From Aureimonas sp. SK2 (lineage in GTDB: Bacteria > Pseudomonadota > Alphaproteobacteria > Rhizobiales > Rhizobiaceae), in contig NZ_JAPZDS010000014.1 in NCBI RefSeq assembly GCF_029813115.1, forward strand, positions 1-64,000: a stretch of 64,000 bases of DNA. The letters are read 5' to 3'. The notes under the pieces are model-generated. The model was not told the origin of the DNA, did no database searches, and worked only from the letters and a program-made list of their open reading frames with translations. How positions within the stretch are numbered: position 1 is the stretch's first letter; every line of letters starts with the position of its first letter. Position numbers and translations under genes: made by a program. This document shows positions 1-64,000 of the stretch, in pieces.

Positions 1-82
1 CGGTCAGCGTCGTCTGCGCCTGCGCGGGCGCGACGATCGCCAGAGCCGCCGCGCAGCCCCACGTCCATGAATGCATGTTCAT
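1..82 (-). CDS. N-terminus of a secreted protein (truncated by window edge)
   Basis: Only the first 27 codons are in the window. The reading starts MNMHSWTW and continues with an Ala-rich hydrophobic stretch ending in APAQA before QT, a clear Sec signal peptide with an AxA cleavage site. The ATG at 82 follows a strong GGAGG Shine-Dalgarno sequence on the minus strand (complement of 83-92). It lies downstream of the sugar importer operon on the same strand, but a promoter of its own is seen at 242-270, so it may be a separate unit. The mature protein is outside the window, so no function can be given. Confidence 0.6.
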   Translation of the reverse strand, partial: MNMHSWTWGCAAALAIVAPAQAQTTLT

Positions 83-241
83 GTCTTCCTCCCGAGAACC
101 GATCCTTCGAGGGCCGTAGAGATGGGCGAAACCCGTCTCGCGACTAAGCCGTATCGAAGGATGCGGCAGCGCCCGCCACCGCATCGAACCGGCTTCGGCC
201 TTCTCCACCGAAACCCGTCGCTCCTCCGTCGACGCCGAAGA

Positions 242-270
242 AAGCTACGCGTGTAAAAATCTGCCGTCAA
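242..270 (-). promoter_or_regulatory. Putative sigma-70-like promoter for the secreted-protein gene
   Basis: On the minus strand TTGACG (265-270) and TAGCTT (242-247) are separated by exactly 17 bases. The -35 is near consensus; the -10 matches at three of six positions. It would give a leader of roughly 150 nt before the ATG at 82. Inference from pattern only. Confidence 0.4.
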
Positions 271-332
271 CGCTCTGAAGAAGCTTTTTGACGCGCGTAA
301 ATTTTTAGGAGGTGGGCTCCGAAGGTGGTAAT

Positions 333-356
333 GGGGCCGGCGTGGGCGCCGACCCC
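333..356 (-). terminator. GC hairpin after the sugar-binding protein gene
   Basis: Ten-base arms (GGGGCCGGCG and CGCCGACCCC, one G-U pair) with a 4-base loop lie just past the stop codon at 364. There is no convincing U-tract, so this may be a 3' stabiliser and not a true intrinsic terminator. Confidence 0.35.
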
Positions 357-363
357 GGTCTCC

Positions 364-1305
364 TTAGAACGGGCTGTCGGGATAGTAGAACTGGGCGGCG
401 TTCTCCGGGGTCACCAGCACGGAGCCGATGATGAAGTTGCCGGAGACCGGCGCCTTCGAGACGAGGCCGAGCGCCGTGACCTCGATCGCGGTGGCGATCA
501 TGGACGGCGGATAGGTGACGTTGGCCGGGATCATCGCGTCGTTGTCGCGGGTGCGCGCGATCATCTCCTTCATGCCGGCGCCGCCGAGCACGAACTTGAC
601 GTCCTTGCGACCCGCCGCTTCGATCGCGGCGAGGACGCCGACGGCCATGTCGTCGTCCGAGGCCCAGACCGCGTCGATCTGCGGGTTGCGGGACAGGAAG
701 TCCTGCATCACGGTGAAGGCCGTGTCGCGGTTCCAGTTGCCGTGCTCCATGCCGATCACCTCGATGCCGGAGCCCTCGATGGCGGACTGGAAGCCTTCGA
801 CACGCTCGTTGTCGATGGTGGTCGGGATGCCGCGCAGCACGACGATCTTGCCGCCGTCCGGCAGCTTGGAGCGCATGTACTCGCCGGACACCCGGCCGAA
901 GCCCGGATTGTCGCCGGCGACGTAGAGGTCCTGGATGCCCTCGACCGACAGGCCGCGATCCACCACCGTGACCCACTTGCCGGCCTGCTTGACGGCCTGG
1001 ACGGGGCCGGTCAGCGGCTCGGACTCGAAGGGCAGGACGACCAGCGCGTCGATGTTGCGCGTGGCGACCATGTCCTCGATGTCGCTGACCTGCTTCGACG
1101 GGTCGGCCGCGGTGGCGAGCACGAAGTCGAGGTCCGGATAGGTCTTCTCCAGGCGCGCCACGGCGTCCTGCGCGAAGTAGTTCATGCCGCCGGCCCAGCC
1201 GTGGGTGGCGGCGGGAATGGACACGCCGATGGTCTGCGCGCCGGCCGGAAATGCGGCGACGAGGGCGATCGCGGCGGCGCCGAGACCCAGCTTGAAGCGA
1301 TGCAT
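364..1305 (-). CDS. Sugar ABC transporter, periplasmic substrate-binding protein (ribose/LacI-like fold)
   Basis: 313 aa. The N-terminus MHRFKLGLGAAAIAL...PAGAQ is a Sec signal peptide. The mature part begins TIGVSIPAATHGW, typical of the Peripla_BP_4 ribose/xylose/inositol binding proteins, with a DALVVLPFE segment near residue 90 and WASDDDMAVG near residue 195. It should capture a monosaccharide or polyol for the permease and ATPase encoded just upstream. The ATG at 1305 was chosen because it begins the signal peptide and follows GGAGG. The exact ligand cannot be told from sequence; the isomerase and dehydrogenase in the operon suggest a polyol or rare sugar. Confidence 0.88.
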   Translation of the reverse strand: MHRFKLGLGAAAIALVAAFPAGAQTIGVSIPAATHGWAGGMNYFAQDAVARLEKTYPDLDFVLATAADPSKQVSDIEDMVATRNIDALVVLPFESEPLTGPVQAVKQAGKWVTVVDRGLSVEGIQDLYVAGDNPGFGRVSGEYMRSKLPDGGKIVVLRGIPTTIDNERVEGFQSAIEGSGIEVIGMEHGNWNRDTAFTVMQDFLSRNPQIDAVWASDDDMAVGVLAAIEAAGRKDVKFVLGGAGMKEMIARTRDNDAMIPANVTYPPSMIATAIEVTALGLVSKAPVSGNFIIGSVLVTPENAAQFYYPDSPF

Positions 1306-1343
1306 GTGGTTTCCTCCTCTTTGGTTCTGTTTCCGGTGCGCCG

Positions 1344-2348
1344 TTATGCGCCCGGTTTTCCTTCGCGCTGCAGGACCACAGCGAGAACGATGATGGCCCC
1401 CTGGATCGCGCCGTTGAGATAAGGCGAGACGAGATCCGTGAGGTTCAGGATGTTGCCGATGAGACTGAGGATCAGGACGCCGACCACCGTGCCCCAGACG
1501 CGACCGAAGCCGCCCTTGAGCACGGTCCCCCCTATGATCACGGCGGCGATCGCCTCGAGCTCCCAGAGAAGGCCGGTCGAGGCCGAGGCCGACCCGAGGC
1601 GCGGCACGTACATGATGGTGGCGACGCCGACTAGGAGTCCCAGCGCGACATAGGTGACGAGCCGGACGCGGGCGACGTTGATCGCCGAATAGCGCGCCAC
1701 CTGGTCGTTGGAGCCGATGGCGGCGCAATGGCGACCGAACACGGTGGAGCGCATCACGATCTCCCCGAGGATCACCACGACGGCGAAGACGATGATCGGC
1801 CAGCTCACCCCGAGAATGCCGCCGTAATAGACCGGCTGGTAGAAGGTGCGCAGTGTGAAGTCGAGCGACAGCGTGCCGCCGTCGGCGAGCCAGGTGACGA
1901 GGCTGCGATAGATGCCCATCGAGCCGAGCGTGACGATGAAGGCCTCGATCCCGAGCCTGGTGATCAGGATGCCGTTCAGCAGCCCCGCGACGAGGCCGGC
2001 GACGAGCGCCGTCGCCATGCCGACGAGGACGAGCGGAAGCCCGACGCCCATGGTCGGCAGCAGCGAGTTCATGACCAGGATCATCAGGCCGGCGATGAAG
2101 GCCGCCATCGCGCCGACCGAGAGGTCGAGCCCGCCGGACGTGATCACGAAGGTCATGCCGACGGCGATGATGCCGATGAAGGCCGAGCGCGCCAGGACGT
2201 TGGAGATGTTCGCCCAGGCGAGGAAGCTCGGGTTGAGGAGCGCGCCGACGACGACCAGCGCGATCAGCGCGACGATCGGCCCGATCACCATCATGTTGAT
2301 GCGGGGGCGCCGGGCGGGCACGGCGGGGGCTGCGGTGGCGACGGTCAT
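1344..2348 (-). CDS. Sugar ABC transporter permease (RbsC/XylH family)
   Basis: 334 aa, very hydrophobic after a short cytoplasmic start MTVATAAPAVPARR, with about eight to ten membrane segments. The segments FLAWANISNVLARSAFIGI and GGLDLSVGAMAA are hallmarks of BPD_transp_2 permeases of the ribose/xylose class. Its ATG overlaps the stop of the ATPase gene (ATGA at 2345-2348), so translation is probably coupled. It would form the homodimeric membrane channel of the importer. Substrate unknown. Confidence 0.9.
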   Translation of the reverse strand: MTVATAAPAVPARRPRINMMVIGPIVALIALVVVGALLNPSFLAWANISNVLARSAFIGIIAVGMTFVITSGGLDLSVGAMAAFIAGLMILVMNSLLPTMGVGLPLVLVGMATALVAGLVAGLLNGILITRLGIEAFIVTLGSMGIYRSLVTWLADGGTLSLDFTLRTFYQPVYYGGILGVSWPIIVFAVVVILGEIVMRSTVFGRHCAAIGSNDQVARYSAINVARVRLVTYVALGLLVGVATIMYVPRLGSASASTGLLWELEAIAAVIIGGTVLKGGFGRVWGTVVGVLILSLIGNILNLTDLVSPYLNGAIQGAIIVLAVVLQREGKPGA

Positions 2349-3880
2349 GCGTCCTCCTTCGGCCGCATGGCGGCCGCCCTGGCGTCGGTCAGGCCCATGG
2401 CGTGCCGGACGATGGTCTCTTCGGTCATGTCGTCGCCCACGACTTCGCCCGCGACGCGGCCCTGGCGCATGACGAGGATGCGGTCGGCGAGACCGATCAG
2501 CTCCTGCATCTCGGACGAGATCACGACGACGGCGCTGCCCCTGGCGGCGAGCGCGCGGACGAACTGGTAGATCTGTTGCTTGGTGCCGATGTCGATGCCG
2601 CGCGTCGGCTCGTCGATCACGACGATGCGCGGCTCCGACAGCATGGTCTTTGCGAGGAGCAGCTTCTGCTGGTTGCCGCCCGACAGGAAGCCGACCGCGA
2701 CGTCGCGCCGCCCGGCGCGGATGTCGAACTCGCCGATCGCCTTGGTCAGCGCCTCCTCCTCCGCGCGGCGGTCGATCAGGACGCCGGAAAAGCGGTCGAG
2801 GGCCTGGAGCGTGAGATTCTCGCGCATCGACTTGCCGAGAAGGAGCCCACGCGTCTTGCGGTCCTCGGTAAGGTAGCAGAGGCCGTGGGCGAGCGCGTCG
2901 GCGGGCGCGCGGATCGAGACCGGCCGGCCGAAGATCTCGACGCGGCCGGTGGCGGGGCGCAGCCCGCACAGGCCCTCGAAGGTCTCGGTCCGCCCCGAGC
3001 CGATCAGCCCGCCGATGCCGAGAATCTCGCCTTCGCGAAGGTCGAAGGAAATGCCGTGCCCGTAGCCCGGCACGGAAAGGTCGCGGACTGAAAGCGCGGT
3101 CGGCGCCCCAGGTGCCGGCCCGACCTTTTCCGGAAAGAGGTCGGAAATCTCGCGGCCCACCATGGACAGGGCCATCGCGTGCGTGTCCATCCCTTCGGCC
3201 GGTCCGCTGTAGACGACGTTGCCGTCGCGCATGATGGTCAGGTCGTCGGCGATGGCGGCCACCTCGTCGAGCTTGTGCGAGGTGAAGAGAATGGCCGTGC
3301 CGGCCGCGCGCAGCTTGCGGACCTGGTCCATCAGGACGGCCGTCTCGGTCGAGGTCAGCACCGCCGTCGGCTCGTCCATGATCAGGAGGCGCGCGTCGCG
3401 CGACAGGGCCTTGGCGATCTCCAGCATCTGCTTGTCGGAGTTGGATAGGGTCGAAACCTTGCGGTCGGGATCGACGTGGCAGTTGAGGCGCGCGAGATAG
3501 TCGCGCGTTTCGGCGCGCATCCGCGCCTTGTCGAGAAGGAAGCCCCGCCGCTTCTCACGGCCGAGGAACAGGCTCTGCTCGACGGTCAGGTGCTCGGCGA
3601 GGTTGAACTCCTGGTGAATCATCACGATGCCGGCGGCCTCGGCTTCGCCCATATCGGCGAACGAGACCTCCTTGCCGTCGAGGAGGACGGCGCCGCTCGT
3701 CGGGCCTTGGTAGCCCGCCATGATCTTCATGGTGGTGGACTTGCCGGCCCCGTTCTCGCCGATCAGCGCATGGACGCGCCCCGGCAGGAGCGCGATGTCG
3801 AGCCCGTGCAGCACCTCCACCGGGCCGAAGCTGCGGCGGACGTCGCGAAGGGCGAGGACGGGCGTCAAAGCCTCACCCAT
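2345..3880 (-). CDS. Sugar ABC transporter ATP-binding protein, two nucleotide-binding domains (RbsA/XylG type)
   Basis: 511 aa, the usual length for tandem-NBD sugar ATPases. NBD1 has Walker A GENGAGKST near residue 41 and Walker B LLIMDEPTAVL near residue 165. NBD2 shows the degenerate Walker A typical of this family (IGGLIGSGRTE, near 290), signature FLSGGNQQK near 400 and Walker B IVVIDEPTRGID. It powers the importer encoded by the two downstream genes. The 5' end overlaps the dehydrogenase gene by 16 nt, indicating one polycistronic message. Confidence 0.92.
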   Translation of the reverse strand: MGEALTPVLALRDVRRSFGPVEVLHGLDIALLPGRVHALIGENGAGKSTTMKIMAGYQGPTSGAVLLDGKEVSFADMGEAEAAGIVMIHQEFNLAEHLTVEQSLFLGREKRRGFLLDKARMRAETRDYLARLNCHVDPDRKVSTLSNSDKQMLEIAKALSRDARLLIMDEPTAVLTSTETAVLMDQVRKLRAAGTAILFTSHKLDEVAAIADDLTIMRDGNVVYSGPAEGMDTHAMALSMVGREISDLFPEKVGPAPGAPTALSVRDLSVPGYGHGISFDLREGEILGIGGLIGSGRTETFEGLCGLRPATGRVEIFGRPVSIRAPADALAHGLCYLTEDRKTRGLLLGKSMRENLTLQALDRFSGVLIDRRAEEEALTKAIGEFDIRAGRRDVAVGFLSGGNQQKLLLAKTMLSEPRIVVIDEPTRGIDIGTKQQIYQFVRALAARGSAVVVISSEMQELIGLADRILVMRQGRVAGEVVGDDMTEETIVRHAMGLTDARAAAMRPKEDA

Positions 3881-5037
3881 GCCGCATCCGCCTTGGACGA
3901 GCGCACGCAGGCGTCGATGAAGCGCATGCCGTCCAGCCCGGCCTCGATGCCGGGCAGCAGGCCAAGCCTCTCATGGCGCTCGCCGCCCCGCGCCGCGCGG
4001 ATGGCGCCGGCGGCGTCGGCATAGATGTTGGCGAAGCCCTCCAGATAGCCTTCGGGATGGCCGCCCGGCGTGCGGCTGGCGGCGTTGGCGACCGCGGAGG
4101 CCCCTGCCCCGCGCCGCGTGAGGAGTCGCTTCGGCTCGCCGAAAGGCGTGAACCACAGATAGTTCGGATCCTCCTGGCACCATTCGAGGCCGCCCTTGTC
4201 GCCAAAGACGCGCAGGCGCAGCGCGTTCTCGTTGCCGGGCGCGACCTGGCTCGCCCAGAGCATGCCGCGCGCGCCGCCCGCAAAGCGCAGGAGCACATGG
4301 GCGTTGTCGTCCACGCGCCGCCCCGGCACGAAGCTCTGTAGGTCGGCCGCCAGCGCCTCGACCGCGAGCCCGGAGACGAAGCAGGCGAGGTTGTGGGCGT
4401 GCGTGCCGATGTCGCCGACCGAGCCGCCGGCACCCGAGCGCGCCGGGTCCGTGCGCCAGGCGGCCTGCTTGTTGGTGCCGTCGGCTTCCGCCGCCTCGGT
4501 CAGCCAATCCTGCGGGTACTCGACCTGGACGACGCGGACCGTGCCGAGATCGCCGGCCGCCACCATCTCGCGCGCCTGCCGCACCATCGGGTAGCCGGTG
4601 TAGTTGTGGGTGAGGATGAAGAGAGCCGAACTCCGCGCGACGGCGTCCGCCAGCCCTTGCGCGTCCTCCATCGTCGCCGTCAGCGGCTTGTCGCAGATCA
4701 CGTGGATGCCGCGCTGGAGAAAAGCGCGCGCGGCCGGTGCGTGCATGTGGTTGGGCGTGACGATCGAGACCGCCTCGATCCCGTCCTCACGCGCGGCCTC
4801 GCGGTTCGCCATATCTTCGAAGGAGCCGTAGCTGCGGTCCTCGGCGAGGCCGAGCGCGAGCCCGGATTCGCGCGCCTTTTCCGGCGTCGAGGACAAGGCG
4901 CCCGCCACGAGGTCGAACTCGCCGTCGAGGCGGGCGGCGATGCGGTGGACGGCGCCGATGAAGGCGTCCTTGCCGCCGCCCACCATGCCGAGGCGAATGC
5001 GGCGGCCGCGGGCGTCGTTGCTTGCGGAGATCGTCAT
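3865..5037 (-). CDS. Gfo/Idh/MocA-family NAD(P)-dependent oxidoreductase
   Basis: 390 aa. A Rossmann start (IRLGMVGGGKDAFIGAVH, residues about 14-31) is followed by the family's DKPLT signature near residue 119, where the conserved lysine sits, and by GDIGTHAHNLACF near 210 with the conserved His. Members oxidise or reduce sugars, inositols or sugar acids. In this operon it probably acts on the imported substrate or on the product of the neighbouring isomerase. It starts 13 nt after that gene. The substrate is not predictable. Confidence 0.88.
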   Translation of the reverse strand: MTISASNDARGRRIRLGMVGGGKDAFIGAVHRIAARLDGEFDLVAGALSSTPEKARESGLALGLAEDRSYGSFEDMANREAAREDGIEAVSIVTPNHMHAPAARAFLQRGIHVICDKPLTATMEDAQGLADAVARSSALFILTHNYTGYPMVRQAREMVAAGDLGTVRVVQVEYPQDWLTEAAEADGTNKQAAWRTDPARSGAGGSVGDIGTHAHNLACFVSGLAVEALAADLQSFVPGRRVDDNAHVLLRFAGGARGMLWASQVAPGNENALRLRVFGDKGGLEWCQEDPNYLWFTPFGEPKRLLTRRGAGASAVANAASRTPGGHPEGYLEGFANIYADAAGAIRAARGGERHERLGLLPGIEAGLDGMRFIDACVRSSKADAAWVRL

Positions 5038-5050
5038 CGCGTTTCCCTTT

Positions 5051-6106
5051 TCAGTCGAGGCCCAGCATGCGGCGGTTGGCGGCCTGGTCGGTGCCGCCGT
5101 CGGCGAAATCGTCGAAGGCGCGCTCGGTGACGCGGATGATGTGGTTGCGCACGAACGCGGCGCCCTCGCGCGCGCCGTCTTCGGGATGCTTGAGGCAGCA
5201 CTCCCATTCGACCACGGCCCAGCCGTCGAAGTCGTTGGCCGTGAGCTTGGAGAAGATCGCGCCGAAATCGACCTGCCCGTCGCCCGGCGAGCGGAAGCGG
5301 CCGGCCCGCTTCACCCAAGGCTGATAGCCGGAATAGACGCCCTGACGTCCGGTCGGATTGAACTCGGCGTCCTTGACGTGGAACATCTTGATGCGGTCGG
5401 CATAGATGTCGATGTTGTCGAGATAGTCGAGGCACTGCAGCACGTAGTGCGACGGGTCGTAGAGCATGTTGGCCCGCGCGTGGCCGCCGACGCGCTCCAG
5501 GAACATCTCGAAGGTCGCCCCGTCGAACAGGTCCTCGCCCGGATGGATCTCATAACAGACGTCGATCCCGCAGTCCTCCGCATGGTCGAGGATCGGTCGC
5601 CACCGCCGCGCCAGTTCGTCGAAGGCCTCCTCGATCAGCCCGGCCGGGCGCTGCGGCCAGGGATAGGTGTAGGGCCAGGCCAGCGCGCCGGAGAAGGACG
5701 CCATGCCCTTCAGCCCCAGGTGGCGCGAGGCGGTCAGCGCCTTCTTCACCTGATCCACCGCCCATTCCTGCCGGGCTTTGGGATTGCCGCGCATCTCGGG
5801 AACGGTGAACCCGTCGAAGCCCGCGTCGTAGGCCGGGTGCACGGCGACGAGCTGGCCTTGGAGATGGGTGGACAGTTCCGTCACCTCGACGCCGTTCTCG
5901 CGCGCCGTTCCGACGAACTCGTCGCGGTAGTCCTGCGAGGTGGCGGCCTTGTCGAGGTCGATGAGCCGGCCGTCCCAGGACGGAACCTGCACGCCCACAT
6001 AGCCGCAATCGGCCGCCCATTTCGTGATCGATGCCCACGAATTGAAGGGCGCCTCGTCGCCGGCGAACTGCGCGAGGAACAGCGCCGGTCCCTTGATCGT
6101 CTTCAT
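5051..6106 (-). CDS. Sugar phosphate isomerase/epimerase family protein (xylose-isomerase-like TIM barrel)
   Basis: 351 aa, AP_endonuc_2-type TIM barrel. Metal-ligand-like motifs are visible: CYEIHPGEDLFDG near residue 175, MLYDPSHYVLQ near 208 and IKMFHVKDAEF near 232, ending with VVEWECC near 290. Relatives include IolE/IolI-like enzymes and 3-keto-sugar isomerases that work with Gfo/Idh/MocA dehydrogenases. It is the first catabolic gene after the LacI regulator. The role as partner of the downstream dehydrogenase is inference. Confidence 0.85.
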   Translation of the reverse strand: MKTIKGPALFLAQFAGDEAPFNSWASITKWAADCGYVGVQVPSWDGRLIDLDKAATSQDYRDEFVGTARENGVEVTELSTHLQGQLVAVHPAYDAGFDGFTVPEMRGNPKARQEWAVDQVKKALTASRHLGLKGMASFSGALAWPYTYPWPQRPAGLIEEAFDELARRWRPILDHAEDCGIDVCYEIHPGEDLFDGATFEMFLERVGGHARANMLYDPSHYVLQCLDYLDNIDIYADRIKMFHVKDAEFNPTGRQGVYSGYQPWVKRAGRFRSPGDGQVDFGAIFSKLTANDFDGWAVVEWECCLKHPEDGAREGAAFVRNHIIRVTERAFDDFADGGTDQAANRRMLGLD

Positions 6107-6183
6107 GATGAACTCCCTGTTCCTAGGCTTTTCGTGGCACGTTCAGATGGATCGACGTCGGAGGCGGCGAGCGAAGCGCGTCG

Positions 6184-7248
6184 TCATGGGTGCAGGGATC
6201 CCGGGACGGGAGCCGCCGGCGGGAGAGCCGAAAGGTTGTCGCGAAGAAACACGGCCGGCGCGATCTCGCCGAGGCCCGGCGGGAGCGGATGGGCGTCCGA
6301 CAGCGCGCGCATCGCATCCAGCGCGGCGGCGACCTCCTCCGCCGGCATCTGGTCGATCACCGCGTCGATCAGTCCGTCCTCGAGCGCCGCGCGGCTGTGC
6401 GGGACGAGCTCGTGGACGATCGCCAGCGGGCGGGCGTCCGCGCGCTCGCGCAAGGCGTCGAACAGGCCCCGATTGCCGGCGCCGATGCTGTAGATACCGG
6501 TAAGCGCCGCATCGCGGAGCGCGTCCGCGGCGATCGCGTAGATCGTGTCCGGATCGTCGCCGCCCTCGGCCACCCGCACGAGACGGACCTGCCCTCCGGC
6601 CTCCGCCAGCACGTCGCCGAAGCCCCGCAGCCGGTCGCGGTGGTCGCGCGCGCCATAGGCGCCGAGGATCGCCAGCACCCCGCCCGCACGGCCCGAATGG
6701 CCGAGAAGCATGAGCCGGCCAGCGGTGCGCCCGGCGCGGACGTTGTCGAGCCCGACATAGGCATGCCGCGCGCTGCCGGCCGCGTCCGAGACCAGCGTGA
6801 TCACGAAGACGCCGGCCGATTTCAGGCGCTCGAGCTCGGCATCCACGATCGCGCCGTCCGTCGCGATCAGCGCCACGCAGTCGCAGGAGCCCGGCTCGAT
6901 GCGGCCGAGGCTTTCCGCCAGCGCCTGCGGATCGAAGGCCGGCACGTCGTCGATCGTGATCGCGACGCGGTCGATTCGACGGCGCACCGCCTCGTCCTCG
7001 ACGCATCGCCGAAGCCTGTGGAAGAAGCTGTGGTCGCCCCTCGGCAGGATGAACCGGAAATTGTAGAGCCGCCCCCGCGAGAGGTTGGCAGCATGCAAGT
7101 CACGCGTGTAGCCGAGCGCGCGGATCGCTTCCCGCACCCGCTCCTCGGACTTGGCCGCCACGTTGCCGCGCGCGTTGAGAACGCGATCCGCCGTCGCGTA
7201 GCTCACACCCGCGGCGCGAGCGACGTCATGCAACGTCGGCTTGCGCAT
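6184..7248 (-). CDS. LacI-family transcriptional regulator
   Basis: 354 aa. The N-terminal HTH reads TLHDVARAAGVSYATADRVL (residues 4-23), followed by the hinge ALGYTRDLHAANLSRGR and a periplasmic-binding-like effector domain. Position at the head of a same-strand sugar operon makes it the likely local repressor. It is read divergently from pccB, with 207 bases between them; no convincing operator palindrome was found there. Confidence 0.9.
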   Translation of the reverse strand: MRKPTLHDVARAAGVSYATADRVLNARGNVAAKSEERVREAIRALGYTRDLHAANLSRGRLYNFRFILPRGDHSFFHRLRRCVEDEAVRRRIDRVAITIDDVPAFDPQALAESLGRIEPGSCDCVALIATDGAIVDAELERLKSAGVFVITLVSDAAGSARHAYVGLDNVRAGRTAGRLMLLGHSGRAGGVLAILGAYGARDHRDRLRGFGDVLAEAGGQVRLVRVAEGGDDPDTIYAIAADALRDAALTGIYSIGAGNRGLFDALRERADARPLAIVHELVPHSRAALEDGLIDAVIDQMPAEEVAAALDAMRALSDAHPLPPGLGEIAPAVFLRDNLSALPPAAPVPGSLHP

Positions 7249-7455
7249 TCACTCCTCCCGCCGCGATCACGCCCGAGGAGATGACAGACGTCAATCAGGA
7301 AATGATAGGCGTACATCAGAAATTCGCGAGGCGGGTACCGAGCTGTCGTGGGACATCGGACCACGCCGACGCGAACTTTCGAAATCCGCAACATTGCGGT
7401 TGCGCTTCGACCACCTCTCGGGCCACCAACGGCATGGGCAGGAGGAGATCGCGGG

Positions 7456-8982
7456 ATGTCATCGACGATTGCGGAACTCGAACGTCGGCGCGTGGCCGCG
7501 CGTCGTGGCGGGGGCGAGCGGCGGGTTGCGGCGCAGCATGCCAAGGGCAAGCTGTCGGCGCGCGAGCGGCTGGATGTGCTTCTGGACGAGGGCTCGTTCG
7601 AGGAGCTCGACCTGTTCGTCGAGCACAACTGCACCGACTTCGGCATGGAGGCTGAGGTCGTGCCGGGCGACGGCGTGGTGACGGGCTCGGGCACGATCGA
7701 CGGCCGGCTGGTCTTCGTCTTTTCCCAGGACTTCACGGTGTTCGGCGGCTCGCTGTCGGAGCGCCATGCGGCCAAGATCTGCAAGATCATGGACATGGCC
7801 CTGAAGGTCGGCGCGCCCGTGGTCGGGCTGAACGATTCGGGCGGCGCGCGCATCCAGGAGGGCGTCGCCTCGCTCGGCGGCTATGCCGAGGTGTTCCAGC
7901 GCAACGTGCTCGCGTCCGGCGTCGTGCCGCAGCTCAGCCTCGTGATGGGTCCCTGCGCGGGCGGCGCGGTCTACTCGCCGGCGATGACCGACTTCATCTT
8001 CATGGTGAAGGATTCGAGCTACATGTTCGTCACCGGGCCGGACGTCGTGAAGACGGTGACGGGCGAGATCGTCTCCCAGGAAGACCTCGGCGGCGCCGTG
8101 ACGCACACGACGAAGTCCTCCGTCGCCGACTGCGCCTACGACAACGACATCGAGGCGCTGCTCGCCGCGCGCGATTTTCTGGGCTTCCTGCCGGCCTCGA
8201 ACCGGACGGGCGTGCCGGTCCGGCCGTGCGACGACCCGTTCGACCGGCTGGAGCCGAGCCTCGACAGCCTGATTCCGCCTTCGGCCAACCAGCCCTACGA
8301 CATGCACGAGCTGATCGGGAAGGTCGTGGACGAGGGCGAGTTCTTCGAACTGCAGCCGGGCCATGCGGGCAACATCATCACCGGCTTCGGGCGGATCGAG
8401 GGGCGCACGGTCGGGCTGGTCGCCAACCAGCCCATGGTTCTGGCCGGCTGCCTCGACATCAACGCATCGAAGAAGGCCGCGCGCTTCGTGCGCTTCTGCG
8501 ACGCGTTCGAGATCCCGATCGTGACCTTCGTCGACGTGCCGGGCTTCCTGCCGGGCGTCGCGCAGGAGCACAGCGGCATCATCAAGCATGGCGCCAAGCT
8601 CCTCTTCGCCTATGGCGAGGCGACTGTGCCGAAGATCACGGTGATCACCCGCAAGGCCTATGGCGGGGCCTATGACGTGATGGCCTCGAAGCACCTGCGG
8701 GGCGATCTGAACTATGCCTGGCCGACCGCCGAGATCGCGGTGATGGGCGCCAAGGGCGCGGTCGAGATCATCTTCCGCGGCCGGAGCGAGGCGGAGATCG
8801 CCGAGCGGACCGCCGAGTACGAGCGCCGCTTCGCCAACCCGTTCGTCGCGGCCTCGAAAGGCTTCGTGGACGAGATCATCCTGCCGCATTCGACGCGCCG
8901 GCGCATCGCGCTCGGCTTGCGCAAGCTGCGCGGCAAACGGCTCGAAAACCCCTGGAAGAAGCACGACAACATCCCATTGTGA
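7456..8982 (+). CDS. pccB: Propionyl-CoA carboxylase, beta (carboxyltransferase) subunit
   Basis: 508 aa, the normal length. The start [12 protein letters not shown] follows GGAGGAG at 7441-7447. Features include [10 protein letters not shown] near residue 31, the acyl-CoA-pocket segment [20 protein letters not shown] near 127 and [17 protein letters not shown] near 400. With pccA (11587-13584) it carboxylates propionyl-CoA to (S)-methylmalonyl-CoA. It opens a four-gene plus-strand cluster holding every step to succinyl-CoA. Confidence 0.95.
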
Positions 8983-9008
8983 CACGCGGGGACGGGAGGC
9001 CCTTGTCG

Positions 9009-9428
9009 ATGCAGTTCGGACGCTTGAACCATGTCGGCGTGGCGACGTCCTCGATCGCCCGTGCGCGGGAGCACTATGCCAAACTCTTCGGCGGGGGCGC
9101 CGTGGGCGAGCCCTTCGACCTGCCCGAGCAGGGCGTCCGGGTGTGCTTCGTGGACGCGCCCAATTGCCAGGTCGAGCTGATCGAGCCGCTCAGCGACGCC
9201 TCGCCGATCGCCGGCTTCCTCGCCCGCAATCCGGCCGGCGGGCAGCACCACCTCTGCTTCGAGGTGGCCGATCTCGACCGGGCGATCGCCGACCTCGCGG
9301 CCACCGGAACCCGGGTCCTCGGGAGCCCCCGCCCCGGCGCGCACGGCACGCGCATCGTCTTCCTGCACCCGAAGGACATGGGCGGCGTCCTCGTCGAACT
9401 CATGGAGGCGCCCGATGGCGGACACTGA
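9009..9428 (+). CDS. mce: Methylmalonyl-CoA epimerase
   Basis: 139 aa VOC-fold protein. It begins [13 protein letters not shown], holding the first metal His, and has [10 protein letters not shown] near residue 80 and [10 protein letters not shown] near the end, the His/Glu metal ligands expected for this enzyme. It interconverts (S)- and (R)-methylmalonyl-CoA. The ATG at 9009 is preferred because GGGAGG lies 9 bases upstream; an in-frame GTG at 8979 would add ten poorly conserved residues. The last 14 bases overlap the mutase gene. Confidence 0.9.
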
Positions 9429-11577
9429 GCGCCCGACCTTGGCGGACTGGGAGGCGCTCGCCGCGCGCGAGGTGAAGGGGCGCGGCCTCGACTGGCAGAC
9501 GCCGGAGGGCATCGTGGTCAAGCCGCTCTACACGGCGGCGGACCTAAGCGGCTGGGACCCCGGCCTCCCCGGCTTCGCGCCGTTCACGCGCGGCGTGCGC
9601 GCCTCCATGTATGCCGGCCGGCCCTGGACGATCCGGCAATATGCCGGCTTCTCGACGGCGGAAGCGTCCAACGCCTTCTACCGCCGCAACCTCGCGGCGG
9701 GACAGAAGGGCCTGTCGGTCGCCTTCGACCTCGCCACCCATCGCGGCTACGACAGCGATCATCCGCGGGTCGTCGGCGACGTCGGCAAGGCGGGCGTCGC
9801 GATCGACACGGTGGAGGACATGAAGATCCTCTTCGACGGCATCCCCTTAAGCGAGATGTCGGTGTCGATGACCATGAACGGGGCGGTGATCCCGGTCCTC
9901 GCCTTCTTCATCGTGGCGGGCGAGGAGCAGGGGGTGCCGCGCGAGAAGCTCGACGGGACCATCCAGAACGACATCCTCAAGGAGTTCATGGTCCGCAACA
10001 CGTACATCTATCCGCCGGAACCCTCCATGCGGATCGTCTCGGACATCTTCGCCTATACGAGCCGCGAAATGCCGAAGTTCAACTCGATCTCGATCTCCGG
10101 CTACCACATGCAGGAGGCGGGGGCGACGCAGCTCCAGGAGCTGGCCTTCACGATCGCCGATGGCATGGAATACGTGCGCTACGGCGTGGCGTCCGGCCTC
10201 GACATCGACACGTTCGCCGGGCGCCTGTCCTTCTTCTTCGCCATCGGAATGAACTTCTTCATGGAGGTCGCTAAGCTGCGTGCCGCGCGCGTCCTCTGGC
10301 ACCGGGCGATGACGGAGCTCGGCGCGAAGGACGAGCGCTCCAAGATGCTGCGCACCCATTGCCAGACATCGGGCGTCTCGCTCACCGAGCAGGACCCGTA
10401 CAACAACGTCATGCGCACCACGATCGAGGCCATGGCCGCGATGCTCGGCGGCACGCAGTCGCTCCACACCAATGCGCTGGACGAGGCGATCGCCTTGCCG
10501 ACCGACTTCTCCGCCCGCATCGCGCGCAACACGCAGCTCGTCCTCCAGGAGGAGACGGGCATGACTAAGGTCGTCGATCCGCTCGGCGGCTCCTACTATG
10601 TCGAAAGCCTGACCAAGGCGCTGGTGGACGGCGCCTGGGAGCTGATCCAGCGCATCCGGGACGAGGGCGGCATGGCCAAGGCGGTGGCCGCCGGCTGGCC
10701 GAAGGCGATGATCGAGGAGGCGGCGGCGGCCAAGGCCGCGCGCGTCGATCGCGGCGAGGACGTGATCGTCGGCGTCAATCGCTATCGGCTGGAGGCGGAA
10801 GCTCCGATCGAAATCCTCGACGTCGACAACCACGCGGTGCGCGAGGCGCAGGTGCGGCGGATCGAACGCGTGAAGGCGGAGCGCGACGGCGCGGCCGTGG
10901 AACAGGCCCTGAACGCTCTGCGCGACGGCGCGAGGGGCCGGGGCAACCTTCTGGAACTCGCCGTCGAGGCGGCTCGCGCCCGCGCGACCCTCGGCGAAAT
11001 CTCCGCGGCGATGGAAGACGTGTTCGGCCGCTTCGACACGAGCCCGAAGCCGGTGAAGGGCATCTATGGCGGCGCCTACCGGGACGACCCGCGCTGGACC
11101 CGGCTGACCGACGCCGTGGCCGCGACGGAGCGCCGGCTTGGCCGCCGCCCGCGCATGCTCGTCGCCAAGATGGGCCAGGACGGGCATGACCGGGGCGCCA
11201 ACCTCGTGTCCTCCATGTTCGGCGATCTCGGCTTCGAGATCGTGCCGGGGCCGCTCTTCCAGACGCCGGACGAGGCGGCCGCCCTCGCCGTCGAACGGGA
11301 GGTGGACGTCGTCGGCGCCTCCTCGCTCGCCGCGGGTCACAAGACGCTGATCCCGGAGCTGATCGCGCACCTCGCCGAACGGGGGCGGGCCGACATCAAG
11401 GTCGTGGCCGGCGGCGTCATCCCGGCGCAGGACTACGACGCGCTCCGCCGGGCGGGAGTCCACGCGATCTTCGGACCCGGCACCAATCTCGTGGAGGCGG
11501 CGGCCGAGGTGCTGCGCCTCCTTGGCCACAACATGCCGCCGGCCGAGCCGGCCTCCGACCGCCGCGCCGCAGAGTGA
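9415..11577 (+). CDS. scpA: Methylmalonyl-CoA mutase, adenosylcobalamin-dependent
   Basis: 720 aa, single-chain homodimeric type. The catalytic TIM barrel covers about residues 30-560 ([40 protein letters not shown]). The C-terminal B12-binding domain carries the base-off motif GQDGHDRGA near residue 590, and GASSLAAGH and GVIPAQDY follow. It converts (R)-methylmalonyl-CoA to succinyl-CoA. Its cofactor need links it to the B12-riboswitch-controlled transporter at 17.7-21 kb. No MeaB/ArgK GTPase chaperone gene is seen nearby. Confidence 0.95.
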
Positions 11578-11586
11578 GGACCGCCC

Positions 11587-13584
11587 GTGTTTCGTAAGAT
11601 CCTCATCGCCAATCGTGGCGAGATCGCCTGCCGCGTCATGCGCACCGCCAAGCGCATGGGCCTCCAGACCGTCGCGGTCTATTCCGACGCCGACGCGGGC
11701 GCCCCGCATGTCCGACAAGCCGACGAGGCGGTGCGCCTCGGCCCTGCCCCGGCGGCGGAGAGCTACCTGCGCGCCGATCTCATCATCGAGGCAGCAAAGG
11801 CGACCGGGGCGGACTGCATCCACCCCGGCTACGGCTTCCTGTCCGAGCGCGAGAGCTTCGCCCGCGCCTGCGAGGAGGCCGGCATCGCTTTCGTCGGGCC
11901 GCCGCCGGGCGCCATCGCGGCCATGGGCGACAAGATCCAGTCGAAAAAGCTCGCCAAGGCGGCGGGCGTCAACGTCGTGCCGGGCTTTCTCGGCGAGATC
12001 GCCTCCACGGACGAGGCGGTCGGGATCGCCGCCGAGATCGGCTTTCCCGTGATGATGAAGGCTTCAGCGGGCGGAGGGGGCAAGGGCATGCGCCTCGCCT
12101 GGAACGAGAACGACGTGCACGAGGGCTTCGAGGCTGTGAAGCGCGAGGGCCTGTCGAGCTTCGGCGACGACCGCGTCTTCATCGAGAAGTTCATCGAGAG
12201 CCCGCGTCATATCGAGATCCAGGTGCTCGGCGACCAGCACGGGACCGTGCTCTATCTCGGCGAGCGCGAGTGCTCGATCCAGCGGCGCCACCAGAAGGTC
12301 GTGGAGGAGGCACCCTCGCCCTTCGTCACGCCGGCCATGCGCCGGGCGATGGGCGAACAGGCGGTCGCGCTCGCCAAGGCCGTCGGCTACCACTCGGCCG
12401 GAACGGTGGAGCTGATCGTCTCGGGCGCCGATCCGACGGGGGAAAGCTTCTACTTCCTAGAAATGAACACGCGCCTTCAGGTCGAGCATCCCGTCACCGA
12501 GATGGTGACCGGGCTCGACCTCGTGGAGGAGATGATCCGCGTGGCGGCGGGCGAACGCCTGCAGCTGGCCCAAGACGATGTCCGTCTCGACGGCTGGTCG
12601 ATCGAGACGCGCGTCTATGCCGAGGATCCCTATCGCGGCTTTCTGCCCTCGACCGGCCGCCTCGTGCGCTATCGCCCCCCGGCGGCCGGTGCGGGCGTTC
12701 GCGTCGACGACGGCGTGACGGAGGGAAGCGAGGTATCGATGTTCTACGACCCGATGATCGCCAAGCTCGTCACCCACGGCACTACCCGCGAGGCGGCGAT
12801 CGACCGGCAGATCGAGGCGCTGGACCGGTTCGAGCTTGCCGGCGTCGGCAACAACATCGACTTCCTCTCCGCGCTGATGCAGCACGAGCGGTTCCGCGCC
12901 GGAAACCTGACCACCGGCTTCATCGCCGAGGAATATCCGGACGGGTTCGCGGGCGCCCCGGCCTCGCCGGCCCTGCGCGAGCGGCTCTTAGCGGTGGCCG
13001 CGCTGGCGGACTTTTGCTGGCGCTCGCGCTCCGCGCAGCTCTCCGGGCAGCTCGGCGCCCCCCTGCCCGTCCGTCCCGACGGCATCGCCTCCCTGGCCGG
13101 CGAGCCAGGCGAGACGCGCGTGGCGCCTGCGGGCGACGGGCATTGGCGTGTCGCGATCGATGGGCGGGACCTCGACGTCGCGACCGGGTGGCGTCCGGGC
13201 GAGCGCCTGTTCCAGGGGCAGATCGACGGCGCGCCGTTTGCCGCGCTAGTGCGCCGCATGCCCGGCGCGGTTGCGCTTACCGCGCGCGGCGCGACGCACC
13301 GCGTGACGGTCGGCTCGCCTCGCCTTGCCGACCTGCGCCGGCACATGATCGAGAAGGTGCCGCCCGACCTGTCGCAGTTCCTGATCTGCCCCATGCCGGG
13401 CGTCCTGACCCAGCTCCACGTCGCCCCCGGCGACAGGGTGGAGGCTGGCCAGCCCCTCGCCGTCGTCGAGGCGATGAAGATGGAAAACGTCTTGCGAGCC
13501 CAGAAGGCGGGAAGCATCGCCAGCCTGCAGGCGGCCAAGGGCGACAGCCTGGCCGCCGATCAGGTCATCCTGACGCTGGAATAA
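11587..13584 (+). CDS. pccA: Propionyl-CoA carboxylase, alpha subunit (biotin carboxylase and biotin carrier)
   Basis: 665 aa, GTG start 9 bases after the mutase stop. The biotin carboxylase domain starts FRKILIANRGEIACRVMRTA and contains the glycine-rich ATP loop KASAGGGGKGMR near residue 160 and EMNTRLQVEHPVTE near 297. The biotin attachment site EAMKMENVLRAQ is near residue 630, with Lys as the carrier. It carboxylates biotin for transfer by PccB. Gene order pccB-mce-scpA-pccA is compact and suggests one transcript. Confidence 0.95.
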   Translation: MFRKILIANRGEIACRVMRTAKRMGLQTVAVYSDADAGAPHVRQADEAVRLGPAPAAESYLRADLIIEAAKATGADCIHPGYGFLSERESFARACEEAGIAFVGPPPGAIAAMGDKIQSKKLAKAAGVNVVPGFLGEIASTDEAVGIAAEIGFPVMMKASAGGGGKGMRLAWNENDVHEGFEAVKREGLSSFGDDRVFIEKFIESPRHIEIQVLGDQHGTVLYLGERECSIQRRHQKVVEEAPSPFVTPAMRRAMGEQAVALAKAVGYHSAGTVELIVSGADPTGESFYFLEMNTRLQVEHPVTEMVTGLDLVEEMIRVAAGERLQLAQDDVRLDGWSIETRVYAEDPYRGFLPSTGRLVRYRPPAAGAGVRVDDGVTEGSEVSMFYDPMIAKLVTHGTTREAAIDRQIEALDRFELAGVGNNIDFLSALMQHERFRAGNLTTGFIAEEYPDGFAGAPASPALRERLLAVAALADFCWRSRSAQLSGQLGAPLPVRPDGIASLAGEPGETRVAPAGDGHWRVAIDGRDLDVATGWRPGERLFQGQIDGAPFAALVRRMPGAVALTARGATHRVTVGSPRLADLRRHMIEKVPPDLSQFLICPMPGVLTQLHVAPGDRVEAGQPLAVVEAMKMENVLRAQKAGSIASLQAAKGDSLAADQVILTLE

Positions 13585-13678
13585 CGGGAGAGGCGATAGG
13601 ACCGTTTGTCCAGCGGTCCGTCATGGCCACGACGCCGGGACGATGCTACGACCGTTGGCACCGAAGGAGGTATGCGGC

Positions 13679-14068
13679 TTGGCATTGCGGCGCGAGGGAT
13701 CGAGCGGATGGGTGGTGCGGCTTGTCGCGCTCCTGTTCGTCGTCCAGGCGACGCTGCTCGGCTTCTCGCTCGGGGCGACCGCCGGCCTTCTCCCGCACGA
13801 CCAGTTCGGAAACGTCCTGTGCGTCACGCAGAGCGACAGCGGGCGGCACAAGCCCTCCGGGACGGCCGACCATCATTCCAGGCCGATGGAATGCTGCTCG
13901 ACGGGCTGCGGCATGTTCGGCGCGCCGGGCGTGCCGCCGCCGACGCCGGCCGCGCTCCTCGCGCGCCGGCCTGTGGTCCTGTCGGTGTCCTTCCTCCCGT
14001 TCGAGGACGTCGGATCCGGCGCTGTCGAGACGCCGCGGCGTACCCGGGGGCCGCCGCTCGCCGCCTGA
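13679..14068 (+). CDS. DUF2946-like small membrane/secreted protein of a copper gene cluster
   Basis: 129 aa from a TTG at 13679, preferred because AAGGAGG (13664-13670) ends 8 bases before it; an ATG at 13643 in the same frame lacks this spacing. After MALRREGSSG comes one hydrophobic segment (WVVRLVALLFVVQATLLGF), then a His/Cys-rich part (DHHSRPMECCSTGCGMFG) and a Pro-rich tail ending RTRGPPLAA, a typical DUF2946 ending. The Cys/His cluster suggests metal contact. It begins a plus-strand set with PCuAC, CopCD and SCO. Biochemical role unknown. Confidence 0.6.
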   Translation: MALRREGSSGWVVRLVALLFVVQATLLGFSLGATAGLLPHDQFGNVLCVTQSDSGRHKPSGTADHHSRPMECCSTGCGMFGAPGVPPPTPAALLARRPVVLSVSFLPFEDVGSGAVETPRRTRGPPLAA

Positions 14069-14331
14069 CGGCCGAGCCCCGCCGCCCGTCGAAAGCTCTC
14101 GATCGCGAAGCGCCGTCGGCATGGCCGTGTCCCGTTCGCCTTGCGACGGCAGCTTGGCCCGGCCGCTCTCCCGAGCCCACGCTTGAAGGCGCGCCCTGGA
14201 AATCCCCCCGCCGGAAGGCGGCCAACACATCATCCGCAGCCAGAGGACCGAGGCTTGGCCCCCGGTCCGGCTGTCGTCTCGAACCCGCCGGGCCGCAACG
14301 CGGCCCGGGCCAATCCCGAACGGAGGCCAAG

Positions 14332-14859
14332 ATGGCCAAGACCAGATCCAGCATCCGCCGCACGGCGTCCGCCCTTCTCTTCGCGGGCGTCGCCCTCGCG
14401 GTCGCCCCCGCCGCGTCCGAGGCCCACGAGTTCAAGGTCGGCTCCATCGCGATCGATCATCCCTGGAGCCGCGCCACGCCGCCGGGTGCCAAGACGGGCG
14501 CGGGCTACTTCGCCTTGTCGAACGCCGGCCCGGAGGCCGACCGTCTCGTCTCGGCCGCCTCGCCGGTCGCCCGGAAGGTCGAGGTCCACGAGATGAAGAT
14601 CGTCGACGGCGTCATGAGCATGAAGCCGGTCGAGGGCGGCCTCGAGATCCCCGCGGGCGGCGATGTCGCGCTCGCGCCCGGCGGCTACCACCTCATGATG
14701 ATGGGCATCGAGGAGCCCTTCAAGGAAGGCACGATGGTTCCTCTGACGCTGGTGTTCGAGAAGGCCGGCTCCGTCGAGGTGGAGCTCGAGGTCGGCTCGA
14801 TGGGTGCCAAGGCGCCCGCGCACGGCCACGGCGCAGGGGAGGAAGCGCACGCGCACTGA
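14332..14859 (+). CDS. Periplasmic copper chaperone PCuAC
   Basis: 175 aa. The ATG follows CGGAGG (14321-14326). A signal peptide (SALLFAGVALAVAPAASEA) precedes AHEFKVGSIAIDHPWSRATPPG, the PCuAC start. The Cu(I) site motif is intact: HEM near residue 87, further methionines MSMKP, and HLMMMG near 125. A His-rich tail (HGHGAGEEAHAH) may bind extra metal. PCuAC delivers copper to the CuA/CuB centres of cytochrome oxidase with SCO, which is encoded two genes downstream. The 263 bases upstream show no gene. Confidence 0.88.
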   Translation: MAKTRSSIRRTASALLFAGVALAVAPAASEAHEFKVGSIAIDHPWSRATPPGAKTGAGYFALSNAGPEADRLVSAASPVARKVEVHEMKIVDGVMSMKPVEGGLEIPAGGDVALAPGGYHLMMMGIEEPFKEGTMVPLTLVFEKAGSVEVELEVGSMGAKAPAHGHGAGEEAHAH

Positions 14860-14890
14860 TGCGTGCGCCTGCGCGAGACAGCGTGAGCCC

Positions 14891-14911
14891 TGCCCCGACG
14901 GGGTCGGGGCA
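14891..14911 (+). terminator. Hairpin between PCuAC and CopCD genes
   Basis: Perfect 9-base arms TGCCCCGAC and GTCGGGGCA around a GGG loop. There is no U-tract, so it is more likely an mRNA-processing or attenuating stem than a full terminator. Confidence 0.4.
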
Positions 14912-14948
14912 CCGCCGCCCGCGCGGGATCTGAACGACGAGGCGCCGC

Positions 14949-16550
14949 ATGACCGGACGAGCAACCTTTCGAGATGTCCTTTTCGGCCTCCTCGCCCTGA
15001 TCGGCGCGTGGGTCATGGGCATCTCGGCGGCTGGCGCCCATGCGGGCCTCGTTTCCACCAACCCGGCCGACGGCGCCGTTCTCGACGCCGCGCCGTCGCG
15101 CTACGTGCTGTCATTCAGCGAGCCCGTCTCACCGCTCCGCGTCTCCCTGGTCGCGCCCGACGGCTCCCGCCGCGACCTGTCCGGTGCGAGCCTCTCCGGC
15201 AGCACGCTGAGCGTTCCCGCGCCCGCCGGTGCGGCGGCCGGTACGCATGTCCTGTCCTGGCGCGTCGTCTCAGCGGACGGCCATCCCGTTGCCGGCTCGC
15301 TCGCCTTTTCCATCGGCGCCCCGAGCGCGATGCCGGCCGCCACCACGGCCGATGACGGAAGCGTTCGAGCCCTGATCTGGATGTCGCGCATCGCCCTCTA
15401 TGCCGGGCTCTTCTTCGGCGTGGGCGGCGCGGCCGGCCTTCTTGCGGCATCCGGCCCTTCCGGCCGCGCGCCGAGGCTGGTCCGGACGGTCCTGGCGCTG
15501 GGCCTTGCCGCAGCGCCCGTCGCGCTGCTCGGCCAGGGCCTCGACGCGCTCGGCGCGCCGCTCGCGGCCTTTGCCGATCCCCACGTTTGGCGGGCGGGCG
15601 CGGGGACAAGTTTCGCCGCGACGCTTGCCCTCGCCGCGATCTCCATGGCGACCGCCCTGCTCGCTTCGTCGGTCGCCGGCCGGAGGACCGCCGCCGGTCT
15701 TTGCGCCGCCGCGCTTCTCGGTGCCGGGCTGGCGCTTGCGGCCAGCGGCCACGCGGCGAACGCCTCGCCGCAATGGCTGACGCGGCCGGCGGTCGCCGTT
15801 CACGCTCTTGCCGTCGCCCTGTGGATCGGCGCCCTTGTGCCGCTCGCCGCCTCGCTGGGCGGCGACGGCCTGGGCGGCGCTTCGGCGCTCCGGTGCTTCT
15901 CGCGGCGCATGCCCATCGTCGTGGCCGCGCTCCTGGCGTCGGGCACGGTGCTGGCGATCGTTCAGGTCGGTGCCGTCGCGGCTCTCGGGACCACGGCCTA
16001 TGGGCGCGTCCTGCTGGCGAAGCTCCTCTTGGTCGCGCTGCTCCTTTCGCTCGCGGCCTTGAACCGCCGGCGCCTGACCCCGTCGGTGCTCCGGGGCCTC
16101 CCCTCGGCGGCGATTGCCATGCGGCGGGTGATCCTCGCCGAGATCGGCGTCGCCGTCCTCATCCTTTCGACGGCGGCGCTCTGGCGCTTCACGCCCCCGC
16201 CGCGCGTCGAGGCGGCGATCGCGGCCGAGCCCGCCGTCGCCCATGCGACGGGTCGCGGCCTCATGGCCGACATAACCCTCTCGCCGGGACGGGCGGGACG
16301 GGTGAGCGCGCAGGCGACGCTGTTCACGATCGACTACGGCCCCGTCGCGCCGACCTCCGTCGCCTTCGTGTTCGAGCCGGCGGCCGGCGGGATCGATCCG
16401 ATCCGGCGGATCGCCGAAAACCGCAGCGACGGCATCTGGCGGGCCGAGACCTCACTGCCCGTGCCGGGCACGTGGACCGTGAAGGTTGAGGTCCTGGCGG
16501 ACGGCCTCCCGCCGGAGCGCATCAAAACCACGATCGACCTGCGTCCCTGA
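14949..16550 (+). CDS. CopC-CopD fusion copper protein
   Basis: 533 aa. The signal peptide ends at SAAGA and mature CopC begins HAGLVSTNPADGAVL, placing His at the N-terminus where CopC binds Cu(II); DGHPVAGSLAFSI near residue 110 holds the second His. Residues about 145-415 form eight hydrophobic helices of CopD (PF05425; RPAVAVHALAVALWIGALV). A soluble C-terminal beta domain of about 110 residues follows. The protein should bind periplasmic copper and pass it across or into the inner membrane. It lies between PCuAC and SCO. Confidence 0.88.
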   Translation: MTGRATFRDVLFGLLALIGAWVMGISAAGAHAGLVSTNPADGAVLDAAPSRYVLSFSEPVSPLRVSLVAPDGSRRDLSGASLSGSTLSVPAPAGAAAGTHVLSWRVVSADGHPVAGSLAFSIGAPSAMPAATTADDGSVRALIWMSRIALYAGLFFGVGGAAGLLAASGPSGRAPRLVRTVLALGLAAAPVALLGQGLDALGAPLAAFADPHVWRAGAGTSFAATLALAAISMATALLASSVAGRRTAAGLCAAALLGAGLALAASGHAANASPQWLTRPAVAVHALAVALWIGALVPLAASLGGDGLGGASALRCFSRRMPIVVAALLASGTVLAIVQVGAVAALGTTAYGRVLLAKLLLVALLLSLAALNRRRLTPSVLRGLPSAAIAMRRVILAEIGVAVLILSTAALWRFTPPPRVEAAIAAEPAVAHATGRGLMADITLSPGRAGRVSAQATLFTIDYGPVAPTSVAFVFEPAAGGIDPIRRIAENRSDGIWRAETSLPVPGTWTVKVEVLADGLPPERIKTTIDLRP

Positions 16551-16586
16551 CGCACCGAACGGCATTCGAACCGGAAGGGAGTACCG

Positions 16587-17198
16587 ATGGCCTCCACCAC
16601 CCAAGCCAACCGCATGCTCGCGATCGGAGGGATCGTGGCGCTTCTCGGCATCCTCTTCGCCGCCATCGGCTTCGTCGTGGTCGGGCAGGCGGAGCACACC
16701 GCCGTCAAGCGGCCCTTCGAACTGGTCGACACCCATGGGCGGACCGTGACCGAGGACGTGTTCCGGGGCCGTCCGTCGCTGGTCTATTTCGGCTACACCA
16801 ACTGCCCGGAGGTCTGTCCAACCACGCTGATGGAGATGGCGGACTGGCTGGGCGAGCTGGGGCCGGCGGGAGACGAAATCCAGGCGCTCTTCTTCACGAT
16901 CGACCCCGAACGCGACACGCCGGACGTCATGGCGCCCTATGTCGCCTCGATCTCCGACCGGATCGTCGGGGTGACGGGCAGCGCGGAGGAGATGCGCAAA
17001 GCGTCGCAGGCCTGGCTGGTCGTGGCGCGCAAGGACGGTGACGGCGGCAACTACCACTTGCGGCATACGACGTCGCTCCTCATGGTCGGCAGCGACGGGC
17101 GCCTCAAGGGCCTTATACCCTACGGCGCGGCCCGCGAGGAGGCGATCGACAAGATCCGGCAGGTGCTGTTGCGGGCGGGGCCTGACCGACAATCCTGA
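16587..17198 (+). CDS. SCO1/SenC family copper metallochaperone
   Basis: 203 aa. One N-terminal membrane anchor (residues about 10-33) is followed by a thioredoxin fold. The copper ligands are present: Cys73 and Cys77 in TNCPEVCPTT, and His160 in the LRHTTSLLMVG segment. It inserts copper into, or reduces, the CuA site of cytochrome c oxidase. It is the last plus-strand gene of the copper cluster and meets the pseudoazurin gene tail to tail with a 21-bp gap. Confidence 0.92.
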   Translation: MASTTQANRMLAIGGIVALLGILFAAIGFVVVGQAEHTAVKRPFELVDTHGRTVTEDVFRGRPSLVYFGYTNCPEVCPTTLMEMADWLGELGPAGDEIQALFFTIDPERDTPDVMAPYVASISDRIVGVTGSAEEMRKASQAWLVVARKDGDGGNYHLRHTTSLLMVGSDGRLKGLIPYGAAREEAIDKIRQVLLRAGPDRQS

Positions 17199-17219
17199 CC
17201 GGTCGGGGCCGGGCCTCGC

Positions 17220-17669
17220 CTATTGCGGTGCCGCGTCGAGGCCCGCGCGGCCCATGATGTCCTCGAACCGCTTCCGGGCGCGGGCGGGAAGCGCCGGATC
17301 GACCAGCCCGTCCGGCGCGGCCGCCTCGCCGACCTTGACCAGCATCACCATGCCCATGCCGAGATGGGGCGAGCACTTGATGCCGTAGAATCCGGCATGC
17401 TCGAAGGTAACCGCGATCTCCTCGTCGATCCGGCCCTTGAACGGGGTCGCCCCCGTCGGCGCCATCGTGTCGATGGAGGCGGCGTTGTGGCTCCGGCTGC
17501 CGACGCGGAACCGGAGCGTGTCGCCGGGCGCGAGCTCGACATAATCGGGCTCGAAGACCATGGAGCCCTGCTCGCCGCGGTTCAGCATCCGCACCTCGAC
17601 CGTCTCGCCGCGAGCGACGCCAGTGGTGAGAAGAAGGGCGGCGGCAAGGCGGATCGGCATCCTCGTCAT
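17220..17669 (-). CDS. Pseudoazurin (type 1 blue copper protein)
   Basis: 149 aa with a 21-residue signal peptide ending VARG. In the mature protein the four copper ligands fall at the canonical pseudoazurin positions: His40 (SHNAAS), Cys78, His81 and Met86 (CSPHLGMGM). It is a small periplasmic electron carrier, classically donor to nitrite or nitrous oxide reductase or cytochrome peroxidase. The ATG overlaps the btuD stop as ATGA (17666-17669), so it is the last gene of the riboswitch-led B12 operon. No denitrification genes are in the window. The coupling to B12 uptake is unusual. Confidence 0.92.
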   Translation of the reverse strand: MTRMPIRLAAALLLTTGVARGETVEVRMLNRGEQGSMVFEPDYVELAPGDTLRFRVGSRSHNAASIDTMAPTGATPFKGRIDEEIAVTFEHAGFYGIKCSPHLGMGMVMLVKVGEAAAPDGLVDPALPARARKRFEDIMGRAGLDAAPQ

Positions 17670-18454
17670 GCGCGGGCCTCCATCGCGGCTAGGTCCGGCG
17701 GGGCGAAGCGGATGAAGGGACGCTCGCCGGGGCCGGCCTCGACGCTCGCGGCCACCTTGAAGACGGCGGCGATCCGCTCGGGGGTCAGAACCTCCGACGG
17801 CGTTCCCAGGGCGACGAGCCGCCCGCCCTGCATCACCGCGATCCGGTCGGCGAACATGGCGGCGTGGTTGAGATCGTGGAGGGCCGCGAGCACCGTGCCG
17901 CCGCGCCGACGCACGAGCGCCAGGAGGCCGAGCTGGTGCTCGACGTCGAGGTGATTGGTCGGCTCGTCCAGGATCAGAATCTCTGGCTCCTGCGCGAGGG
18001 CGCGCGCGATATGGAGGCGCTGCCGCTCGCCGCCGGAAAGCGAGTGCCACAGGCGATCGGCGAAGGGCGCCATGTCGACGGCCGCGAGCGCCCGGGCGAC
18101 GATGGCCTCGTCGCGTTCGCCCCAGGGCGACAGGGCGCCGAGATGGGGCGTGCGCCCGAGCTCCACGGCCTGGCGGGCGGTCAGCCTTTCGCCCGTCTCG
18201 GCCTGCTGCTCCACAAGGGCGAGCGCGCGGGCGAGGTCGCGGCGCGAAAGGCCGGTGATGGGTCGCCTATCCAGCGTCACCGTCCCGCCATGAGGGCGTT
18301 TCAGCCCCGCCAGCATCGCGATCAGCGTCGTCTTGCCCGATCCGTTGGGGCCGACGATGCCGAGGAACTCGGCCGGCCGGGTCTCCAGCGAGACGCCGTC
18401 CACGACCGCCCGCCCGCCGGCCCGCCAGGTGAGGTTCTCCGCCGCCAGCCTCAC
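17666..18454 (-). CDS. btuD: Cobalamin ABC transporter ATP-binding protein
   Basis: 262 aa FecCD-class ATPase: Walker A GPNGSGKTT near residue 35, Q-loop VEQQ near 81, signature LSGGERQR near 138, Walker B ILILDEPTNHLD near 157 and H-loop ALHDLNHA near 192. The start is a GTG overlapping the permease stop (GTGA, 18451-18454). Sequence alone cannot separate B12 from siderophore ATPases; the cobalamin riboswitch upstream decides the call. Confidence 0.88.
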   Translation of the reverse strand: MRLAAENLTWRAGGRAVVDGVSLETRPAEFLGIVGPNGSGKTTLIAMLAGLKRPHGGTVTLDRRPITGLSRRDLARALALVEQQAETGERLTARQAVELGRTPHLGALSPWGERDEAIVARALAAVDMAPFADRLWHSLSGGERQRLHIARALAQEPEILILDEPTNHLDVEHQLGLLALVRRRGGTVLAALHDLNHAAMFADRIAVMQGGRLVALGTPSEVLTPERIAAVFKVAASVEAGPGERPFIRFAPPDLAAMEARA

Positions 18455-19491
18455 CGCGCGCCCCCCGCGACCGGACGGTGGATCAGGATCAGCGCGAAGG
18501 CCGGGGCGCCGACCAGCGCGGTCATCACCCCGATCGGGAGGACTTGGCCGGGGATGACGGTGCGCGACAGGACGTCGGCGGCGATCATGAACAGGGCGCC
18601 GATCAGCGCGGAGGCGGGAAGGAGCGCGCCGTGGCGCACGCCGACGACGAGCCGCGCGGCATGGGGAATCACGAGGCCGACGAAGCCGATCGAGCCGACG
18701 ATCGAGACCATGACCGCCGTCATCAGCGCCGTCGCGCCGATCAGGACCGCGCGCACCCGCCGCACCGGCACGCCGAGTGCCGCGGCCGAGGCGGTGCCGA
18801 AGGCGAAGGCATCGAGTGAGCGGGCGTGGAGGAGGCAGACCGCGAGGCCCGCGAGCGCCACGGGCACGGCGAGCGCGGCGTCCGGCCAGCGCACGCCCGA
18901 CAGGTTGCCGAGCAGCCAGAACATGATGCCCCGCGCCTGATCGGCGGTGGCGGACTTGGTGACGACGAAGGAGGTGAGGGCGTTGAAGAGCTGCGAGCCC
19001 GCGATGCCGGCCAGGATGATCGCCGCAGGCCCCCTGCCCGCCAGGACCGCCAGACCGGAGACGAGGACGAAGGCGAGGAGCGCGCCGGCCAGCGCGCCGA
19101 GCGGCAGCGACAGGAGCCCGCCACCGAGGCCGAGGATCGCCACCGCCACCGCACCCGACGACGCACCCGCCGAGATGCCGAGGAGATAGGGATCGGCCAG
19201 CGGATTGCGCAGCAGCGACTGAAGGACCGCGCCGGAGACGGCGAGCGCCGCGCCGCAGGCGCTCGCTACCACCGCCCGCGACAGGCGGTAGTTCCAGACG
19301 ATGCCCTCGTCGATCGGGTCGAGGGCGTGACCGCCGTGCCAGAGGCGGTTGGCGATCGTGCCCGCGACCGTGTCGAACGGGATCCGCGTCTCCCCCACCG
19401 CCGCCCCGAAAAGCAGGGCGGCGAGGAGGAGGCCAATCGCCATCAGGGCGAACCCGGCGGCGCGCGCCGGGCGAGCGGCGGCCCGGCTCAC
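18451..19491 (-). CDS. btuC: Cobalamin ABC transporter permease (FecCD family)
   Basis: 346 aa with about ten membrane segments. Family marks include YRLSRAVVASACGAALAVSG, RNPLADPYLLGISAGASSGA near residue 95 and IGFVGLVIPHAARL near 272. The GTG start at 19491 gives a GTGA overlap with btuF and begins MSRAAARPARAAG ahead of the first helix. It forms the inner-membrane channel with BtuD. Confidence 0.9.
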   Translation of the reverse strand: MSRAAARPARAAGFALMAIGLLLAALLFGAAVGETRIPFDTVAGTIANRLWHGGHALDPIDEGIVWNYRLSRAVVASACGAALAVSGAVLQSLLRNPLADPYLLGISAGASSGAVAVAILGLGGGLLSLPLGALAGALLAFVLVSGLAVLAGRGPAAIILAGIAGSQLFNALTSFVVTKSATADQARGIMFWLLGNLSGVRWPDAALAVPVALAGLAVCLLHARSLDAFAFGTASAAALGVPVRRVRAVLIGATALMTAVMVSIVGSIGFVGLVIPHAARLVVGVRHGALLPASALIGALFMIAADVLSRTVIPGQVLPIGVMTALVGAPAFALILIHRPVAGGAR

Positions 19492-20507
19492 TGGGCGAGG
19501 CCGGCCTTGCCGAGCGCGTCGGCCAGAACCTCGATGCCGTCGATCGTTCGGATCGTCGGGTTCATCGCTTGGGCGTCCATCTCGACGACGCGCCCCTCCC
19601 GCACGGCGGGCATCAGGCTGGCGACGGGGTCCGTCTTCAGGAACTCGAGCTTCACCGCGATGTCGTCGGCCGGGAAGCGGCGGCGGTCCATCCTGCCGGC
19701 GACGATCACCGTCGGGTTCGCGCGCGCGATCGTTTCCCAGCCGACGGTCGGCCACTCCTCCTGGCTGTCGATAACGTTCGTCAGGCCGAGAAGCGACATG
19801 ATGTAGCCCGGCGCCCCGCCCTGCCCCGCGACGTAAGGATCGATGTCGAGCTCGGCCGAGGAGAACCAGAACACGGCCGAAGTGCCCTCCTTCAGCCCCG
19901 CGATCCTGGCCTTGGCCGCCGTCTCGCGTGCCTTCAGCTCCGTGACGAGTTCGGCGCCCTTGTCCTGGACGTCGAAGATGCGCGCGAGATCCTCGACCTC
20001 CTGGTAGACGAGGTCCATGGTGAAACGGGCCGTGCGCGTGCCGTCGCCGCCGGCCGAATTGTCCTTGCCCTGGCAGTCGGCGGGCGAGGTGTAGACGGGG
20101 ATGCCGAGATCGGCGAACTGCTCGGGCGTCGCCACGACGCCCTGCGGTCCGACCTGCCATTCGAACTGCGTGGTGACGAGGTCGGGGCGCTCGGCCACCA
20201 CGCTTTCGAAGCTCGGATCGTTGTCGGCGAGGCGCTTCACCCTGGCATTCGCCTCCTCGTAGCCCGGCAACACGGGGCCGACCCAGAGGGCGGTTCCGGC
20301 CACCTTCTCCGACAGGCCGAGAAGGTACAGGATCTCGGTGGTCGACTGTCCGATGGAGACGGCGCGCGACGGCGCCTTCTCGAAGGTGAGCGTGCGGCCG
20401 CAGCTCTCCAGCGTCAGCGGGTACTGCGTCGGAGCGGCATGGGCGTCCCCAGCGGACAGGGCGATCACGAAAAGACCGAGGAGGGCGGGACGGCGGAAGG
20501 ATGGCAT
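19488..20507 (-). CDS. btuF: Cobalamin ABC transporter, periplasmic binding protein
   Basis: 339 aa class III binding protein. The signal peptide is MPSFRRPALLGLFVIALSAG with cleavage near DAHA. The body has RAVSIGQSTTEILYLLGL near residue 55, AERPDLVTTQFEW near 110 and a C-terminal AMNPTIRTIDGIEVLADAL. Longer than E. coli BtuF and closer to alphaproteobacterial putative F420/B12/iron-type binding proteins, so the ligand call rests on the upstream cobalamin riboswitch. The ATG at 20507 sits at the signal peptide; upstream in-frame codons are Arg-rich and unlikely. Confidence 0.85.
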   Translation of the reverse strand: MPSFRRPALLGLFVIALSAGDAHAAPTQYPLTLESCGRTLTFEKAPSRAVSIGQSTTEILYLLGLSEKVAGTALWVGPVLPGYEEANARVKRLADNDPSFESVVAERPDLVTTQFEWQVGPQGVVATPEQFADLGIPVYTSPADCQGKDNSAGGDGTRTARFTMDLVYQEVEDLARIFDVQDKGAELVTELKARETAAKARIAGLKEGTSAVFWFSSAELDIDPYVAGQGGAPGYIMSLLGLTNVIDSQEEWPTVGWETIARANPTVIVAGRMDRRRFPADDIAVKLEFLKTDPVASLMPAVREGRVVEMDAQAMNPTIRTIDGIEVLADALGKAGLAQ

Positions 20508-20601
20508 GGACGGATTCCTATAGGGACGGGCACGACTTCGCTTTGCCGCGGCGTGCGACTTGGTCGGTCCGGTCGAATGGGATCGAGACGAGCGTGGCGC
20601 C

Positions 20602-20679
20602 TTAACGGCGCGTGGGCGCTCGCAGGCGGAATGCAAAGAGGGGAGTGTGGGCGCGAAGGCGCCGGAGATCGGCCGTCAT
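20602..20679 (-). CDS. Possible leader peptide ORF between riboswitch and btuF
   Basis: A 25-codon frame, MTADLRRLRAHTPLFA and so on to an Arg-rich end, starts 45 nt past the riboswitch 3' edge. AAAGGA lies 5 bases upstream of the ATG. It resembles no known family. It could be a translated uORF that tunes btuF expression, or chance. Confidence 0.22.
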   Translation of the reverse strand: MTADLRRLRAHTPLFAFRLRAPTRR

Positions 20680-20724
20680 GGACATCCTTTCCGGGCATCC
20701 CCGCCCGAACGTTACGGATTGATC

Positions 20725-20978
20725 GCTGACGGCAGGTCTCCTGGCTCGCGGAACTTCGCGCCGATCATCTGCCTTCCCATGTCGGCCCCTTAAGAGCCTT
20801 CGCAGTGGCATGGCGCCGGGCAAATCCGGCGGCCCGCCGCGCCCGTCCGTGGACCAGCGCGGGGATGATCGGCATCCGCTTACAGTTGCGGGGGCAGCCA
20901 CGGTCTCGGCCCCGATTGGGTCGTCCTCACCGTGTTCCCTTTTAATCCCCCAGGCTCGTCGCCTGGGGAAACCGTCGC
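20725..20978 (-). promoter_or_regulatory. Cobalamin (AdoCbl) riboswitch
   Basis: Reading the minus strand, the class's conserved blocks appear in order: a P2-like hairpin CCCCAGGC/GCCTGGGG; AAAAGGGAACACGGTG; GCCCCCGCAACTGTAAGCGG; GCCACTG; GGGAAGGC; and the B12 box AGCCAGGAGACCTGCC. The outer P1 stem can form between GCGACGG (20972-20978) and CCGTC near 20728-20732. When cobalamin binds, this RNA turns off downstream expression. It leads btuF-btuC-btuD-pseudoazurin and is the best evidence that the transporter carries B12. Confidence 0.96.
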
Positions 20979-21048
20979 GGCCTGCTTACGCGGAAGGACG
21001 GGTCGTCGTCAATCCGATGCGCCGGCCTGCGGGGCGGCGGCGGCGCCG

Positions 21049-21579
21049 TCAGCGCGTCCATTCCCGGCGCAGGATGGCGTACTGCATCGTGTCCTCGTAG
21101 ATCGGACGTCCGTCGGGGCCGTCGGTGAAGGTCACGAACTCGAGGAACGTACCCTCCACCCGCATGCCGAGCTTCTCGCACAGGCGCCGGGAAGGGACGT
21201 TATCGACCTCGACATAGGCGTAGAGGCGCCGTGCCCCCTTCTCGGCGAAGAGATGCGCGAACAGCGCCCGCGCCGCCTCCAGCGCCAGCCCGGCGCCCGA
21301 GTGGTCGGGATTGAGGTTCCACCCGACGGAGTAGGTGTCGGGCTCTTCGTGGGTGGCGAAGAGATCGCCGATCAAGAGATCGGAATCGCGAAGGGCGATC
21401 GCGACATGCTCGTCGGACGAGGCCCGCCGGGTCGCCTCCGTCTCGGCGGCGGCGAGGTCGGCGAGCTGCAAGGACAGGAAACATCGTACCGTCGGCTCGC
21501 GGAGATAGGCGAGAAGCGCCGGCGCGTCGTCCTTCCGAAAGTTCCTGAGGCGCAGGCGCTCCGTTTCGATCCTATGCAT
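21049..21579 (-). CDS. GNAT family N-acetyltransferase (RimJ/RimL-like)
   Basis: 176 aa. It starts MHRIETERLRLRNFRKDD, typical of Acetyltransf_3 proteins. The acetyl-CoA-binding region SGAGLALEAARALFAHLF is near residue 98, and RRLYAYVEVDNVPSRRLCEKLGM near 120 matches the family's C-terminal motif (written here in two overlapping parts of the same segment). Substrate unknown: a protein N-terminus or a small amine are both possible. It is transcribed towards the riboswitch and divergently from catB. Confidence 0.85.
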   Translation of the reverse strand: MHRIETERLRLRNFRKDDAPALLAYLREPTVRCFLSLQLADLAAAETEATRRASSDEHVAIALRDSDLLIGDLFATHEEPDTYSVGWNLNPDHSGAGLALEAARALFAHLFAEKGARRLYAYVEVDNVPSRRLCEKLGMRVEGTFLEFVTFTDGPDGRPIYEDTMQYAILRREWTR

Positions 21580-21824
21580 CAGTCCGTTCCACGTGTCCGC
21601 CGTCGGTTCCATGCGCCGCCCGAGGCCGAACTTGGCACGGGACGCCGAATGGTCCATCATCGGGCGATGAAGGCAGCCCACAGTACCATCCGCATCGCGC
21701 TTCCGCGTCGCTGACGCGAGGAGCTGGAGGCAGACGACCGAGACGGTCGCCTGTCGGCGTTCGCCCGCGACAGCTCGGGTGAACCGTCGCCGCATGAGCG
21801 GCTTGCGAACCAACGGTCTTCATC

Positions 21825-22463
21825 ATGCACAACGTCTTCGAGAGCCCCTTCAAGGGCATCACGCTCGATCGCCTCGTCACCAACCCGAACATCCGGGTCG
21901 GGCGCTACAGCTACTATTCCGGCTACTACCACGGTCACGGCTTCGACGAATGCGCCCGCTTCCTCCTGCCGGACGAAGGGGTGGACAAGCTCGTCATCGG
22001 TTCGTTCTGCTCGATCGGCTCCGGGGCAGCCTTCATCATGGCCGGGAACCAGGGGCACCGGAACGACTGGATCAGCACCTTCCCCTTCTTCTGGATGTCG
22101 GACGTTCCCACGTTCGCCGGCGCGGAGAACGGCTATCGCCCTGCCGGCGATACCGTGATCGGCAACGACGTCTGGATCGGGACCGAAGCCGTCGTCATGC
22201 CGGGCGTCACGATCGGGGACGGCGCGGTGATCGGCACGCGGGCGCTGGTGACGCGGGACGTCGACCCCTACGCCATCGTCGGCGGCAATCCCGCCCGCAC
22301 GATCCGCCGACGCTTCGGCGAGGCCGACATCACCAGGCTTCTCGAAATGCGCTGGTGGGACTGGAGCGACGAGGAGCTGAAGCGCGCGATGCCCCTTCTG
22401 ACGAGCGGCGACGTGGCGGCCCTTCACCGCCACTGGCGGACGGTGGTGGCACCGGCGGACTGA
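21825..22463 (+). CDS. catB: Type B (xenobiotic) chloramphenicol O-acetyltransferase
   Basis: 212 aa left-handed beta-helix enzyme. The N-terminus [19 protein letters not shown], the motif [16 protein letters not shown] near residue 27, the loop [12 protein letters not shown] carrying the catalytic His near residue 79, and [19 protein letters not shown] near 109 are close to CatB/VatD-type sequences. It would acetylate chloramphenicol using acetyl-CoA. It is chromosomal with no mobile element beside it, so it is probably an intrinsic gene. The ATG follows an upstream region shared with the divergent GNAT gene. Confidence 0.92.
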
Positions 22464-22500
22464 CCGCTGGCGCGAGCGCCCGGCCTCCGCCCGCCGGTAA

Positions 22501-22983
22501 TCACGAACCGGCGGGCGGTTTCGCGCCGAACCCGTTCAGTTGCATCACGATCAGTCCGAGGAAGACGAGGCCGAGTCCGACGAGCCGGGAGGCCGACACC
22601 GGCCGCGAGGGAAGGCCGACGAGCCCCCACCGGTCGATCAGGATCGACGCCAGCATCTGCCCGGCGATCGCCGCGACGATGAAGCCGGCGGCGCCGAGCT
22701 TGGGCGCCAGCATGAGCGCCCCGGTGATATAGACGACGCCGACGAGCCCGCCGATCCAGATCCAGCGCGGCGCCTGCGCCAGTTGCGACAGGTTGGGCGC
22801 CCCCACCTGGCCGAGGATCATCACGGGCAGGATGCAGGCGAAGCTGACGCAGAGCGAGACGGCCGTTCCCCAAAGCGGATGGCCGAGCATCCGTCCGAGA
22901 GCCGCGTTGGCGCCAGCCTGGAACGGGACCACCGCGCCGGTGACGACCGCGGCCAGGCTGAGAAGCAGGATATTGGCTTGCAT
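22501..22983 (-). CDS. DMT-superfamily transporter (YdcZ/DUF606 family)
   Basis: 160 aa with five predicted membrane helices, the DUF606 size. It begins MQANILLLSLAAVVTGAVVPFQAGANAALG (residues 1-30, given in family-typical order: hydrophobic helix, then GANAALGR). The SD sequence GGAGGTG precedes the ATG closely and can be masked by a hairpin (22987-23010). It is divergent from a LysR regulator with 71 bp between, so it is likely that regulator's target. Substrate unknown. Confidence 0.82.
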   Translation of the reverse strand: MQANILLLSLAAVVTGAVVPFQAGANAALGRMLGHPLWGTAVSLCVSFACILPVMILGQVGAPNLSQLAQAPRWIWIGGLVGVVYITGALMLAPKLGAAGFIVAAIAGQMLASILIDRWGLVGLPSRPVSASRLVGLGLVFLGLIVMQLNGFGAKPPAGS

Positions 22984-22986
22984 GAT

Positions 22987-23010
22987 GCACCTCCTGGCTC
23001 AATGAGGTGC
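22987..23010 (-). promoter_or_regulatory. Hairpin masking the Shine-Dalgarno of the DMT transporter gene
   Basis: GCACCTC and GAGGTGC form perfect 7-base arms around a 10-base loop. The 3' arm is the GGAGGTG ribosome-binding site. In the leader RNA this would block initiation unless opened by a ligand, protein or temperature. Structure is seen in the sequence; function is inference. Confidence 0.4.
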
Positions 23011-23054
23011 CCTATCTGTTTGATCGATGGAAATTCCGATATAGCATCCGCGCT

Positions 23055-23990
23055 ATGCATGACCCGAATGCACTTCGCGGCATCGACCTCAATCTTCTGG
23101 TTGTTCTCCATGCGCTCCTTGCCGAGCGGCATGTGTCGCGTGCGGCCGCACGACTGAACATGAGCCAGCCGGCCGTGAGCCACGCGCTCGGCCGCCTTCG
23201 GCACCTTTTCGACGATCCGCTCCTCGTCCGGCGCGACGGACGCCTCGCCCCGAGCGCGAGGGCGCTGGAAATCGGACCCGCCCTCGCGGAGGCCCTGCGA
23301 CAGGTGCAGGAGGTTCTGGGTCCCAAGGGCTTCGAGCCGGCGGACGAGAAACGGACGTTCCGCCTGGCCATGTCGGACTACGGCTCGGCCGTGATCCTTG
23401 CCGGTCTCCTGAGAAGGCTGCGGGTGGAGGCGCCGGGGATCGACCTCGTCGTCACGCAGTCGAGCCGGGACGGCATGCTGCGGCACGTGCTCGACGGAGA
23501 ATGCGATCTCGCCCTCGGCGTGTTTCCCGATCTGCAGAAGACGCTGAAGGCCCGGACGCTGTTTATCGAGACGTTCGCCTGCCTTGCCGATCGAGACAGT
23601 CTGGAGGGGTTCGAGCGCCTCGATCTGACAGCCTATCTCGACCGTCCCCATATGCTCGTCGCCATGAAGGACGAGGGCGGCACCGAGATCGACGCGGCCC
23701 TGCACGCGGCCGGGCATTCGCGCCGCATCGCCCTCACCCTCCCGCACTGGGGCCACGCGCCGCGACTGATCCGAGGTACTGACCTCGTTCTCACCGTCGC
23801 ACGCAAGGCCTTGGCCCTTCAGGAGATGGATCCCGCTTTCACCGTCTTCCCGCCGCCGTTTCCGATCCAGCCGTTTCCCTTCGTGCAGGTCTGGCATGAA
23901 CGGCGCGAGGCGGACCCCGCCCATCTCTGGCTGCGCGCCGCCGTGGCGGATGCATCCCTATCCGGCCCGGCGCCGCTCCCGGCTGGATAG
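23055..23990 (+). CDS. LysR-family transcriptional regulator (NodD/PcpR-like subgroup)
   Basis: 311 aa. It begins MHDPNALRGIDLNLLVVLHALL, and the HTH is SRAAARLNMSQPAVSHALGR (near residues 33-52), followed by LFDDPLLVRRDGRLAPSARA. The effector domain starts KRTFRLAMSDYGSAVI. The ATG at 23055 was chosen because it begins the family N-terminus; the in-frame extension upstream lies in the promoter region. A GGAAATTCC palindrome at 23029-23037 between the divergent genes is a candidate operator core. Confidence 0.88.
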   Translation: MHDPNALRGIDLNLLVVLHALLAERHVSRAAARLNMSQPAVSHALGRLRHLFDDPLLVRRDGRLAPSARALEIGPALAEALRQVQEVLGPKGFEPADEKRTFRLAMSDYGSAVILAGLLRRLRVEAPGIDLVVTQSSRDGMLRHVLDGECDLALGVFPDLQKTLKARTLFIETFACLADRDSLEGFERLDLTAYLDRPHMLVAMKDEGGTEIDAALHAAGHSRRIALTLPHWGHAPRLIRGTDLVLTVARKALALQEMDPAFTVFPPPFPIQPFPFVQVWHERREADPAHLWLRAAVADASLSGPAPLPAG

Positions 23991-24061
23991 CGTCGGGCTT
24001 CCCGTCGAGAACGGGAGCATCTCGGCCTGCTGGAGGGGGCGTGATCGGACCGCCGCCGCTC

Positions 24062-25684
24062 TCAGCTCCGCAGCCCCGGCGCTTCCTGCCCGGTGCTCTC
24101 CACATATTCGGAATAGCCGCCGCCGTAGAGGTGCGGACCTTCCGGCGTCAGTTCCAGCACGCGGTTGGACAAAGCCGCCAGGAAATGGCGGTCGTGGCTG
24201 ACAAAGAGCATCGCGCCTTCGAAGCGCGACAGCGCCTCGACCAGCATCTGCTTGGTGGCGATGTCGAGATGGTTGGTCGGCTCGTCGAGGACGAGGAAGT
24301 TCGGCGGGTCGAACAGCATCCGCGCCATGACCAGCCGTGCCTTCTCGCCGCCCGAGAGGACCCGGCACTTCTTCTCGACATCGTCTCCGGTGAAGCCGAA
24401 GCAGCCGGCGAGCGCGCGCAAGGGGGCTTGGCCCGCCTGCGGAAAGCTGTCCTCCAGCGACTGCAGCACCGTGCGATCGCCGTCCAGCACCTCCATCGCA
24501 TGCTGGGCGAAGTAGCCCATCTTCACGCTCGGCCCCCGCGTCACCGTGCCGGAGTCGGGTTCCGAGGTGCCGGCGATGAGCTTCAGAAGCGTCGACTTGC
24601 CAGCGCCGTTCACCCCCATGACGCACCAGCGCTCGCGGCGGCGGACCTGGAAGTCGAGCCCCTCGTAGATCGTGCGCTCGCCGTAGCGCTTGGAGACGCC
24701 CTTGATCGTCGCCACGTCCTCCCCTGAGCGCGGGGCCGGCTGGAACTCGAAGCGCACCGTCTGCTGGCGCTTCGGAGGCTCCACCCGCTCGATCTTGTCG
24801 AGCTTCTTCACGCGGCTCTGCACCTGCGCGGCGTGGCTCGCGCGCGCCTTGAAGCGCTCGATGAAGGCGACCTCCTTGGCTAGCATGGCCTGCTGGCGCT
24901 CGAACTGCGCCTGCTGCTGCACTTCGGCGATCGCGCGCTGCTGGCGGTAGAATTCGTAGTCGCCCGAATAGGAGGTCAGCGCGCCCGCGTCGATCTCGAT
25001 GATCTTGTTGACAATCCGGTTCATGAACTCGCGGTCGTGCGAGGTCATCAGCACGGCACCGTCGAAGCCCTTGAGGAATCCTTCGAGCCAGATCAGGCTT
25101 TCGAGATCGAGATGGTTCGACGGCTCGTCGAGCAGCATGATGTCGGGGCGCATCAGGAGGATCTTGGCCAGCGCCACGCGCATCTTCCAGCCGCCGGAGA
25201 GCTTTCCGACGTCGCCGTCCATCATCGCCTGGCTGAAGCCGAGGCCGTCCAGCACCTCGCGCGCCCGCCCGTCCAGCGCATAACCGTCGAGTTCGTCGTA
25301 GCTCCCCTGAACCTCGCCGTAGCGCGCGATGATCGCGTCCATCTCGTCGGCGCGGTCGGGATCGGCCATGGCCGCCTCCAGCTCCGCCATCTCGGCGGCG
25401 AGCGCGCTGACCGGTCCGACGCCGTCCATGACCTCGACCACCGCGCTGCGGCCCGCCATGTCGCCGACATCCTGGTTGAAGTAGCCGATCGTCACGCCGC
25501 GATCGACGGAGACCTGACCCTCGTCCGGCAGTTCCTGGCCGGTGATCATGCGGAACAAGGTCGTCTTACCTGCGCCGTTCGGTCCGACAAGGCCGACCTT
25601 CTCGCCGCGCTGAAGGGCAGCAGATGCCTCGATGAAGACGATCTGCTTGCCGTTCTGCTTGCCAATGCTCTCGAGGCGGATCAT
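24062..25684 (-). CDS. ABC-F family ATPase (YbiT/Uup/EttA-like translation factor)
   Basis: 540 aa with two ATP-binding domains and no membrane segment. NBD1: Walker A GPNGAGKTT near residue 36, LSGGWKMR near 162, LLLDEPSNHLD near 184. A charged linker follows with the Gln-rich QQQAQFERQQAM and the RVKKLDKIERVEPP helix. NBD2: GVNGAGKST near 355, LSGGEKARL near 443, LVLDEPTNHLD. Such proteins bind the ribosomal E site. Not a transporter. Which ABC-F branch it belongs to was not resolved. Confidence 0.9.
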   Translation of the reverse strand: MIRLESIGKQNGKQIVFIEASAALQRGEKVGLVGPNGAGKTTLFRMITGQELPDEGQVSVDRGVTIGYFNQDVGDMAGRSAVVEVMDGVGPVSALAAEMAELEAAMADPDRADEMDAIIARYGEVQGSYDELDGYALDGRAREVLDGLGFSQAMMDGDVGKLSGGWKMRVALAKILLMRPDIMLLDEPSNHLDLESLIWLEGFLKGFDGAVLMTSHDREFMNRIVNKIIEIDAGALTSYSGDYEFYRQQRAIAEVQQQAQFERQQAMLAKEVAFIERFKARASHAAQVQSRVKKLDKIERVEPPKRQQTVRFEFQPAPRSGEDVATIKGVSKRYGERTIYEGLDFQVRRRERWCVMGVNGAGKSTLLKLIAGTSEPDSGTVTRGPSVKMGYFAQHAMEVLDGDRTVLQSLEDSFPQAGQAPLRALAGCFGFTGDDVEKKCRVLSGGEKARLVMARMLFDPPNFLVLDEPTNHLDIATKQMLVEALSRFEGAMLFVSHDRHFLAALSNRVLELTPEGPHLYGGGYSEYVESTGQEAPGLRS

Positions 25685-25798
25685 GCGAAAATTCCAGAGG
25701 CGGAAGGAGGAAGCCGCGTCAAACCATCCTCCCTGCCGCGGCGCAAGGGGCCGCGGACCGCAGCGCCGCCTTTTGCAGGCCGCCCTCCCCGGCCGGCC

Positions 25799-26668
25799 TC
25801 AGCCCTCCCGTTCCAGTGAACTCACGATATGATCCGCCAGCCGCTCGGCGGCTTGATCGACGGGGCTCGCCAGCATCAGCGCGATCTCCGCCTCGGGAAG
25901 CGGCGGAAGCCCGGCCTTGCCGTCGAGCTTTCGAAAGTCCGGAGGCACCATGCCGGCCGGGAGCACCGTCACGCCGAGCCCCGCGCGCACGGCGGCCTGC
26001 GCGCCGGCGAGCGATGTCGAGGTATAGACGACGTGCCAGTCGCGACCCGCCTCGTCGAGCGCGCGCAGGGCGCGGCGGCGGTAGACGCACGGGTGCGGGG
26101 AAACGACCAGGGGCAAATCCCGTTCGGGATCCTCGAAGCCGGAGCCCTTGTCGGCCGCGCATGTCCAGACCAGGGGCTCGCGCCAGACGCGCACCCCGGC
26201 GCTCGGCCCCACCGGATCGCGCTTGATCAAGACGATGTCGAACTCGCCGTTCTGGAAGCGGTCGATGAGGTTCAGCGTCAGATCGGTCGTGACCTCGAGC
26301 GCCACCCCTGGATGCGCCCGCGCGAAGGCCGCAAGCACGCCGGACAGATGCGTCGTCGCGAAATCCTCCGGGGTTCCGAGCCGGACCCGTCCGGTCATCT
26401 TGGCATCGGTCAGGCGCCCGATGGCCTCGTCCGCCAGCGCGAGGATGCGCCTGCCGTAGCTCAGCAGCGTCTCGCCTTCCCCGGTCAAATGGAAGCTGCG
26501 GGGGCTGCGATCGATGAGCCGGCATCCCAAAGCCTGCTCCAGCCGCTTGAGCTGAAGGCTGATCGTGGGCTGGCTCAGCCGCAACCGTTCGGCGGCACGG
26601 GTCAGGTTGCCGCTTTCGGCGGCGGTGACGAAGGTTCGCAGGAGGTCGTGATCGAGACGATGCGGCAT
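25799..26668 (-). CDS. LysR-family transcriptional regulator
   Basis: 289 aa starting MPHRLDHDLLRTFVTAAESG. The HTH is LTRAAERLRLSQPTISLQLK (residues about 22-41), then RSPRSFHLTGEGETLL. Two upstream in-frame starts (26680, 26698) would place a perfect palindrome (26678-26694) inside the gene, so 26668 is preferred. It is divergent from the SbtA-like transporter gene and probably controls it. Confidence 0.88.
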   Translation of the reverse strand: MPHRLDHDLLRTFVTAAESGNLTRAAERLRLSQPTISLQLKRLEQALGCRLIDRSPRSFHLTGEGETLLSYGRRILALADEAIGRLTDAKMTGRVRLGTPEDFATTHLSGVLAAFARAHPGVALEVTTDLTLNLIDRFQNGEFDIVLIKRDPVGPSAGVRVWREPLVWTCAADKGSGFEDPERDLPLVVSPHPCVYRRRALRALDEAGRDWHVVYTSTSLAGAQAAVRAGLGVTVLPAGMVPPDFRKLDGKAGLPPLPEAEIALMLASPVDQAAERLADHIVSSLEREG

Positions 26669-26677
26669 GGGCACCAT

Positions 26678-26694
26678 CATTGCGAAACGCAATG
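26678..26694. promoter_or_regulatory. Palindromic operator between LysR and SbtA-like genes
   Basis: CATTGCG-AAA-CGCAATG, a perfect 7-base inverted repeat, lies 10 bp upstream of the LysR start and 80 bp from the transporter start. Position suits an autoregulatory site. It is the strongest dyad in the intergenic region. Confidence 0.5.
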
Positions 26695-26773
26695 ACAAAA
26701 GCCAGAACTATTCAGTTTTCAAAAGGTGCGGATCACGGCAGGGAGAGCGGCCCGTCCGAAAGGAGCCCGTTTC

Positions 26774-27796
26774 ATGCTCGATCTCGCAGCCTCCAACCTT
26801 CTCTCGCCCGCGATCCTCTGCTTCGTGCTGGGAGCGGTCGCAGTCGCCCTACGGTCCGATCTCCGACTGCCGGAGCCGGTGGTCGCAGCCTTGTCGATCT
26901 ACCTGATGCTGGCGATCGGCATGAAGGGCGGCGTCGAACTCTCCGGGCAGTCGCCGGCGGAACTGGCGACGCCGATCGCCGCCGCGCTGTTCCTCGGCTG
27001 CGCCATCCCGCTCTGGTGCTACGCCCTCCTGCGTCGCTTCGCGGGCCTGGGCGTTTCCGATGCGGCGGCCATGGCCGCGCATTACGGCTCGGTCTCGGCC
27101 GTCACGTTCGCGGCCGCGACGGCGCTCCTCAACCAGCAGGGGATCGCCTACGAGGGATATGCGGCCGCCTTGCTGGCGATCATGGAGATCCCGGCGATCG
27201 TCGTCGCGATCGGTCTCGCCGGCGTATCGACGCTCGCCTCGGCCTCATACGCCGGTCCCAACGGTGCGGCCGTTCTCGGAGGTCAAGCGGGACTGTCGGT
27301 CGGGCCGCGCCTAGCGGGCGTCGTCTCCGACGCCTTCGCCTCGAAGAGCGTGCTGCTTCTGGCCGGCGGCCTGGTCATCGGCATTCTGATCGGACCGACG
27401 GGCCTTGCGAAGGTGAAGCCGCTTTTCGTCGATCTGTTTCCCGGCCTTCTCTGCCTGTTCCTTCTCGAACTCGGCCGCCTCGCGGCAGCCAAGTTCGACG
27501 AATTCCGGCAGGTCGGGGCGCGGCTCGCCGTCTTCGCGATCGTCATGCCGGTCCTTCACGCCGCGGTGGGGATCGCCCTCGCCCATGCCGCGGGGCTCTC
27601 GGAAGGGGGCGCGATCATTCTTGGCGTCCTTGCCGGCAGCGCGTCCTATATCGCCGCCCCGGCGGCCGTGCGCCTCGCCCTGCCGGACGCCAATCCGGGC
27701 TACTACCTGACCTGCTCGCTCGCGATCACCTTCCCCTTCAACATCGTCGTCGGGCTGCCTCTCTATGCCGCCATGGCGCGGTGGCTCTACGGCTGA
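26774..27796 (+). CDS. SbtA-like sodium-dependent bicarbonate transporter family protein
   Basis: 340 aa, about ten membrane helices. Family marks are IYLMLAIGMKGGVELS near residue 44, AAHYGSVSAVTFAAA near 112, and SASYIAAPAAVRLALPDANP near 292 followed by YYLTCSLAITFPFNI. Cyanobacterial SbtA imports bicarbonate; the role in heterotrophic proteobacteria is not settled. No SbtB-type PII protein is adjacent. The ATG follows GAAAGGAG. It converges on the cytochrome b561 gene with a 4-bp gap. Confidence 0.82.
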   Translation: MLDLAASNLLSPAILCFVLGAVAVALRSDLRLPEPVVAALSIYLMLAIGMKGGVELSGQSPAELATPIAAALFLGCAIPLWCYALLRRFAGLGVSDAAAMAAHYGSVSAVTFAAATALLNQQGIAYEGYAAALLAIMEIPAIVVAIGLAGVSTLASASYAGPNGAAVLGGQAGLSVGPRLAGVVSDAFASKSVLLLAGGLVIGILIGPTGLAKVKPLFVDLFPGLLCLFLLELGRLAAAKFDEFRQVGARLAVFAIVMPVLHAAVGIALAHAAGLSEGGAIILGVLAGSASYIAAPAAVRLALPDANPGYYLTCSLAITFPFNIVVGLPLYAAMARWLYG

Positions 27797-27800
27797 GGGC

Positions 27801-28349
27801 TCAAGGGGCGACCGGCGGCCACATGCGACGGATCAGTCCGTCGCGCCGCACGGCTGCGTGGTGGATCGCGCCGGCGATGTGAAGGGCGATCAGCGCGATC
27901 AACGGATAGTGCGTCAGGACGTGGATCCGCTTGGCCGTCTCCGCCACCGCGTCCGACCTGGGGACGAGCGGCGGCAGACCGAGCGCGTCCAGAAGTTCGA
28001 TCGGAAATCCGCCGGCCTGGACCCGGACGAAACCGGACACCGCCATGACGGCCAGAACAAGGTAGAGCACGCCGTGGACGGCCGCCGCGACGCGGCGCTG
28101 GAGCGGCGGCAGGCCAGCCGGCAACGGCGGCGGCCGATGCGTCAGGCGATAGGCGATCCGCGCCAGCATGAGGACGAGGACCACGGTGCCGAGATTCTTG
28201 TGCGCGATGAACAGCGTATCCTGGAGCCCGCGGGCGATGCCGTCGCCGGTCATGACCAGTCCGACGGGAACGAGCGCGAGGACGAGGATGGCGACCGTCC
28301 AGTGCAGGATCCGAGCCGGCGTTCGGTAACCGGTGACGCTGGGCTCCAC
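27801..28349 (-). CDS. Cytochrome b561 family protein
   Basis: 182 aa, four membrane helices with heme-ligand histidines: ILHWTVAILVLALVPVG (His16), IAHKNLGTVVLVLMLARIAYR (His near 49), HGVLYLVLAVMAVSGF and LTHYPLIALIALHIAGAIHH. The typical YceJ/CybB layout. It is a diheme inner-membrane b-type cytochrome, probably moving electrons from quinol to a periplasmic partner. It stands alone. Confidence 0.88.
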   Translation of the reverse strand: MEPSVTGYRTPARILHWTVAILVLALVPVGLVMTGDGIARGLQDTLFIAHKNLGTVVLVLMLARIAYRLTHRPPPLPAGLPPLQRRVAAAVHGVLYLVLAVMAVSGFVRVQAGGFPIELLDALGLPPLVPRSDAVAETAKRIHVLTHYPLIALIALHIAGAIHHAAVRRDGLIRRMWPPVAP

Positions 28350-28398
28350 GTGCTCCTCCCCGTTTCGGGCCGGCTGTCGCGGCCCGGCTTCGCCGTCC

Positions 28399-28941
28399 TC
28401 AGTCGCGCACGGGCGCGTGTGCCGAACCCTGTGACGTCACGGACCGCTCGATGCGCTCCCGGTCCAGCACCCCGGAGCGGCGCAGTTCGGCCTTCAGCTT
28501 GTCGATCGGCGGGGCGTAGAGGAAGCCGAACGACACGCAGTGATCTCGCCCCTCGACGGCATGATGCAGCCGATGCGCCTGTACCAGGCGCTTGGCATAG
28601 CCGCGATGGGGAATGTAGCGGAACGGCCAGCGCTGGTGGACGAGGCCGTCATGGGCGATGAAGTAGAGAAGCCCGTAGAGGGTGATGCCCCAGGCGATCG
28701 CGAGGATCACCGGCGACAGGAAATGCCCGACGAAGAAGAGACCGACGGCGAAGATGCTGAATACGACGGCGTAGAGGTCGTTCTTCTCGAAGAAGCCCTC
28801 GGTCTCCTCGTGATGGGACTTGTGCCAGCCCCAGCCGCTCCGGCCGTGCATGACGTATTTGTGCGCCGCCCACGCAAATCCCTCCATCGCCGCCACGGTG
28901 GCGAGCACGATCAGGGCGTAGAGAAGCATGTCGAAACTCAT
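28399..28941 (-). CDS. crtZ: Beta-carotene hydroxylase
   Basis: 180 aa fatty-acid-hydroxylase-type membrane enzyme. The di-iron His boxes are complete: HKYVMH (near residue 27), HKSHH (near 40), HDGLVHQ (near 97) and HRLHH (near 124), with the CrtZ-typical YIPHRGYAKRLVQAH. It adds 3-hydroxyl groups to beta-ionone rings, giving zeaxanthin or, with ketolase, astaxanthin. It is divergent from crtW with a shared 184-bp upstream region. Confidence 0.93.
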   Translation of the reverse strand: MSFDMLLYALIVLATVAAMEGFAWAAHKYVMHGRSGWGWHKSHHEETEGFFEKNDLYAVVFSIFAVGLFFVGHFLSPVILAIAWGITLYGLLYFIAHDGLVHQRWPFRYIPHRGYAKRLVQAHRLHHAVEGRDHCVSFGFLYAPPIDKLKAELRRSGVLDRERIERSVTSQGSAHAPVRD

Positions 28942-29125
28942 GGTCGCTCGGCAGATTGGATCTTCGGAGGGTCGCACCCCGTTAGGACATATGGCAGGCA
29001 TCCCCGCATGCGCCAAGCGCCGGCCGCGCGCCCGATCCGCGCATGGCCGGTCGGGACTCCCTCCGGCGCCGGCATAACGACGCACACCGCTTTTCCCGAA
29101 GCGACATTCAGATAGGTTTGCGGCC

Positions 29126-29917
29126 ATGGCCGATGCGATTGTCCTTCCTGCCGCCGAACGGGCGGCCCATCCCGCGAGCGGCCCCCCCGCGCGCCCGGCG
29201 CTGCGCCCGTTCCAGGCCGCGATCGGCCTGACGCTGGCCGCCTGCGTTCTGGTCTCGTGGATCGCGATCCATGTCGCCGCCGTGTTCTTTCTCGACCTCG
29301 GCTGGCGGACCGCGCCGCTGGTTCCGATCATCGTGGCGGTCCAGTGCTGGCTGACGGTCGGCCTCTTCATCGTCGCGCACGACGCGATGCACGGATCGCT
29401 CGTTCCGGGCCGGCCGCGTGTCAACTCGGCCATCGGCGCCTTCATCCTGACGATCTACGCGGGCTTCGCCTGGCGCAAGGTCCGCAGTGCGCACATGGCG
29501 CATCACGACGCGCCGGGCACCGCCGACGACCCGGACTTCTTCGTCGACGAGCCGGAGCGCTTCTGGCCCTGGTTCCGAACCTTCTTCGCACGCTACTTCG
29601 GGCGGCGCTCGATCCTCTTCGTGAGCAGCGTGGTCACCGTATACATCCTCGTGCTCGGTGCACCGGTCGCCAACGTCGTCCTGTTCTACGGGATGCCCTC
29701 CCTCCTGTCATCGCTGCAGCTCTTCTACTTCGGAACGTTTCGCCCGCACCGACACGAGGAAAGCGGCTTCAAGGACCGCCACAATGCGCGCTCCAACGAG
29801 TTCGGCTATCTCGCCTCGCTCCTCTCGTGCTTCCACTTCGGCTATCATCACGAGCACCATGCCCAGCCCTGGGTACCCTGGTGGGGCCTGCCGTCGCAGT
29901 GGCGCCGGTCGCGCTGA
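29126..29917 (+). CDS. crtW: Beta-carotene ketolase
   Basis: 263 aa integral membrane di-iron enzyme. His boxes HDAMHG (near residue 86), HMAHH (near 123) and YHHEHH (near 241) are intact, along with the CrtW segments GLFIVAHDAMHGSLVPG and NARSNEFGYLASLLSCFHFG. It introduces 4-keto groups into beta-ionone rings (echinenone, canthaxanthin). Together with CrtZ it would allow astaxanthin or a related ketocarotenoid. Earlier pathway genes (crtE, crtB, crtI, crtY) are not in the window. Confidence 0.93.
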   Translation: MADAIVLPAAERAAHPASGPPARPALRPFQAAIGLTLAACVLVSWIAIHVAAVFFLDLGWRTAPLVPIIVAVQCWLTVGLFIVAHDAMHGSLVPGRPRVNSAIGAFILTIYAGFAWRKVRSAHMAHHDAPGTADDPDFFVDEPERFWPWFRTFFARYFGRRSILFVSSVVTVYILVLGAPVANVVLFYGMPSLLSSLQLFYFGTFRPHRHEESGFKDRHNARSNEFGYLASLLSCFHFGYHHEHHAQPWVPWWGLPSQWRRSR

Positions 29918-30114
29918 CGGCGGGGGCAAGACCTCAAGGTCGGATCGGGAGAGCTTCGGGCTCGTCGGCAGACGCTACAGCAAGAAAAGAGCCGTCCGGC
30001 GCTTTCTCTTCCGTCGATCATTGCCGGCTTGATCGAGCATGGCCTTCTCTCCCGAAGATCGGGACGTGCGACGCTTCCCCTTCGTTCGCGGCTGAGGACG
30101 CGCGCGAGAAGCGG

Positions 30115-30339
30115 ATGAACGTCGAGCGCTCGGCATCCCTAGCGGCGCGCATTGGTCCGGGCGATCGCGCCGTCCGGGCGAAAGGAGCGGCCTTTCGCAA
30201 CGACGGGAACTGGTTCAGGCTCCGGTTCCGATGCGCGGTGACGCAGGACCGCCTCCATGTGAAGGCGGTCGACTAGGACATCGTTTCGGCGACGGCCGTC
30301 CAGCGAAAGGACTGGGAGGACCATCGGCTGTTCCCCTGA
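30115..30339 (+). pseudogene. DUF930-like gene fragment with an in-frame stop
   Basis: The frame from the ATG at 30115 reads GAAFRNDGNWFRLRFRCAV then TQDRLHVKAVD, a TAG at 30274-30276, and DIVSATAVQRKDWEDHRLFP to TGA at 30337. Both sides of the TAG match the C-terminal half of DUF930 proteins (FR..GkWy.l.F.C, then IP..eW..H.L). The usual IG/IP turn is also lost after the stop. Secreted DUF930 proteins are common in Rhizobiales and have no known function. The upstream 197 bases (29918-30114) may hold eroded N-terminal sequence. Confidence 0.55.
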
Positions 30340-30688
30340 CTGCGCATGGCACGACGTCCACAGGCATCAGATCGTGCGCACCTGCTCTAAAAGGCCATGG
30401 CACGCCCCGTTCGCTCGCCTCGATACAGGCGGGCGGTTGATCGTGCGGCATGGCAAGGACGGCGGAGGTCGTCCGCCCCTTGCGGCATCCGGCGCCAAGG
30501 CCTTCACCCGGCGCCGTCTCCCCGCTCCTCCAGCCGGCGCGCCTGCCTGACCGCTGTTCGGCGAAACCGACTCTTGTCGCCTCCGGGCCAGAGTTCGCAT
30601 AACCCATGCAACGCAATCTTCAGCGATTTGGCCTATCAAGAGACGGCAACATTTCAGCTGCCTATCGGTGAGAGCCTGAGTCATTCCC
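30340..30688. other. Gene-free stretch upstream of the PAS-GGDEF-EAL gene
   Basis: No frame here looks like a real protein. It should hold the promoter of the downstream signalling gene, but no near-consensus -35/-10 pair could be picked with confidence. Confidence 0.4.
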
Positions 30689-32872
30689 ATGCCGTCTCCG
30701 AACCCCTCGCTCGAGCCGGGTCCCGACCAACAGTCCGTTAGGCTCGCTGCGGCGGAGGAGCGGATCGCCGCGCTCGAGCGGTCCGACGCGGCGTTGCGGG
30801 CGCGGCTTTGCGAGAGCGAGGCCCGGCATCGCCATACCTGCGAACTGCGCCGCCTCGTTCCCTGGAGCGCGGCGCCGAACGGCGACATCCTGGAAATGGC
30901 GCCGCTCTGGACGACGCTGACCGGCCTTGAACTCGAGGACAGCCTCGGGACGGGATGGGTCGCCGCGGTCCATCCCGAGGATCGGGAGCCGGCCGGCGCC
31001 ATCTGGCGGCAGGCGCTGGCCACCGGTGAGGCGGCGGACGGCCACTTCCGGCTGGTCATGAGCGAGGGCGAGCCGCGCTGGTTCCACCTGCGCATCGCGC
31101 CCCGCACGGTGCCCGACGGCTCGCTCTCCGGCTGGTACGGCACGCTGGAGGACATCCAGGAACGCAGATCGGCCGAAGAGGCCCTGAAAGCTAGCGAAGC
31201 CCTCACCCGCAGCGTGCTGGAGAGCACGACCGACCATGTCGTGGTGCTGGATCGCGACTGGCGCATCACCTTCATGAACGCGCGGGCCACCAAGCTCATC
31301 GCGCAGATGTGCGAGGGAAAGGCCGGGGACGGCCTCTGGGATCTCTTTCCCGACCACCAGAGCACCGAATACGAGGCCCGCTGCCGCGAGGCCATGGAGA
31401 CCGGCAGACCCGTTCGCTTCGAGGCCCGGATGGTGCGCGCGGACGGGTGGCTGACCCTCAACGTCTGCCCCACGGGCGACGGGCTGGCCGTGTTCTTTCG
31501 CGACACTACCGACGTCATGCGCGCCAGCGAGGCGCTGGTCGAGCAGGCTCACCGGGACGACCTGACAGGGCTCGCCAACCGCGCCCTGTTCAACAAGGCG
31601 CTGGAAGAGGGCTTCGAGGGGCGAACGGAGCGCGACACCAGCGTGCTGCTTCTCGATCTCGACCTCTTCAAGGAGGTCAACGACACGCTGGGCCATCCGG
31701 TCGGCGACAAGCTCCTGAAGGAGGTCGCGCTCCGCTTCCGGTCGTCGCTGGACGAGGGCGATCTCCTCGCCCGGCTCGGCGGCGACGAGTTCGCGGTGAT
31801 CCACAGGCCGGGCGACGACGGGCGCAGCGTCGCGGCGCTGGCCGAGCGCCTCATGGAGAGCTTCACCGACTGCTTCTTCGTGGACGGCATCGCGATCAAG
31901 CTGGCCGCCAGCATCGGCACCGCCAGTTCCTCGCCCGCCCACCTCTCGGCCAACGACCTGTTCAAGGCCGCCGACATCGCGCTCTACCGCGCCAAGGAAG
32001 AGGGGCGCGGGGCGATCCGCGCCTTCGACGACGGCATGGCCGAGCGCCTGCAGGCCCGGCAGACCATGAAGGTCGATCTCGACGTCGCGCTGGTGCTCGG
32101 CGAGCTGCGCCTCGTCTACCAGCCGCTCCTCGACATCGCCTCCGGCCGGATCGCGGGCGCCGAGGCGCTCGTGCGCTGGCGCCATCCGACGATGGGCGAA
32201 ATCTCGCCGGGCGAGTTCATCCCGCTCGCCGAGGACACGGGCCTGATCGTCGAGATGGGCGACTGGATCCTCCGCCAGGCCTGCATGCAGGCGGCCCTCT
32301 GGCCGGGCGAGCGGACCGTCGCGGTCAACCTGTCGCCGGTCCAGATCCGCGACGAGACCTTGCCCCAGCGCGTCCTCTACGCCTTGTCCAACGCCGGCAT
32401 CGCCCCGTCGCGCCTGGAGCTCGAGATCACGGAATCGGTGCTCCTGCAGGACAGCGAGCGCAACCTCGCCATGCTGCACACCCTGCGCGAGGCGGGCGTG
32501 CGCATCGCCCTCGACGACTTCGGCACCGGCTATTCCTCGCTGTCCTATCTCCGGCACTTCCCCTTCGACAAACTGAAGCTCGACCGCTGCTTCGTCGGCG
32601 ACATCGGGCGCTCCCCGCAGTCGGAGGCGATCATCCGGGCGGCGGGCGAGATGGGCCGGGCGATGGCCATGACGACCACCGCCGAAGGCGTCGAGACCGC
32701 CGAGCAGCTGGACTGGCTGCGCGCCAACGGCTGGTCGCAGGCGCAGGGCTGGCACACCGGGCGGCCGATGGAGGCCGGCGCGATCCGGGATCTCCTGGTC
32801 GGAGGCGAGGCGCGCCGCCGGAAGACCCCGGCGCGCCACTCCCCATTGCGGACGAAGGCGCTGGCCGGCTGA
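30689..32872 (+). CDS. Bifunctional c-di-GMP enzyme: PAS-PAS-GGDEF-EAL
   Basis: 727 aa, no membrane helix, so cytosolic. A short coiled coil (residues about 15-50) is followed by two PAS domains (about 52-165 and 170-280), GGDEF (about 285-440) with intact LGGDEFAV near 365, and EAL (about 455-710). The EAL part keeps EALVRWRHP near 493, NLSPVQ, EITESVL, DDFGTGYSSL near 612, KLDRCFV and AEGVET, so phosphodiesterase activity is plausible. It may make or break c-di-GMP according to PAS signals. It stands alone. Confidence 0.93.
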   Translation: MPSPNPSLEPGPDQQSVRLAAAEERIAALERSDAALRARLCESEARHRHTCELRRLVPWSAAPNGDILEMAPLWTTLTGLELEDSLGTGWVAAVHPEDREPAGAIWRQALATGEAADGHFRLVMSEGEPRWFHLRIAPRTVPDGSLSGWYGTLEDIQERRSAEEALKASEALTRSVLESTTDHVVVLDRDWRITFMNARATKLIAQMCEGKAGDGLWDLFPDHQSTEYEARCREAMETGRPVRFEARMVRADGWLTLNVCPTGDGLAVFFRDTTDVMRASEALVEQAHRDDLTGLANRALFNKALEEGFEGRTERDTSVLLLDLDLFKEVNDTLGHPVGDKLLKEVALRFRSSLDEGDLLARLGGDEFAVIHRPGDDGRSVAALAERLMESFTDCFFVDGIAIKLAASIGTASSSPAHLSANDLFKAADIALYRAKEEGRGAIRAFDDGMAERLQARQTMKVDLDVALVLGELRLVYQPLLDIASGRIAGAEALVRWRHPTMGEISPGEFIPLAEDTGLIVEMGDWILRQACMQAALWPGERTVAVNLSPVQIRDETLPQRVLYALSNAGIAPSRLELEITESVLLQDSERNLAMLHTLREAGVRIALDDFGTGYSSLSYLRHFPFDKLKLDRCFVGDIGRSPQSEAIIRAAGEMGRAMAMTTTAEGVETAEQLDWLRANGWSQAQGWHTGRPMEAGAIRDLLVGGEARRRKTPARHSPLRTKALAG

Positions 32873-32888
32873 CCGACCGCGCCCGCGC

Positions 32889-33335
32889 TCATGCGGGAGG
32901 CGCGGCGCAGAGGGCCGCGACGCGCCGGAGGGCGAGAAGATAGCCCTGCGTTCCCAGCCCCGCGATCACGCCGTCCGCCCGCAGCGAGACGTAGGAATGG
33001 TGGCGGAAGCTCTCGCGCTTGTGGACGTTGGAGATATGGACCTCGATCACCGGCGGCTCGAACGTATTGAGCGCGTCGAGGATCGCGACCGAGGTGTGGG
33101 TGAAGGCGGCCGGGTTGATGACGATGCCGACGGCCGTCTCGCGCGCCTCGTGGATCCAGTCGATGATCTCGTATTCGCGGTTGGACTGGTGGAACCGGAT
33201 TTCGTGGCCGAGTTCGCCTGCCAGAGCCCGGCAGTCGCGCTCCACGTCGGCAAGGGTCTCCGTGCCGTAGATGTGGGGCTGGCGCTTGCCCAGAAGATTG
33301 AGATTGGGGCCGTTGAGGACGAAGATCAGGCTCAT
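32889..33335 (-). CDS. aroQ: 3-dehydroquinate dehydratase, type II
   Basis: 148 aa. It starts [20 protein letters not shown], holding the conserved [12 protein letters not shown] and the catalytic Tyr in [17 protein letters not shown] near 76 and [14 protein letters not shown] near 101 complete the active site. It removes water from 3-dehydroquinate. It could serve the shikimate pathway or quinate breakdown to protocatechuate, which the pca operon 3.5 kb away would use. The ATG at 33335 was chosen over upstream codons on N-terminal conservation. Confidence 0.92.
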
Positions 33336-33840
33336 GGTGCGGCTTTCGAAGGTCTCGAGGCTGTTAGGGATCTTGGACAGGCGTTGTGTCGGGTCGGCGA
33401 CGCTCAGCACGCGCGGAGGCAAGTCTGGTCAAGACTGGCGGTCTTGACCAGACTTGCCGACGCCGCAAATGACAGCGCTCCCCTTCGGGCCGACGAGGCT
33501 CGGCCGCCGGAATGCGTCGCCAGCCTCGCCAATAGCCCCTCCTTCTCCGGCAGTCGCTGCTGCCGTGGCTGCGTCCGGCTCCTGCCCCGCGACCGAACCT
33601 CGGCGGGACGACACCTGTCCAGGATCGATGTCTGCCATGCAGGCGTCGGCAGACCCTCCGCCTGCACGGCTGAAGCCCGCCGGCATTCCTACTCTCCGAG
33701 ACGGGGGTAGCGCGGGCGTCCGACCCCCCCGGGAGGTCCGGGGCCGCCGCACGCCAAGTCCGCGTTCGGCGCGCGATCGGTATCCTGAGCAACAGCCCGT
33801 CGCGCCGCGCTAGACTGCAGGCCGCCCGGCGGCTGGCCTG
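33336..33840. other. 505-bp gene-free region with a long hairpin
   Basis: Apart from the perfect hairpin at 33418-33458, no convincing gene is seen. Short open frames on both strands are Arg/Pro/Ala-rich and match no family known to me. It separates aroQ from the old-yellow-enzyme gene, both on the minus strand. Confidence 0.45.
33418..33458. repeat. Perfect 18-bp inverted repeat (hairpin)
   Basis: GGCAAGTCTGGTCAAGAC and its exact complement GTCTTGACCAGACTTGCC flank a 5-base loop (TGGCG). There is no U-tract on either side, and the arms are less GC-rich than the surroundings. It could be a mobile-repeat remnant, a protein site or an mRNA end stabiliser for aroQ (it lies upstream of aroQ, so not its terminator). 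Confidence 0.6.
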
Positions 33841-34932
33841 TCAGGCCGTGCGGTAGCGCTGCAGCCAGTGGGCGTAGGGCGCGGGAAGTGTCCAGGCCGC
33901 CTGGTCGACGCCGAGTTCGAGGGCCGCCCGATAGGGCCAGTGCGGATCGGCGAGAAGCGGGCGTCCGAGCGAGACGAGGTCCACCTTTCCGTCCGCGACC
34001 AGGGCCTCGGCTTCGGCCGGCTGGCTGACGAACCAACTGGTCGTCGCCGGCAGGCCCGTTTCCCGGCGGACGCGCTCGGCGATCGGGGCCATGAAGGCGG
34101 GTCCCCAAGGGATCTGCGCGGTCGGCGTCGTGAAGCCCATGCTGACGTCGATGAGATCGAGGCCGCCCGCCTTGAGGCGCCGCACCATTTCGATCCCCTC
34201 CTCCAGATCGTCCGATCCGTCGAACTCGGTCACGCCGAACCGGGCCGCCAGCGGCAGACGATCCGGCCAGACCTCGCGCACGGCCGCGAGCGTCTCCAGA
34301 AGGAACCGGCCGCGCCCTTCGAGATCCCCGCCGTAGGCGTCCTCGCGCTTGTTGGACCAGGTGGAGAAGAAGCTCTGGGCGAGATAGCCGTGGGCAAAAT
34401 GGAGTTCGAGCCATTCGAAGCCGGCCGCGAGCGCCCGGCGCGCGGCAGCGACGAAATCCGCTTTCACGCGCTCGATCTCGGAAAGGTCCATGGCCTTCGG
34501 GACCTTCGGTAGATTGGCGCCGAATGCGACGGCGGACGGTGCGATCGTCGACCAGCCGCGAGGATCGCCGTCCGCGATGTGGTCGTCGCCCTCCCAGGGA
34601 CGGTTGGCGCTCGCCTTCCGGCCGGCATGGCCGATCTGGATGCCCGGCACCGCGCCGGCCGCCTTGATCGCCGCGACCGCCTTCGCCCAGGCCTCGCCCT
34701 GCCGGTCGGTCCATAGACCCGCGCATCCCGGCGTGATCCGCCCTTCGGGCGAGACGGCCGTCGCCTCGGCGACGACGAGCCCGGCTCCGCCACGGGCCAG
34801 GCCGGCGAGATGGACCTCGTGCCAGTCTTTGATGACCCCTTCGACGGCCGAATACTGGCACATGGGGGAGACGACGATGCGGTTGCGCAGTTCGACGTCC
34901 TTCAGGCGGAAGGGGGTGAACAGGGACGACAT
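33841..34932 (-). CDS. NADH:flavin oxidoreductase, old yellow enzyme family (YqjM-like)
   Basis: 363 aa FMN TIM barrel. It starts MSSLFTPFRLKDVELRNRIV; Cys25 in SPMCQYSA matches the redox-tuning Cys of YqjM-type enzymes. The pair IQIGHAGRK near residue 100 and ELHFAHGYLAQSF near 180, plus NKREDAYGG, are family signatures. It reduces activated C=C bonds such as enones or quinones. It is divergent from an ArsR regulator with a palindrome between them, suggesting induction by reactive electrophiles. The start at 34932 excludes a 23-residue extension that runs through the operator. Confidence 0.9.
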   Translation of the reverse strand: MSSLFTPFRLKDVELRNRIVVSPMCQYSAVEGVIKDWHEVHLAGLARGGAGLVVAEATAVSPEGRITPGCAGLWTDRQGEAWAKAVAAIKAAGAVPGIQIGHAGRKASANRPWEGDDHIADGDPRGWSTIAPSAVAFGANLPKVPKAMDLSEIERVKADFVAAARRALAAGFEWLELHFAHGYLAQSFFSTWSNKREDAYGGDLEGRGRFLLETLAAVREVWPDRLPLAARFGVTEFDGSDDLEEGIEMVRRLKAGGLDLIDVSMGFTTPTAQIPWGPAFMAPIAERVRRETGLPATTSWFVSQPAEAEALVADGKVDLVSLGRPLLADPHWPYRAALELGVDQAAWTLPAPYAHWLQRYRTA

Positions 34933-34981
34933 GTGGGAACCCTCGGCATGGCCGGACGAAGCGCCGGCCTTAACTTCGATA

Positions 34982-34999
34982 GTTCGAGAATATTCGAAC
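34982..34999. promoter_or_regulatory. Putative ArsR-family operator
   Basis: GTTCGA-GAATAT-TCGAAC is a perfect dyad in an AT-rich patch midway between the divergent reductase and ArsR genes. It fits the short AT-rich dyads bound by ArsR-type repressors, and probably overlaps both promoters. Confidence 0.55.
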
Positions 35000-35019
35000 A
35001 TTGAGCCGCCGGCAAGGGC

Positions 35020-35355
35020 ATGCTATGGTTCGGTGTGCGTGCCATCCGTCATCCCAGCGCCGAAGAAATAGTCCTGACGCAGGTGCTCTATGCCCTGAGC
35101 GACCCCGTGCGCTTGGGCGTCGTGCGCCAGCTCGCCTGCGAGGGCGAGGCGACCTGCTCGGCCCTCGACCGCGGCCGGCCGAAGTCGAGCATGTCCCACC
35201 ATTTCCGGGTGCTGCGGGAGGCGGGACTGGTGCGCACCCGGACCGACGGGCCAGCCCATGTCAACGAGCTCAGGCGCGAGGATATCGAGGACCGGTTTCC
35301 CGGTCTCCTCCAGGCCGTCCTTGCCGCACGCGAAGAGGCCGGCCCTGCGGGCTGA
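35020..35355 (+). CDS. ArsR-family HTH transcriptional regulator
   Basis: 111 aa winged-helix protein: VLYALSDPVRLGVVRQLACEGEATCSAL (residues about 22-49 in two helices), recognition helix KSSMSHHFRVLREAGLV near 55, wing RTRTDGPAHVNELRRED. It lacks the metal-binding ELCVCDL motif, so it is probably not an arsenic sensor; Cys39 and Cys46 (about) might sense redox or electrophiles. The start is uncertain: a GTG at 35035 gives the more family-like VRAIRHPSAEEI beginning. Confidence 0.85.
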   Translation: MLWFGVRAIRHPSAEEIVLTQVLYALSDPVRLGVVRQLACEGEATCSALDRGRPKSSMSHHFRVLREAGLVRTRTDGPAHVNELRREDIEDRFPGLLQAVLAAREEAGPAG

Positions 35356-35382
35356 GGGCGAAGCCCCCCGCCCTCCCGGCGC

Positions 35383-35772
35383 TCAGCCGGCGGAGACCCG
35401 GCGCGCGAGCTGCGTGCGTCCGCCATAGCCCCAGGCGTCGGCCGCCACCTCGTGAATCACCACATAGGTCGCCGGCGGCAGACCGGCGCCGACGATCTCG
35501 GCCAGCAGGGCATGCGCCGCGTGCACGAAGCGTGCCTTCTCGTCCTCGTCGTTCGTGCCCGCCGTGATCGTCGCCTCGAAATGCGCGGCGAGCGGGACCG
35601 GCCGTCCCGCGACGCTCCAGGCGCCCGCTTCGCAGCGCTCGACGAGGACCGCCGTCAGCTCGGGCTTCTTGCGAAGGAGATCGGCGAGAAGCGACGTGGC
35701 GCCCCGTTGGAGGGCTTCGACCTGCGGCGGCGAGAGGGGCGGGCCGGCGATGCGGATATGGACGAAGGGCAT
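35383..35772 (-). CDS. Tautomerase-superfamily protein (4-oxalocrotonate tautomerase-like)
   Basis: 129 aa. The ATG at 35772 is chosen because it gives MPFVHIRIAGP, placing Pro2 to act as the catalytic N-terminal proline after Met removal. It is about twice the 4-OT monomer length and has the pattern of the two-unit family (HAAHALLAEIVG, YVVIHEVAADAWGYGG). Substrate unknown; keto-enol tautomerisation of an aromatic-degradation product is possible. It is divergent from a LysR regulator gene. Confidence 0.75.
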   Translation of the reverse strand: MPFVHIRIAGPPLSPPQVEALQRGATSLLADLLRKKPELTAVLVERCEAGAWSVAGRPVPLAAHFEATITAGTNDEDEKARFVHAAHALLAEIVGAGLPPATYVVIHEVAADAWGYGGRTQLARRVSAG

Positions 35773-35870
35773 GAAGGGTGCTCCCGATCTGGCGTTGACG
35801 ACGCGAGCATGCCCCGTCACGATCCTTACGAAAATCGCGTAGTTTCAAACGGTCGATCGAGGAAAACCGA

Positions 35871-36746
35871 ATGGTGGGCGCTCCCCTCAACCTCGACATG
35901 GACGTCTTGCGCACCTTCGTGACCGGCATGGATCTCGGCAGTTTCGCCAAGGCGGCCGAGCGGCTCGGGCGGTCGCCGTCCGCCATCAGCCTGCATCTGC
36001 GCAAGCTGGAAGGTCAGCTCGGCCAGCCGCTCGTGCGCAGGCACGGTCGGGGCCTCGTTCCGACGGAGGCCGGCGAGGTGCTGATGGCCTATGCGCGGCG
36101 CATCCTCGACCTCAACGACGAGGCAAGGCTGGCGCTCGGCGGTCTCGGCGCCCTGGACGGATGGGTCCGCGTCGGCGTTCCCCAGGACTTCGCCGAGACC
36201 TGGCTGCCCCAGCTTCTCGCGCGTTTCCAGCGGGCCTATCCGAAGGTGCGCGTGGAGGCCCGTGTCGATCGCGGCTCATGCCTGGCGGATGCGGTCGCCT
36301 CGGGCACGCTCGATCTCGCCCTCACCTGGGGAGCGCTCGGGCGGCCGGACGGCGAGATCGTCGCCGACATGCGCCTCGCCTGGATCGCGGGGACGGAGCA
36401 CCACCCGATCGACGGCGAACCGGTCGCGCTGGTGGCCTTCGACGGCGCCTGCGCCTTCCGGCACCGCGCCACGGCGGCGCTCGACGCCGCCGGCATGCCG
36501 TGGCGCCAGGTCTTCGCTACATCGAGCCTCTCGGGCGTGTGGGCGGCCGTTCGCGCGGGTCTCGGGCTCACGGCTCGAACCGCGGGCTTAATCCCGTCCG
36601 ATCTGTGCGAGATCGATCCGTCCGGAGCCGGACTTCCCGCCCTCGGATCGATCGAGCTCGTGCTGCATTCGGCGCCGTCCGCGACGCCGGCGACGGGCGT
36701 GTTCCGGGAGCTTCTCCTCGAAGCGGTCGGAACGGGGGCGGCCTGA
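35871..36746 (+). CDS. LysR-family transcriptional regulator
   Basis: 291 aa. It starts MVGAPLNLDMDVLRTFVTGM; the HTH is FAKAAERLGRSPSAISLHLR (residues about 25-44), followed by PLVRRHGRGLVPTEAG. The effector domain begins GWVRVGVPQDFAETWLP. It is divergent from the tautomerase gene (98 bp apart) and is likely to control it. It converges on pcaB with a 14-bp gap. Confidence 0.87.
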   Translation: MVGAPLNLDMDVLRTFVTGMDLGSFAKAAERLGRSPSAISLHLRKLEGQLGQPLVRRHGRGLVPTEAGEVLMAYARRILDLNDEARLALGGLGALDGWVRVGVPQDFAETWLPQLLARFQRAYPKVRVEARVDRGSCLADAVASGTLDLALTWGALGRPDGEIVADMRLAWIAGTEHHPIDGEPVALVAFDGACAFRHRATAALDAAGMPWRQVFATSSLSGVWAAVRAGLGLTARTAGLIPSDLCEIDPSGAGLPALGSIELVLHSAPSATPATGVFRELLLEAVGTGAA

Positions 36747-36760
36747 CGCTCCCCTCGCCG

Positions 36761-37786
36761 TCAGGCGAACCGGGCGCCGCGCAGGAGGTCGGCTGCGAGC
36801 GAGAGGGCGCGTCCGGCGGTCTCGGCCATCTGCGGCAGAACCATCCATTCCAGCGTCCAGGCGGCGCCCGAGCGCTCGTTCTCATGGACCATCGCCTGGG
36901 ACAGGGTGCCGAGGATGCCCGCGTTGAACCGGGCCAATGCGACGAGCACCTCGGCGCCGACGGGATTCTGCTTGTGCGCCATGGCCGACGAACCGCCGCC
37001 GCCCGACAGCTTCACCGCGCCGACCTCGTTCTGCGCCATCAGGGCGACGTCCTGCCCGATCTTGCCGAGCGTGCCCGAGAGGAGCGCGAGCGCATGGGCG
37101 ATGTCGAGGATCGGGGTGCGGTCGCTCTGCCAGAGCGGTGCGTCGCGAAGGCCGAGACGCGCCGCGAGGTCCGCCCGCAGGGCTTCGTAGGACGGGCCGA
37201 AGCTGCCGCCATGGCCGATCGGCCCCCCGAGCTGGACGGGAAGCGTGCGCGCAAGCTCCGCCAGACGCCGGCGATGGCTCTGCAGCGGGCGTGCCCAGGT
37301 CGCCAGCTTGTCGGCGGCGGTGAAGGGAAGCGCGGCCTGCATCCGCGTCTGCGCCATGAGCGGCGTGGTGCCCTCCTGCGCGTCGAGCCGCGCGATCTCG
37401 GCCAGAACCGTGTCCGCGCGGGCGCCGAGGCGTAGGAGGAGATCGCGAAGGCGCAGCATCAGCGCCGTGTCGATCACGTCCTGGCTGGTCGCGCCGAGAT
37501 GGACGCTCGGCCCGGCCTCGCCGGCCGCGGCGCGAAGCTGGCGCACGAGTTCGGGGATCACGACGCCGTCGCGCGCAAGGCCCCGACGCAGGGCCGCCTC
37601 GTCGGGGCGGACGTCCCGCGCGGCCGCGCCGATGCGCTCGGCGGCGGCCGCTTCGATCGTGCCGAGTGCCGCTTGCGCCTCGGCCAGCGCCGCCTCCACG
37701 CGCAGGAGCGCCGCGATCTCGGCCTCCGGCGCGAAGAAGGCCGCGATCTCCGGATCGCCCGTCAGCGCGTCGAGAAGAGCCCCCAT
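36761..37786 (-). CDS. pcaB: 3-carboxy-cis,cis-muconate cycloisomerase
   Basis: 341 aa fumarase/aspartase-superfamily enzyme. Conserved parts: SVHLGATSQDVIDTALML near residue 93, QLGGPIGHGG near 186 and the superfamily signature GGGGSSAMAHKQNPV near 258. It lactonises 3-carboxy-cis,cis-muconate. It is the last gene of the pca operon, 4 bp after pcaF. Slightly shorter than the usual 350 aa, with the C-terminus ending GARFA. Confidence 0.93.
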   Translation of the reverse strand: MGALLDALTGDPEIAAFFAPEAEIAALLRVEAALAEAQAALGTIEAAAAERIGAAARDVRPDEAALRRGLARDGVVIPELVRQLRAAAGEAGPSVHLGATSQDVIDTALMLRLRDLLLRLGARADTVLAEIARLDAQEGTTPLMAQTRMQAALPFTAADKLATWARPLQSHRRRLAELARTLPVQLGGPIGHGGSFGPSYEALRADLAARLGLRDAPLWQSDRTPILDIAHALALLSGTLGKIGQDVALMAQNEVGAVKLSGGGGSSAMAHKQNPVGAEVLVALARFNAGILGTLSQAMVHENERSGAAWTLEWMVLPQMAETAGRALSLAADLLRGARFA

Positions 37787-37790
37787 CGCC

Positions 37791-38993
<1,203 letters not shown>

Positions 38994-38994
38994 G

Positions 38995-39666
38995 TCAAAG
39001 CTCCGGGACGGAGAGGTCGGCGACCGCGCCGGGCAGGACGAGGTCCGCGCCCGTTATCGCCTGCAGCTCGTCCACCGACAGGGACGGGAGCTTCTCGCGC
39101 AGGATGAAGCGTCCGCCCTCGATGTCGATGACGGCAAGGCTCGTGTAGACGCGGGTGACGCAAGCAACGCCCGTCAGCGGCAGCGAGCAGCGCTTCACCA
39201 GCTTGGGCTTGCCGTCCTTGGTCACATGCTCGGTGATGACCGCGACGCGCTTGGCGCCATGCACGAGGTCCATCGCCCCGCCGACCGCCGGCACGCCCTT
39301 CGGGCCGGTGGACCAGTTGGCGAGGTCCCCGGTCTCGGCCACCTCGTAGGCGCCCAGAATCGCGACGTCCAGGTGCCCGCCGCGCACCATGGCGAAGCTG
39401 TCGGCATGGTGGAAGAAGGCGGTGCCGGGCTTCAGCGTCACGGCCTTCTTGCCGGCGTTGATGAGGTCCCAGTCTTCTTCGCCGGCCTTCGGCGCTTCGC
39501 CGAAGCCGAGGATGCCGTTCTCCGTGTGGAAGATCGCCTCGCGGCCGGGCGGCTGGAACTTCGCGACCATCTCGGGAAAGCCGATGCCGAGATTGACATA
39601 GGCCCCGTCCGCGATGTCCTGCGCGGCGCGCCAGGCGATCTGGGTGGAGGAAAGCTTCGCGCTCAT
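38995..39666 (-). CDS. pcaJ: 3-oxoadipate CoA-transferase, beta subunit
   Basis: 223 aa. The catalytic Glu lies in HTENGILGFGEAP near residue 48; VNLGIGFPEMV near 24 and GGHLDVAILGAYEV near 96 are family segments. The ATG overlaps the pcaI stop (ATGA, 39663-39666), as expected for subunits made in equal amounts. It moves CoA from succinyl-CoA to 3-oxoadipate. Confidence 0.94.
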   Translation of the reverse strand: MSAKLSSTQIAWRAAQDIADGAYVNLGIGFPEMVAKFQPPGREAIFHTENGILGFGEAPKAGEEDWDLINAGKKAVTLKPGTAFFHHADSFAMVRGGHLDVAILGAYEVAETGDLANWSTGPKGVPAVGGAMDLVHGAKRVAVITEHVTKDGKPKLVKRCSLPLTGVACVTRVYTSLAVIDIEGGRFILREKLPSLSVDELQAITGADLVLPGAVADLSVPEL

Positions 39667-40397
39667 GCGGCCCTCGGGGGATAGACCGCATCGGCGCGGT
39701 TCAGGTCTTCTTCCTGGGCGGGGTTCGCGACCTCCACCACGCCTTGCACGAAGATGCCGGGCGTCACGACGCTTTCCGGGTCGATCGCGCCGGGCTCGAC
39801 GATCTCCGAGACCTGGACGATCGTCACATTGGCGGCCATGGCCATCAGCGGGTTGAAGTTGCGCGCGGCCTTGTTGAAGACGAGGTTGCCGAGCCGGTCG
39901 CCGCGATGCGCCTTGATCAGAGCGACGTCGGCCTTCAGCCATAGTTCGCGCACGTAAGCCCGCCCCTCGAACTCCTCGACCGGCTTTCCCTTGGCCAGAT
40001 CCGTGCCGTAGCTCGTCGGCGTGTAGAAGGCGGGAATGCCGGCGCCCCCGGCGCGGATGCGCTCGGCGAGCGTGCCCTGCGGCACCAGCTCCAGCTCGAT
40101 CTCGCCGGCGAGGTACTTTTCTGTGAAGACGCGCGGGTCGGCCGAGCGCGGGAAGGAGCAGATGAGTTTCCGAACCATGCCCTGCTCGATCAGCGCGGCG
40201 AGGCCCACATGGCCGTTGCCGGCATTGTTGTTGACGACGGTGAGGTTCTTCGGCGCGCCCGTCGCCAGGAACCGGTCGATCAGCGCGTGGATCAGCTCGA
40301 TCGGCGCGCCCGAGCCGCCGAAGCCGCCGATCATCACCACGTCGCCGTCGCGGATGCCGGCGACGGCTTGCCGGAGGTCGGGAAGGGTCTTGTCCAT
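39663..40397 (-). CDS. pcaI: 3-oxoadipate CoA-transferase, alpha subunit
   Basis: 244 aa. The GxGGF-type CoA motif MIGGFGGSGAPIELIHAL is near residue 22, and NLTVVNNNAGNGHVGLA near 51 and PAFYTPTSYGT near 120 are family marks. It partners PcaJ. The C-terminus extends to DAVYPPRAA, slightly longer than many homologues. Confidence 0.94.
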   Translation of the reverse strand: MDKTLPDLRQAVAGIRDGDVVMIGGFGGSGAPIELIHALIDRFLATGAPKNLTVVNNNAGNGHVGLAALIEQGMVRKLICSFPRSADPRVFTEKYLAGEIELELVPQGTLAERIRAGGAGIPAFYTPTSYGTDLAKGKPVEEFEGRAYVRELWLKADVALIKAHRGDRLGNLVFNKAARNFNPLMAMAANVTIVQVSEIVEPGAIDPESVVTPGIFVQGVVEVANPAQEEDLNRADAVYPPRAA

Positions 40398-40403
40398 CGT
40401 GGC

Positions 40404-41030
40404 TCACATATCCAGGAAGACGGTTTCGGCCTCGCCCTGAAGGCGGATGTCGAAGGTGAAGACGGGAAGCCCGTCGCGCGTCGATCGCGGCGCCACCAGC
40501 GTCGCCCGGCGCGCCGGCTCGGGAATGCGGTTGAGGAGCGGGTCGCTCGCGTTCGCCTCCGCCTCGTCGCCGAAATAAAGGCGGGTATGGAGGCCGAGAT
40601 TGATGCCGCGCGCGACGATCCAGACGGTCACGTGCGGCGCTTGGGGCCGCCCGTCCGGCCAGGGCACGGAACCCGGCCGGATCGTCTCGAAGCGGAAGGA
40701 GCCGTCCCGGTCGGACACCGGCTGGCGCGCCCAGCCGGCAAAGGCCGGGTCGGCCCGCCCCCGCGTCTCCGCGGCCGAGTTGTGGAGCCCTTGCGCGTCC
40801 GCCTGCCAGATCTCGATCAGGGCATCGCGCACGGGCGCGCCCGCGCCGTCCGTCACGGTGCCCTCGATGATCACGCGCTCCCCTTTCGTCTCCGGCCCGA
40901 CGAGGACGAGACCGAGATCGTCCTTGTAGACGCCCGTGATCTCGACCCAGTTCGGATTGGTGCCGATATGGACGTAAGGCCCCGCGGTCTGCGACGGCGA
41001 TTCCTTCAGGTAGTCGAGGCGCTGGACCAT
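40404..41030 (-). CDS. pcaG: Protocatechuate 3,4-dioxygenase, alpha subunit
   Basis: 208 aa intradiol dioxygenase fold. It begins [32 protein letters not shown] near 71 and RPQAPHVTVWIVARGINLG near 128 are typical of the alpha chain, which lacks the iron ligands. It pairs with PcaH. Its start codon overlaps the pcaH stop by one base. Confidence 0.95.
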   Translation of the reverse strand: MVQRLDYLKESPSQTAGPYVHIGTNPNWVEITGVYKDDLGLVLVGPETKGERVIIEGTVTDGAGAPVRDALIEIWQADAQGLHNSAAETRGRADPAFAGWARQPVSDRDGSFRFETIRPGSVPWPDGRPQAPHVTVWIVARGINLGLHTRLYFGDEAEANASDPLLNRIPEPARRATLVAPRSTRDGLPVFTFDIRLQGEAETVFLDM

Positions 41031-41752
41031 CAGTTGCCCTCCATCCGGTTCTCGAACATCGTGGAGCGGCGGCCTCGCAGCACGATGTCGAACTTGTAGG
41101 CGAGGCTGTCCATCGGGATCGTGGCCCGGCGATCAAGCGCGGCGACGAGCTGGTCGATCGCGGCGGGGTCGGGGATCGTCTTCACGATCGGGCACTGCCG
41201 GATCATCGGATCGCCCTCGAAATACATCTGGGTGATCAGGCGCTGCGCGAAGGCATGGCCGAAGACCGAGAAATGGATATGGGCCGGGCGCCAGTCGTTG
41301 ACGCCGTTCGGCCAGGGGTAGGCGCCGGGCTTCACCGTCCGGAAGGCATAGCGCCCGTCCTCGTCGGTGATGCAGCGTCCGCAGCCGCCGAAGTTCGGGT
41401 CGAGCGCGGCGAGATAGCTTTCCTTCCGGTGGCGGTAGCGCCCGCCGGCATTGGCCTGCCAGAACTCCACCAGCGCCCCGCGCACGGGCCGGGCGCATTC
41501 GTCCAGCACCCGGCCGGAGACGACGATCCGCTGCCCGATCGCCTCGCCGCCGTCCTTGGCGAAGTTGCGGATGAGGTCGTTGTCGAGCGGCCCCAGGACG
41601 TCGTGGCCGAAGACGGGGCCGGTCTCCTCCGAGAGGGAGGTCGGCAGCGACAGGAGCGCCTGGCGCGGGGAGCGCAGGACGGAGGTCTTGTAGCTCGGCG
41701 TCAGCGCCGGCGGATGCCAGTCGCGGTCGCGCTGGAAATAGGAACCGTTCAT
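41030..41752 (-). CDS. pcaH: Protocatechuate 3,4-dioxygenase, beta subunit
   Basis: 240 aa. The iron ligands are visible as Tyr residues in [20 protein letters not shown] (Tyr near 105 and 114) and His residues in [12 protein letters not shown] near 160. It opens the protocatechuate ring between the hydroxyls to give 3-carboxy-cis,cis-muconate. The ATG at 41752 overlaps the stop of the pcaDC fusion (ATGA). Confidence 0.95.
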
Positions 41753-42927
41753 CGGGCCGCCTCCTCCATCTCGGCAAAGGTCTTCTTGGCGATCTTGATC
41801 GCATGATTGGCCGCGGGAACGCCGGCATAGACGGCGACATGCATCAGAGCCTCGGCCACGTCCTCGCCGCTCGCGCCCGTGTTGCGGGTCGCGCGCACAT
41901 GCATGGCGACTTCCTCGTCCTGCCCGAGGGCGGCCAGAAGCGCGATCGTCACGATCGATCGCTCGCGCCGCGTGAACCGGTCGCCGGCCCAGACCGAGCC
42001 CCAGGCGCCTTCGGTGATGAAGCGCTGGAAGGGCGCGTCGAAGGGTGTGATCGCCGCGCTCGCCCGATCGACATGCGCGTCGCCAAGCACCTGCCGGCGT
42101 ACCGTCATTCCGGCGTCGAAACGGTTCGACGCGGCGGGCGCGCGGCTTGCCGCGACATGGTCGGCGATCAGCGCGGCGACCTTGGCGGGCCGCTCGAGGC
42201 ACGGCAGGTGGCCCGCCCCCTCCACCGATATGAAACGCGCACCGGGAATGAGGTCGGCGGTCGCCTTCACGAGGTCGGGCGATGTCGGCCTGTCGGCGTC
42301 GCCCGCAATGGCCAGCGTGGGTGCCGCAATACGTGAGACGCTACCGCGATAGTCCGCATCGCGCACCGCCGCGCAGGCCCCGGCATAACCCACGCGCGGC
42401 GTCGCCTCCAGCATGGCGCGCCAGACTGCGAAGCGGGCGGGATGCTCGGCGGGAAAGCTCTCGGAGAACCAGCGCAGCGCCACCGCCTCGCCGATCGCCG
42501 AGACGCCGCCGGTCTCCACGGCAGCGATGCGGTCGTTCCAGGCCTGCGCTTCCCCGATCCTGGCCGCCGTATCCATCAGGACGAGGCTGTCGATACGTTC
42601 CGGGGTGTGTATGGCAAGGTGCTGCGCGATCAGGCCGCCGATCGACAGGCCGGCGACCGACACCTTCGACCAGCCGAGCACGTCCAGGAGTGCCGCCACG
42701 TCTGCGGCAAGGAGCGGAATGGTATAGGGGCCCGGAGTCGTCTCCGTCAGCCCGTGACCGCGCGTATCCAGGAGCAGGACTTCGAAGCGATCCGTCAGGC
42801 GATCCGCAACCTCGGCCCAGATCCGCAAGTCCGAGCCGAGCGAATTGAGGAACACCAGACGCGCGGCGCCCTTCCGTCCCTCGATGCGATGGTGGATCGT
42901 GATCCCGTTCGCTGTAGCGAATGCCAT
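41749..42927 (-). CDS. PcaD-PcaC fusion: 3-oxoadipate enol-lactonase and 4-carboxymuconolactone decarboxylase
   Basis: 392 aa. Residues about 1-262 are an alpha/beta hydrolase ([17 protein letters not shown]; nucleophile elbow GLSIGG near 97; catalytic His in [12 protein letters not shown]). Residues about 270-392 are a complete PcaC domain ([50 protein letters not shown]). The fused enzyme catalyses two successive steps, in the D-C order. First gene of the operon, facing pcaQ. An upstream in-frame ATG at 42972 was rejected as it is poorly conserved and would leave almost no leader. Confidence 0.92.
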
Positions 42928-42998
42928 GTGCTCGTCCTCCGATCTCAAGGAATAGGCCGCTTGATTCGTCATGTAAAATGAGGATTTGTACGGCTTCG

Positions 42999-43014
42999 AT
43001 AACTGCTTGGTTAT
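42999..43014. promoter_or_regulatory. Putative PcaQ binding site
   Basis: ATAACTGCTTGGTTAT has perfect ATAAC/GTTAT arms and fits the PcaQ motif reported for Sinorhizobium (ATAACC-N4-GGTTAA). It lies 72 bp upstream of the pcaDC start and touches one possible pcaQ start, the expected place for a divergent LysR regulator. Confidence 0.65.
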
Positions 43015-43018
43015 GCCT

Positions 43019-43939
43019 ATGTCCCGATCGGCTGTCCGTTTGCGTCACCTTCGGACCTTCGTCGCCGTGGCGCGGCAGGGCAGCATCGGTCGCGCGGCCG
43101 AGGAACTTGCGGTGACCCAGCCAGCCGTCTCGAAATCGATCAAGGAACTCGAAAAGATCCTGGCCGCGCCACTTCTCTCGCGCAATCGACGCGGCGCGCT
43201 GCTTTCCCCTTATGGCGAAATCTTCCTGCGGCACGCGGAGGCAAGCCTGGCGGCGCTACATCGCGGGATGGCGGATGTGAGGGACGCAACGGAGCCGAGC
43301 GCCCTGCCTGTCCGGATCGGCGCGCTTCCCACGGTTTCCGCCCGGTTGCTGCCGGCTGCGATCCAGCGATACCTCGCCCACGGGCCTGGAGCCGTACCGC
43401 AGATCGTCACAGGACCCACCGCATATCTGACCACGCAGCTCCGCGATGGGTCGCTCGACATCGTGATCGGGCGCATGGGCGAACCCGAAACGATGACGGG
43501 GCTGGCGTTCGAACATCTCTATTCCGAAGTCATCGTCTTCGCCGTCCGCGCCGGTCACCCGCTGGCGGGCGGCACGCTGCGCCCCGAGACGATCCTTCCC
43601 TTCGAAATCCTCCTGCCTCCGCCGGGCTCGGTCATCCGGCCGACGGTCGATCGGCTCTTCCTGGCTGCGAACCTACCCGTTCCCGCCCGTATGATCGAAA
43701 CGGTTTCGCTCGCCTTCTCGCGCGCCTACATTCTGGCGACGGATGCGATTTGGGTGATCTCACAAGGGGTCGTCCTGGAGGACGTGCATCGCGGTGTCCT
43801 GGATTGCCTCGCCGTCGACACGGCGGCAACGCAGGGTCCGGTCGGCATCACGATGCGCGCGGGCGAAGTGCCCTCGCCCGCAGCCACGATGCTGCTCGAA
43901 GAGTTGCGCGGCGTCGCCGCCGAAATTCGACGCAGCTAG
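43019..43939 (+). CDS. pcaQ: LysR-family activator of the pca operon
   Basis: 306 aa from ATG 43019; ATG 43013 would add two residues but overlaps the operator. It begins MSRSAVRLRHLRTFVAVARQ; the HTH is IGRAAEELAVTQPAVSKSIK (residues about 21-40). PVRIGALPTVSARLLPAAIQ near 95 and the C-terminal half match PcaQ. The expected co-inducer is a beta-ketoadipate pathway intermediate, with 3-carboxymuconate best supported in relatives. Divergent from pcaDC. Confidence 0.9.
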   Translation: MSRSAVRLRHLRTFVAVARQGSIGRAAEELAVTQPAVSKSIKELEKILAAPLLSRNRRGALLSPYGEIFLRHAEASLAALHRGMADVRDATEPSALPVRIGALPTVSARLLPAAIQRYLAHGPGAVPQIVTGPTAYLTTQLRDGSLDIVIGRMGEPETMTGLAFEHLYSEVIVFAVRAGHPLAGGTLRPETILPFEILLPPPGSVIRPTVDRLFLAANLPVPARMIETVSLAFSRAYILATDAIWVISQGVVLEDVHRGVLDCLAVDTAATQGPVGITMRAGEVPSPAATMLLEELRGVAAEIRRS

Positions 43940-43984
43940 GAGACCTCAGTCGACGCTCCCCCGATCGGGCGGAAAGTCGATGGT

Positions 43985-44488
43985 TCAGGATGCGTCGACG
44001 CGCCCTTCGTCCCCGGTTTCCTTGACGACCTCCATGACGACGTTCGTCGACGTGCTGGCGACATTCGGCAGCGTCGAGATCAACTCGCCGAGGACGCGGC
44101 GGTATCGGCGGATGTCGCGGGTGCGCACCTTCAGAAGGTAGTCGAACCGCCCTGCGATCATGTGGCACTCCTCGACCTCGCGGATTTTCCTGACGGCCGC
44201 GTTGAAGTCCCGCAACGCGTCCTCGTGCGTGTTGGTCAGCTTCACCTCGGCGAAGGCCACGTGGTCGAGTTCGAGCTTGGCCGGGTTCAGGATCGCCTTG
44301 AAGCCCTGGATGTATCCGTCCCTGATCAGCCGCTTGAACCGGATCTGGCACGGCGTCTTGGAGAGCCCAACGTGGACGGCAAGATCGGTGATCGAGATGC
44401 GGCCGTCCGCCTCGACCGCCTCGAGGATCTTGAGATCGAACTGGTCCAATGCACCAGAAGCACCCTTTTCGACAGCCATCGCGTCCAT
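43985..44488 (-). CDS. putR: Lrp/AsnC-family regulator, likely proline-responsive PutR
   Basis: 167 aa. Winged HTH: LDQFDLKILEAVEADGRISI near residue 14, then LAVHVGLSKTPCQIRFKRL; the RAM effector domain follows from about 75 (ILNPAKLELDHVAFAEV). Divergent position beside putA is the layout of the proline-activated PutR/PutA systems of alphaproteobacteria. A second ATG three codons in (44479) is an alternative start. Confidence 0.87.
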   Translation of the reverse strand: MDAMAVEKGASGALDQFDLKILEAVEADGRISITDLAVHVGLSKTPCQIRFKRLIRDGYIQGFKAILNPAKLELDHVAFAEVKLTNTHEDALRDFNAAVRKIREVEECHMIAGRFDYLLKVRTRDIRRYRRVLGELISTLPNVASTSTNVVMEVVKETGDEGRVDAS

Positions 44489-44845
44489 TCCACGGCCTGT
44501 TTTTAGGCATATCGTCGACGAAACCGGCCCAAGAAGGACAGAACGCCGTCGGCACTAATGATAGGGTGTCCCATGGCTCGGACCGGGAGGCAATTGTCGT
44601 GAGCGCAGTTCGCATCGCCGTCCGTGACGCGTTGTCACCGCATTCCGAACCGACAGGTGCCGGGCCCGGCCTCCCGCGGTGTTTCGCGCCACCGGGATCC
44701 GCGCCGTCGCGGGCGCATTCGCGTGCCGACCGAGCAGCGACGCAGTCCTGACCGCCGTGCGGGACGCCCGCCCCGCACGGGAACACCCCATTCTCCCTCC
44801 CGAGTGCCAGGCGCCGCCGCCTCCACCGATCCGATAGGCCGAGCC
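44489..44845. other. putR-putA divergent intergenic region
   Basis: 357 bp with no credible gene; the putA frame is open upstream to 44624 but those codons are Arg/Pro-rich and non-conserved. It must hold both promoters and the Lrp-type operator. No single strong dyad stands out. Confidence 0.4.
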
Positions 44846-47800
44846 ATGTCGACAGCGATCGCGATGAACCCCGAAGCCATCCAACCGGAGCCCTTCTCCC
44901 GGTTCGCGCCCCCCATCCGCGAACAGTCGGAGCTGCGCCGGACGATTACCGCGGCCTACCGCCGGCCCGAGACCGAGTGCCTTCCGCCCCTGGTGGAGGC
45001 GGCGCGGCTGCCGGAGGCGATGCGTGCCCCGGTGGCCGCGACCGCGCGCCGCCTGATCGAAGCGCTGCGAGCCAAGCACAAGGGCACCGGCGTTGAGGGA
45101 CTCGTCCGGGAGTACTCCCTGTCGAGCCAGGAGGGCGTCGCCCTCATGTGCCTCGCCGAGGCGCTGCTGCGCATTCCGGACACGGCGACGCGCGACGCCC
45201 TCATTCGCGACAAGATCTCGGACGGGGACTGGAAGTCGCATGTGGGCGGTGGGCGCTCGCTCTTCGTCAATGCCGCGACCTGGGGCCTCGTCGTTACCGG
45301 CAAGCTGACCTCCACCGTCGAGGAGCGCTCGCTCTCGGCCGCCCTCACCCGCCTCATTGCGCGAGCAGGCGAGCCGGTGATCCGGCGCGGCGTCGACATG
45401 GCCATGCGGATGATGGGCGAGCAGTTCGTCACCGGCGAGACCATCGAAGAAGCGTTGAAGCGGTCGAAGCCGCTGGAAGCGCGAGGATTCCGCTACTCGT
45501 ACGACATGCTCGGCGAAGCCGCGACGACGGCCGCCGACGCCGCGCGCTACTATCGCGACTACGAGAACGCCATCCACGCCATCGGCAAGGCCTCGGCCGG
45601 GCGCGGCGTGGTCGAGGGGCCGGGCATCTCGATCAAGCTTTCGGCGCTCCATCCGCGCTACGTCCGGGCGCAGGCCGGCTGCGTTATGGACGAGCTACTC
45701 CCCCGCGTGAAGGCGCTCGCCGTCCTCGCCAAGGAGTACGACATCGGTCTCAACATCGACGCCGAGGAAGCCGACCGGCTGGAACTCTCGCTCGACCTCC
45801 TGGAGGCCTTGAGCTTCGACGCGGACCTCCGGGGCTGGAACGGCCTCGGCTTCGTGGCCCAGGCCTACGGCAAGCGCTGCCCATTCGTGCTGGACTGGAT
45901 CATCGATCTCGCGCGTCGGGCCGGACGCCGCATCATGGTGCGCCTCGTGAAGGGCGCCTACTGGGACGCCGAAATCAAGCGCGCCCAGCTCGACGGCCTG
46001 GAAGGCTTCCCCGTCTACACACGCAAGGTCCACACGGACGTCGCCTACCTCGCCTGCGCCCGCAAGCTCCTGGCAGCGCCCGACGCGGTGTTCCCGCAGT
46101 TCGCCACCCACAACGCCCAGTCGCTGGCGGCGATCTACCACCTCGCCGGCCGGGACTTCACGCCCGGCCAATACGAGTTCCAGTGCCTCCACGGCATGGG
46201 CGAGCCGCTCTATGACGAGGTCGTGGGCGCGGGCAAGCTCGCTCGCCCGGCGCGCATCTACGCCCCCGTCGGCACGCACGAGACCCTGCTCGCCTATCTC
46301 GTGCGCCGGCTTCTGGAGAACGGCGCCAATTCCTCCTTCGTGAACCGGATCTCCGATCCGGCCGTCTCGGTGGATGCGCTGGTCGCCGATCCCGTGGACG
46401 TGGTCGAGGCGATGCCCGTCGTCGGCCAGCCGCACGAGGGGATCGCGCTGCCGAAGGACCTCTTCGGGCCTGAGCGCGCCAACTCGGCCGGCCTCGACCT
46501 CTCCGACGAAAAGACGCTCGCCGCGCTGTCGGCCCAGCTCGCGGATACGGTGAAGATCGACTGGCACGCCGGGCCGCTCCTTGCCGATGGCTTCGCGGAG
46601 GGCGACACACGCGCCGTCCTCAACCCCGCCGACCACGGCGATGCGGTCGGCCGCGTCACCGAACTCGCGCCGGCCGCCGCCGGCCGCGTCGGGCGGCTTG
46701 CGGCGGAGGCCGCTGCCACTTGGGCCGACGTTTCGCCGGTCGAGCGGGCCGCCTGCCTCGAACGCGCCGCCGACCTGATGCAGGCGCGCATGGAGACGCT
46801 GATGGGCCTTGCCATGCGCGAGGCCGGCAAGTCGGCGGCCAATGCGATCGGCGAGGTGCGCGAGGCGATCGACTTCCTGCGCTACTACGCCGCCCAGGCG
46901 CGCCAGACCCTCGGCCCCGCCCACGCGCCGCTCGGCCCCGTGGTCTGCATCAGCCCCTGGAACTTCCCGCTCGCCATCTTCACGGGCCAGGTCGCCGCGG
47001 CGCTCGTCACCGGCAACCCGGTGATCGCCAAGCCGGCGGAGGCGACACCGATCATCGCGCACGAGGCCGTGCGCCTCCTGCATGAGGCCGGCGTTCCACG
47101 CGAAGCTCTCCAGTTCGCGCCGGGCGACGGGCGGCTCGGCGCGGCGCTCGTCGCCTTGCCGGAGACGGCGGGCGTCATGTTCACCGGCTCGACGGAGGTC
47201 GCGCGGCTGATCGGCGCCCAGCTTGCCGAGCGCCTGTCGCCCTCTGGCAAGCCGATCCCGCTGATCGCCGAGACCGGCGGGCAGAACGCCATGATCGTCG
47301 ATTCCTCCGCGCTGGCCGAACAGGTCGTCGCAGACGTGATCGCCTCGGCCTTCGATTCCGCCGGCCAGCGCTGCTCGGCGCTGCGCGTCCTCTGCCTCCA
47401 GGAGGACGTGGCCGATCGGACGCTCGCCATGCTGAAGGGCGCGCTGAAGGAACTCGCGATCGGGCGCACCGACCGGCTGTCGGTCGACATCGGGCCGGTG
47501 ATCGACGCCGAGGCGAAGCACACCATCGAGGCGCATGTGGAGCGCATGCACGCGCTCGGCCGCAAGGTCGAGCGCCTCCCCCTGCCCGAAGGGGCCGAGA
47601 AGGGCACCTTCGTCGCCCCGACCATCGTCGAGATTTCCGGTCTGTCGGACCTCCGGCGCGAGGTGTTCGGTCCCGTCCTCCACGTCGTTCGCTTCCAGCG
47701 TGAGGGTCTTGACCGGCTGGTCGAGGAGATCAACGCGTCCGGCTACGGCCTGACCTTCGGCCTCCACACCCGCCTCGACGGGACCATCGCCCACGTGACC

Positions 47801-48547
47801 GACCGAGTCCGCGCGGGCAACCTCTACGTCAACCGCAACATCATCGGCGCAGTGGTGGGCGTCCAGCCCTTCGGCGGGCGCGGGCTGTCGGGCACCGGAC
47901 CGAAGGCCGGCGGACCGCTCTATATCGGGCGCCTTGTGCAGCGCCCCCCCGTGCCGCCGCAGGAGGGAACGGGCATCCACACCGAGCCCGGCCTTCTCGA
48001 CTACGCCCGCTGGCTGGAGGACGGGGGCCGCGCGGACATCGCGGGCGAGGTGCGCGGGCTCGCCGAGCGCTCGCTGCTCGGGCTGAAGCGGGAGCTCGCC
48101 GGCCCGGTCGGAGAACTCAACCTTTATGCCCTCCACCCGCGCGGACGCATTCTTCTCGTGCCGGAAACGGGCGACGGGCTCCTGCGCCAGATCGGGGCGG
48201 TTCTGGCGACGGGAAACAGCGCTGCCGTCGACACCGGCTCGGGTCTTGCCGGACGGCTCTCCACGCTGCCGGCCTCGCTGGCGGCGCGTGTGAAGGTGAC
48301 GGCCGACTGGAACGCGGACGGCCCCTTCTCCGGGGCGCTCATCGAGGGCGGCGAGGAGAGGGTCAGGGAGATCAACAGCCGGATCGCCGAGCTGGACGGC
48401 CCGCTCGTCCTCGTCCAGTCCGCAACGTCGGAGGAACTCGCCAGCGACCCCGAGGCCTACTGCCTCAACTGGCTGCTGGAAGAGGTTTCGACCTCCATCA
48501 ACACCGCGGCGGCCGGCGGCAACGCCAGCCTGATGACCATCGGCTGA
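44846..48547 (+). CDS. putA: Bifunctional proline dehydrogenase / L-glutamate gamma-semialdehyde dehydrogenase
   Basis: 1233 aa. PRODH barrel about 180-500 (YGKRCPFVLDWIIDLARR, MVRLVKGAYWDAEIKRAQ, FATHNAQSLAAIY). P5C dehydrogenase about 550-1030, with ISPWNFPLAIFTGQ, catalytic Glu in LIAETGGQNAM and catalytic Cys843 in SAGQRCSALR. About 200 residues of C-terminal domain follow, as in longer PutA proteins. No N-terminal ribbon-helix-helix is present, so it cannot self-regulate; the Lrp-type gene next door does that. It oxidises proline to glutamate, feeding electrons to quinone and NAD. A start at 44864 is also possible. Confidence 0.95.
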   Translation: MSTAIAMNPEAIQPEPFSRFAPPIREQSELRRTITAAYRRPETECLPPLVEAARLPEAMRAPVAATARRLIEALRAKHKGTGVEGLVREYSLSSQEGVALMCLAEALLRIPDTATRDALIRDKISDGDWKSHVGGGRSLFVNAATWGLVVTGKLTSTVEERSLSAALTRLIARAGEPVIRRGVDMAMRMMGEQFVTGETIEEALKRSKPLEARGFRYSYDMLGEAATTAADAARYYRDYENAIHAIGKASAGRGVVEGPGISIKLSALHPRYVRAQAGCVMDELLPRVKALAVLAKEYDIGLNIDAEEADRLELSLDLLEALSFDADLRGWNGLGFVAQAYGKRCPFVLDWIIDLARRAGRRIMVRLVKGAYWDAEIKRAQLDGLEGFPVYTRKVHTDVAYLACARKLLAAPDAVFPQFATHNAQSLAAIYHLAGRDFTPGQYEFQCLHGMGEPLYDEVVGAGKLARPARIYAPVGTHETLLAYLVRRLLENGANSSFVNRISDPAVSVDALVADPVDVVEAMPVVGQPHEGIALPKDLFGPERANSAGLDLSDEKTLAALSAQLADTVKIDWHAGPLLADGFAEGDTRAVLNPADHGDAVGRVTELAPAAAGRVGRLAAEAAATWADVSPVERAACLERAADLMQARMETLMGLAMREAGKSAANAIGEVREAIDFLRYYAAQARQTLGPAHAPLGPVVCISPWNFPLAIFTGQVAAALVTGNPVIAKPAEATPIIAHEAVRLLHEAGVPREALQFAPGDGRLGAALVALPETAGVMFTGSTEVARLIGAQLAERLSPSGKPIPLIAETGGQNAMIVDSSALAEQVVADVIASAFDSAGQRCSALRVLCLQEDVADRTLAMLKGALKELAIGRTDRLSVDIGPVIDAEAKHTIEAHVERMHALGRKVERLPLPEGAEKGTFVAPTIVEISGLSDLRREVFGPVLHVVRFQREGLDRLVEEINASGYGLTFGLHTRLDGTIAHVTDRVRAGNLYVNRNIIGAVVGVQPFGGRGLSGTGPKAGGPLYIGRLVQRPPVPPQEGTGIHTEPGLLDYARWLEDGGRADIAGEVRGLAERSLLGLKRELAGPVGELNLYALHPRGRILLVPETGDGLLRQIGAVLATGNSAAVDTGSGLAGRLSTLPASLAARVKVTADWNADGPFSGALIEGGEERVREINSRIAELDGPLVLVQSATSEELASDPEAYCLNWLLEEVSTSINTAAAGGNASLMTIG

Positions 48548-48556
48548 CGGAGCTTT

Positions 48557-48597
48557 CCCCTGAGGCCGGCCCGGCTTCGGCCGGGCGGCCTCAGGGG
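48557..48597 (+). terminator. Strong hairpin after putA
   Basis: CCCCTGAGGCC...GGCCTCAGGGG outer arms enclose a CCGGC/GCCGG inner stem capped by a TTCG tetraloop, 10 bases after the putA stop. There is no long U-tract, but the stem is very stable. Confidence 0.6.
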
Positions 48598-48683
48598 ACC
48601 GTAGAAACCGCTTCCGGCGTCTCGGTAGGGGACGCCCGACAACTCCGGAGACGAACGGCCGGAGGACCACGCGGAGGTCGGCC

Positions 48684-48790
48684 ATGCGCTTGACCGAGGT
48701 CATCGACGTCGTCACCTGCCATGCCGAGGGCTTGGTCGGGATGGTCCGCGCGCATCGCAGGCTTCCCCTCGAAGCCAGTCGTGAGCCAAC
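48684..48790 (+). pseudogene. Remnant of a proline-racemase / hydroxyproline-epimerase family gene (5' end)
   Basis: GCGGAGG then an ATG at 48684 opens MRLTEVIDVVTCHAEGLVG, which fits the N-terminus of this family (vIDvv.CHAEGEvG). The family's Glu after HAEG is Leu here, and after about 30 codons similarity ends and the frame runs into the antisense MFS gene. It still has a good ribosome site. Its place just after putA suits proline or hydroxyproline metabolism. Called a decayed fragment; a chance match is possible given its length. Confidence 0.5.
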
Positions 48791-48792
48791 GT

Positions 48793-50040
48793 TCAACGCT
48801 CTCTCGCGGCATCGGCCCTCGGATCGAGCGCGACGGAGCCCGGCGTCTGCATGCGCGCGAGCGGCACCGACTGAAAATCGGGTCGCTCGCCGGCGGGCCG
48901 CGAGGACCTCAGGAATCGGCGCACCATCGTGTAGAGAAGCAGCGCTAGATGCGCCCCGCCGGTGGCGATGAACACGCCGCCCGGCCCGTAGACCTGAATC
49001 AGCCACGCCGCCAGCATCGGCCCGGCCATCGTGCCGAACCCGTAGAGGATCAGGAGACCGCCCGAAATCTTTACGAAGTCGGCCGGGTCGGCGAAGTCGT
49101 TGGCGTGGGCGACCGCCAGCGAATAGGTCGGATAGATCACCCCGCCGATCACGAAGGCGATGGCGAACAGGCTGATCGCGTCGGCCGACCATAGGGTCAG
49201 GGCGGCCAGAGCCGCGCCGACGCCGATCGCTCCCGACAGCATCAGGACGAAGCGGCGGTCGATCCGGTCCGACAGGCGCCCGAGCGGCACCTGGAACACG
49301 GCTCCCCCGGCCATCGTGGAAACCAGCAACGTCGAGATTTCGGCCGTCGAGAGACCGATCTCCTGGCCGACCACCGGCGCCATGTTGACCCAGGCACCGG
49401 ACAGGATACCCGACAGGAAGACGCCGGCCACGGCTGCCGGCGAGTTCCTGTAGATGCTGCGGAGGTCGAGGCGCACCTGCGTCAACGGCTTGGGGCTCGG
49501 CGCCCGCGACAGCGCGTTCGGGATCACGGCGGCGGCATAGAAGATCGCGCAAAGCATGAAGGCGGCGGGGAGCGCGGGGTTGGTCAGGGGCATGGCGAAC
49601 TGCCCCGCCATCATCGCGGCCATGGACACCACCATGTAGATCGAGAACACCCGACCCCGCGTCTCGTTCGTCACCCGCTCGTTGAGCCAGCTTTCGATCA
49701 CCATGTATGCGCCGGCCAGCGCGAAGCCCGCAATGCCGCGCACCGCGATCCAGGCGAGCGGCGCGATGGCCAGGCCGTGGAGGAGAACGGAGATGGCGAG
49801 CAGCGAAGCCAGCGCGGAGAAGGTCCGTACATGGCCCGCCGAGCGGACGATCGTGGGCATCACGAGGCAGCCGAGCGTGAACCCGACCGCATAGCTCGTG
49901 CCCATCAGGCCGATCTCGTAGGGGCTCCACCCCTCCAGGGCGGCGCGCACCGGGAGAAGGATCCCCTGCAGGCCCGCTCCCGCCAACAGGAAGAAGGTCG
50001 ACAGGAGCAGGGAGACGATCGGCAGCAGGCTCTTTTGCAT
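48793..50040 (-). CDS. MFS transporter (YcaD-like)
   Basis: 415 aa with twelve predicted helices. MQKSLLPIVSLLLSTFFLLA begins helix 1; GLMGTSYAVGFTLGC and the inter-helix motif GRLSDRIDRRFVL near residue 255 are major-facilitator marks; ESWLNERVTNETRGRVFSIY near 115 is typical of the YcaD group. A soluble tail of about 45 residues ends it. Substrate unknown. It follows pqqE on the same strand but 235 bases away, so it is probably a separate unit. Confidence 0.88.
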   Translation of the reverse strand: MQKSLLPIVSLLLSTFFLLAGAGLQGILLPVRAALEGWSPYEIGLMGTSYAVGFTLGCLVMPTIVRSAGHVRTFSALASLLAISVLLHGLAIAPLAWIAVRGIAGFALAGAYMVIESWLNERVTNETRGRVFSIYMVVSMAAMMAGQFAMPLTNPALPAAFMLCAIFYAAAVIPNALSRAPSPKPLTQVRLDLRSIYRNSPAAVAGVFLSGILSGAWVNMAPVVGQEIGLSTAEISTLLVSTMAGGAVFQVPLGRLSDRIDRRFVLMLSGAIGVGAALAALTLWSADAISLFAIAFVIGGVIYPTYSLAVAHANDFADPADFVKISGGLLILYGFGTMAGPMLAAWLIQVYGPGGVFIATGGAHLALLLYTMVRRFLRSSRPAGERPDFQSVPLARMQTPGSVALDPRADAARER

Positions 50041-50275
50041 GGACGGCTTCTGACGTGGCTGCGGGACGGCAGGAGTAGCACCTGCGACACCCCGTCTTAT
50101 AGGGCCGCCGTGATGGTTCTGCGTCGGCGGACGTCATGGCGAAGCGCCGCGATCGACGGGCTTCGATTCTTCGGCCGAAATCGCGGAACCGGCTTTCCGG
50201 GCTGAAGGCGCGCACGCCCGCCTCCGCGCAGAACGTGCCCTGCCCTACGCCGGCGGCCGGGACCGCGCCACCCCG

Positions 50276-51385
50276 TCAGACGAGCTCCGCCGCCCCGCCG
50301 ACGCGCCGGTATCGGAAGTCGCGGATGCCGCTCTCGGCCTCGTCCTCCGCCGTTCCGAGAATCCGGCGGTGAAGCGGCGAGAGCGAGCAGGCCGGGTCGG
50401 TGGCGGCGGCGTCGCCTGCCAGCATCATCGCCTGGCAGCGGCAGCCGCCGAAGTCGATCTCGCGGCGCTCGCAGCTTCGACAGGGCTCCTTCATCCAGGC
50501 CGTGCCGCGATAGGCTTCGAAGGCCGGCGAGCGGTACCAGATGTCGGCGAGCGGCATCGTCGCTGCATTGTCGAAGACGAGATGGGGGATCGCAGCGGCG
50601 CCGTGGCAGGGCATGGCCGTCCCGTCGGGGGTGATCATCAAGGCGTCACGCGCCCAGCCGCCCATGCAGGCCTTGGGGTAGCGGGCATAGTAGTCGGGCG
50701 CGACGAAGTCGATCGCCAGCACTCCCTTGAGCGACGCGCGCGCCGCCTCGACCACGGCGATCTGTCGTTCCACCGCCTCGCGCGAGGGCATGAGCGCCGC
50801 GCGGTTCAGGAGCGCCCAGCCGTAGTACTGGACATTGGCGATCTCCAGCCTCTCGGCGCCGAGGTCGAGAGCGAGGTCGATGAAGAGTTCGACCTCGTCG
50901 ATGTTGCGCCGGTGGATCGGCGCGTTGACGGTGAGCGGCAGCCCGGCCTCGCGCACAGCCTTGGCGGCGGCGAGCTTGCGCTCATGGGCGCCCTTGAGTC
51001 GTCCGATCAGCTCCGTGGTCTGCGGCCGCGCGCCCTGGAACGAGATCTGGACGTGATCGAGCCCGGCGCCTTTCAAGGCTTCCACCGTTCGCGCATCGAC
51101 GCCGACGCCGGCCGTGATCAGGTTGGAATAGAGTCCTCGCTCGGCGAGGCCCGCCACGAGTTCGGGAAGGTCGCGCCGCAGCGTTGGCTCGCCGCCCGAA
51201 AGATGCACCTGCAGGACGCCGAGGTCGGCCGCCTGCGAGAAGATCGACAGCCAGTCCTGCGTGCCGAGCTCGCGGTCCGCCTTCAGGAGTTCCAGCGGAT
51301 TGGAGCAGTAGGCGCATTGCAGGGTGCAGCGATGCGTCAGCTCGGCCAGGATGCCGATCGGAAGGCCGGGGCCGGTCTCGCTCAT
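50276..51385 (-). CDS. pqqE: PqqA peptide cyclase (radical SAM)
   Basis: 369 aa. The radical-SAM cluster motif CTLQCAYC near residue 19 (CX3CX2C) is followed by HLSGGEPTLRRDL near 61. C-terminal SPASM cysteines are present (CMGGW near 243, CHGA, CRSCERREIDFGGCRCQA near 310-328). It forms the Glu-Tyr C-C crosslink in PqqA. The ATG overlaps the pqqD stop (ATGA). Confidence 0.95.
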   Translation of the reverse strand: MSETGPGLPIGILAELTHRCTLQCAYCSNPLELLKADRELGTQDWLSIFSQAADLGVLQVHLSGGEPTLRRDLPELVAGLAERGLYSNLITAGVGVDARTVEALKGAGLDHVQISFQGARPQTTELIGRLKGAHERKLAAAKAVREAGLPLTVNAPIHRRNIDEVELFIDLALDLGAERLEIANVQYYGWALLNRAALMPSREAVERQIAVVEAARASLKGVLAIDFVAPDYYARYPKACMGGWARDALMITPDGTAMPCHGAAAIPHLVFDNAATMPLADIWYRSPAFEAYRGTAWMKEPCRSCERREIDFGGCRCQAMMLAGDAAATDPACSLSPLHRRILGTAEDEAESGIRDFRYRRVGGAAELV

Positions 51386-51675
51386 AGGCGCACCACCATG
51401 CGGTCGCTCCAGTCCTGAAGAAAGGCGAGGACGTCCGCCCGCACCTCCGCCTCGTCCGCGCCGTACTCCGCCGCGAGGTCGCGGACGATGGCGCCGGCCT
51501 GCGCGTGCCCGTCGCAGCGGCGCAGGATCGCCAGGCTGATCTCGTCGGGCCAGAGCACCTTTTCCGGCGACAGGAGCGCCCAGGCTTGGCGATGCGGATC
51601 GAAATGCATGCGGACATGCCTCGGGAGGAACGGTCGCGAGGTGACGTCCGCGACGGGCCTCGCCGGCCTCCTCAC
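51382..51675 (-). CDS. pqqD: PQQ biosynthesis peptide chaperone
   Basis: 97 aa from a GTG at 51675 that overlaps the pqqC stop (GTGA). The core FLPRHVRMHFDPHRQAWALL, then SPEKVLWPDEISLAILRRCDG and VRADVLAFLQDW, is a RiPP recognition element fold. It holds PqqA for PqqE. The frame is open further upstream inside pqqC, but those codons do not resemble PqqD. Confidence 0.92.
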   Translation of the reverse strand: MRRPARPVADVTSRPFLPRHVRMHFDPHRQAWALLSPEKVLWPDEISLAILRRCDGHAQAGAIVRDLAAEYGADEAEVRADVLAFLQDWSDRMVVRL

Positions 51676-52427
51676 GACGACGCCTCCGGCACGAAGGCGC
51701 CGGGGGGCACGAAACCCGGCTCGACATAGCTGAAGTGGAGGGCGTCCAGCATGGTCCACAGGATCTGGCACTTGGTCATCAGCGCATCGACGACGAGTTG
51801 CTGCGTCTCCCTCGTCCGGGCGTGCTCGCGCACGAAGGCGAGCGCGACGTCCACGTCGCGCGGGGCTTGGGTCAGTCGCGGCTTGAAATAGGCGAGCGTG
51901 CCTTCTTCGATATAGGGATAGCGCTGGAGGATGGCCGAGACGCGCTCACCGATCACCTGAGGCGAGAACATCTCTGTCAGCGAGGACGCGATCGCTTCGA
52001 GCAGCGAGCGCTTCTCGACCAGGGTGAGGTAGGCGCCGACGCTGAAGCGGGTGGCGGGCAGCGCGAGGCGCTCGGAGGCCACGATGTCCGCATCGAGCCC
52101 GAGGCCCGTCGCCAGGTGCATCCAGCGCTCGATGCCGCCGGGCGAGGAACCGTCGCCGTCGTGGTCGAGGATGCGCTCGCGCCAAGCGAGGCGCAGCGGC
52201 CGGTCCTCGATCCGCGACAGGATGATCGCGTCCTTGCGCGGGATCGCCGCCTGGTAGCAGTAGCGGTTGAGCGCCCAGGCTTGCATCTGGCCGCGCGTCA
52301 GCTTGCCCTCCACCATCAGCCGATGGAAGGGATGGCGGATGTGGTAGCGCTCCGCGCCTACCTGCCTGAGGACATCCTCCAGCTCGGTGGCCAAGAGCGT
52401 GCGGTCGAGACGAAAGTCGGTGGTCAA
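51672..52427 (-). CDS. pqqC: Pyrroloquinoline-quinone synthase
   Basis: 251 aa. The start is TTG at 52427, forming TTGA with the pqqB stop, and gives MTTDFRLDRTLL at the expected length. YHIRHPFHRLMVEGKLTRGQ near residue 30, NRYCYQAAIPRKDAIILSR near 57 and FSVGAYLTLVEKRSLLEA near 130 are PqqC signatures. It carries out the final ring closure and eight-electron oxidation of PQQ. Confidence 0.94.
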   Translation of the reverse strand: MTTDFRLDRTLLATELEDVLRQVGAERYHIRHPFHRLMVEGKLTRGQMQAWALNRYCYQAAIPRKDAIILSRIEDRPLRLAWRERILDHDGDGSSPGGIERWMHLATGLGLDADIVASERLALPATRFSVGAYLTLVEKRSLLEAIASSLTEMFSPQVIGERVSAILQRYPYIEEGTLAYFKPRLTQAPRDVDVALAFVREHARTRETQQLVVDALMTKCQILWTMLDALHFSYVEPGFVPPGAFVPEASS

Positions 52428-53356
52428 AGGTCGATCTCCATACCGTCCGCCGCGACCTCCCAGCCCGAGCGCTCCACGAGACGGCGCTCGGCCGAGCCCT
52501 CGTCGAGGATCGGATTGGTGTTGTTGATGTGGACGAAGACGCGCCGCCGGAGGTCCGCGCCCGCCAGCGCGCGGAGCGACCCGTCCTCGTCCGCGATCGG
52601 CAGGTGTCCCATCCGCCGGCCGGTCTTGGTGCCGACGCCGGCCCGTTCCATCTCGCGGTCGGTGAACACGGTTCCGTCGAAGAGAAGCACGTCGCCGCCC
52701 TCGATCCGGTCGCGAAACGCCTGATCGACGCGGGCGCAGCCGGGCACGTAGAAGGCCGTCCGCCCAGTCGCGTCCGTTATGCGCACGCCCACCGTGTCGC
52801 CGGGATCGGCCTCGAAGTCCTGCTGCGCCTCGCCGGTCTCCAGAAAGAGGGCGACCTTGCCGGGAACGGCGAAGAGTTCGGCGGTCAGCCCTGTCGGCCC
52901 CTCCGGCCCTTCGATGGCGAACGGCCGATCGAGCTCGACAGGCAGGCGCCGGACATGCGCGGGGTCGAGCACGCGGAAGATCGGGTTGGCGTCGAGAACG
53001 CCGAGCACGCGCGCCGTCGCGTAGAGGTGGAAGTCCTGCCGCTCGCGCAGCGACAGGAGCCCGGCAAGGTGGTCGACGTCGGCATTGGTCAGGATCACGG
53101 CCCGGATCGGCGTCGAGCGAAGCGGGGCGCCGGGCGCCGGCTGGAGTTCCGGCGTCTCGTTGATCTGCTGGCGGATGTCGGGCGAGGCGTTGAACAGCAC
53201 CCAGCCGCCGTCCGGCCCGGCGCTGGCGGCCAGGCTCGACTGAAGGCGCGGCCGGACATTCGGATCCCCGGCCCGCGCCGCGCGGCTCAGACGATAGTTG
53301 CAGTTCCACTGCGGGAAACCGCCGCCGGCGGCCGAGCCCAGAATCTTCAATCGCAC
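52424..53356 (-). CDS. pqqB: PQQ biosynthesis protein PqqB (metallo-beta-lactamase fold)
   Basis: 310 aa from a GTG at 53356. It begins with RLKILGSAAGGGFPQWNC, a PqqB hallmark with the zinc-binding Cys; LFNASPDIRQQI near 70 and LTNADVDHLAGLLSLRE near 100 match the family; VFVHINNTNPIL near 278 supplies metal-site His. PqqB hydroxylates the intermediate for PqqC. It lies 75 bp after pqqA, with a hairpin between. Confidence 0.94.
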   Translation of the reverse strand: MRLKILGSAAGGGFPQWNCNYRLSRAARAGDPNVRPRLQSSLAASAGPDGGWVLFNASPDIRQQINETPELQPAPGAPLRSTPIRAVILTNADVDHLAGLLSLRERQDFHLYATARVLGVLDANPIFRVLDPAHVRRLPVELDRPFAIEGPEGPTGLTAELFAVPGKVALFLETGEAQQDFEADPGDTVGVRITDATGRTAFYVPGCARVDQAFRDRIEGGDVLLFDGTVFTDREMERAGVGTKTGRRMGHLPIADEDGSLRALAGADLRRRVFVHINNTNPILDEGSAERRLVERSGWEVAADGMEIDL

Positions 53357-53382
53357 GTCGCAGCGCCCCGGCAGAAAACGAA

Positions 53383-53410
53383 ACGGCCCGCCGCACATGC
53401 GGCGAGCCGT
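53383..53410 (-). terminator. Attenuator-like hairpin between pqqA and pqqB
   Basis: On the minus strand ACGGCTCGCCGC and GCGGCGGGCCGT pair over 12 positions (one G-U) around a 4-base loop and are followed by TTCGTTTTC. This looks like a leaky terminator that would keep pqqA mRNA more abundant than the enzyme genes, a known need because PqqA is the substrate. Confidence 0.65.
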
Positions 53411-53431
53411 CGTTGCGAGCCCGAAGGCTCC

Positions 53432-53542
53432 TTACTTCTTGGCGTCCTTGCGCAGCGCGATCTCGGCCTCCGCGTAGCGGGTGATCTCGAAACCGGCGGC
53501 GACCTGGCACATCTCGGGCTTCTTCCAGGACTTGGTCATCAT
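53432..53542 (-). CDS. pqqA: Coenzyme PQQ precursor peptide
   Basis: 36 aa (35 if the second Met is used). MMTKSWKKPEMCQ is followed by the conserved GFEITRY, where Glu19 and Tyr23 (E-x3-Y) are the residues crosslinked by PqqE; the tail AEAEIALRKDAKK is basic. A GGAG lies upstream of the ATG. It is too short for usual ORF cutoffs. First gene of pqqABCDE. Confidence 0.93.
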   Translation of the reverse strand: MMTKSWKKPEMCQVAAGFEITRYAEAEIALRKDAKK

Positions 53543-53620
53543 GTCTGCTCCGTCATGCAGCCGGACAATCCGGCGTCCGCTGTGGAGCTAGGGTCGGCCA
53601 CCGTCGGTGAACAGCGCAGA

Positions 53621-53642
53621 GCCATCAAAGCATCTTGATGGC
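53621..53642. promoter_or_regulatory. Inverted repeat upstream of pqqA
   Basis: GCCATCAA-AGCATC-TTGATGGC: perfect 8-base arms, 79 bp upstream of the pqqA start, in a 268-bp divergent region shared with the hydrolase gene. Possible operator; no regulator is assigned. Confidence 0.35.
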
Positions 53643-53810
53643 GGGAAGCGCCGGATCATGGAACAGTCGACGCGCCATACGGAGACCGGCGTTTCCGCCC
53701 TTCATCCTTCGTCCGAAGCGACGCATGTTCGGAACACCTCGACGGCATTTCCTGGCCGAAAGCCGATACGCCGCTAGCTTCCAAGACAGGCGATGGGGAC
53801 CGTATGAACC

Positions 53811-54671
53811 ATGTTTGAAGGGTTCCAGCTGGAGCGGATCGAGCTACCCGAGGCGATCCTGCGCGTCCGCCACGGAGGCAGCGGCCCGCCGCTTCTCCTC
53901 CTGCACGGTCATCCTCGCACGCACGCCACCTGGCATCGCGTTGCCCCGCTTCTCGCCGACCGCTTCACGGTGGTTTGCCCTGACCTTCGTGGCTTCGGGC
54001 AGTCGTCGAAGCCGCAGGACACAGCCGATCATTCCGGCTCGTCCAAGCGGGCGAAGGCCCGCGACTGCGTGGAGTTGATGCGCCATCTCGGGTTCGAGCG
54101 TTTCGGCCTCGTCGGACACGACAGGGGTTCCTACACTGCATTTCGCACCGCCATGGATCACCCGAACGCCGTTGGCCGGCTAGCCATCCTTGACGGCATC
54201 CCCATCTCGGACGCGCTTCAACGATGCGATGCACGCTTTGCGACCGCCTGGTGGCACTGGTTCTTCTTTGCACAAGCCGAGAAACCAGAGCGAGCCATAC
54301 TCGCCGATCCGAACGCTTGGTATGGCGCGAAGCGAAGTGTCATGGGCGAGGAAGCCTTTGCCGACTTCCAAGCGGCCATCCACGATCCGGCAACGGTGCA
54401 TGGAATGATCGAGGACTACCGCGCCGGTCTAGGAATCGACCGGTTCCACGACGAGGCCGATCGGGCGGCGGGACGCAAGCTTCAATGTCCCCTCCTCGTC
54501 CTCTGGTCGGCGCAGGACGACCTTGCAGACTTGCATGGCGACATCCTCGGCATTTGGCGTGGCTGGGCCGAAGACGTCCGGGGTCGCAGCCTCGACTGCG
54601 GCCACCACATGGCCGAAGAGGTGCCGTTGGAACTCGCTGCCGAGTTGGAAGCATTCTTTGCCTCCGCGTGA
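53811..54671 (+). CDS. Alpha/beta hydrolase, haloacetate-dehalogenase-like
   Basis: 286 aa. It begins MFEGFQLERIELPEA, and LLLLHGHPRTHATWH near residue 28 and CPDLRGFGQSSKP near 56 are close to fluoroacetate dehalogenases. The nucleophile Asp104 sits in GHDRGS, general-base His near 270 in CGHHMAEE, and halide-pocket His-Trp in WWHWFFF near 147. However the second Arg that holds the carboxylate in that family (D-R-G-x-R) is Tyr108 here. Epoxide hydrolase or another dehalogenase substrate is possible. Confidence 0.75.
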   Translation: MFEGFQLERIELPEAILRVRHGGSGPPLLLLHGHPRTHATWHRVAPLLADRFTVVCPDLRGFGQSSKPQDTADHSGSSKRAKARDCVELMRHLGFERFGLVGHDRGSYTAFRTAMDHPNAVGRLAILDGIPISDALQRCDARFATAWWHWFFFAQAEKPERAILADPNAWYGAKRSVMGEEAFADFQAAIHDPATVHGMIEDYRAGLGIDRFHDEADRAAGRKLQCPLLVLWSAQDDLADLHGDILGIWRGWAEDVRGRSLDCGHHMAEEVPLELAAELEAFFASA

Positions 54672-54832
54672 GCCGATCTCCGAGCCCTGAAAATCGACTT
54701 GCCTGTCGGGTTTCCTTCGGCGGGTGAATCATCCGGTTCGAGCATGACCGGGATCCGCAGCGTGCGGCGCGCCAAGTCCCACAAGTGGGCGCACCGGGAG
54801 CGCGGCGCGTCGGCATCCGTCGATCGATCCCA

Positions 54833-55621
54833 TCAGGTACTCGCAGCCCCGGTTCGGTGTTCCAGCACCACGATGGGACTTCCATCCCGTACGTTATCAT
54901 AGAGATGGATGACGTCCTGATTGAGAAGCCGGATGCACCCCGACGACACCGCCCTGCCGATCGAAGAAGGCTGGTGCGTCCCATGAAGGCGATAGAGCGT
55001 ATCGACATTGCCCTGGTGGATGTAGAGCGCCCGCGCTCCCAACGGGTTGGTCGGCCCGGGATCCATTCCGCCGTTTGCGATCGAGTAGGGTTCGAGTTCC
55101 GGCTGACGTGCGACCATCGCGTCCGGTGGTGTCCAACGGGGCCACTCGCGCTTGTAGGCCATGTGGGCGCGGCCCGACCAGGCGAAGCCCTGCCGGCCCA
55201 CTCCGATCCCGTAGCGCGTCGCCCTACCCGGTGCGGTGACGTGGTAGAGGTATTTGGCCGACGTATCGACGATCAACGAGCCGATCGGTTCGCCGGTCGG
55301 ATCATCGATATCCTCCTGCCGCCAGAACGCGGGATCGACCTTCGACACATCGACCGCCGGCACGGGAAAACGCTCGTTCGGCAGGGCCTGGTACATAAGC
55401 GGCGCGGCCGGAGGCACGGGTGGCGACGCTGGCTGCGGCGGCGGAGGCGGCAGGCGCGGCGGAGGTGGGAGTGGTGCGACAACGGATGTGCGCGTGGCAA
55501 CGCAGCCCGAAAGGGCCAGGGAGCCGAGCGCAACGAGAAAGGCACGGCGGGCGATCGGGCGCGCATCGGTTCGCCCACCGGGCACGGCATCGCGGCCGGC
55601 CCCGTTCACGGAAGTGGTCAT
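54833..55621 (-). CDS. L,D-transpeptidase lipoprotein (YkuD domain)
   Basis: 262 aa. The signal RRAFLVALGSLALSGC is a lipobox, so it is an outer- or inner-membrane lipoprotein. A proline-rich spacer (PLPPPPRLPPPPPQPASPP) precedes the YkuD domain, about residues 110-255, with the catalytic motif HGTHQPSSIGRAVSSGCIRL (Cys near 229). It makes 3-3 crosslinks in peptidoglycan or links proteins to it. The ATG at 55621 is preferred; an upstream codon adds non-conserved residues. Confidence 0.9.
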   Translation of the reverse strand: MTTSVNGAGRDAVPGGRTDARPIARRAFLVALGSLALSGCVATRTSVVAPLPPPPRLPPPPPQPASPPVPPAAPLMYQALPNERFPVPAVDVSKVDPAFWRQEDIDDPTGEPIGSLIVDTSAKYLYHVTAPGRATRYGIGVGRQGFAWSGRAHMAYKREWPRWTPPDAMVARQPELEPYSIANGGMDPGPTNPLGARALYIHQGNVDTLYRLHGTHQPSSIGRAVSSGCIRLLNQDVIHLYDNVRDGSPIVVLEHRTGAAST

Positions 55622-55714
55622 GATGTCGGTCGCTTGAAATGGGCTGGCGGCAATTCGCTCGCGGGAGGAGCATCGACCAGCCACGGAGACGGAAACGGTG
55701 AAGGTGTCCGGCGA

Positions 55715-56035
55715 CTAGTCGTGCTTCGGCGGTCGATCGAGCCCGTCGAACGACCAGTGCGGAACTTCGTCGGCACTGCGATCCAGCGGCAGGGACCGCA
55801 CGAGAAGCGGTAGGTCCGAAGGGCTGTTGCCGGCGATGTCAGCCAGAAGCTTGCATTCCAAGGTCTGCGTCTGACCAGCCTCGTCCGATGCCGTGTCGCC
55901 GGCGACCGTCAACGATACCACCGCCTCCTGCCTACATGCTCCGGCCTGCGCGGTCAGGGAAAGCGCCAGTGTTGCCTGGACCAAGAAGCCCAAGGCCATC
56001 GCCGCCGTCGCCAACCATTTCGTCCATGTATGCAT
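55715..56035 (-). CDS. Small secreted protein of unknown function
   Basis: 106 aa. MHTWTKWLATAAMALGFLVQ plus following residues form a signal peptide ending LTAQA. The mature chain of about 75 residues has two Cys (GACRQE, LECKLL) that could form a disulfide, and an acidic His-containing tail (WSFDGLDRPPKHD). No family recognised. It is divergent from the BigR-like gene, so the palindrome at 56133-56148 may control it too. Confidence 0.55.
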   Translation of the reverse strand: MHTWTKWLATAAMALGFLVQATLALSLTAQAGACRQEAVVSLTVAGDTASDEAGQTQTLECKLLADIAGNSPSDLPLLVRSLPLDRSADEVPHWSFDGLDRPPKHD

Positions 56036-56132
56036 GGCACCAAAACTAGGTCGCTTTTCGGCGAAGGGCTATCCACGAGTGTCGATCACAACCGCGTTCG
56101 AAACTCCGAGCGCCATCTAGGATGGCTTTGAT

Positions 56133-56148
56133 ATTAGATTTGTCTAAT
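56133..56148. promoter_or_regulatory. Putative BigR operator
   Basis: ATTAGA-TTTG-TCTAAT is a perfect dyad in a notably AT-rich 45-bp patch (about 56128-56172) of an otherwise GC-rich region. BigR-type repressors bind such AT-rich sites over their own promoter. It lies 38 bp before the regulator start. Confidence 0.6.
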
Positions 56149-56185
56149 TTAGATAATCCTTATATTCTATGTGATCACGGAGGGC

Positions 56186-56536
56186 ATGAAGGTGTTCGAA
56201 GCGAAGGCGAACGAAGTCGCCGACATTCTCAAAGCGATATCCAACGAGCGGAGGCTCATGCTCCTGTGCAGGCTTCTGCAGATGGGCGAGGCCAGTGTCG
56301 GCTCACTCGCGGAGGCCGTAGGCCTTTCACAATCCGCCCTCTCGCAACACCTGGCGATTCTTCGTGACCAGGACATCGTCGCCTATCGACGGGAGGGGCA
56401 GACGCTGTGGTACCGCATCGCCGACGCCCGTATCGAATCTCTTTTCTCGACCCTCCAGGGTCTGTTCTGCCCCCCCGAAGACACTGGCGCTGCGCCCGCC
56501 TTGCCTGTTTCCTTGGAAGGCGAGCGGCGGGCGTGA
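56186..56536 (+). CDS. ArsR-family repressor, BigR-like (persulfide/sulfide sensor)
   Basis: 116 aa from ATG 56186 (GTG at 56171 or 56192 are alternatives; GGAGG at 56179-56183 best fits the latter). [18 protein letters not shown] places one Cys (residue 28) in helix 2, and [10 protein letters not shown] near residue 95 the other, the pair that forms the redox switch of BigR. Recognition helix [17 protein letters not shown]. It heads an operon of two YeeE/YedE genes. Confidence 0.85.
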
Positions 56537-56538
56537 TC

Positions 56539-56955
56539 ATGGTCTCTATAGGAGAAGCCCTCGGCGGCATGCTGATCGGCCTATCGGCCGCGATCCTCCT
56601 GTTGGCCAACGGACGCATCGCCGGCATCAGCGGCATTCTCGATGGTGCCCTCATGCCGCCGGGCTTGCAGCCTGGGTGGAGGCTCGCGTTCCTTCTCGGC
56701 TTGTTCGCCGCTGTGCCCATGCTTTGGCTCGCCGGCTTCGAGCTGCCGTCCATACAAGTGGATGCGGCGCTTCCCGTTGTCGCGATCGCGGGTCTTCTCG
56801 TCGGCTTCGGCACCAGGCTCGGCTCGGGCTGCACCAGCGGCCACGGCGTCTGTGGCATAGCGCGAGGCTCGGGACGATCGGTGGCTGCCACCCTTACCTT
56901 CATGGCAAGCGCCGCCGTCACCGTCTTCGTCGTCCGCCATCTCTTCGAAGCCTGA
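56539..56955 (+). CDS. YeeE/YedE family membrane protein, N-terminal half type (PmpA-like)
   Basis: 138 aa, four helices. The signature [21 protein letters not shown] near residue 92 (Cys in [10 protein letters not shown]) is that of sulfur-transporting YeeE/YedE proteins. The ATG is 3 bases after the repressor stop; a GTG at 56533 would overlap it. With the next gene it should form a transporter for thiosulfate or another reduced sulfur compound. Confidence 0.87.
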
Positions 56956-56958
56956 TCG

Positions 56959-57402
56959 ATGACGCGTCATCTTGCTGCACTCTTGGCCGGCCTGCTTTTC
57001 GGCACCGGCCTCGTCCTTTCTCGAATGGTGGATCCGGCCAAGGTGCTTGGTTTCCTCGATCTCTTCGGCGCGTGGGATCCGAGCCTCGCCTTCGTGATGG
57101 TCGGCGCAATCGTCGTGACGGCTCCGGCCTTTGCGCTCGCGCGGCGTATGAAGCGTCCGCTGGCAGCGTCTCGCTTCGAGCTTCCGGAGCGGCGCGATGT
57201 CGATGGTCGGCTTCTCGGAGGCTCTTTGGTGTTCGGGATCGGCTGGGGTCTCGTGGGCCTGTGCCCAGGTCCAGCGCTCACCGCAATCGGCCTGGCCCCT
57301 CTCCCCGCACTCGTCTTCGTCGCGGCGCTGATCGCCGGCACGCTGCTCTTCCGCTTTACGCTCGGACGCTCCGCAGAGGCTCCGGCAAACACGAGCGGCT
57401 AG
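56959..57402 (+). CDS. YeeE/YedE family membrane protein, second half (PmpB-like, DUF6691)
   Basis: 147 aa, four helices. LLAGLLFGTGLVLSRMVDP near residue 8, KVLGFLDLFGAWDPSLAFVM near 28 and GIGWGLVGLCPGPALTAIG near 93, with a Cys in GLCPGP, are typical. It starts 3 bases after its partner. In related BigR operons a persulfide dioxygenase gene follows or precedes; none is seen here. Confidence 0.87.
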   Translation: MTRHLAALLAGLLFGTGLVLSRMVDPAKVLGFLDLFGAWDPSLAFVMVGAIVVTAPAFALARRMKRPLAASRFELPERRDVDGRLLGGSLVFGIGWGLVGLCPGPALTAIGLAPLPALVFVAALIAGTLLFRFTLGRSAEAPANTSG

Positions 57403-57761
57403 AGGTTTGACCCTTTGAACTCCGCCCGGCCATGCTGAACGCCGATCGCGTGCCCAACAAGCATGGTCCCGGACAGGAGGATGGGGAAGAGAGGAGCGAG
57501 AACTCGCCACCACGATCGCTCCAGCGCGATCGCATAGGAAGAGACAACGAAGTCTGCTGAATGGTTGCCGCGATGCGCTATCGGTTCCGCCGGATCGACA
57601 GGATTGGATCACAACCGATAGGACAAACGCCGTCCATCAGGCTGCCCTTACACGCAGTAGTTATGATTGCCGGTTCGCCGATGGCGTCCAGGCAGTCACA
57701 GCGATCCGCAGGCTCCCCATAGAGGCCACCTATGTTTGCCCTCAGCGGGCCTGCGAGGGCG
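57403..57761. other. 359-bp gene-free region
   Basis: Between the YedE gene and the convergent XRE gene. A minus-strand frame of 74 codons overlaps the XRE 3' end and has several Cys, but no ribosome site or family match. A short minus-strand stretch near 57420-57530 reads as hydrophobic (FPILLSGTMLVGHAIG) and may be an eroded membrane protein end. Nothing is assigned. Confidence 0.35.
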
Positions 57762-58145
57762 TCACCGGTGCCGCCGAAACGCAGCCGCGTCCGCCAAGAC
57801 ATTGACCAGTTCGGTCAATTTCTCGCGGACCTCACCGTCCTCGACCCGAGAAAGGGCGACGCGCAACTCCTCGTCACCAAGGCTGTTCGGAACGGTCCCG
57901 GCGGGCTTTCCATCACAAGAACCCGCATCCTTCGAGAAGAAGAAGGTGAGATCGACACCGAGGCAGTCCGCCACTTTGAACAGCGTGCTTGCGCTGATCC
58001 GGTTCCGGCCGGTCTCATATTTGTGAATCTGCTGGTATGTCAGGCCCAACTCGGCAGCGAGCGCGGCCAGCGTCATCTGCCGGCGGAGGCGAGCCGTCTT
58101 GATCCGATCGCCGATGCTGCGATCCAGCTCGTCTGTTGATGGCAT
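57762..58145 (-). CDS. XRE-family HTH transcriptional regulator
   Basis: 127 aa. HTH_3 domain: RSIGDRIKTARLRRQMTLAA near residue 9, then LAAELGLTYQQIHKYETGRN and RISASTLFKVADCLGVDLTFFF. The C-terminal part (VALSRVEDGEVREKLTELV) is helical, as in rhizobial HTH proteins of this size. Start at 58145 gives MPSTDELDRSIG. Divergent from a PAS-domain gene with 166 bp between. Confidence 0.86.
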   Translation of the reverse strand: MPSTDELDRSIGDRIKTARLRRQMTLAALAAELGLTYQQIHKYETGRNRISASTLFKVADCLGVDLTFFFSKDAGSCDGKPAGTVPNSLGDEELRVALSRVEDGEVREKLTELVNVLADAAAFRRHR

Positions 58146-58311
58146 AGGCCGAGTCTTATCCTCACTCTGCGCGACGATGTTTGAGCGACATGCAAGCACA
58201 TCGCTCCCTGCGTGTCGCATCATATATCAATAACGTACGATTTCGACATTCAATCCTCGATTGAATATGGTCGGGCTCACGCTTCAAGCAGGCTATTCGT
58301 CGAGGCATGGA

Positions 58312-58848
58312 ATGAGTGAGCGGACGGCGCGGCCTCCGATTGCGCCCCAGAATTTTCTCGGCGTCTGGACCTGGAACGTCAAAACCGGGATCGTCATTGC
58401 TTGCAGCGACGTCTGCCTCTACGCGAACATTCCGAGCGATGTCGGCATTCATGGAGTGGCGACAGAACGGTTCTACGCGGCGATCCATCCGGACGATCGG
58501 GACGGGCTTCGGCGGCAAGTCGCCATTGCCTTGCAGGGTGAGGAAATCTTTCTTGCCGAGTACCGAATGGTCAGCGTGGAATATGGCACGGTTTGGGTTC
58601 GTTCGTCGGGGCGCTGCTTCCGGGACCCGGCCGGAAACCCGTCGCACATCTCCGGTTACCTCAGCCGGATCGATGCGGAACAGAACGCCAAGACCGACGA
58701 CGCAACGAACCTAGAGGAGGTGATCGAACATCTCACCGAGGCTCGCCTGGCGGCGGCGAGACTGTCGAGACCCACCCTTTCCAAATTGATCGCAGCGGTG
58801 TTGCTGGAAGCTGGCTTTCAACTCGCCGGCCTCTTCAGACGGAATTGA
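58312..58848 (+). CDS. Single PAS-domain protein without an output domain
   Basis: 178 aa. The PAS_3 fold covers about residues 15-130: LGVWTWNVKTGIVIACSDVC near 16, AIHPDDRDGLRRQVAIAL near 57, EYRMVSVEYGTVWVRSSGRC near 82. The C-terminal 45 residues are a helix (EEVIEHLTEARLAAARL). No kinase, GGDEF or HTH follows. It may sense a ligand and act on a partner, perhaps the divergent XRE protein. Starts at 58261 or 58267 are also possible. Confidence 0.75.
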   Translation: MSERTARPPIAPQNFLGVWTWNVKTGIVIACSDVCLYANIPSDVGIHGVATERFYAAIHPDDRDGLRRQVAIALQGEEIFLAEYRMVSVEYGTVWVRSSGRCFRDPAGNPSHISGYLSRIDAEQNAKTDDATNLEEVIEHLTEARLAAARLSRPTLSKLIAAVLLEAGFQLAGLFRRN

Positions 58849-58976
58849 ACCGGCCGACCGACGAACGCTGAGGGATGGCAAGGCACTGGAACGTGATGCA
58901 ACGCCCCCCCGATCCGACCACGACAGAAGCCGATAACTCCTGATCGCATTCACTCGCCTCGAGGAAGGACGGAATC

Positions 58977-59192
58977 ATGGATTCACGTGCGATCCCTTTC
59001 TCGTATCTGATCGTTGCGTGCGTCGTCGCCACCGTGCTCGCCGTACGCGCCTTCACCATCCCCGAAGCTCGAACATCGCGGACCCTGAAGCCGCGAGCCG
59101 GTTCGGACCTTCCCTCTCACCTCGATCCCATCCTCTCCCATCGAAGCCTGTCTCGAAGCGATAAGGACATCTCCGCGAACGAAGCACGCTGA
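58977..59192 (+). CDS. Possible small single-pass membrane protein
   Basis: 71 aa. GGAAGGAC lies just upstream of the ATG. Residues about 6-26 (IPFSYLIVACVVATVLAVRA) form one helix; the rest is polar and Ser/Arg-rich. No family recognised. Confidence 0.35.
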   Translation: MDSRAIPFSYLIVACVVATVLAVRAFTIPEARTSRTLKPRAGSDLPSHLDPILSHRSLSRSDKDISANEAR

Positions 59193-59321
59193 CCAGCCTC
59201 ATCTTAGGGTCATCGGTCGGAGCCCGTCCGTGCGCGACGTTAGACGGTTCCTTCGACAAGCGCGAAAACGCGCCCTCGGTTTGGGCAGGCTGGCGACGGG
59301 CTGACGCGAGGCTCACCCTGG

Positions 59322-59350
59322 TTGATACGATCTATATGTTATGACATAAC
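59322..59350 (+). promoter_or_regulatory. Promoter with overlapping Zur-like box
   Basis: TTGATA (59322-59327), 17 bases, CATAAC (59345-59350) form a plausible sigma-70 promoter. GTTATG-A-CATAAC (59338-59350) is a perfect 13-bp palindrome overlapping the -10, matching the GTTAT...ATAAC core of alphaproteobacterial Zur sites. It lies 110 bp before the zinc-binding protein gene, so zinc-bound Zur would block transcription. Confidence 0.72.
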
Positions 59351-59460
59351 GGAATGGGTCTCGATCGGTGTGATTCGAGATTCGCGTCTCGGCAAGCGAA
59401 ACCAGTCGCCCGCTTCCTTCGAGAGAAGTTTACCCGTCCCCGATCAGACCATCGGAAACC

Positions 59461-60393
59461 ATGTCGCCTTCCATCCTTCGATTTGCCGCCATTTGTTACG
59501 TTATACTGTTCTCTTCGGTCGCGCCGGCTGCGGATGCCTCCCTGCAAGTCGTTGCCAGTTTCTCCATCCTCGGCGACTTCGCTCGGGAGGTTGGCGGGTC
59601 CCATGTCCACGTAACGACGCTGGTCGGACCCGACGCGGACGCCCATGTGTTCGAACCGAAACCCGCTGACGCAAAAGCCCTTGCGCGTGCGAATGTGGTG
59701 CTGGTCAACGGCCTGGCATTCGAGGGCTTTCTGCCGCGCATCGTGAAGGCGAGCGGAACCCAAGCGCCGATGGTCGAACTTGCGGGTGGGATCGATGCCC
59801 TGGTCGATCCGAGCGGCGGGCATTACCACTTCACCGGCGGCCGGGCGACCTTTCACGCGACACCCAACGATCCGCACGCATGGCAGTCGATCGGCAACGC
59901 CAAGGTCTATGTGCGCAACATCGCAGAAGCTTTCTGCGAGGCAGATCGCGCCCATTGCCCCGACTACGAGGCTAACGCGGCCAGCTACACCGAAGTGCTC
60001 TCCGACTTGGACGGGGAGATCCGGCAGACCTTGGCCGGGGTTCCCGCCGACAGGCGGACGGGCGTCATCGGCCACAACGCCTTCCGCTACTTCGAGCGCG
60101 ACTACGGCGTGACCTTCCTGTCACCGCAAGGCGTTTCGACGGGCTCGGAAGCCTCGGCGGCGGATGTCGCCGCTCTGGTCCGCGAGATCCGTGAGCGCCG
60201 TGCGACGGCGATCTTCGCGGAGAACATTTCCGACACGCGCCTCGTCCGGCAGATCGCGTCCGAGGCGGGCCTCGAACTCGGCGGCACGCTCTATTCGGAC
60301 GCGCTCTCGCCCCCGGACGGCCCGGCGCCGACCTATGCCGACCTGATGCGTCACAACGCGCGGACCATCGCGACGGCGCTCGCCCCGAACTGA
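59461..60393 (+). CDS. aztC: Zinc ABC transporter periplasmic binding protein (AztC/ZnuA-like)
   Basis: 310 aa with signal peptide ending PAADA. Cluster A-I family: LQVVASFSILGDFAREVGG near residue 24, DADAHVFEPKPADAK near 60 (first His), a His-rich loop GGHYHFTGGRATFHATPNDP near 119-140, VIGHNAFRYFERDYGV near 202 and FAENISD near 258 (Asp ligand). The partner gene is AztD-like, which favours AztC over ZnuA. No ATPase or permease gene (AztA/B) is adjacent, so the transporter core must be elsewhere. Confidence 0.85.
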   Translation: MSPSILRFAAICYVILFSSVAPAADASLQVVASFSILGDFAREVGGSHVHVTTLVGPDADAHVFEPKPADAKALARANVVLVNGLAFEGFLPRIVKASGTQAPMVELAGGIDALVDPSGGHYHFTGGRATFHATPNDPHAWQSIGNAKVYVRNIAEAFCEADRAHCPDYEANAASYTEVLSDLDGEIRQTLAGVPADRRTGVIGHNAFRYFERDYGVTFLSPQGVSTGSEASAADVAALVREIRERRATAIFAENISDTRLVRQIASEAGLELGGTLYSDALSPPDGPAPTYADLMRHNARTIATALAPN

Positions 60394-60436
60394 CGCGGCA
60401 CGCCCCTTTCCCAACACCATTTCTACGGAGACCACC

Positions 60437-62242
60437 ATGCTGCGATCATTCGCCTGCGCGTCGGGCATCTCGCTCGTCCTTGCCGCCAATGCCTTCGCCG
60501 AGGAAGCCGCGCACGGCCATGAGGACGTGACACTCTACCGCGTGTTCGTCGGTGACCACACCGCCCCCCGGATCACCGCCTTCGATCTCGAAGACCCCGG
60601 CCGGCGCTGGTCGTTCGACACGACCGGCCAGAGCAAGCTCTTCGCCGTCGACGAAGGGTCGGCCGTCGTCGCGGTCCAGTCCGACGACGATGCCGTCCAC
60701 GTCATCGACAGCGGCATCTCGCTCCATTCCCACGGCGACCATTCCGACATCGCCATCGCCGATCCCGCCGCCGTCCCGGGGACGCTGAACGGGCCTCGGC
60801 CCTTTCATCTGATCGACCACGGCGGCAAGGTCGCGATCAACTTCGATCGCGGGGGATATGCCGAGATCCTCGATGCGCATGCGCTTTCCGGGGGCCGGAT
60901 CGAGACCACGCGCCTCCCCCAGGACCGGGCGCATCACGGCTATGTCGCGCCCATCGGCAATGCGTGGGTGACCAGCGTCGCTTCCGACGCGCCCGTGGAA
61001 GGCGACGCAGCGCCCAAGCGCGTCGGCCTCCGGCAGGTCGAGGCGGACGGCACGCCCGTCGGCGAGGTCGCCGCCTGCACCGGCATTCACGGCGAGGCCT
61101 TTTCCGGCGCCTATCTGGCGACGGGGTGCAGCGAGGGCATCCTCACGGTCAGCGCCGGGGCGGACGGCCCCTCGTTCCGGATGCTGCCCTATCCCGCCGA
61201 CTTCCCCGCCGGAGAAAGCACCGGCACGCTTCTAGGCTCCAAGAGCCTGCAGGTGTTCCTCGGCAACTACGGGGCCAAGGGCCTCGTGGTGGTCGATCCG
61301 ACCGACGAGCCGCACCTGCGCTATGTCGATCTGCCGTTCCGACGCGTCGACTTCACCCTCGATCCCGCCAATGCCCGCTTCGCCTACGTGCTGACCGAAG
61401 ACGGCACGCTCCATCAGGTGGATGTTCTCGACGCACGCATCGCGCAAAGCGCTCGCGTGACGGAACCGACCTCCATGGACGGGCACTGGAACGATCCTCG
61501 TCCGAAATTGGCCATGGCCGGCGACGAGGTGATCATGACCGACCCGAAGGCGGGCCTCGTCCGCCGGATCGCGAAGGAGACGCTGGAGGAGACCGGCACG
61601 ATCACTGTCGAGGGCATGCCCTACAATCTCGTCGTGGTCGGCGGCAGCGGCGTGGTGCACGAGGGCGACGGCCACGATCATTCGGGCCACGCGCACAGCC
61701 ACGGCGATCCGCAGATCTATGCGGGCTACTTCGAGGACAGCCAGATCCAGGACCGCCCCCTGTCCGACTATGCCGGCGACTGGCAGTCGGTCTATCCGTA
61801 CCTCCAGGACGGTACGCTGGAGCCGGTCTGGCAGCACAAGGCCGAGAAGGGCACCAAGAGCGTGGCCGAGATCAAGGCCGAATACGAGACCGGCTATCGC
61901 ACCGACGTCGAGCGCATCACCATCGAGGGCGACGCCGTCACCTTCTACAAGGACGGCAAACCGACCAAGGGCTCCTACGTCTACGACGGCCGCGAGACCC
62001 TGACCTACAAGAAGGGCAACCGCGGGGTTCGCTTCATCTTCAGGAAGACGGACGGCGACGCCGACGCTCCGCAGTTCATCCAGTTCAGCGACCACGGCAT
62101 CGCGCCGGCCAAGGCCGACCACTACCATCTCTACTGGGGCGACGACCGCGCCGCCCTTCTGGAGGAGGTCACGAACTGGCCCACCTACTACCCGTCCTCG
62201 CTCAATGCGAAGCAGATCGTCGGCGAGATGCTGGCGCACTGA
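60437..62242 (+). CDS. AztD-ZinT fusion: periplasmic zinc metallochaperone
   Basis: 601 aa with a 21-residue signal peptide (ending NAFA). Residues about 22-405 form an AztD-type beta-propeller starting AHGHEDVTLYRVFVGDH, with a His-rich loop HSHGDHSD near 98. A linker at about 406-422 (HEGDGHDHSGHAHSHGD) leads into a full ZinT domain, about 424-601: YFEDSQIQDRPLSDYAGDWQ, IQFSDHGIAPAKADHYHLYW holding the three zinc His, and NWPTYYPSSLNAKQIV. Both halves bind zinc and hand it to an SBP; here they are one chain, 43 bp after aztC. Confidence 0.9.
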   Translation: MLRSFACASGISLVLAANAFAEEAAHGHEDVTLYRVFVGDHTAPRITAFDLEDPGRRWSFDTTGQSKLFAVDEGSAVVAVQSDDDAVHVIDSGISLHSHGDHSDIAIADPAAVPGTLNGPRPFHLIDHGGKVAINFDRGGYAEILDAHALSGGRIETTRLPQDRAHHGYVAPIGNAWVTSVASDAPVEGDAAPKRVGLRQVEADGTPVGEVAACTGIHGEAFSGAYLATGCSEGILTVSAGADGPSFRMLPYPADFPAGESTGTLLGSKSLQVFLGNYGAKGLVVVDPTDEPHLRYVDLPFRRVDFTLDPANARFAYVLTEDGTLHQVDVLDARIAQSARVTEPTSMDGHWNDPRPKLAMAGDEVIMTDPKAGLVRRIAKETLEETGTITVEGMPYNLVVVGGSGVVHEGDGHDHSGHAHSHGDPQIYAGYFEDSQIQDRPLSDYAGDWQSVYPYLQDGTLEPVWQHKAEKGTKSVAEIKAEYETGYRTDVERITIEGDAVTFYKDGKPTKGSYVYDGRETLTYKKGNRGVRFIFRKTDGDADAPQFIQFSDHGIAPAKADHYHLYWGDDRAALLEEVTNWPTYYPSSLNAKQIVGEMLAH

Positions 62243-62286
62243 CCACAGCGACCAGCTGCCAGGAAAGCCACCGGGACCGATGACTG

Positions 62287-62321
62287 AAAAGGCGGGCGCC
62301 AGGACACGGCGCCCGCCTTTT
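62287..62321 (+). terminator. Intrinsic terminator of the zinc operon
   Basis: AAAAGGCGGGCGCC and GGCGCCCGCCTTTT are perfect 14-base complements around a 7-base loop, ending in T4, 44 bases after the stop codon. Reads as bidirectional. Confidence 0.88.
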
Positions 62322-62422
62322 CGTCTCAGAAGACCGTCATCGAATCCTCCGCAAAGGCGCGACACCGCGTGCGCCGGGGCACATCGATCGAAACGGAGCC
62401 TTGCCCGACGACGCGCGTAGCC

Positions 62423-62439
62423 CATAGAAACGACCTATG
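62423..62439. promoter_or_regulatory. LysR half-site pair at its own start
   Basis: CATAG-N7-CTATG, with CATAGAA as the left half, overlaps the ATG at 62437. It repeats the sequence of the palindrome at 63301-63319, which suggests the same protein binds both. Confidence 0.45.
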
Positions 62440-63306
62440 ATCGACCGCTATCATCTGCGCTACTTCCTGGCCGTCGTGGACACGGGCAACTTTTCCCGCG
62501 CCGCAACCGCCTGCAATGTGACGCAGCCCACGCTTTCGGTCGGGATCGCCAAGCTGGAGCAGGGGCTCGGGCGCACGCTGTTCCACCGGACCAACCGGCG
62601 CGTCGAACTGACCCAGGCCGGGGCGGCGCTTCTGGCCCATGCCCGCGCGATCGAGGCCGGTTTCACTGCGGCCGAGCGCGAGGCGGCGGGCGCCGTCTCC
62701 GTCCCGACTGTCCGCCTTGGCATTCTGACCACCGTTCCCCGCCGGTGGATCGAGCGCTTCCTTCTCGGCTGGCAGGCCCGAGGAGGCGGCGAGCGGCTGG
62801 AGATCGTGGAGGGAAACGAGCGCGACCTCCGGACCCGGCTGGCGCGCGGTCGGATCGACGTGGCGCTGACGATCCTGCGCGACGATGCGGATCGCGCCGC
62901 AGGCCGGAGCATCGCGTCGGAAGGCTATTCGCTGGCGCTCAGTGCTTCGCACCCGCTGGCCGGGCGCGGTCGACTGCGGGCCGAGGACCTCGTCAACGAG
63001 CCGATGCTCGTGCGCCGCCATTGCGAGCTACTCCCTGAGACCAGCCGCTTCTTCACGGCCCGCGGCGTCCGCCCCTTCTTCTCCGCCCGCACCACCAGCG
63101 ACGACAAGGCCTTGGCCTATGTGCGCTCGGGCATCGGCCTCACCGTGATGCCTGACGGCTTCTCCGAACAGGGAGTCGTGCGCGTGCCGTTGGAGGACTT
63201 CGCCTTCCGACGCGACTTATGGCTCGTGCCGGCACGGCAGTCGGAAGCGCGAGTGCCGATCTTCGATGCACTCGCCGAGGCGCTCGCCTCTTCGCTTCAG
63301 TCATAG
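62437..63306 (+). CDS. LysR-family transcriptional regulator
   Basis: 289 aa. MIDRYHLRYFLAVVDTGNFS then HTH RAATACNVTQPTLSVGIAKL (residues about 21-40). The effector domain begins VPTVRLGILTTVPRRWIERF. It is followed on the same strand by an isovaleryl-CoA dehydrogenase-type gene 90 bp away, with a palindrome right at its stop codon, so regulation of leucine catabolism is possible. Confidence 0.87.
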   Translation: MIDRYHLRYFLAVVDTGNFSRAATACNVTQPTLSVGIAKLEQGLGRTLFHRTNRRVELTQAGAALLAHARAIEAGFTAAEREAAGAVSVPTVRLGILTTVPRRWIERFLLGWQARGGGERLEIVEGNERDLRTRLARGRIDVALTILRDDADRAAGRSIASEGYSLALSASHPLAGRGRLRAEDLVNEPMLVRRHCELLPETSRFFTARGVRPFFSARTTSDDKALAYVRSGIGLTVMPDGFSEQGVVRVPLEDFAFRRDLWLVPARQSEARVPIFDALAEALASSLQS

Positions 63307-63319
63307 AAGACTTCTATGA
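63301..63319. promoter_or_regulatory. 19-bp perfect palindrome upstream of the acyl-CoA dehydrogenase gene
   Basis: TCATAGAAG-A-CTTCTATGA spans the LysR stop codon and lies 77 bp before the dehydrogenase start. Same CATAGAA core as the site at 62423. Confidence 0.6.
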
Positions 63320-63395
63320 TCAGTCGCCGCATCTTTCAATTTTGCCCGCAAGGGCGGAGGTCGTAGTGTCGTCACGACAGGCTTGGGAGGGCACG

Positions 63396-64000
63396 TTGGC
63401 GGAACTGGATTACGGCCTCGGCGAGATGGCGGACACGATCCGCGACACCACCCGCCGCTTCGCGCGCGACCGGATCGAGCCGATCGCCGCTTCGGTGGAT
63501 CGCGAGGACCGTTTCGCCCGCGAACTCTGGCCCGAGATGGGCGCGCTCGGTCTCCACGGGATTACCGTGGAGGAGGAGCACGGCGGCCTCGGCCTCGGCT
63601 ATCTCGAGCATCTCGTCGCCTGCGAGGAGGTGAGCCGCGCCTCCGCCGCGATCGGCCTGAGCTACGGCGCCCATTCCAACCTCTGCATCAACCAGATCCG
63701 CCGCTGGGCGACGCCGGAGCAGAAGGCGAAGTACCTTCCGAAGCTCGTTTCCGGCGAGCATGTCGGCAGCCTCGCCATGTCGGAAGCGGGCGCGGGCTCC
63801 GACGTCGTGTCGATGAAGCTCAAGGCCCACAAGGTGGACGGCGGCTGGCGCCTCAACGGCACCAAGTTCTGGATCACCAACGCCTCCCATGCCGACACGC
63901 TGGTCGTCTATGCCAAGACCGACCCGGAGGCCGGCTCCAAGGGCATTTCGACCTTCCTCATCGAGAAGGACTTTCCGGGCTTCTCGATCGGGCAGACGAT
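63396..64000 (+). CDS. ivd: Isovaleryl-CoA dehydrogenase-like acyl-CoA dehydrogenase (3' end outside window)
   Basis: The first 201 codons are present. TTG at 63396 is preferred because GGGAGG ends 5 bases upstream; a GTG at 63366 is in frame. It begins LAELDYGLGEMADTIRDTTR; ITVEEEHGGLGLGYLEHLVA near residue 50, SYGAHSNLCINQIRRWATPEQ near 88 (split here across family motif), LAMSEAGAGSDVVSMKL near 127, and FWITNASHADTLVVYAKTDP near 150 are close to isovaleryl-CoA dehydrogenases. It oxidises isovaleryl-CoA in leucine breakdown, with electrons going to ETF. Confidence 0.88.
   Translation, partial: MAELDYGLGEMADTIRDTTRRFARDRIEPIAASVDREDRFARELWPEMGALGLHGITVEEEHGGLGLGYLEHLVACEEVSRASAAIGLSYGAHSNLCINQIRRWATPEQKAKYLPKLVSGEHVGSLAMSEAGAGSDVVSMKLKAHKVDGGWRLNGTKFWITNASHADTLVVYAKTDPEAGSKGISTFLIEKDFPGFSIGQT

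What the first reader, a model, noticed from the sequence alone, without database searches (positions are those of the whole stretch)
17220..20978. A blue copper protein sits under a cobalamin riboswitch, translationally coupled to btuD
Seen: a complete cobalamin riboswitch (20725-20978), btuF-btuC-btuD joined by GTGA overlaps, then pseudoazurin whose ATG overlaps the btuD stop (ATGA). The pseudoazurin ligands His40, Cys78, His81 and Met86 are intact. Known: B12 riboswitches normally control B12 uptake or synthesis, or B12-independent enzymes. Inference: the electron carrier is made when B12 is scarce, perhaps to reduce Co(III) corrinoids in the periplasm, or to serve a B12-free pathway.
Basis: partly seen in the sequence, partly recalled or inferred. 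Interest (0 to 1): 0.78.

Follow-up and report, generated by a model that had tools for sequence, protein, structure and literature searches.

The report
Blue copper protein in B12 operon
In many soil and plant-associated bacteria a small copper electron carrier is the last gene of a transporter operon that sits behind a vitamin B12 switch, which suggests that it helps to bring in the vitamin or its cobalt rather than serving respiration.

Summary
A cobalamin riboswitch (RF00174, 77 bits) precedes a three-gene BtuFCD/FecBCD-type importer, and a pseudoazurin with all four copper ligands starts inside the ATPase stop codon (ATGA). The arrangement is conserved: 34 of the 80 best relatives of the binding protein carry the same pseudoazurin type behind it, and 8 of 8 of these scanned have the riboswitch. 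It recurs on plasmids of Rhodobacterales, Roseomonas and Comamonadaceae. On a tree of 110 pseudoazurins the operon copies plus one stray form one clade (99/91). The window genome has no other pseudoazurin and no NosZ. A second pseudoazurin clade ends FecBCD-type operons where no B12 riboswitch was found; an Actinobacillus operon of similar order is reported as raised at protein level in iron starvation. Best reading: a dedicated periplasmic redox accessory of a cobalt-chelate or corrinoid importer, made when B12 is scarce. Shared regulation is well supported by comparison, not by experiment; Co(III) reduction is inferred. "btuFCD" is too specific: curated BtuF, BtuC and BtuD cut-offs are missed and the substrate is unproven. 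The pseudoazurin is also often absent (46 of 80). In 66 of 74 leaders a ribosome-binding site and short ORF stand at a fixed place after the riboswitch.

The parts
20714..20990 (-). cobalamin riboswitch aptamer (RF00174)
   Evidence: cmscan 77.0 bits, gathering 31.5; one of two found in the genome
20689..20709 (-). P13-like hairpin with a G-rich loop able to pair with the CCCC of loop L5; its 3' strand abuts the uORF Shine-Dalgarno
   Evidence: read; the hairpin is in the predicted fold; the names P13 and L5 and their pairing are recalled and inferred
20602..20679 (-). short leader ORF (25 codons) with Shine-Dalgarno GGAAAGGA
   Evidence: ATG with SD 55-75 nt after the B12 box in 66 of 74 leaders; peptide not conserved
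   Evidence: PF01497 142.7 bits; EitA 325.7 bits, cut-off 640; AF2 model pLDDT 92.5, nearest solved structure 4mlz
18451..19491 (-). FecCD-type permease ('btuC')
   Evidence: PF01032 281.7 bits
17666..18454 (-). ABC ATPase ('btuD')
   Evidence: PF00005 119.2 bits
17677..17681 (-). GGAGG, likely ribosome-binding site for pseudoazurin, inside the ATPase gene
   Evidence: sequence at the junction
17220..17669 (-). pseudoazurin, a type-1 copper protein with a signal-like N-terminus
   Evidence: TIGR02375 116.1 bits; PDB pseudoazurins E 1.7e-29; model pLDDT 89.9, best match 3paz; the signal peptide is read by eye

Best explanation
The operon is a B12-starvation module. When adenosylcobalamin is plentiful the riboswitch blocks the leader; when it is scarce the binding protein, permease, ATPase and pseudoazurin are made together. 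The pseudoazurin is a dedicated periplasmic accessory of this importer, not a denitrification carrier. Most likely it passes single electrons to or from the cobalt of the captured corrinoid or cobalt chelate, for instance turning inert Co(III) into labile Co(II), so that it can be bound, stripped or passed on. Shown: riboswitch, overlaps, copper ligands, conservation, separate clade. Inferred: co-transcription, regulation, partnership with the binding protein, and the redox step.
For: 34 of 80 relatives carry this pseudoazurin behind the importer, with overlap or a 2-nt gap in 33 of the 33 that keep the ATPase. The riboswitch stands before the binding protein in 8 of 8 such loci scanned and in 8 of 8 such plasmid loci scanned. 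12 of 14 annotated plasmid regions opened around pseudoazurin hits have the cassette. In a tree of 110 pseudoazurins the 43 operon copies plus L114 are one clade, 99/91. The window genome has one pseudoazurin over the cut-off and no NosZ over it. L018 keeps riboswitch, binding protein and pseudoazurin with an ATGA overlap and no permease or ATPase between; its genome has a full importer with its own riboswitch elsewhere. A second pseudoazurin clade (L123, L124, L159; 100/85) ends FecCD-type importers where no cobalamin riboswitch was found. An Actinobacillus operon of binding protein, permease, ATPase, pseudoazurin, binding protein and glutathione synthetase is listed with proteome log2 changes of 2.98, 2.93, 1.49, 2.38, 2.38 and 0.91 under iron starvation (PMC12507848, passages and part of one section). 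Further riboswitches in relatives lie upstream of metE and class Ib ribonucleotide reductase genes. All four copper ligands are kept in 43 of 43 operon copies.
Against: No expression, uptake or redox data exist here for this operon. The operon type is absent behind the importer in 46 of 80 relatives; on the best binding-protein tree its presence changes 17 times (5 forced by well supported branches; shuffled mean 29.7), so the importer evidently works without it. The substrate is unproven; curated BtuF, BtuC, BtuD, EitA, EitC and F420-0 cut-offs are all missed. L114 carries a pseudoazurin of the operon clade away from any importer, and ten of the 40 listed plasmid hits are Roseomonas records like it, of which only this one was opened. 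In the iron-starvation paper the transcripts of that operon fell (pseudoazurin -1.85) while its proteins rose. The predicted fold of the leader pairs the start codon of the short ORF with the 3' end of the aptamer, which does not plainly fit the switching logic proposed.
Confidence: 0.45

Rival explanations
1. N2O link: N2O destroys B12, the riboswitch senses it, and pseudoazurin is made to feed nitrous oxide reductase NosZ.
For: Pseudoazurin is a known periplasmic carrier for denitrification, and N2O modulates B12-riboswitch genes in Paracoccus denitrificans (PMC5987163, passages). NosZ over cut-off occurs in 10 of 27 sampled genomes with the operon type against 4 of 23 without.
Against: 17 of 27 sampled genomes with the operon type, the window genome included, show no NosZ over the cut-off. 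23 of the 27 have a further pseudoazurin over the cut-off elsewhere. The operon type has Asp46 in place of the classical Lys46 (31 of 35 against 29 of 32).
Confidence: 0.1
2. Copper scavenger: the cupredoxin binds periplasmic copper that would otherwise occupy the cobalt chelate or the binding protein.
For: Cupredoxins bind copper tightly (general knowledge). Copper genes lie near the operon in the window (PCuAC, CopCD, SCO1), in L029 (PCuAC) and in L035 (PCuAC, CopCD).
Against: Such neighbours were found in only 2 of the 88 relatives searched. The full four-ligand site with Met86 is kept in 43 of 43 copies, which plain storage would not need.
Confidence: 0.15
3. Electron carrier for a B12-independent pathway that replaces a B12 enzyme during starvation.
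For: Genes downstream of neighbouring B12 riboswitches in relatives are metE and class Ib ribonucleotide reductase genes.
Against: The gene is coupled to the importer rather than to those enzymes, and no periplasmic B12-free enzyme is in the operon. A similar coupling exists in importer operons where no riboswitch was found.
Confidence: 0.1
4. Passenger gene: it sits in the operon by chance and inheritance and has no link to the importer.
For: Patchy presence, with repeated gain or loss.
Against: In the copies placed on trees, the clade is found in this operon with one exception, L114. Start codons overlap the ATPase stop, and the gene stays beside the binding protein where permease and ATPase genes are missing.
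Confidence: 0.12

Closest known systems
B12-riboswitch BtuFCD uptake operons
   Same: Cobalamin riboswitch before a binding protein, FecCD-type permease and ATPase
   Different: Can end in a blue copper protein (34 of 80) or a SAM methyltransferase (27 of 80, 12 of them with the copper protein); curated BtuF/C/D cut-offs are not met
Classical pseudoazurin of denitrifiers (NirK/NosZ donor)
   Same: Fold and four copper ligands
   Different: Separate clade; Arg10, Asp46 and Met88 where classical copies mostly have Lys10, Lys46 and Ala/Gly88; a B12-riboswitch operon, as against the nirK neighbour of L118
FetMP (P19/FetP) iron uptake
   Same: A periplasmic protein works with a metal importer; [quoted passage not shown]
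   Different: FetP is not a cupredoxin (recalled) and serves an iron permease of another family
Iron ABC operon with pseudoazurin of Actinobacillus pleuropneumoniae (APPSER1_09785-09810)
   Same: Binding protein, permease, ATPase, pseudoazurin in one operon (PMC12507848, passages and part of one section)
   Different: Listed under iron starvation; 'vitamin B12' and 'cobalamin' do not occur in its main text; its sequences were not fetched, and the like locus L159 falls in the other pseudoazurin clade
Mycobacterium tuberculosis ppe2 B12 riboswitch with translated uORF
   Same: A riboswitch-controlled leader ORF before the gene (PMC11260477, abstract and section list)
   Different: That riboswitch is called a class IIb variant; the class was not determined here. 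Here the uORF start abuts a hairpin and the gene follows a median of about 62 nt after the uORF stop (64 leaders)

Membership tests
Cobalamin riboswitch RF00174 | Covariance-model score over the gathering threshold | tested here: met
   77.0 against 31.5 bits, full model 1-189
Cobalamin riboswitch RF00174 | Switches expression of the operon with adenosylcobalamin | not testable with these tools
   needs in-line probing or a reporter
Pseudoazurin TIGR02375 | Equivalog cut-off 109.85 bits | tested here: met
   116.1 bits
Pseudoazurin TIGR02375 | Type-1 copper ligands His40, Cys78, His81, Met86 | tested here: met
   present in 35 of 35 rhizobial-type copies, the window's among them, and 8 of 8 plasmid operon copies
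Pseudoazurin TIGR02375 | Binds copper and carries electrons | not testable with these tools
   needs purified protein
BtuCDF vitamin B12 importer | Curated BtuF, BtuC, BtuD cut-offs | tested here: not met
   BtuF 21.6 of 234; BtuC 203.4 of 334 and 218.5 of 461; BtuD 124.6 of 281 bits
BtuCDF vitamin B12 importer | FecCD-type importer domains | tested here: met
   PF01497, PF01032, PF00005; structure neighbours include BtuF 5ysc at rank 18, below several heme binders and uncharacterised binding proteins
EitABC siderophore importer | Curated EitA and EitC cut-offs | tested here: not met
   EitA 325.7 of 640; EitC 285.5 of 485 bits
F420-0 ABC importer | Curated TIGR03868/03869/03873 cut-offs | tested here: not met
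   179.1 of 392.4; 294.6 of 437.35; 293.5 of 372.4 bits
B12 riboswitch with translated leader ORF | Conserved start codon and Shine-Dalgarno at a fixed place after the riboswitch | tested here: met
   66 of 74 leaders
B12 riboswitch with translated leader ORF | Leader is translated and this matters for the gene | tested here: inconclusive
   peptide shows no purifying selection in 14 pairs, 26 synonymous codon changes against 34.7 expected; translation itself is not testable here

The most novel reading that the evidence does not exclude
Pseudoazurins are not only denitrification carriers: at least two of their clades are built-in redox partners of FecBCD/BtuCDF-type metal-chelate importers. 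The B12-riboswitch clade uses a blue copper electron to change the oxidation state of cobalt in the periplasm during uptake.
Probability: 0.3. Interest if true: 0.82.

Novelty: new variant of a known kind. Interest (0 to 1): 0.66.

Why it matters
It would give a copper protein a role in B12 or cobalt acquisition, tie copper supply to cobalt nutrition, and help to explain why genomes without NosZ keep a pseudoazurin. It is directly testable in laboratory strains that carry the cassette, such as Rhodobacter capsulatus SB 1003 (plasmid pRCB133) and Sinorhizobium fredii NGR234 (binding protein and pseudoazurin 1.9 kb apart on pNGR234b).

Tried and rejected
NosZ/N2O link: tested by a NosZ search in 50 genomes and rejected as the general role.

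Own promoter for pseudoazurin: a consensus scan found none, but promoters of other types are not covered, so this is weak.

Copper gene cluster as cause: PCuAC, CopCD and SCO1 converge on the operon in the window, but no hit to them was found in the six nearest loci L003-L008; hits came only from L029 and L035.

CobN as a discriminator between cobalt and corrinoid import: 50 of 50 genomes have it, so it does not discriminate.

Binding-protein fold as a guide to the substrate: nearest solved structures are binding proteins of uncharted ligand, then heme, B12 and siderophore binders, so undecided.

Leader peptide as a conserved protein: rejected, no purifying selection. Only equal-length pairs could be compared.

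Limits of the counts. The plasmid regions were opened from hits to the pseudoazurin itself: 14 annotated ones of 40 listed, of 352 records with a match, so they show breadth, not frequency; a fifteenth (L164) had no annotation. Genome-wide counts rest on 50 genomes, 27 loci with pseudoazurin nearby (L039 among them), 22 without, and the window genome. Twenty-nine other pseudoazurin loci from those genomes, plus L039, stand for the classical type, where L039 and L097 are one gene and the program warned of a long branch (L102). In one search the copies called classical do not form one group (6 changes). In an even draw of 299 genomes of the phylum, 32 had a match to the operon-type profile; of the 30 loci fetched only the window shows the B12 cassette, while L154 and L159 have another FecCD-type importer upstream. 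For the leader count 74 of 89 sequences had a B12 box by a fixed pattern within 500 nt; no plasmid leader was among them.

Papers: pseudoazurin with cobalamin riboswitch gave 0 papers, with btuC 0, with B12 riboswitch 2, both denitrification proteomes. Broader searches returned 441, 267, 2,388 and 499 papers, of which only 20, 15, 12 and 10 titles were listed. No listed paper describes this operon. Only open-licence papers are held. Seen: passages of PMC5987163, PMC8390676, PMC2573895, PMC5948670 and PMC10783030; passages and the first part of one section of PMC12507848; abstract and section list of PMC11260477.
Full report
Observation. The window lies in a genome close to Aureimonas (six nearest relatives, five of them named Aureimonas, 83-90% identical in the binding protein). 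On the minus strand a cobalamin riboswitch (20990-20714, 77.0 bits) is followed by a substrate-binding protein, a FecCD-type permease, an ABC ATPase and a pseudoazurin. The genes overlap by GTGA, GTGA and ATGA. A GGAGG stands 7 nt before the pseudoazurin start, inside the ATPase gene. The pseudoazurin passes the curated TIGR02375 cut-off and its best solved relatives are pseudoazurins. The search found one other cobalamin riboswitch in the genome, upstream of a gene that reads as a CbtA-type cobalt transporter (the name is recalled).

Conservation. A scan of one genome per species with the binding protein gave 80 loci, the best of 559 confirmed hits. Of these 80, 34 carry a pseudoazurin of the same type behind the importer, 27 carry a class I SAM methyltransferase there (12 of them together with this pseudoazurin), 30 show neither, one shows the binding protein alone (L067), and one of the methyltransferase loci (L039) continues with a classical pseudoazurin. 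In the 33 loci with the ATPase in front, a pseudoazurin start overlaps the ATPase stop or lies 2 nt after it; the overlap is 4 bases in 24. Rfam confirms the riboswitch before the binding protein in 8 of 8 such loci scanned. On plasmids, 12 of 14 annotated regions opened around pseudoazurin hits show binding protein, permease, ATPase, pseudoazurin: Rhodobacter capsulatus pRCB133, two Cereibacter, Haematobacter, two Paracoccus, Thioclava, Roseomonas marmotae, Ensifer, two Comamonas and Diaphorobacter; two regions (Roseomonas mucosa; Paracoccus sediminicola beside nirK) do not. Twelve further plasmid records of the hit lists have both genes within about 3 kb on one strand (matched by eye). Eight of eight of these plasmid loci scanned have the riboswitch, the two others none. 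Some stand beside cobalamin synthesis genes: cobF and others in Haematobacter, cobO, cobW and cobN in P. yeei, cobN and cobW in Comamonas antarctica.

A separate pseudoazurin. In a tree of 66 rows the 35 rhizobial-type operon copies are one side of a branch with 100/100 support, against 31 rows from other places in the 50 sampled genomes; the program warned of one long branch. With ten plasmid copies added the operon label needs two changes, L114 being the exception. In a wider tree of 110 rows, with copies from an even draw of the phylum, the 43 operon copies plus L114 form one clade (99/91), whose nearest rows are L118, beside nirK, and L131; inside it the 35 have 90/90. All four ligands are kept in 43 of 43 operon copies, while Arg10, Asp46, Ile76 and Met88 mostly set them apart from classical copies with Lys10, Lys46, Val76 and Ala/Gly88. 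In the window genome it is the only pseudoazurin over the cut-off; 23 of 27 sampled genomes with the operon type have at least one more. NosZ is over the cut-off in 10 of 27 genomes with the operon type and 4 of 23 without it, and not in the window genome. A denitrification role is therefore not the general explanation.

Link to the importer. In contig L018 (Brucella tritici isolate) the riboswitch, the binding protein and the pseudoazurin remain with an ATGA overlap, and no permease or ATPase stands between them. The same genome has a second binding protein with permease, ATPase and riboswitch elsewhere. This points to the binding protein as the partner. Another pseudoazurin clade (L123, L124, L159; 100/85) stands right behind FecCD-type permease and ATPase genes; in L124 its start again overlaps the ATPase stop by four bases. 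No cobalamin riboswitch was found in these loci, although L159 is short. L154, of unsure place in the tree, also follows such genes, and there a riboswitch lies after the pseudoazurin. A published table lists an Actinobacillus operon of binding protein, permease, ATPase, pseudoazurin, binding protein and glutathione synthetase with proteome log2 changes of 2.98, 2.93, 1.49, 2.38, 2.38 and 0.91 in iron starvation, although its transcripts fell or hardly changed (PMC12507848). L159 has a glutathione-synthetase-type ATP-grasp gene after the pseudoazurin as well (PF02955). The recurring theme is thus a blue copper protein with a metal-chelate importer, with the trigger varying.

Against. Presence is patchy: 46 of 80 loci lack the operon type. 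On the best binding-protein tree of 89 rows the label changes 17 times, 5 of them forced by well supported branches, against 29.7 in shuffles. L076 seems to hold only a decayed remnant. The importer can evidently work without the pseudoazurin. L114 shows that a member of the clade can live elsewhere.

Regulation. Relatives carry further B12 riboswitches beside the operon, upstream of metE (L011), class Ib ribonucleotide reductase nrdE (L034) and nrdI (L028), so the operon lies among B12-starvation genes there. The window genome encodes the B12-dependent reductase NrdJ and CobN; CobN is over its cut-off in 50 of 50 sampled genomes. Just after the aptamer the window has a P13-like hairpin whose G-rich loop can pair with CCCC of loop L5, and then a Shine-Dalgarno and a 25-codon ORF that ends 94 nt before the binding protein. 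An ATG with such a site stands 55-75 nt after the B12 box in 66 of 74 leaders, against 0 to 8 of 74 in other 20-nt bins. The peptide is not conserved (26 synonymous codon changes in 14 pairs, 34.7 expected, 96.7% of draws as high or higher). The inferred logic is that bound B12 hides this start site, and that translation of the leader, not its product, decides whether the operon is read. The predicted fold of 20640-20760 alone also pairs the start codon of the short ORF with the 3' end of the aptamer (z -2.70), so which structure acts is open.

Mechanism. The most likely role is a one-electron exchange with cobalt in the periplasm. Blue copper proteins have potentials that could suit aquocobalamin and some Co(III) chelates (recalled chemistry, not tested). 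The substrate is open: CobN is present in every sampled genome, and an OprD-type porin follows the pseudoazurin in three Comamonadaceae plasmids, which would suit a smaller solute. The best known parallel in function is FetP/P19, whose copper site is needed for iron transport according to a title seen in a reference list.

Novelty. The searches named in Tried and rejected listed no description of this operon. Riboswitch, importer and pseudoazurin are known kinds; their stable union is a new variant, and the possible general role of pseudoazurin in metal-chelate import is the part that would surprise specialists.

Noticed in passing
window 20602-20679 and 73 relatives' leaders: A Shine-Dalgarno and start codon of a short ORF sit at a fixed distance after the B12 box in 66 of 74 leaders, while the encoded peptide is not conserved.
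   Followed up: partly
L011:11267-12058 and 26 further loci of the 80; also L113:7363-8151: A class I SAM methyltransferase (Methyltransf_11) recurs behind the importer or the pseudoazurin; it has weak, sub-cut-off similarity to UbiE and to corrinoid protein-associated methyltransferase CpaM. In the window genome only a 40% relative was found, elsewhere.
   Followed up: partly
L123, L124, L154, L159: Other pseudoazurins stand behind other FecCD-type importer genes; three of the four form their own clade.
   Followed up: partly
L039:11648-12182: A classical pseudoazurin stands behind importer and methyltransferase, perhaps a separate recruitment into the same kind of operon.
   Followed up: no
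L076:7270-7580: What looks like a decayed pseudoazurin follows the ATPase.
   Followed up: no
window 14332-17198 (+); L029 and L035: PCuAC (PF04314, 144.1 bits), CopCD and SCO1 genes converge on the operon in the window; PCuAC lies downstream in L029 and L035 and CopCD in L035.
   Followed up: partly
window 21825-22463 (+): A type B chloramphenicol O-acetyltransferase (CatB) family gene passes its curated cut-off, 381.4 of 350 bits.
   Followed up: no
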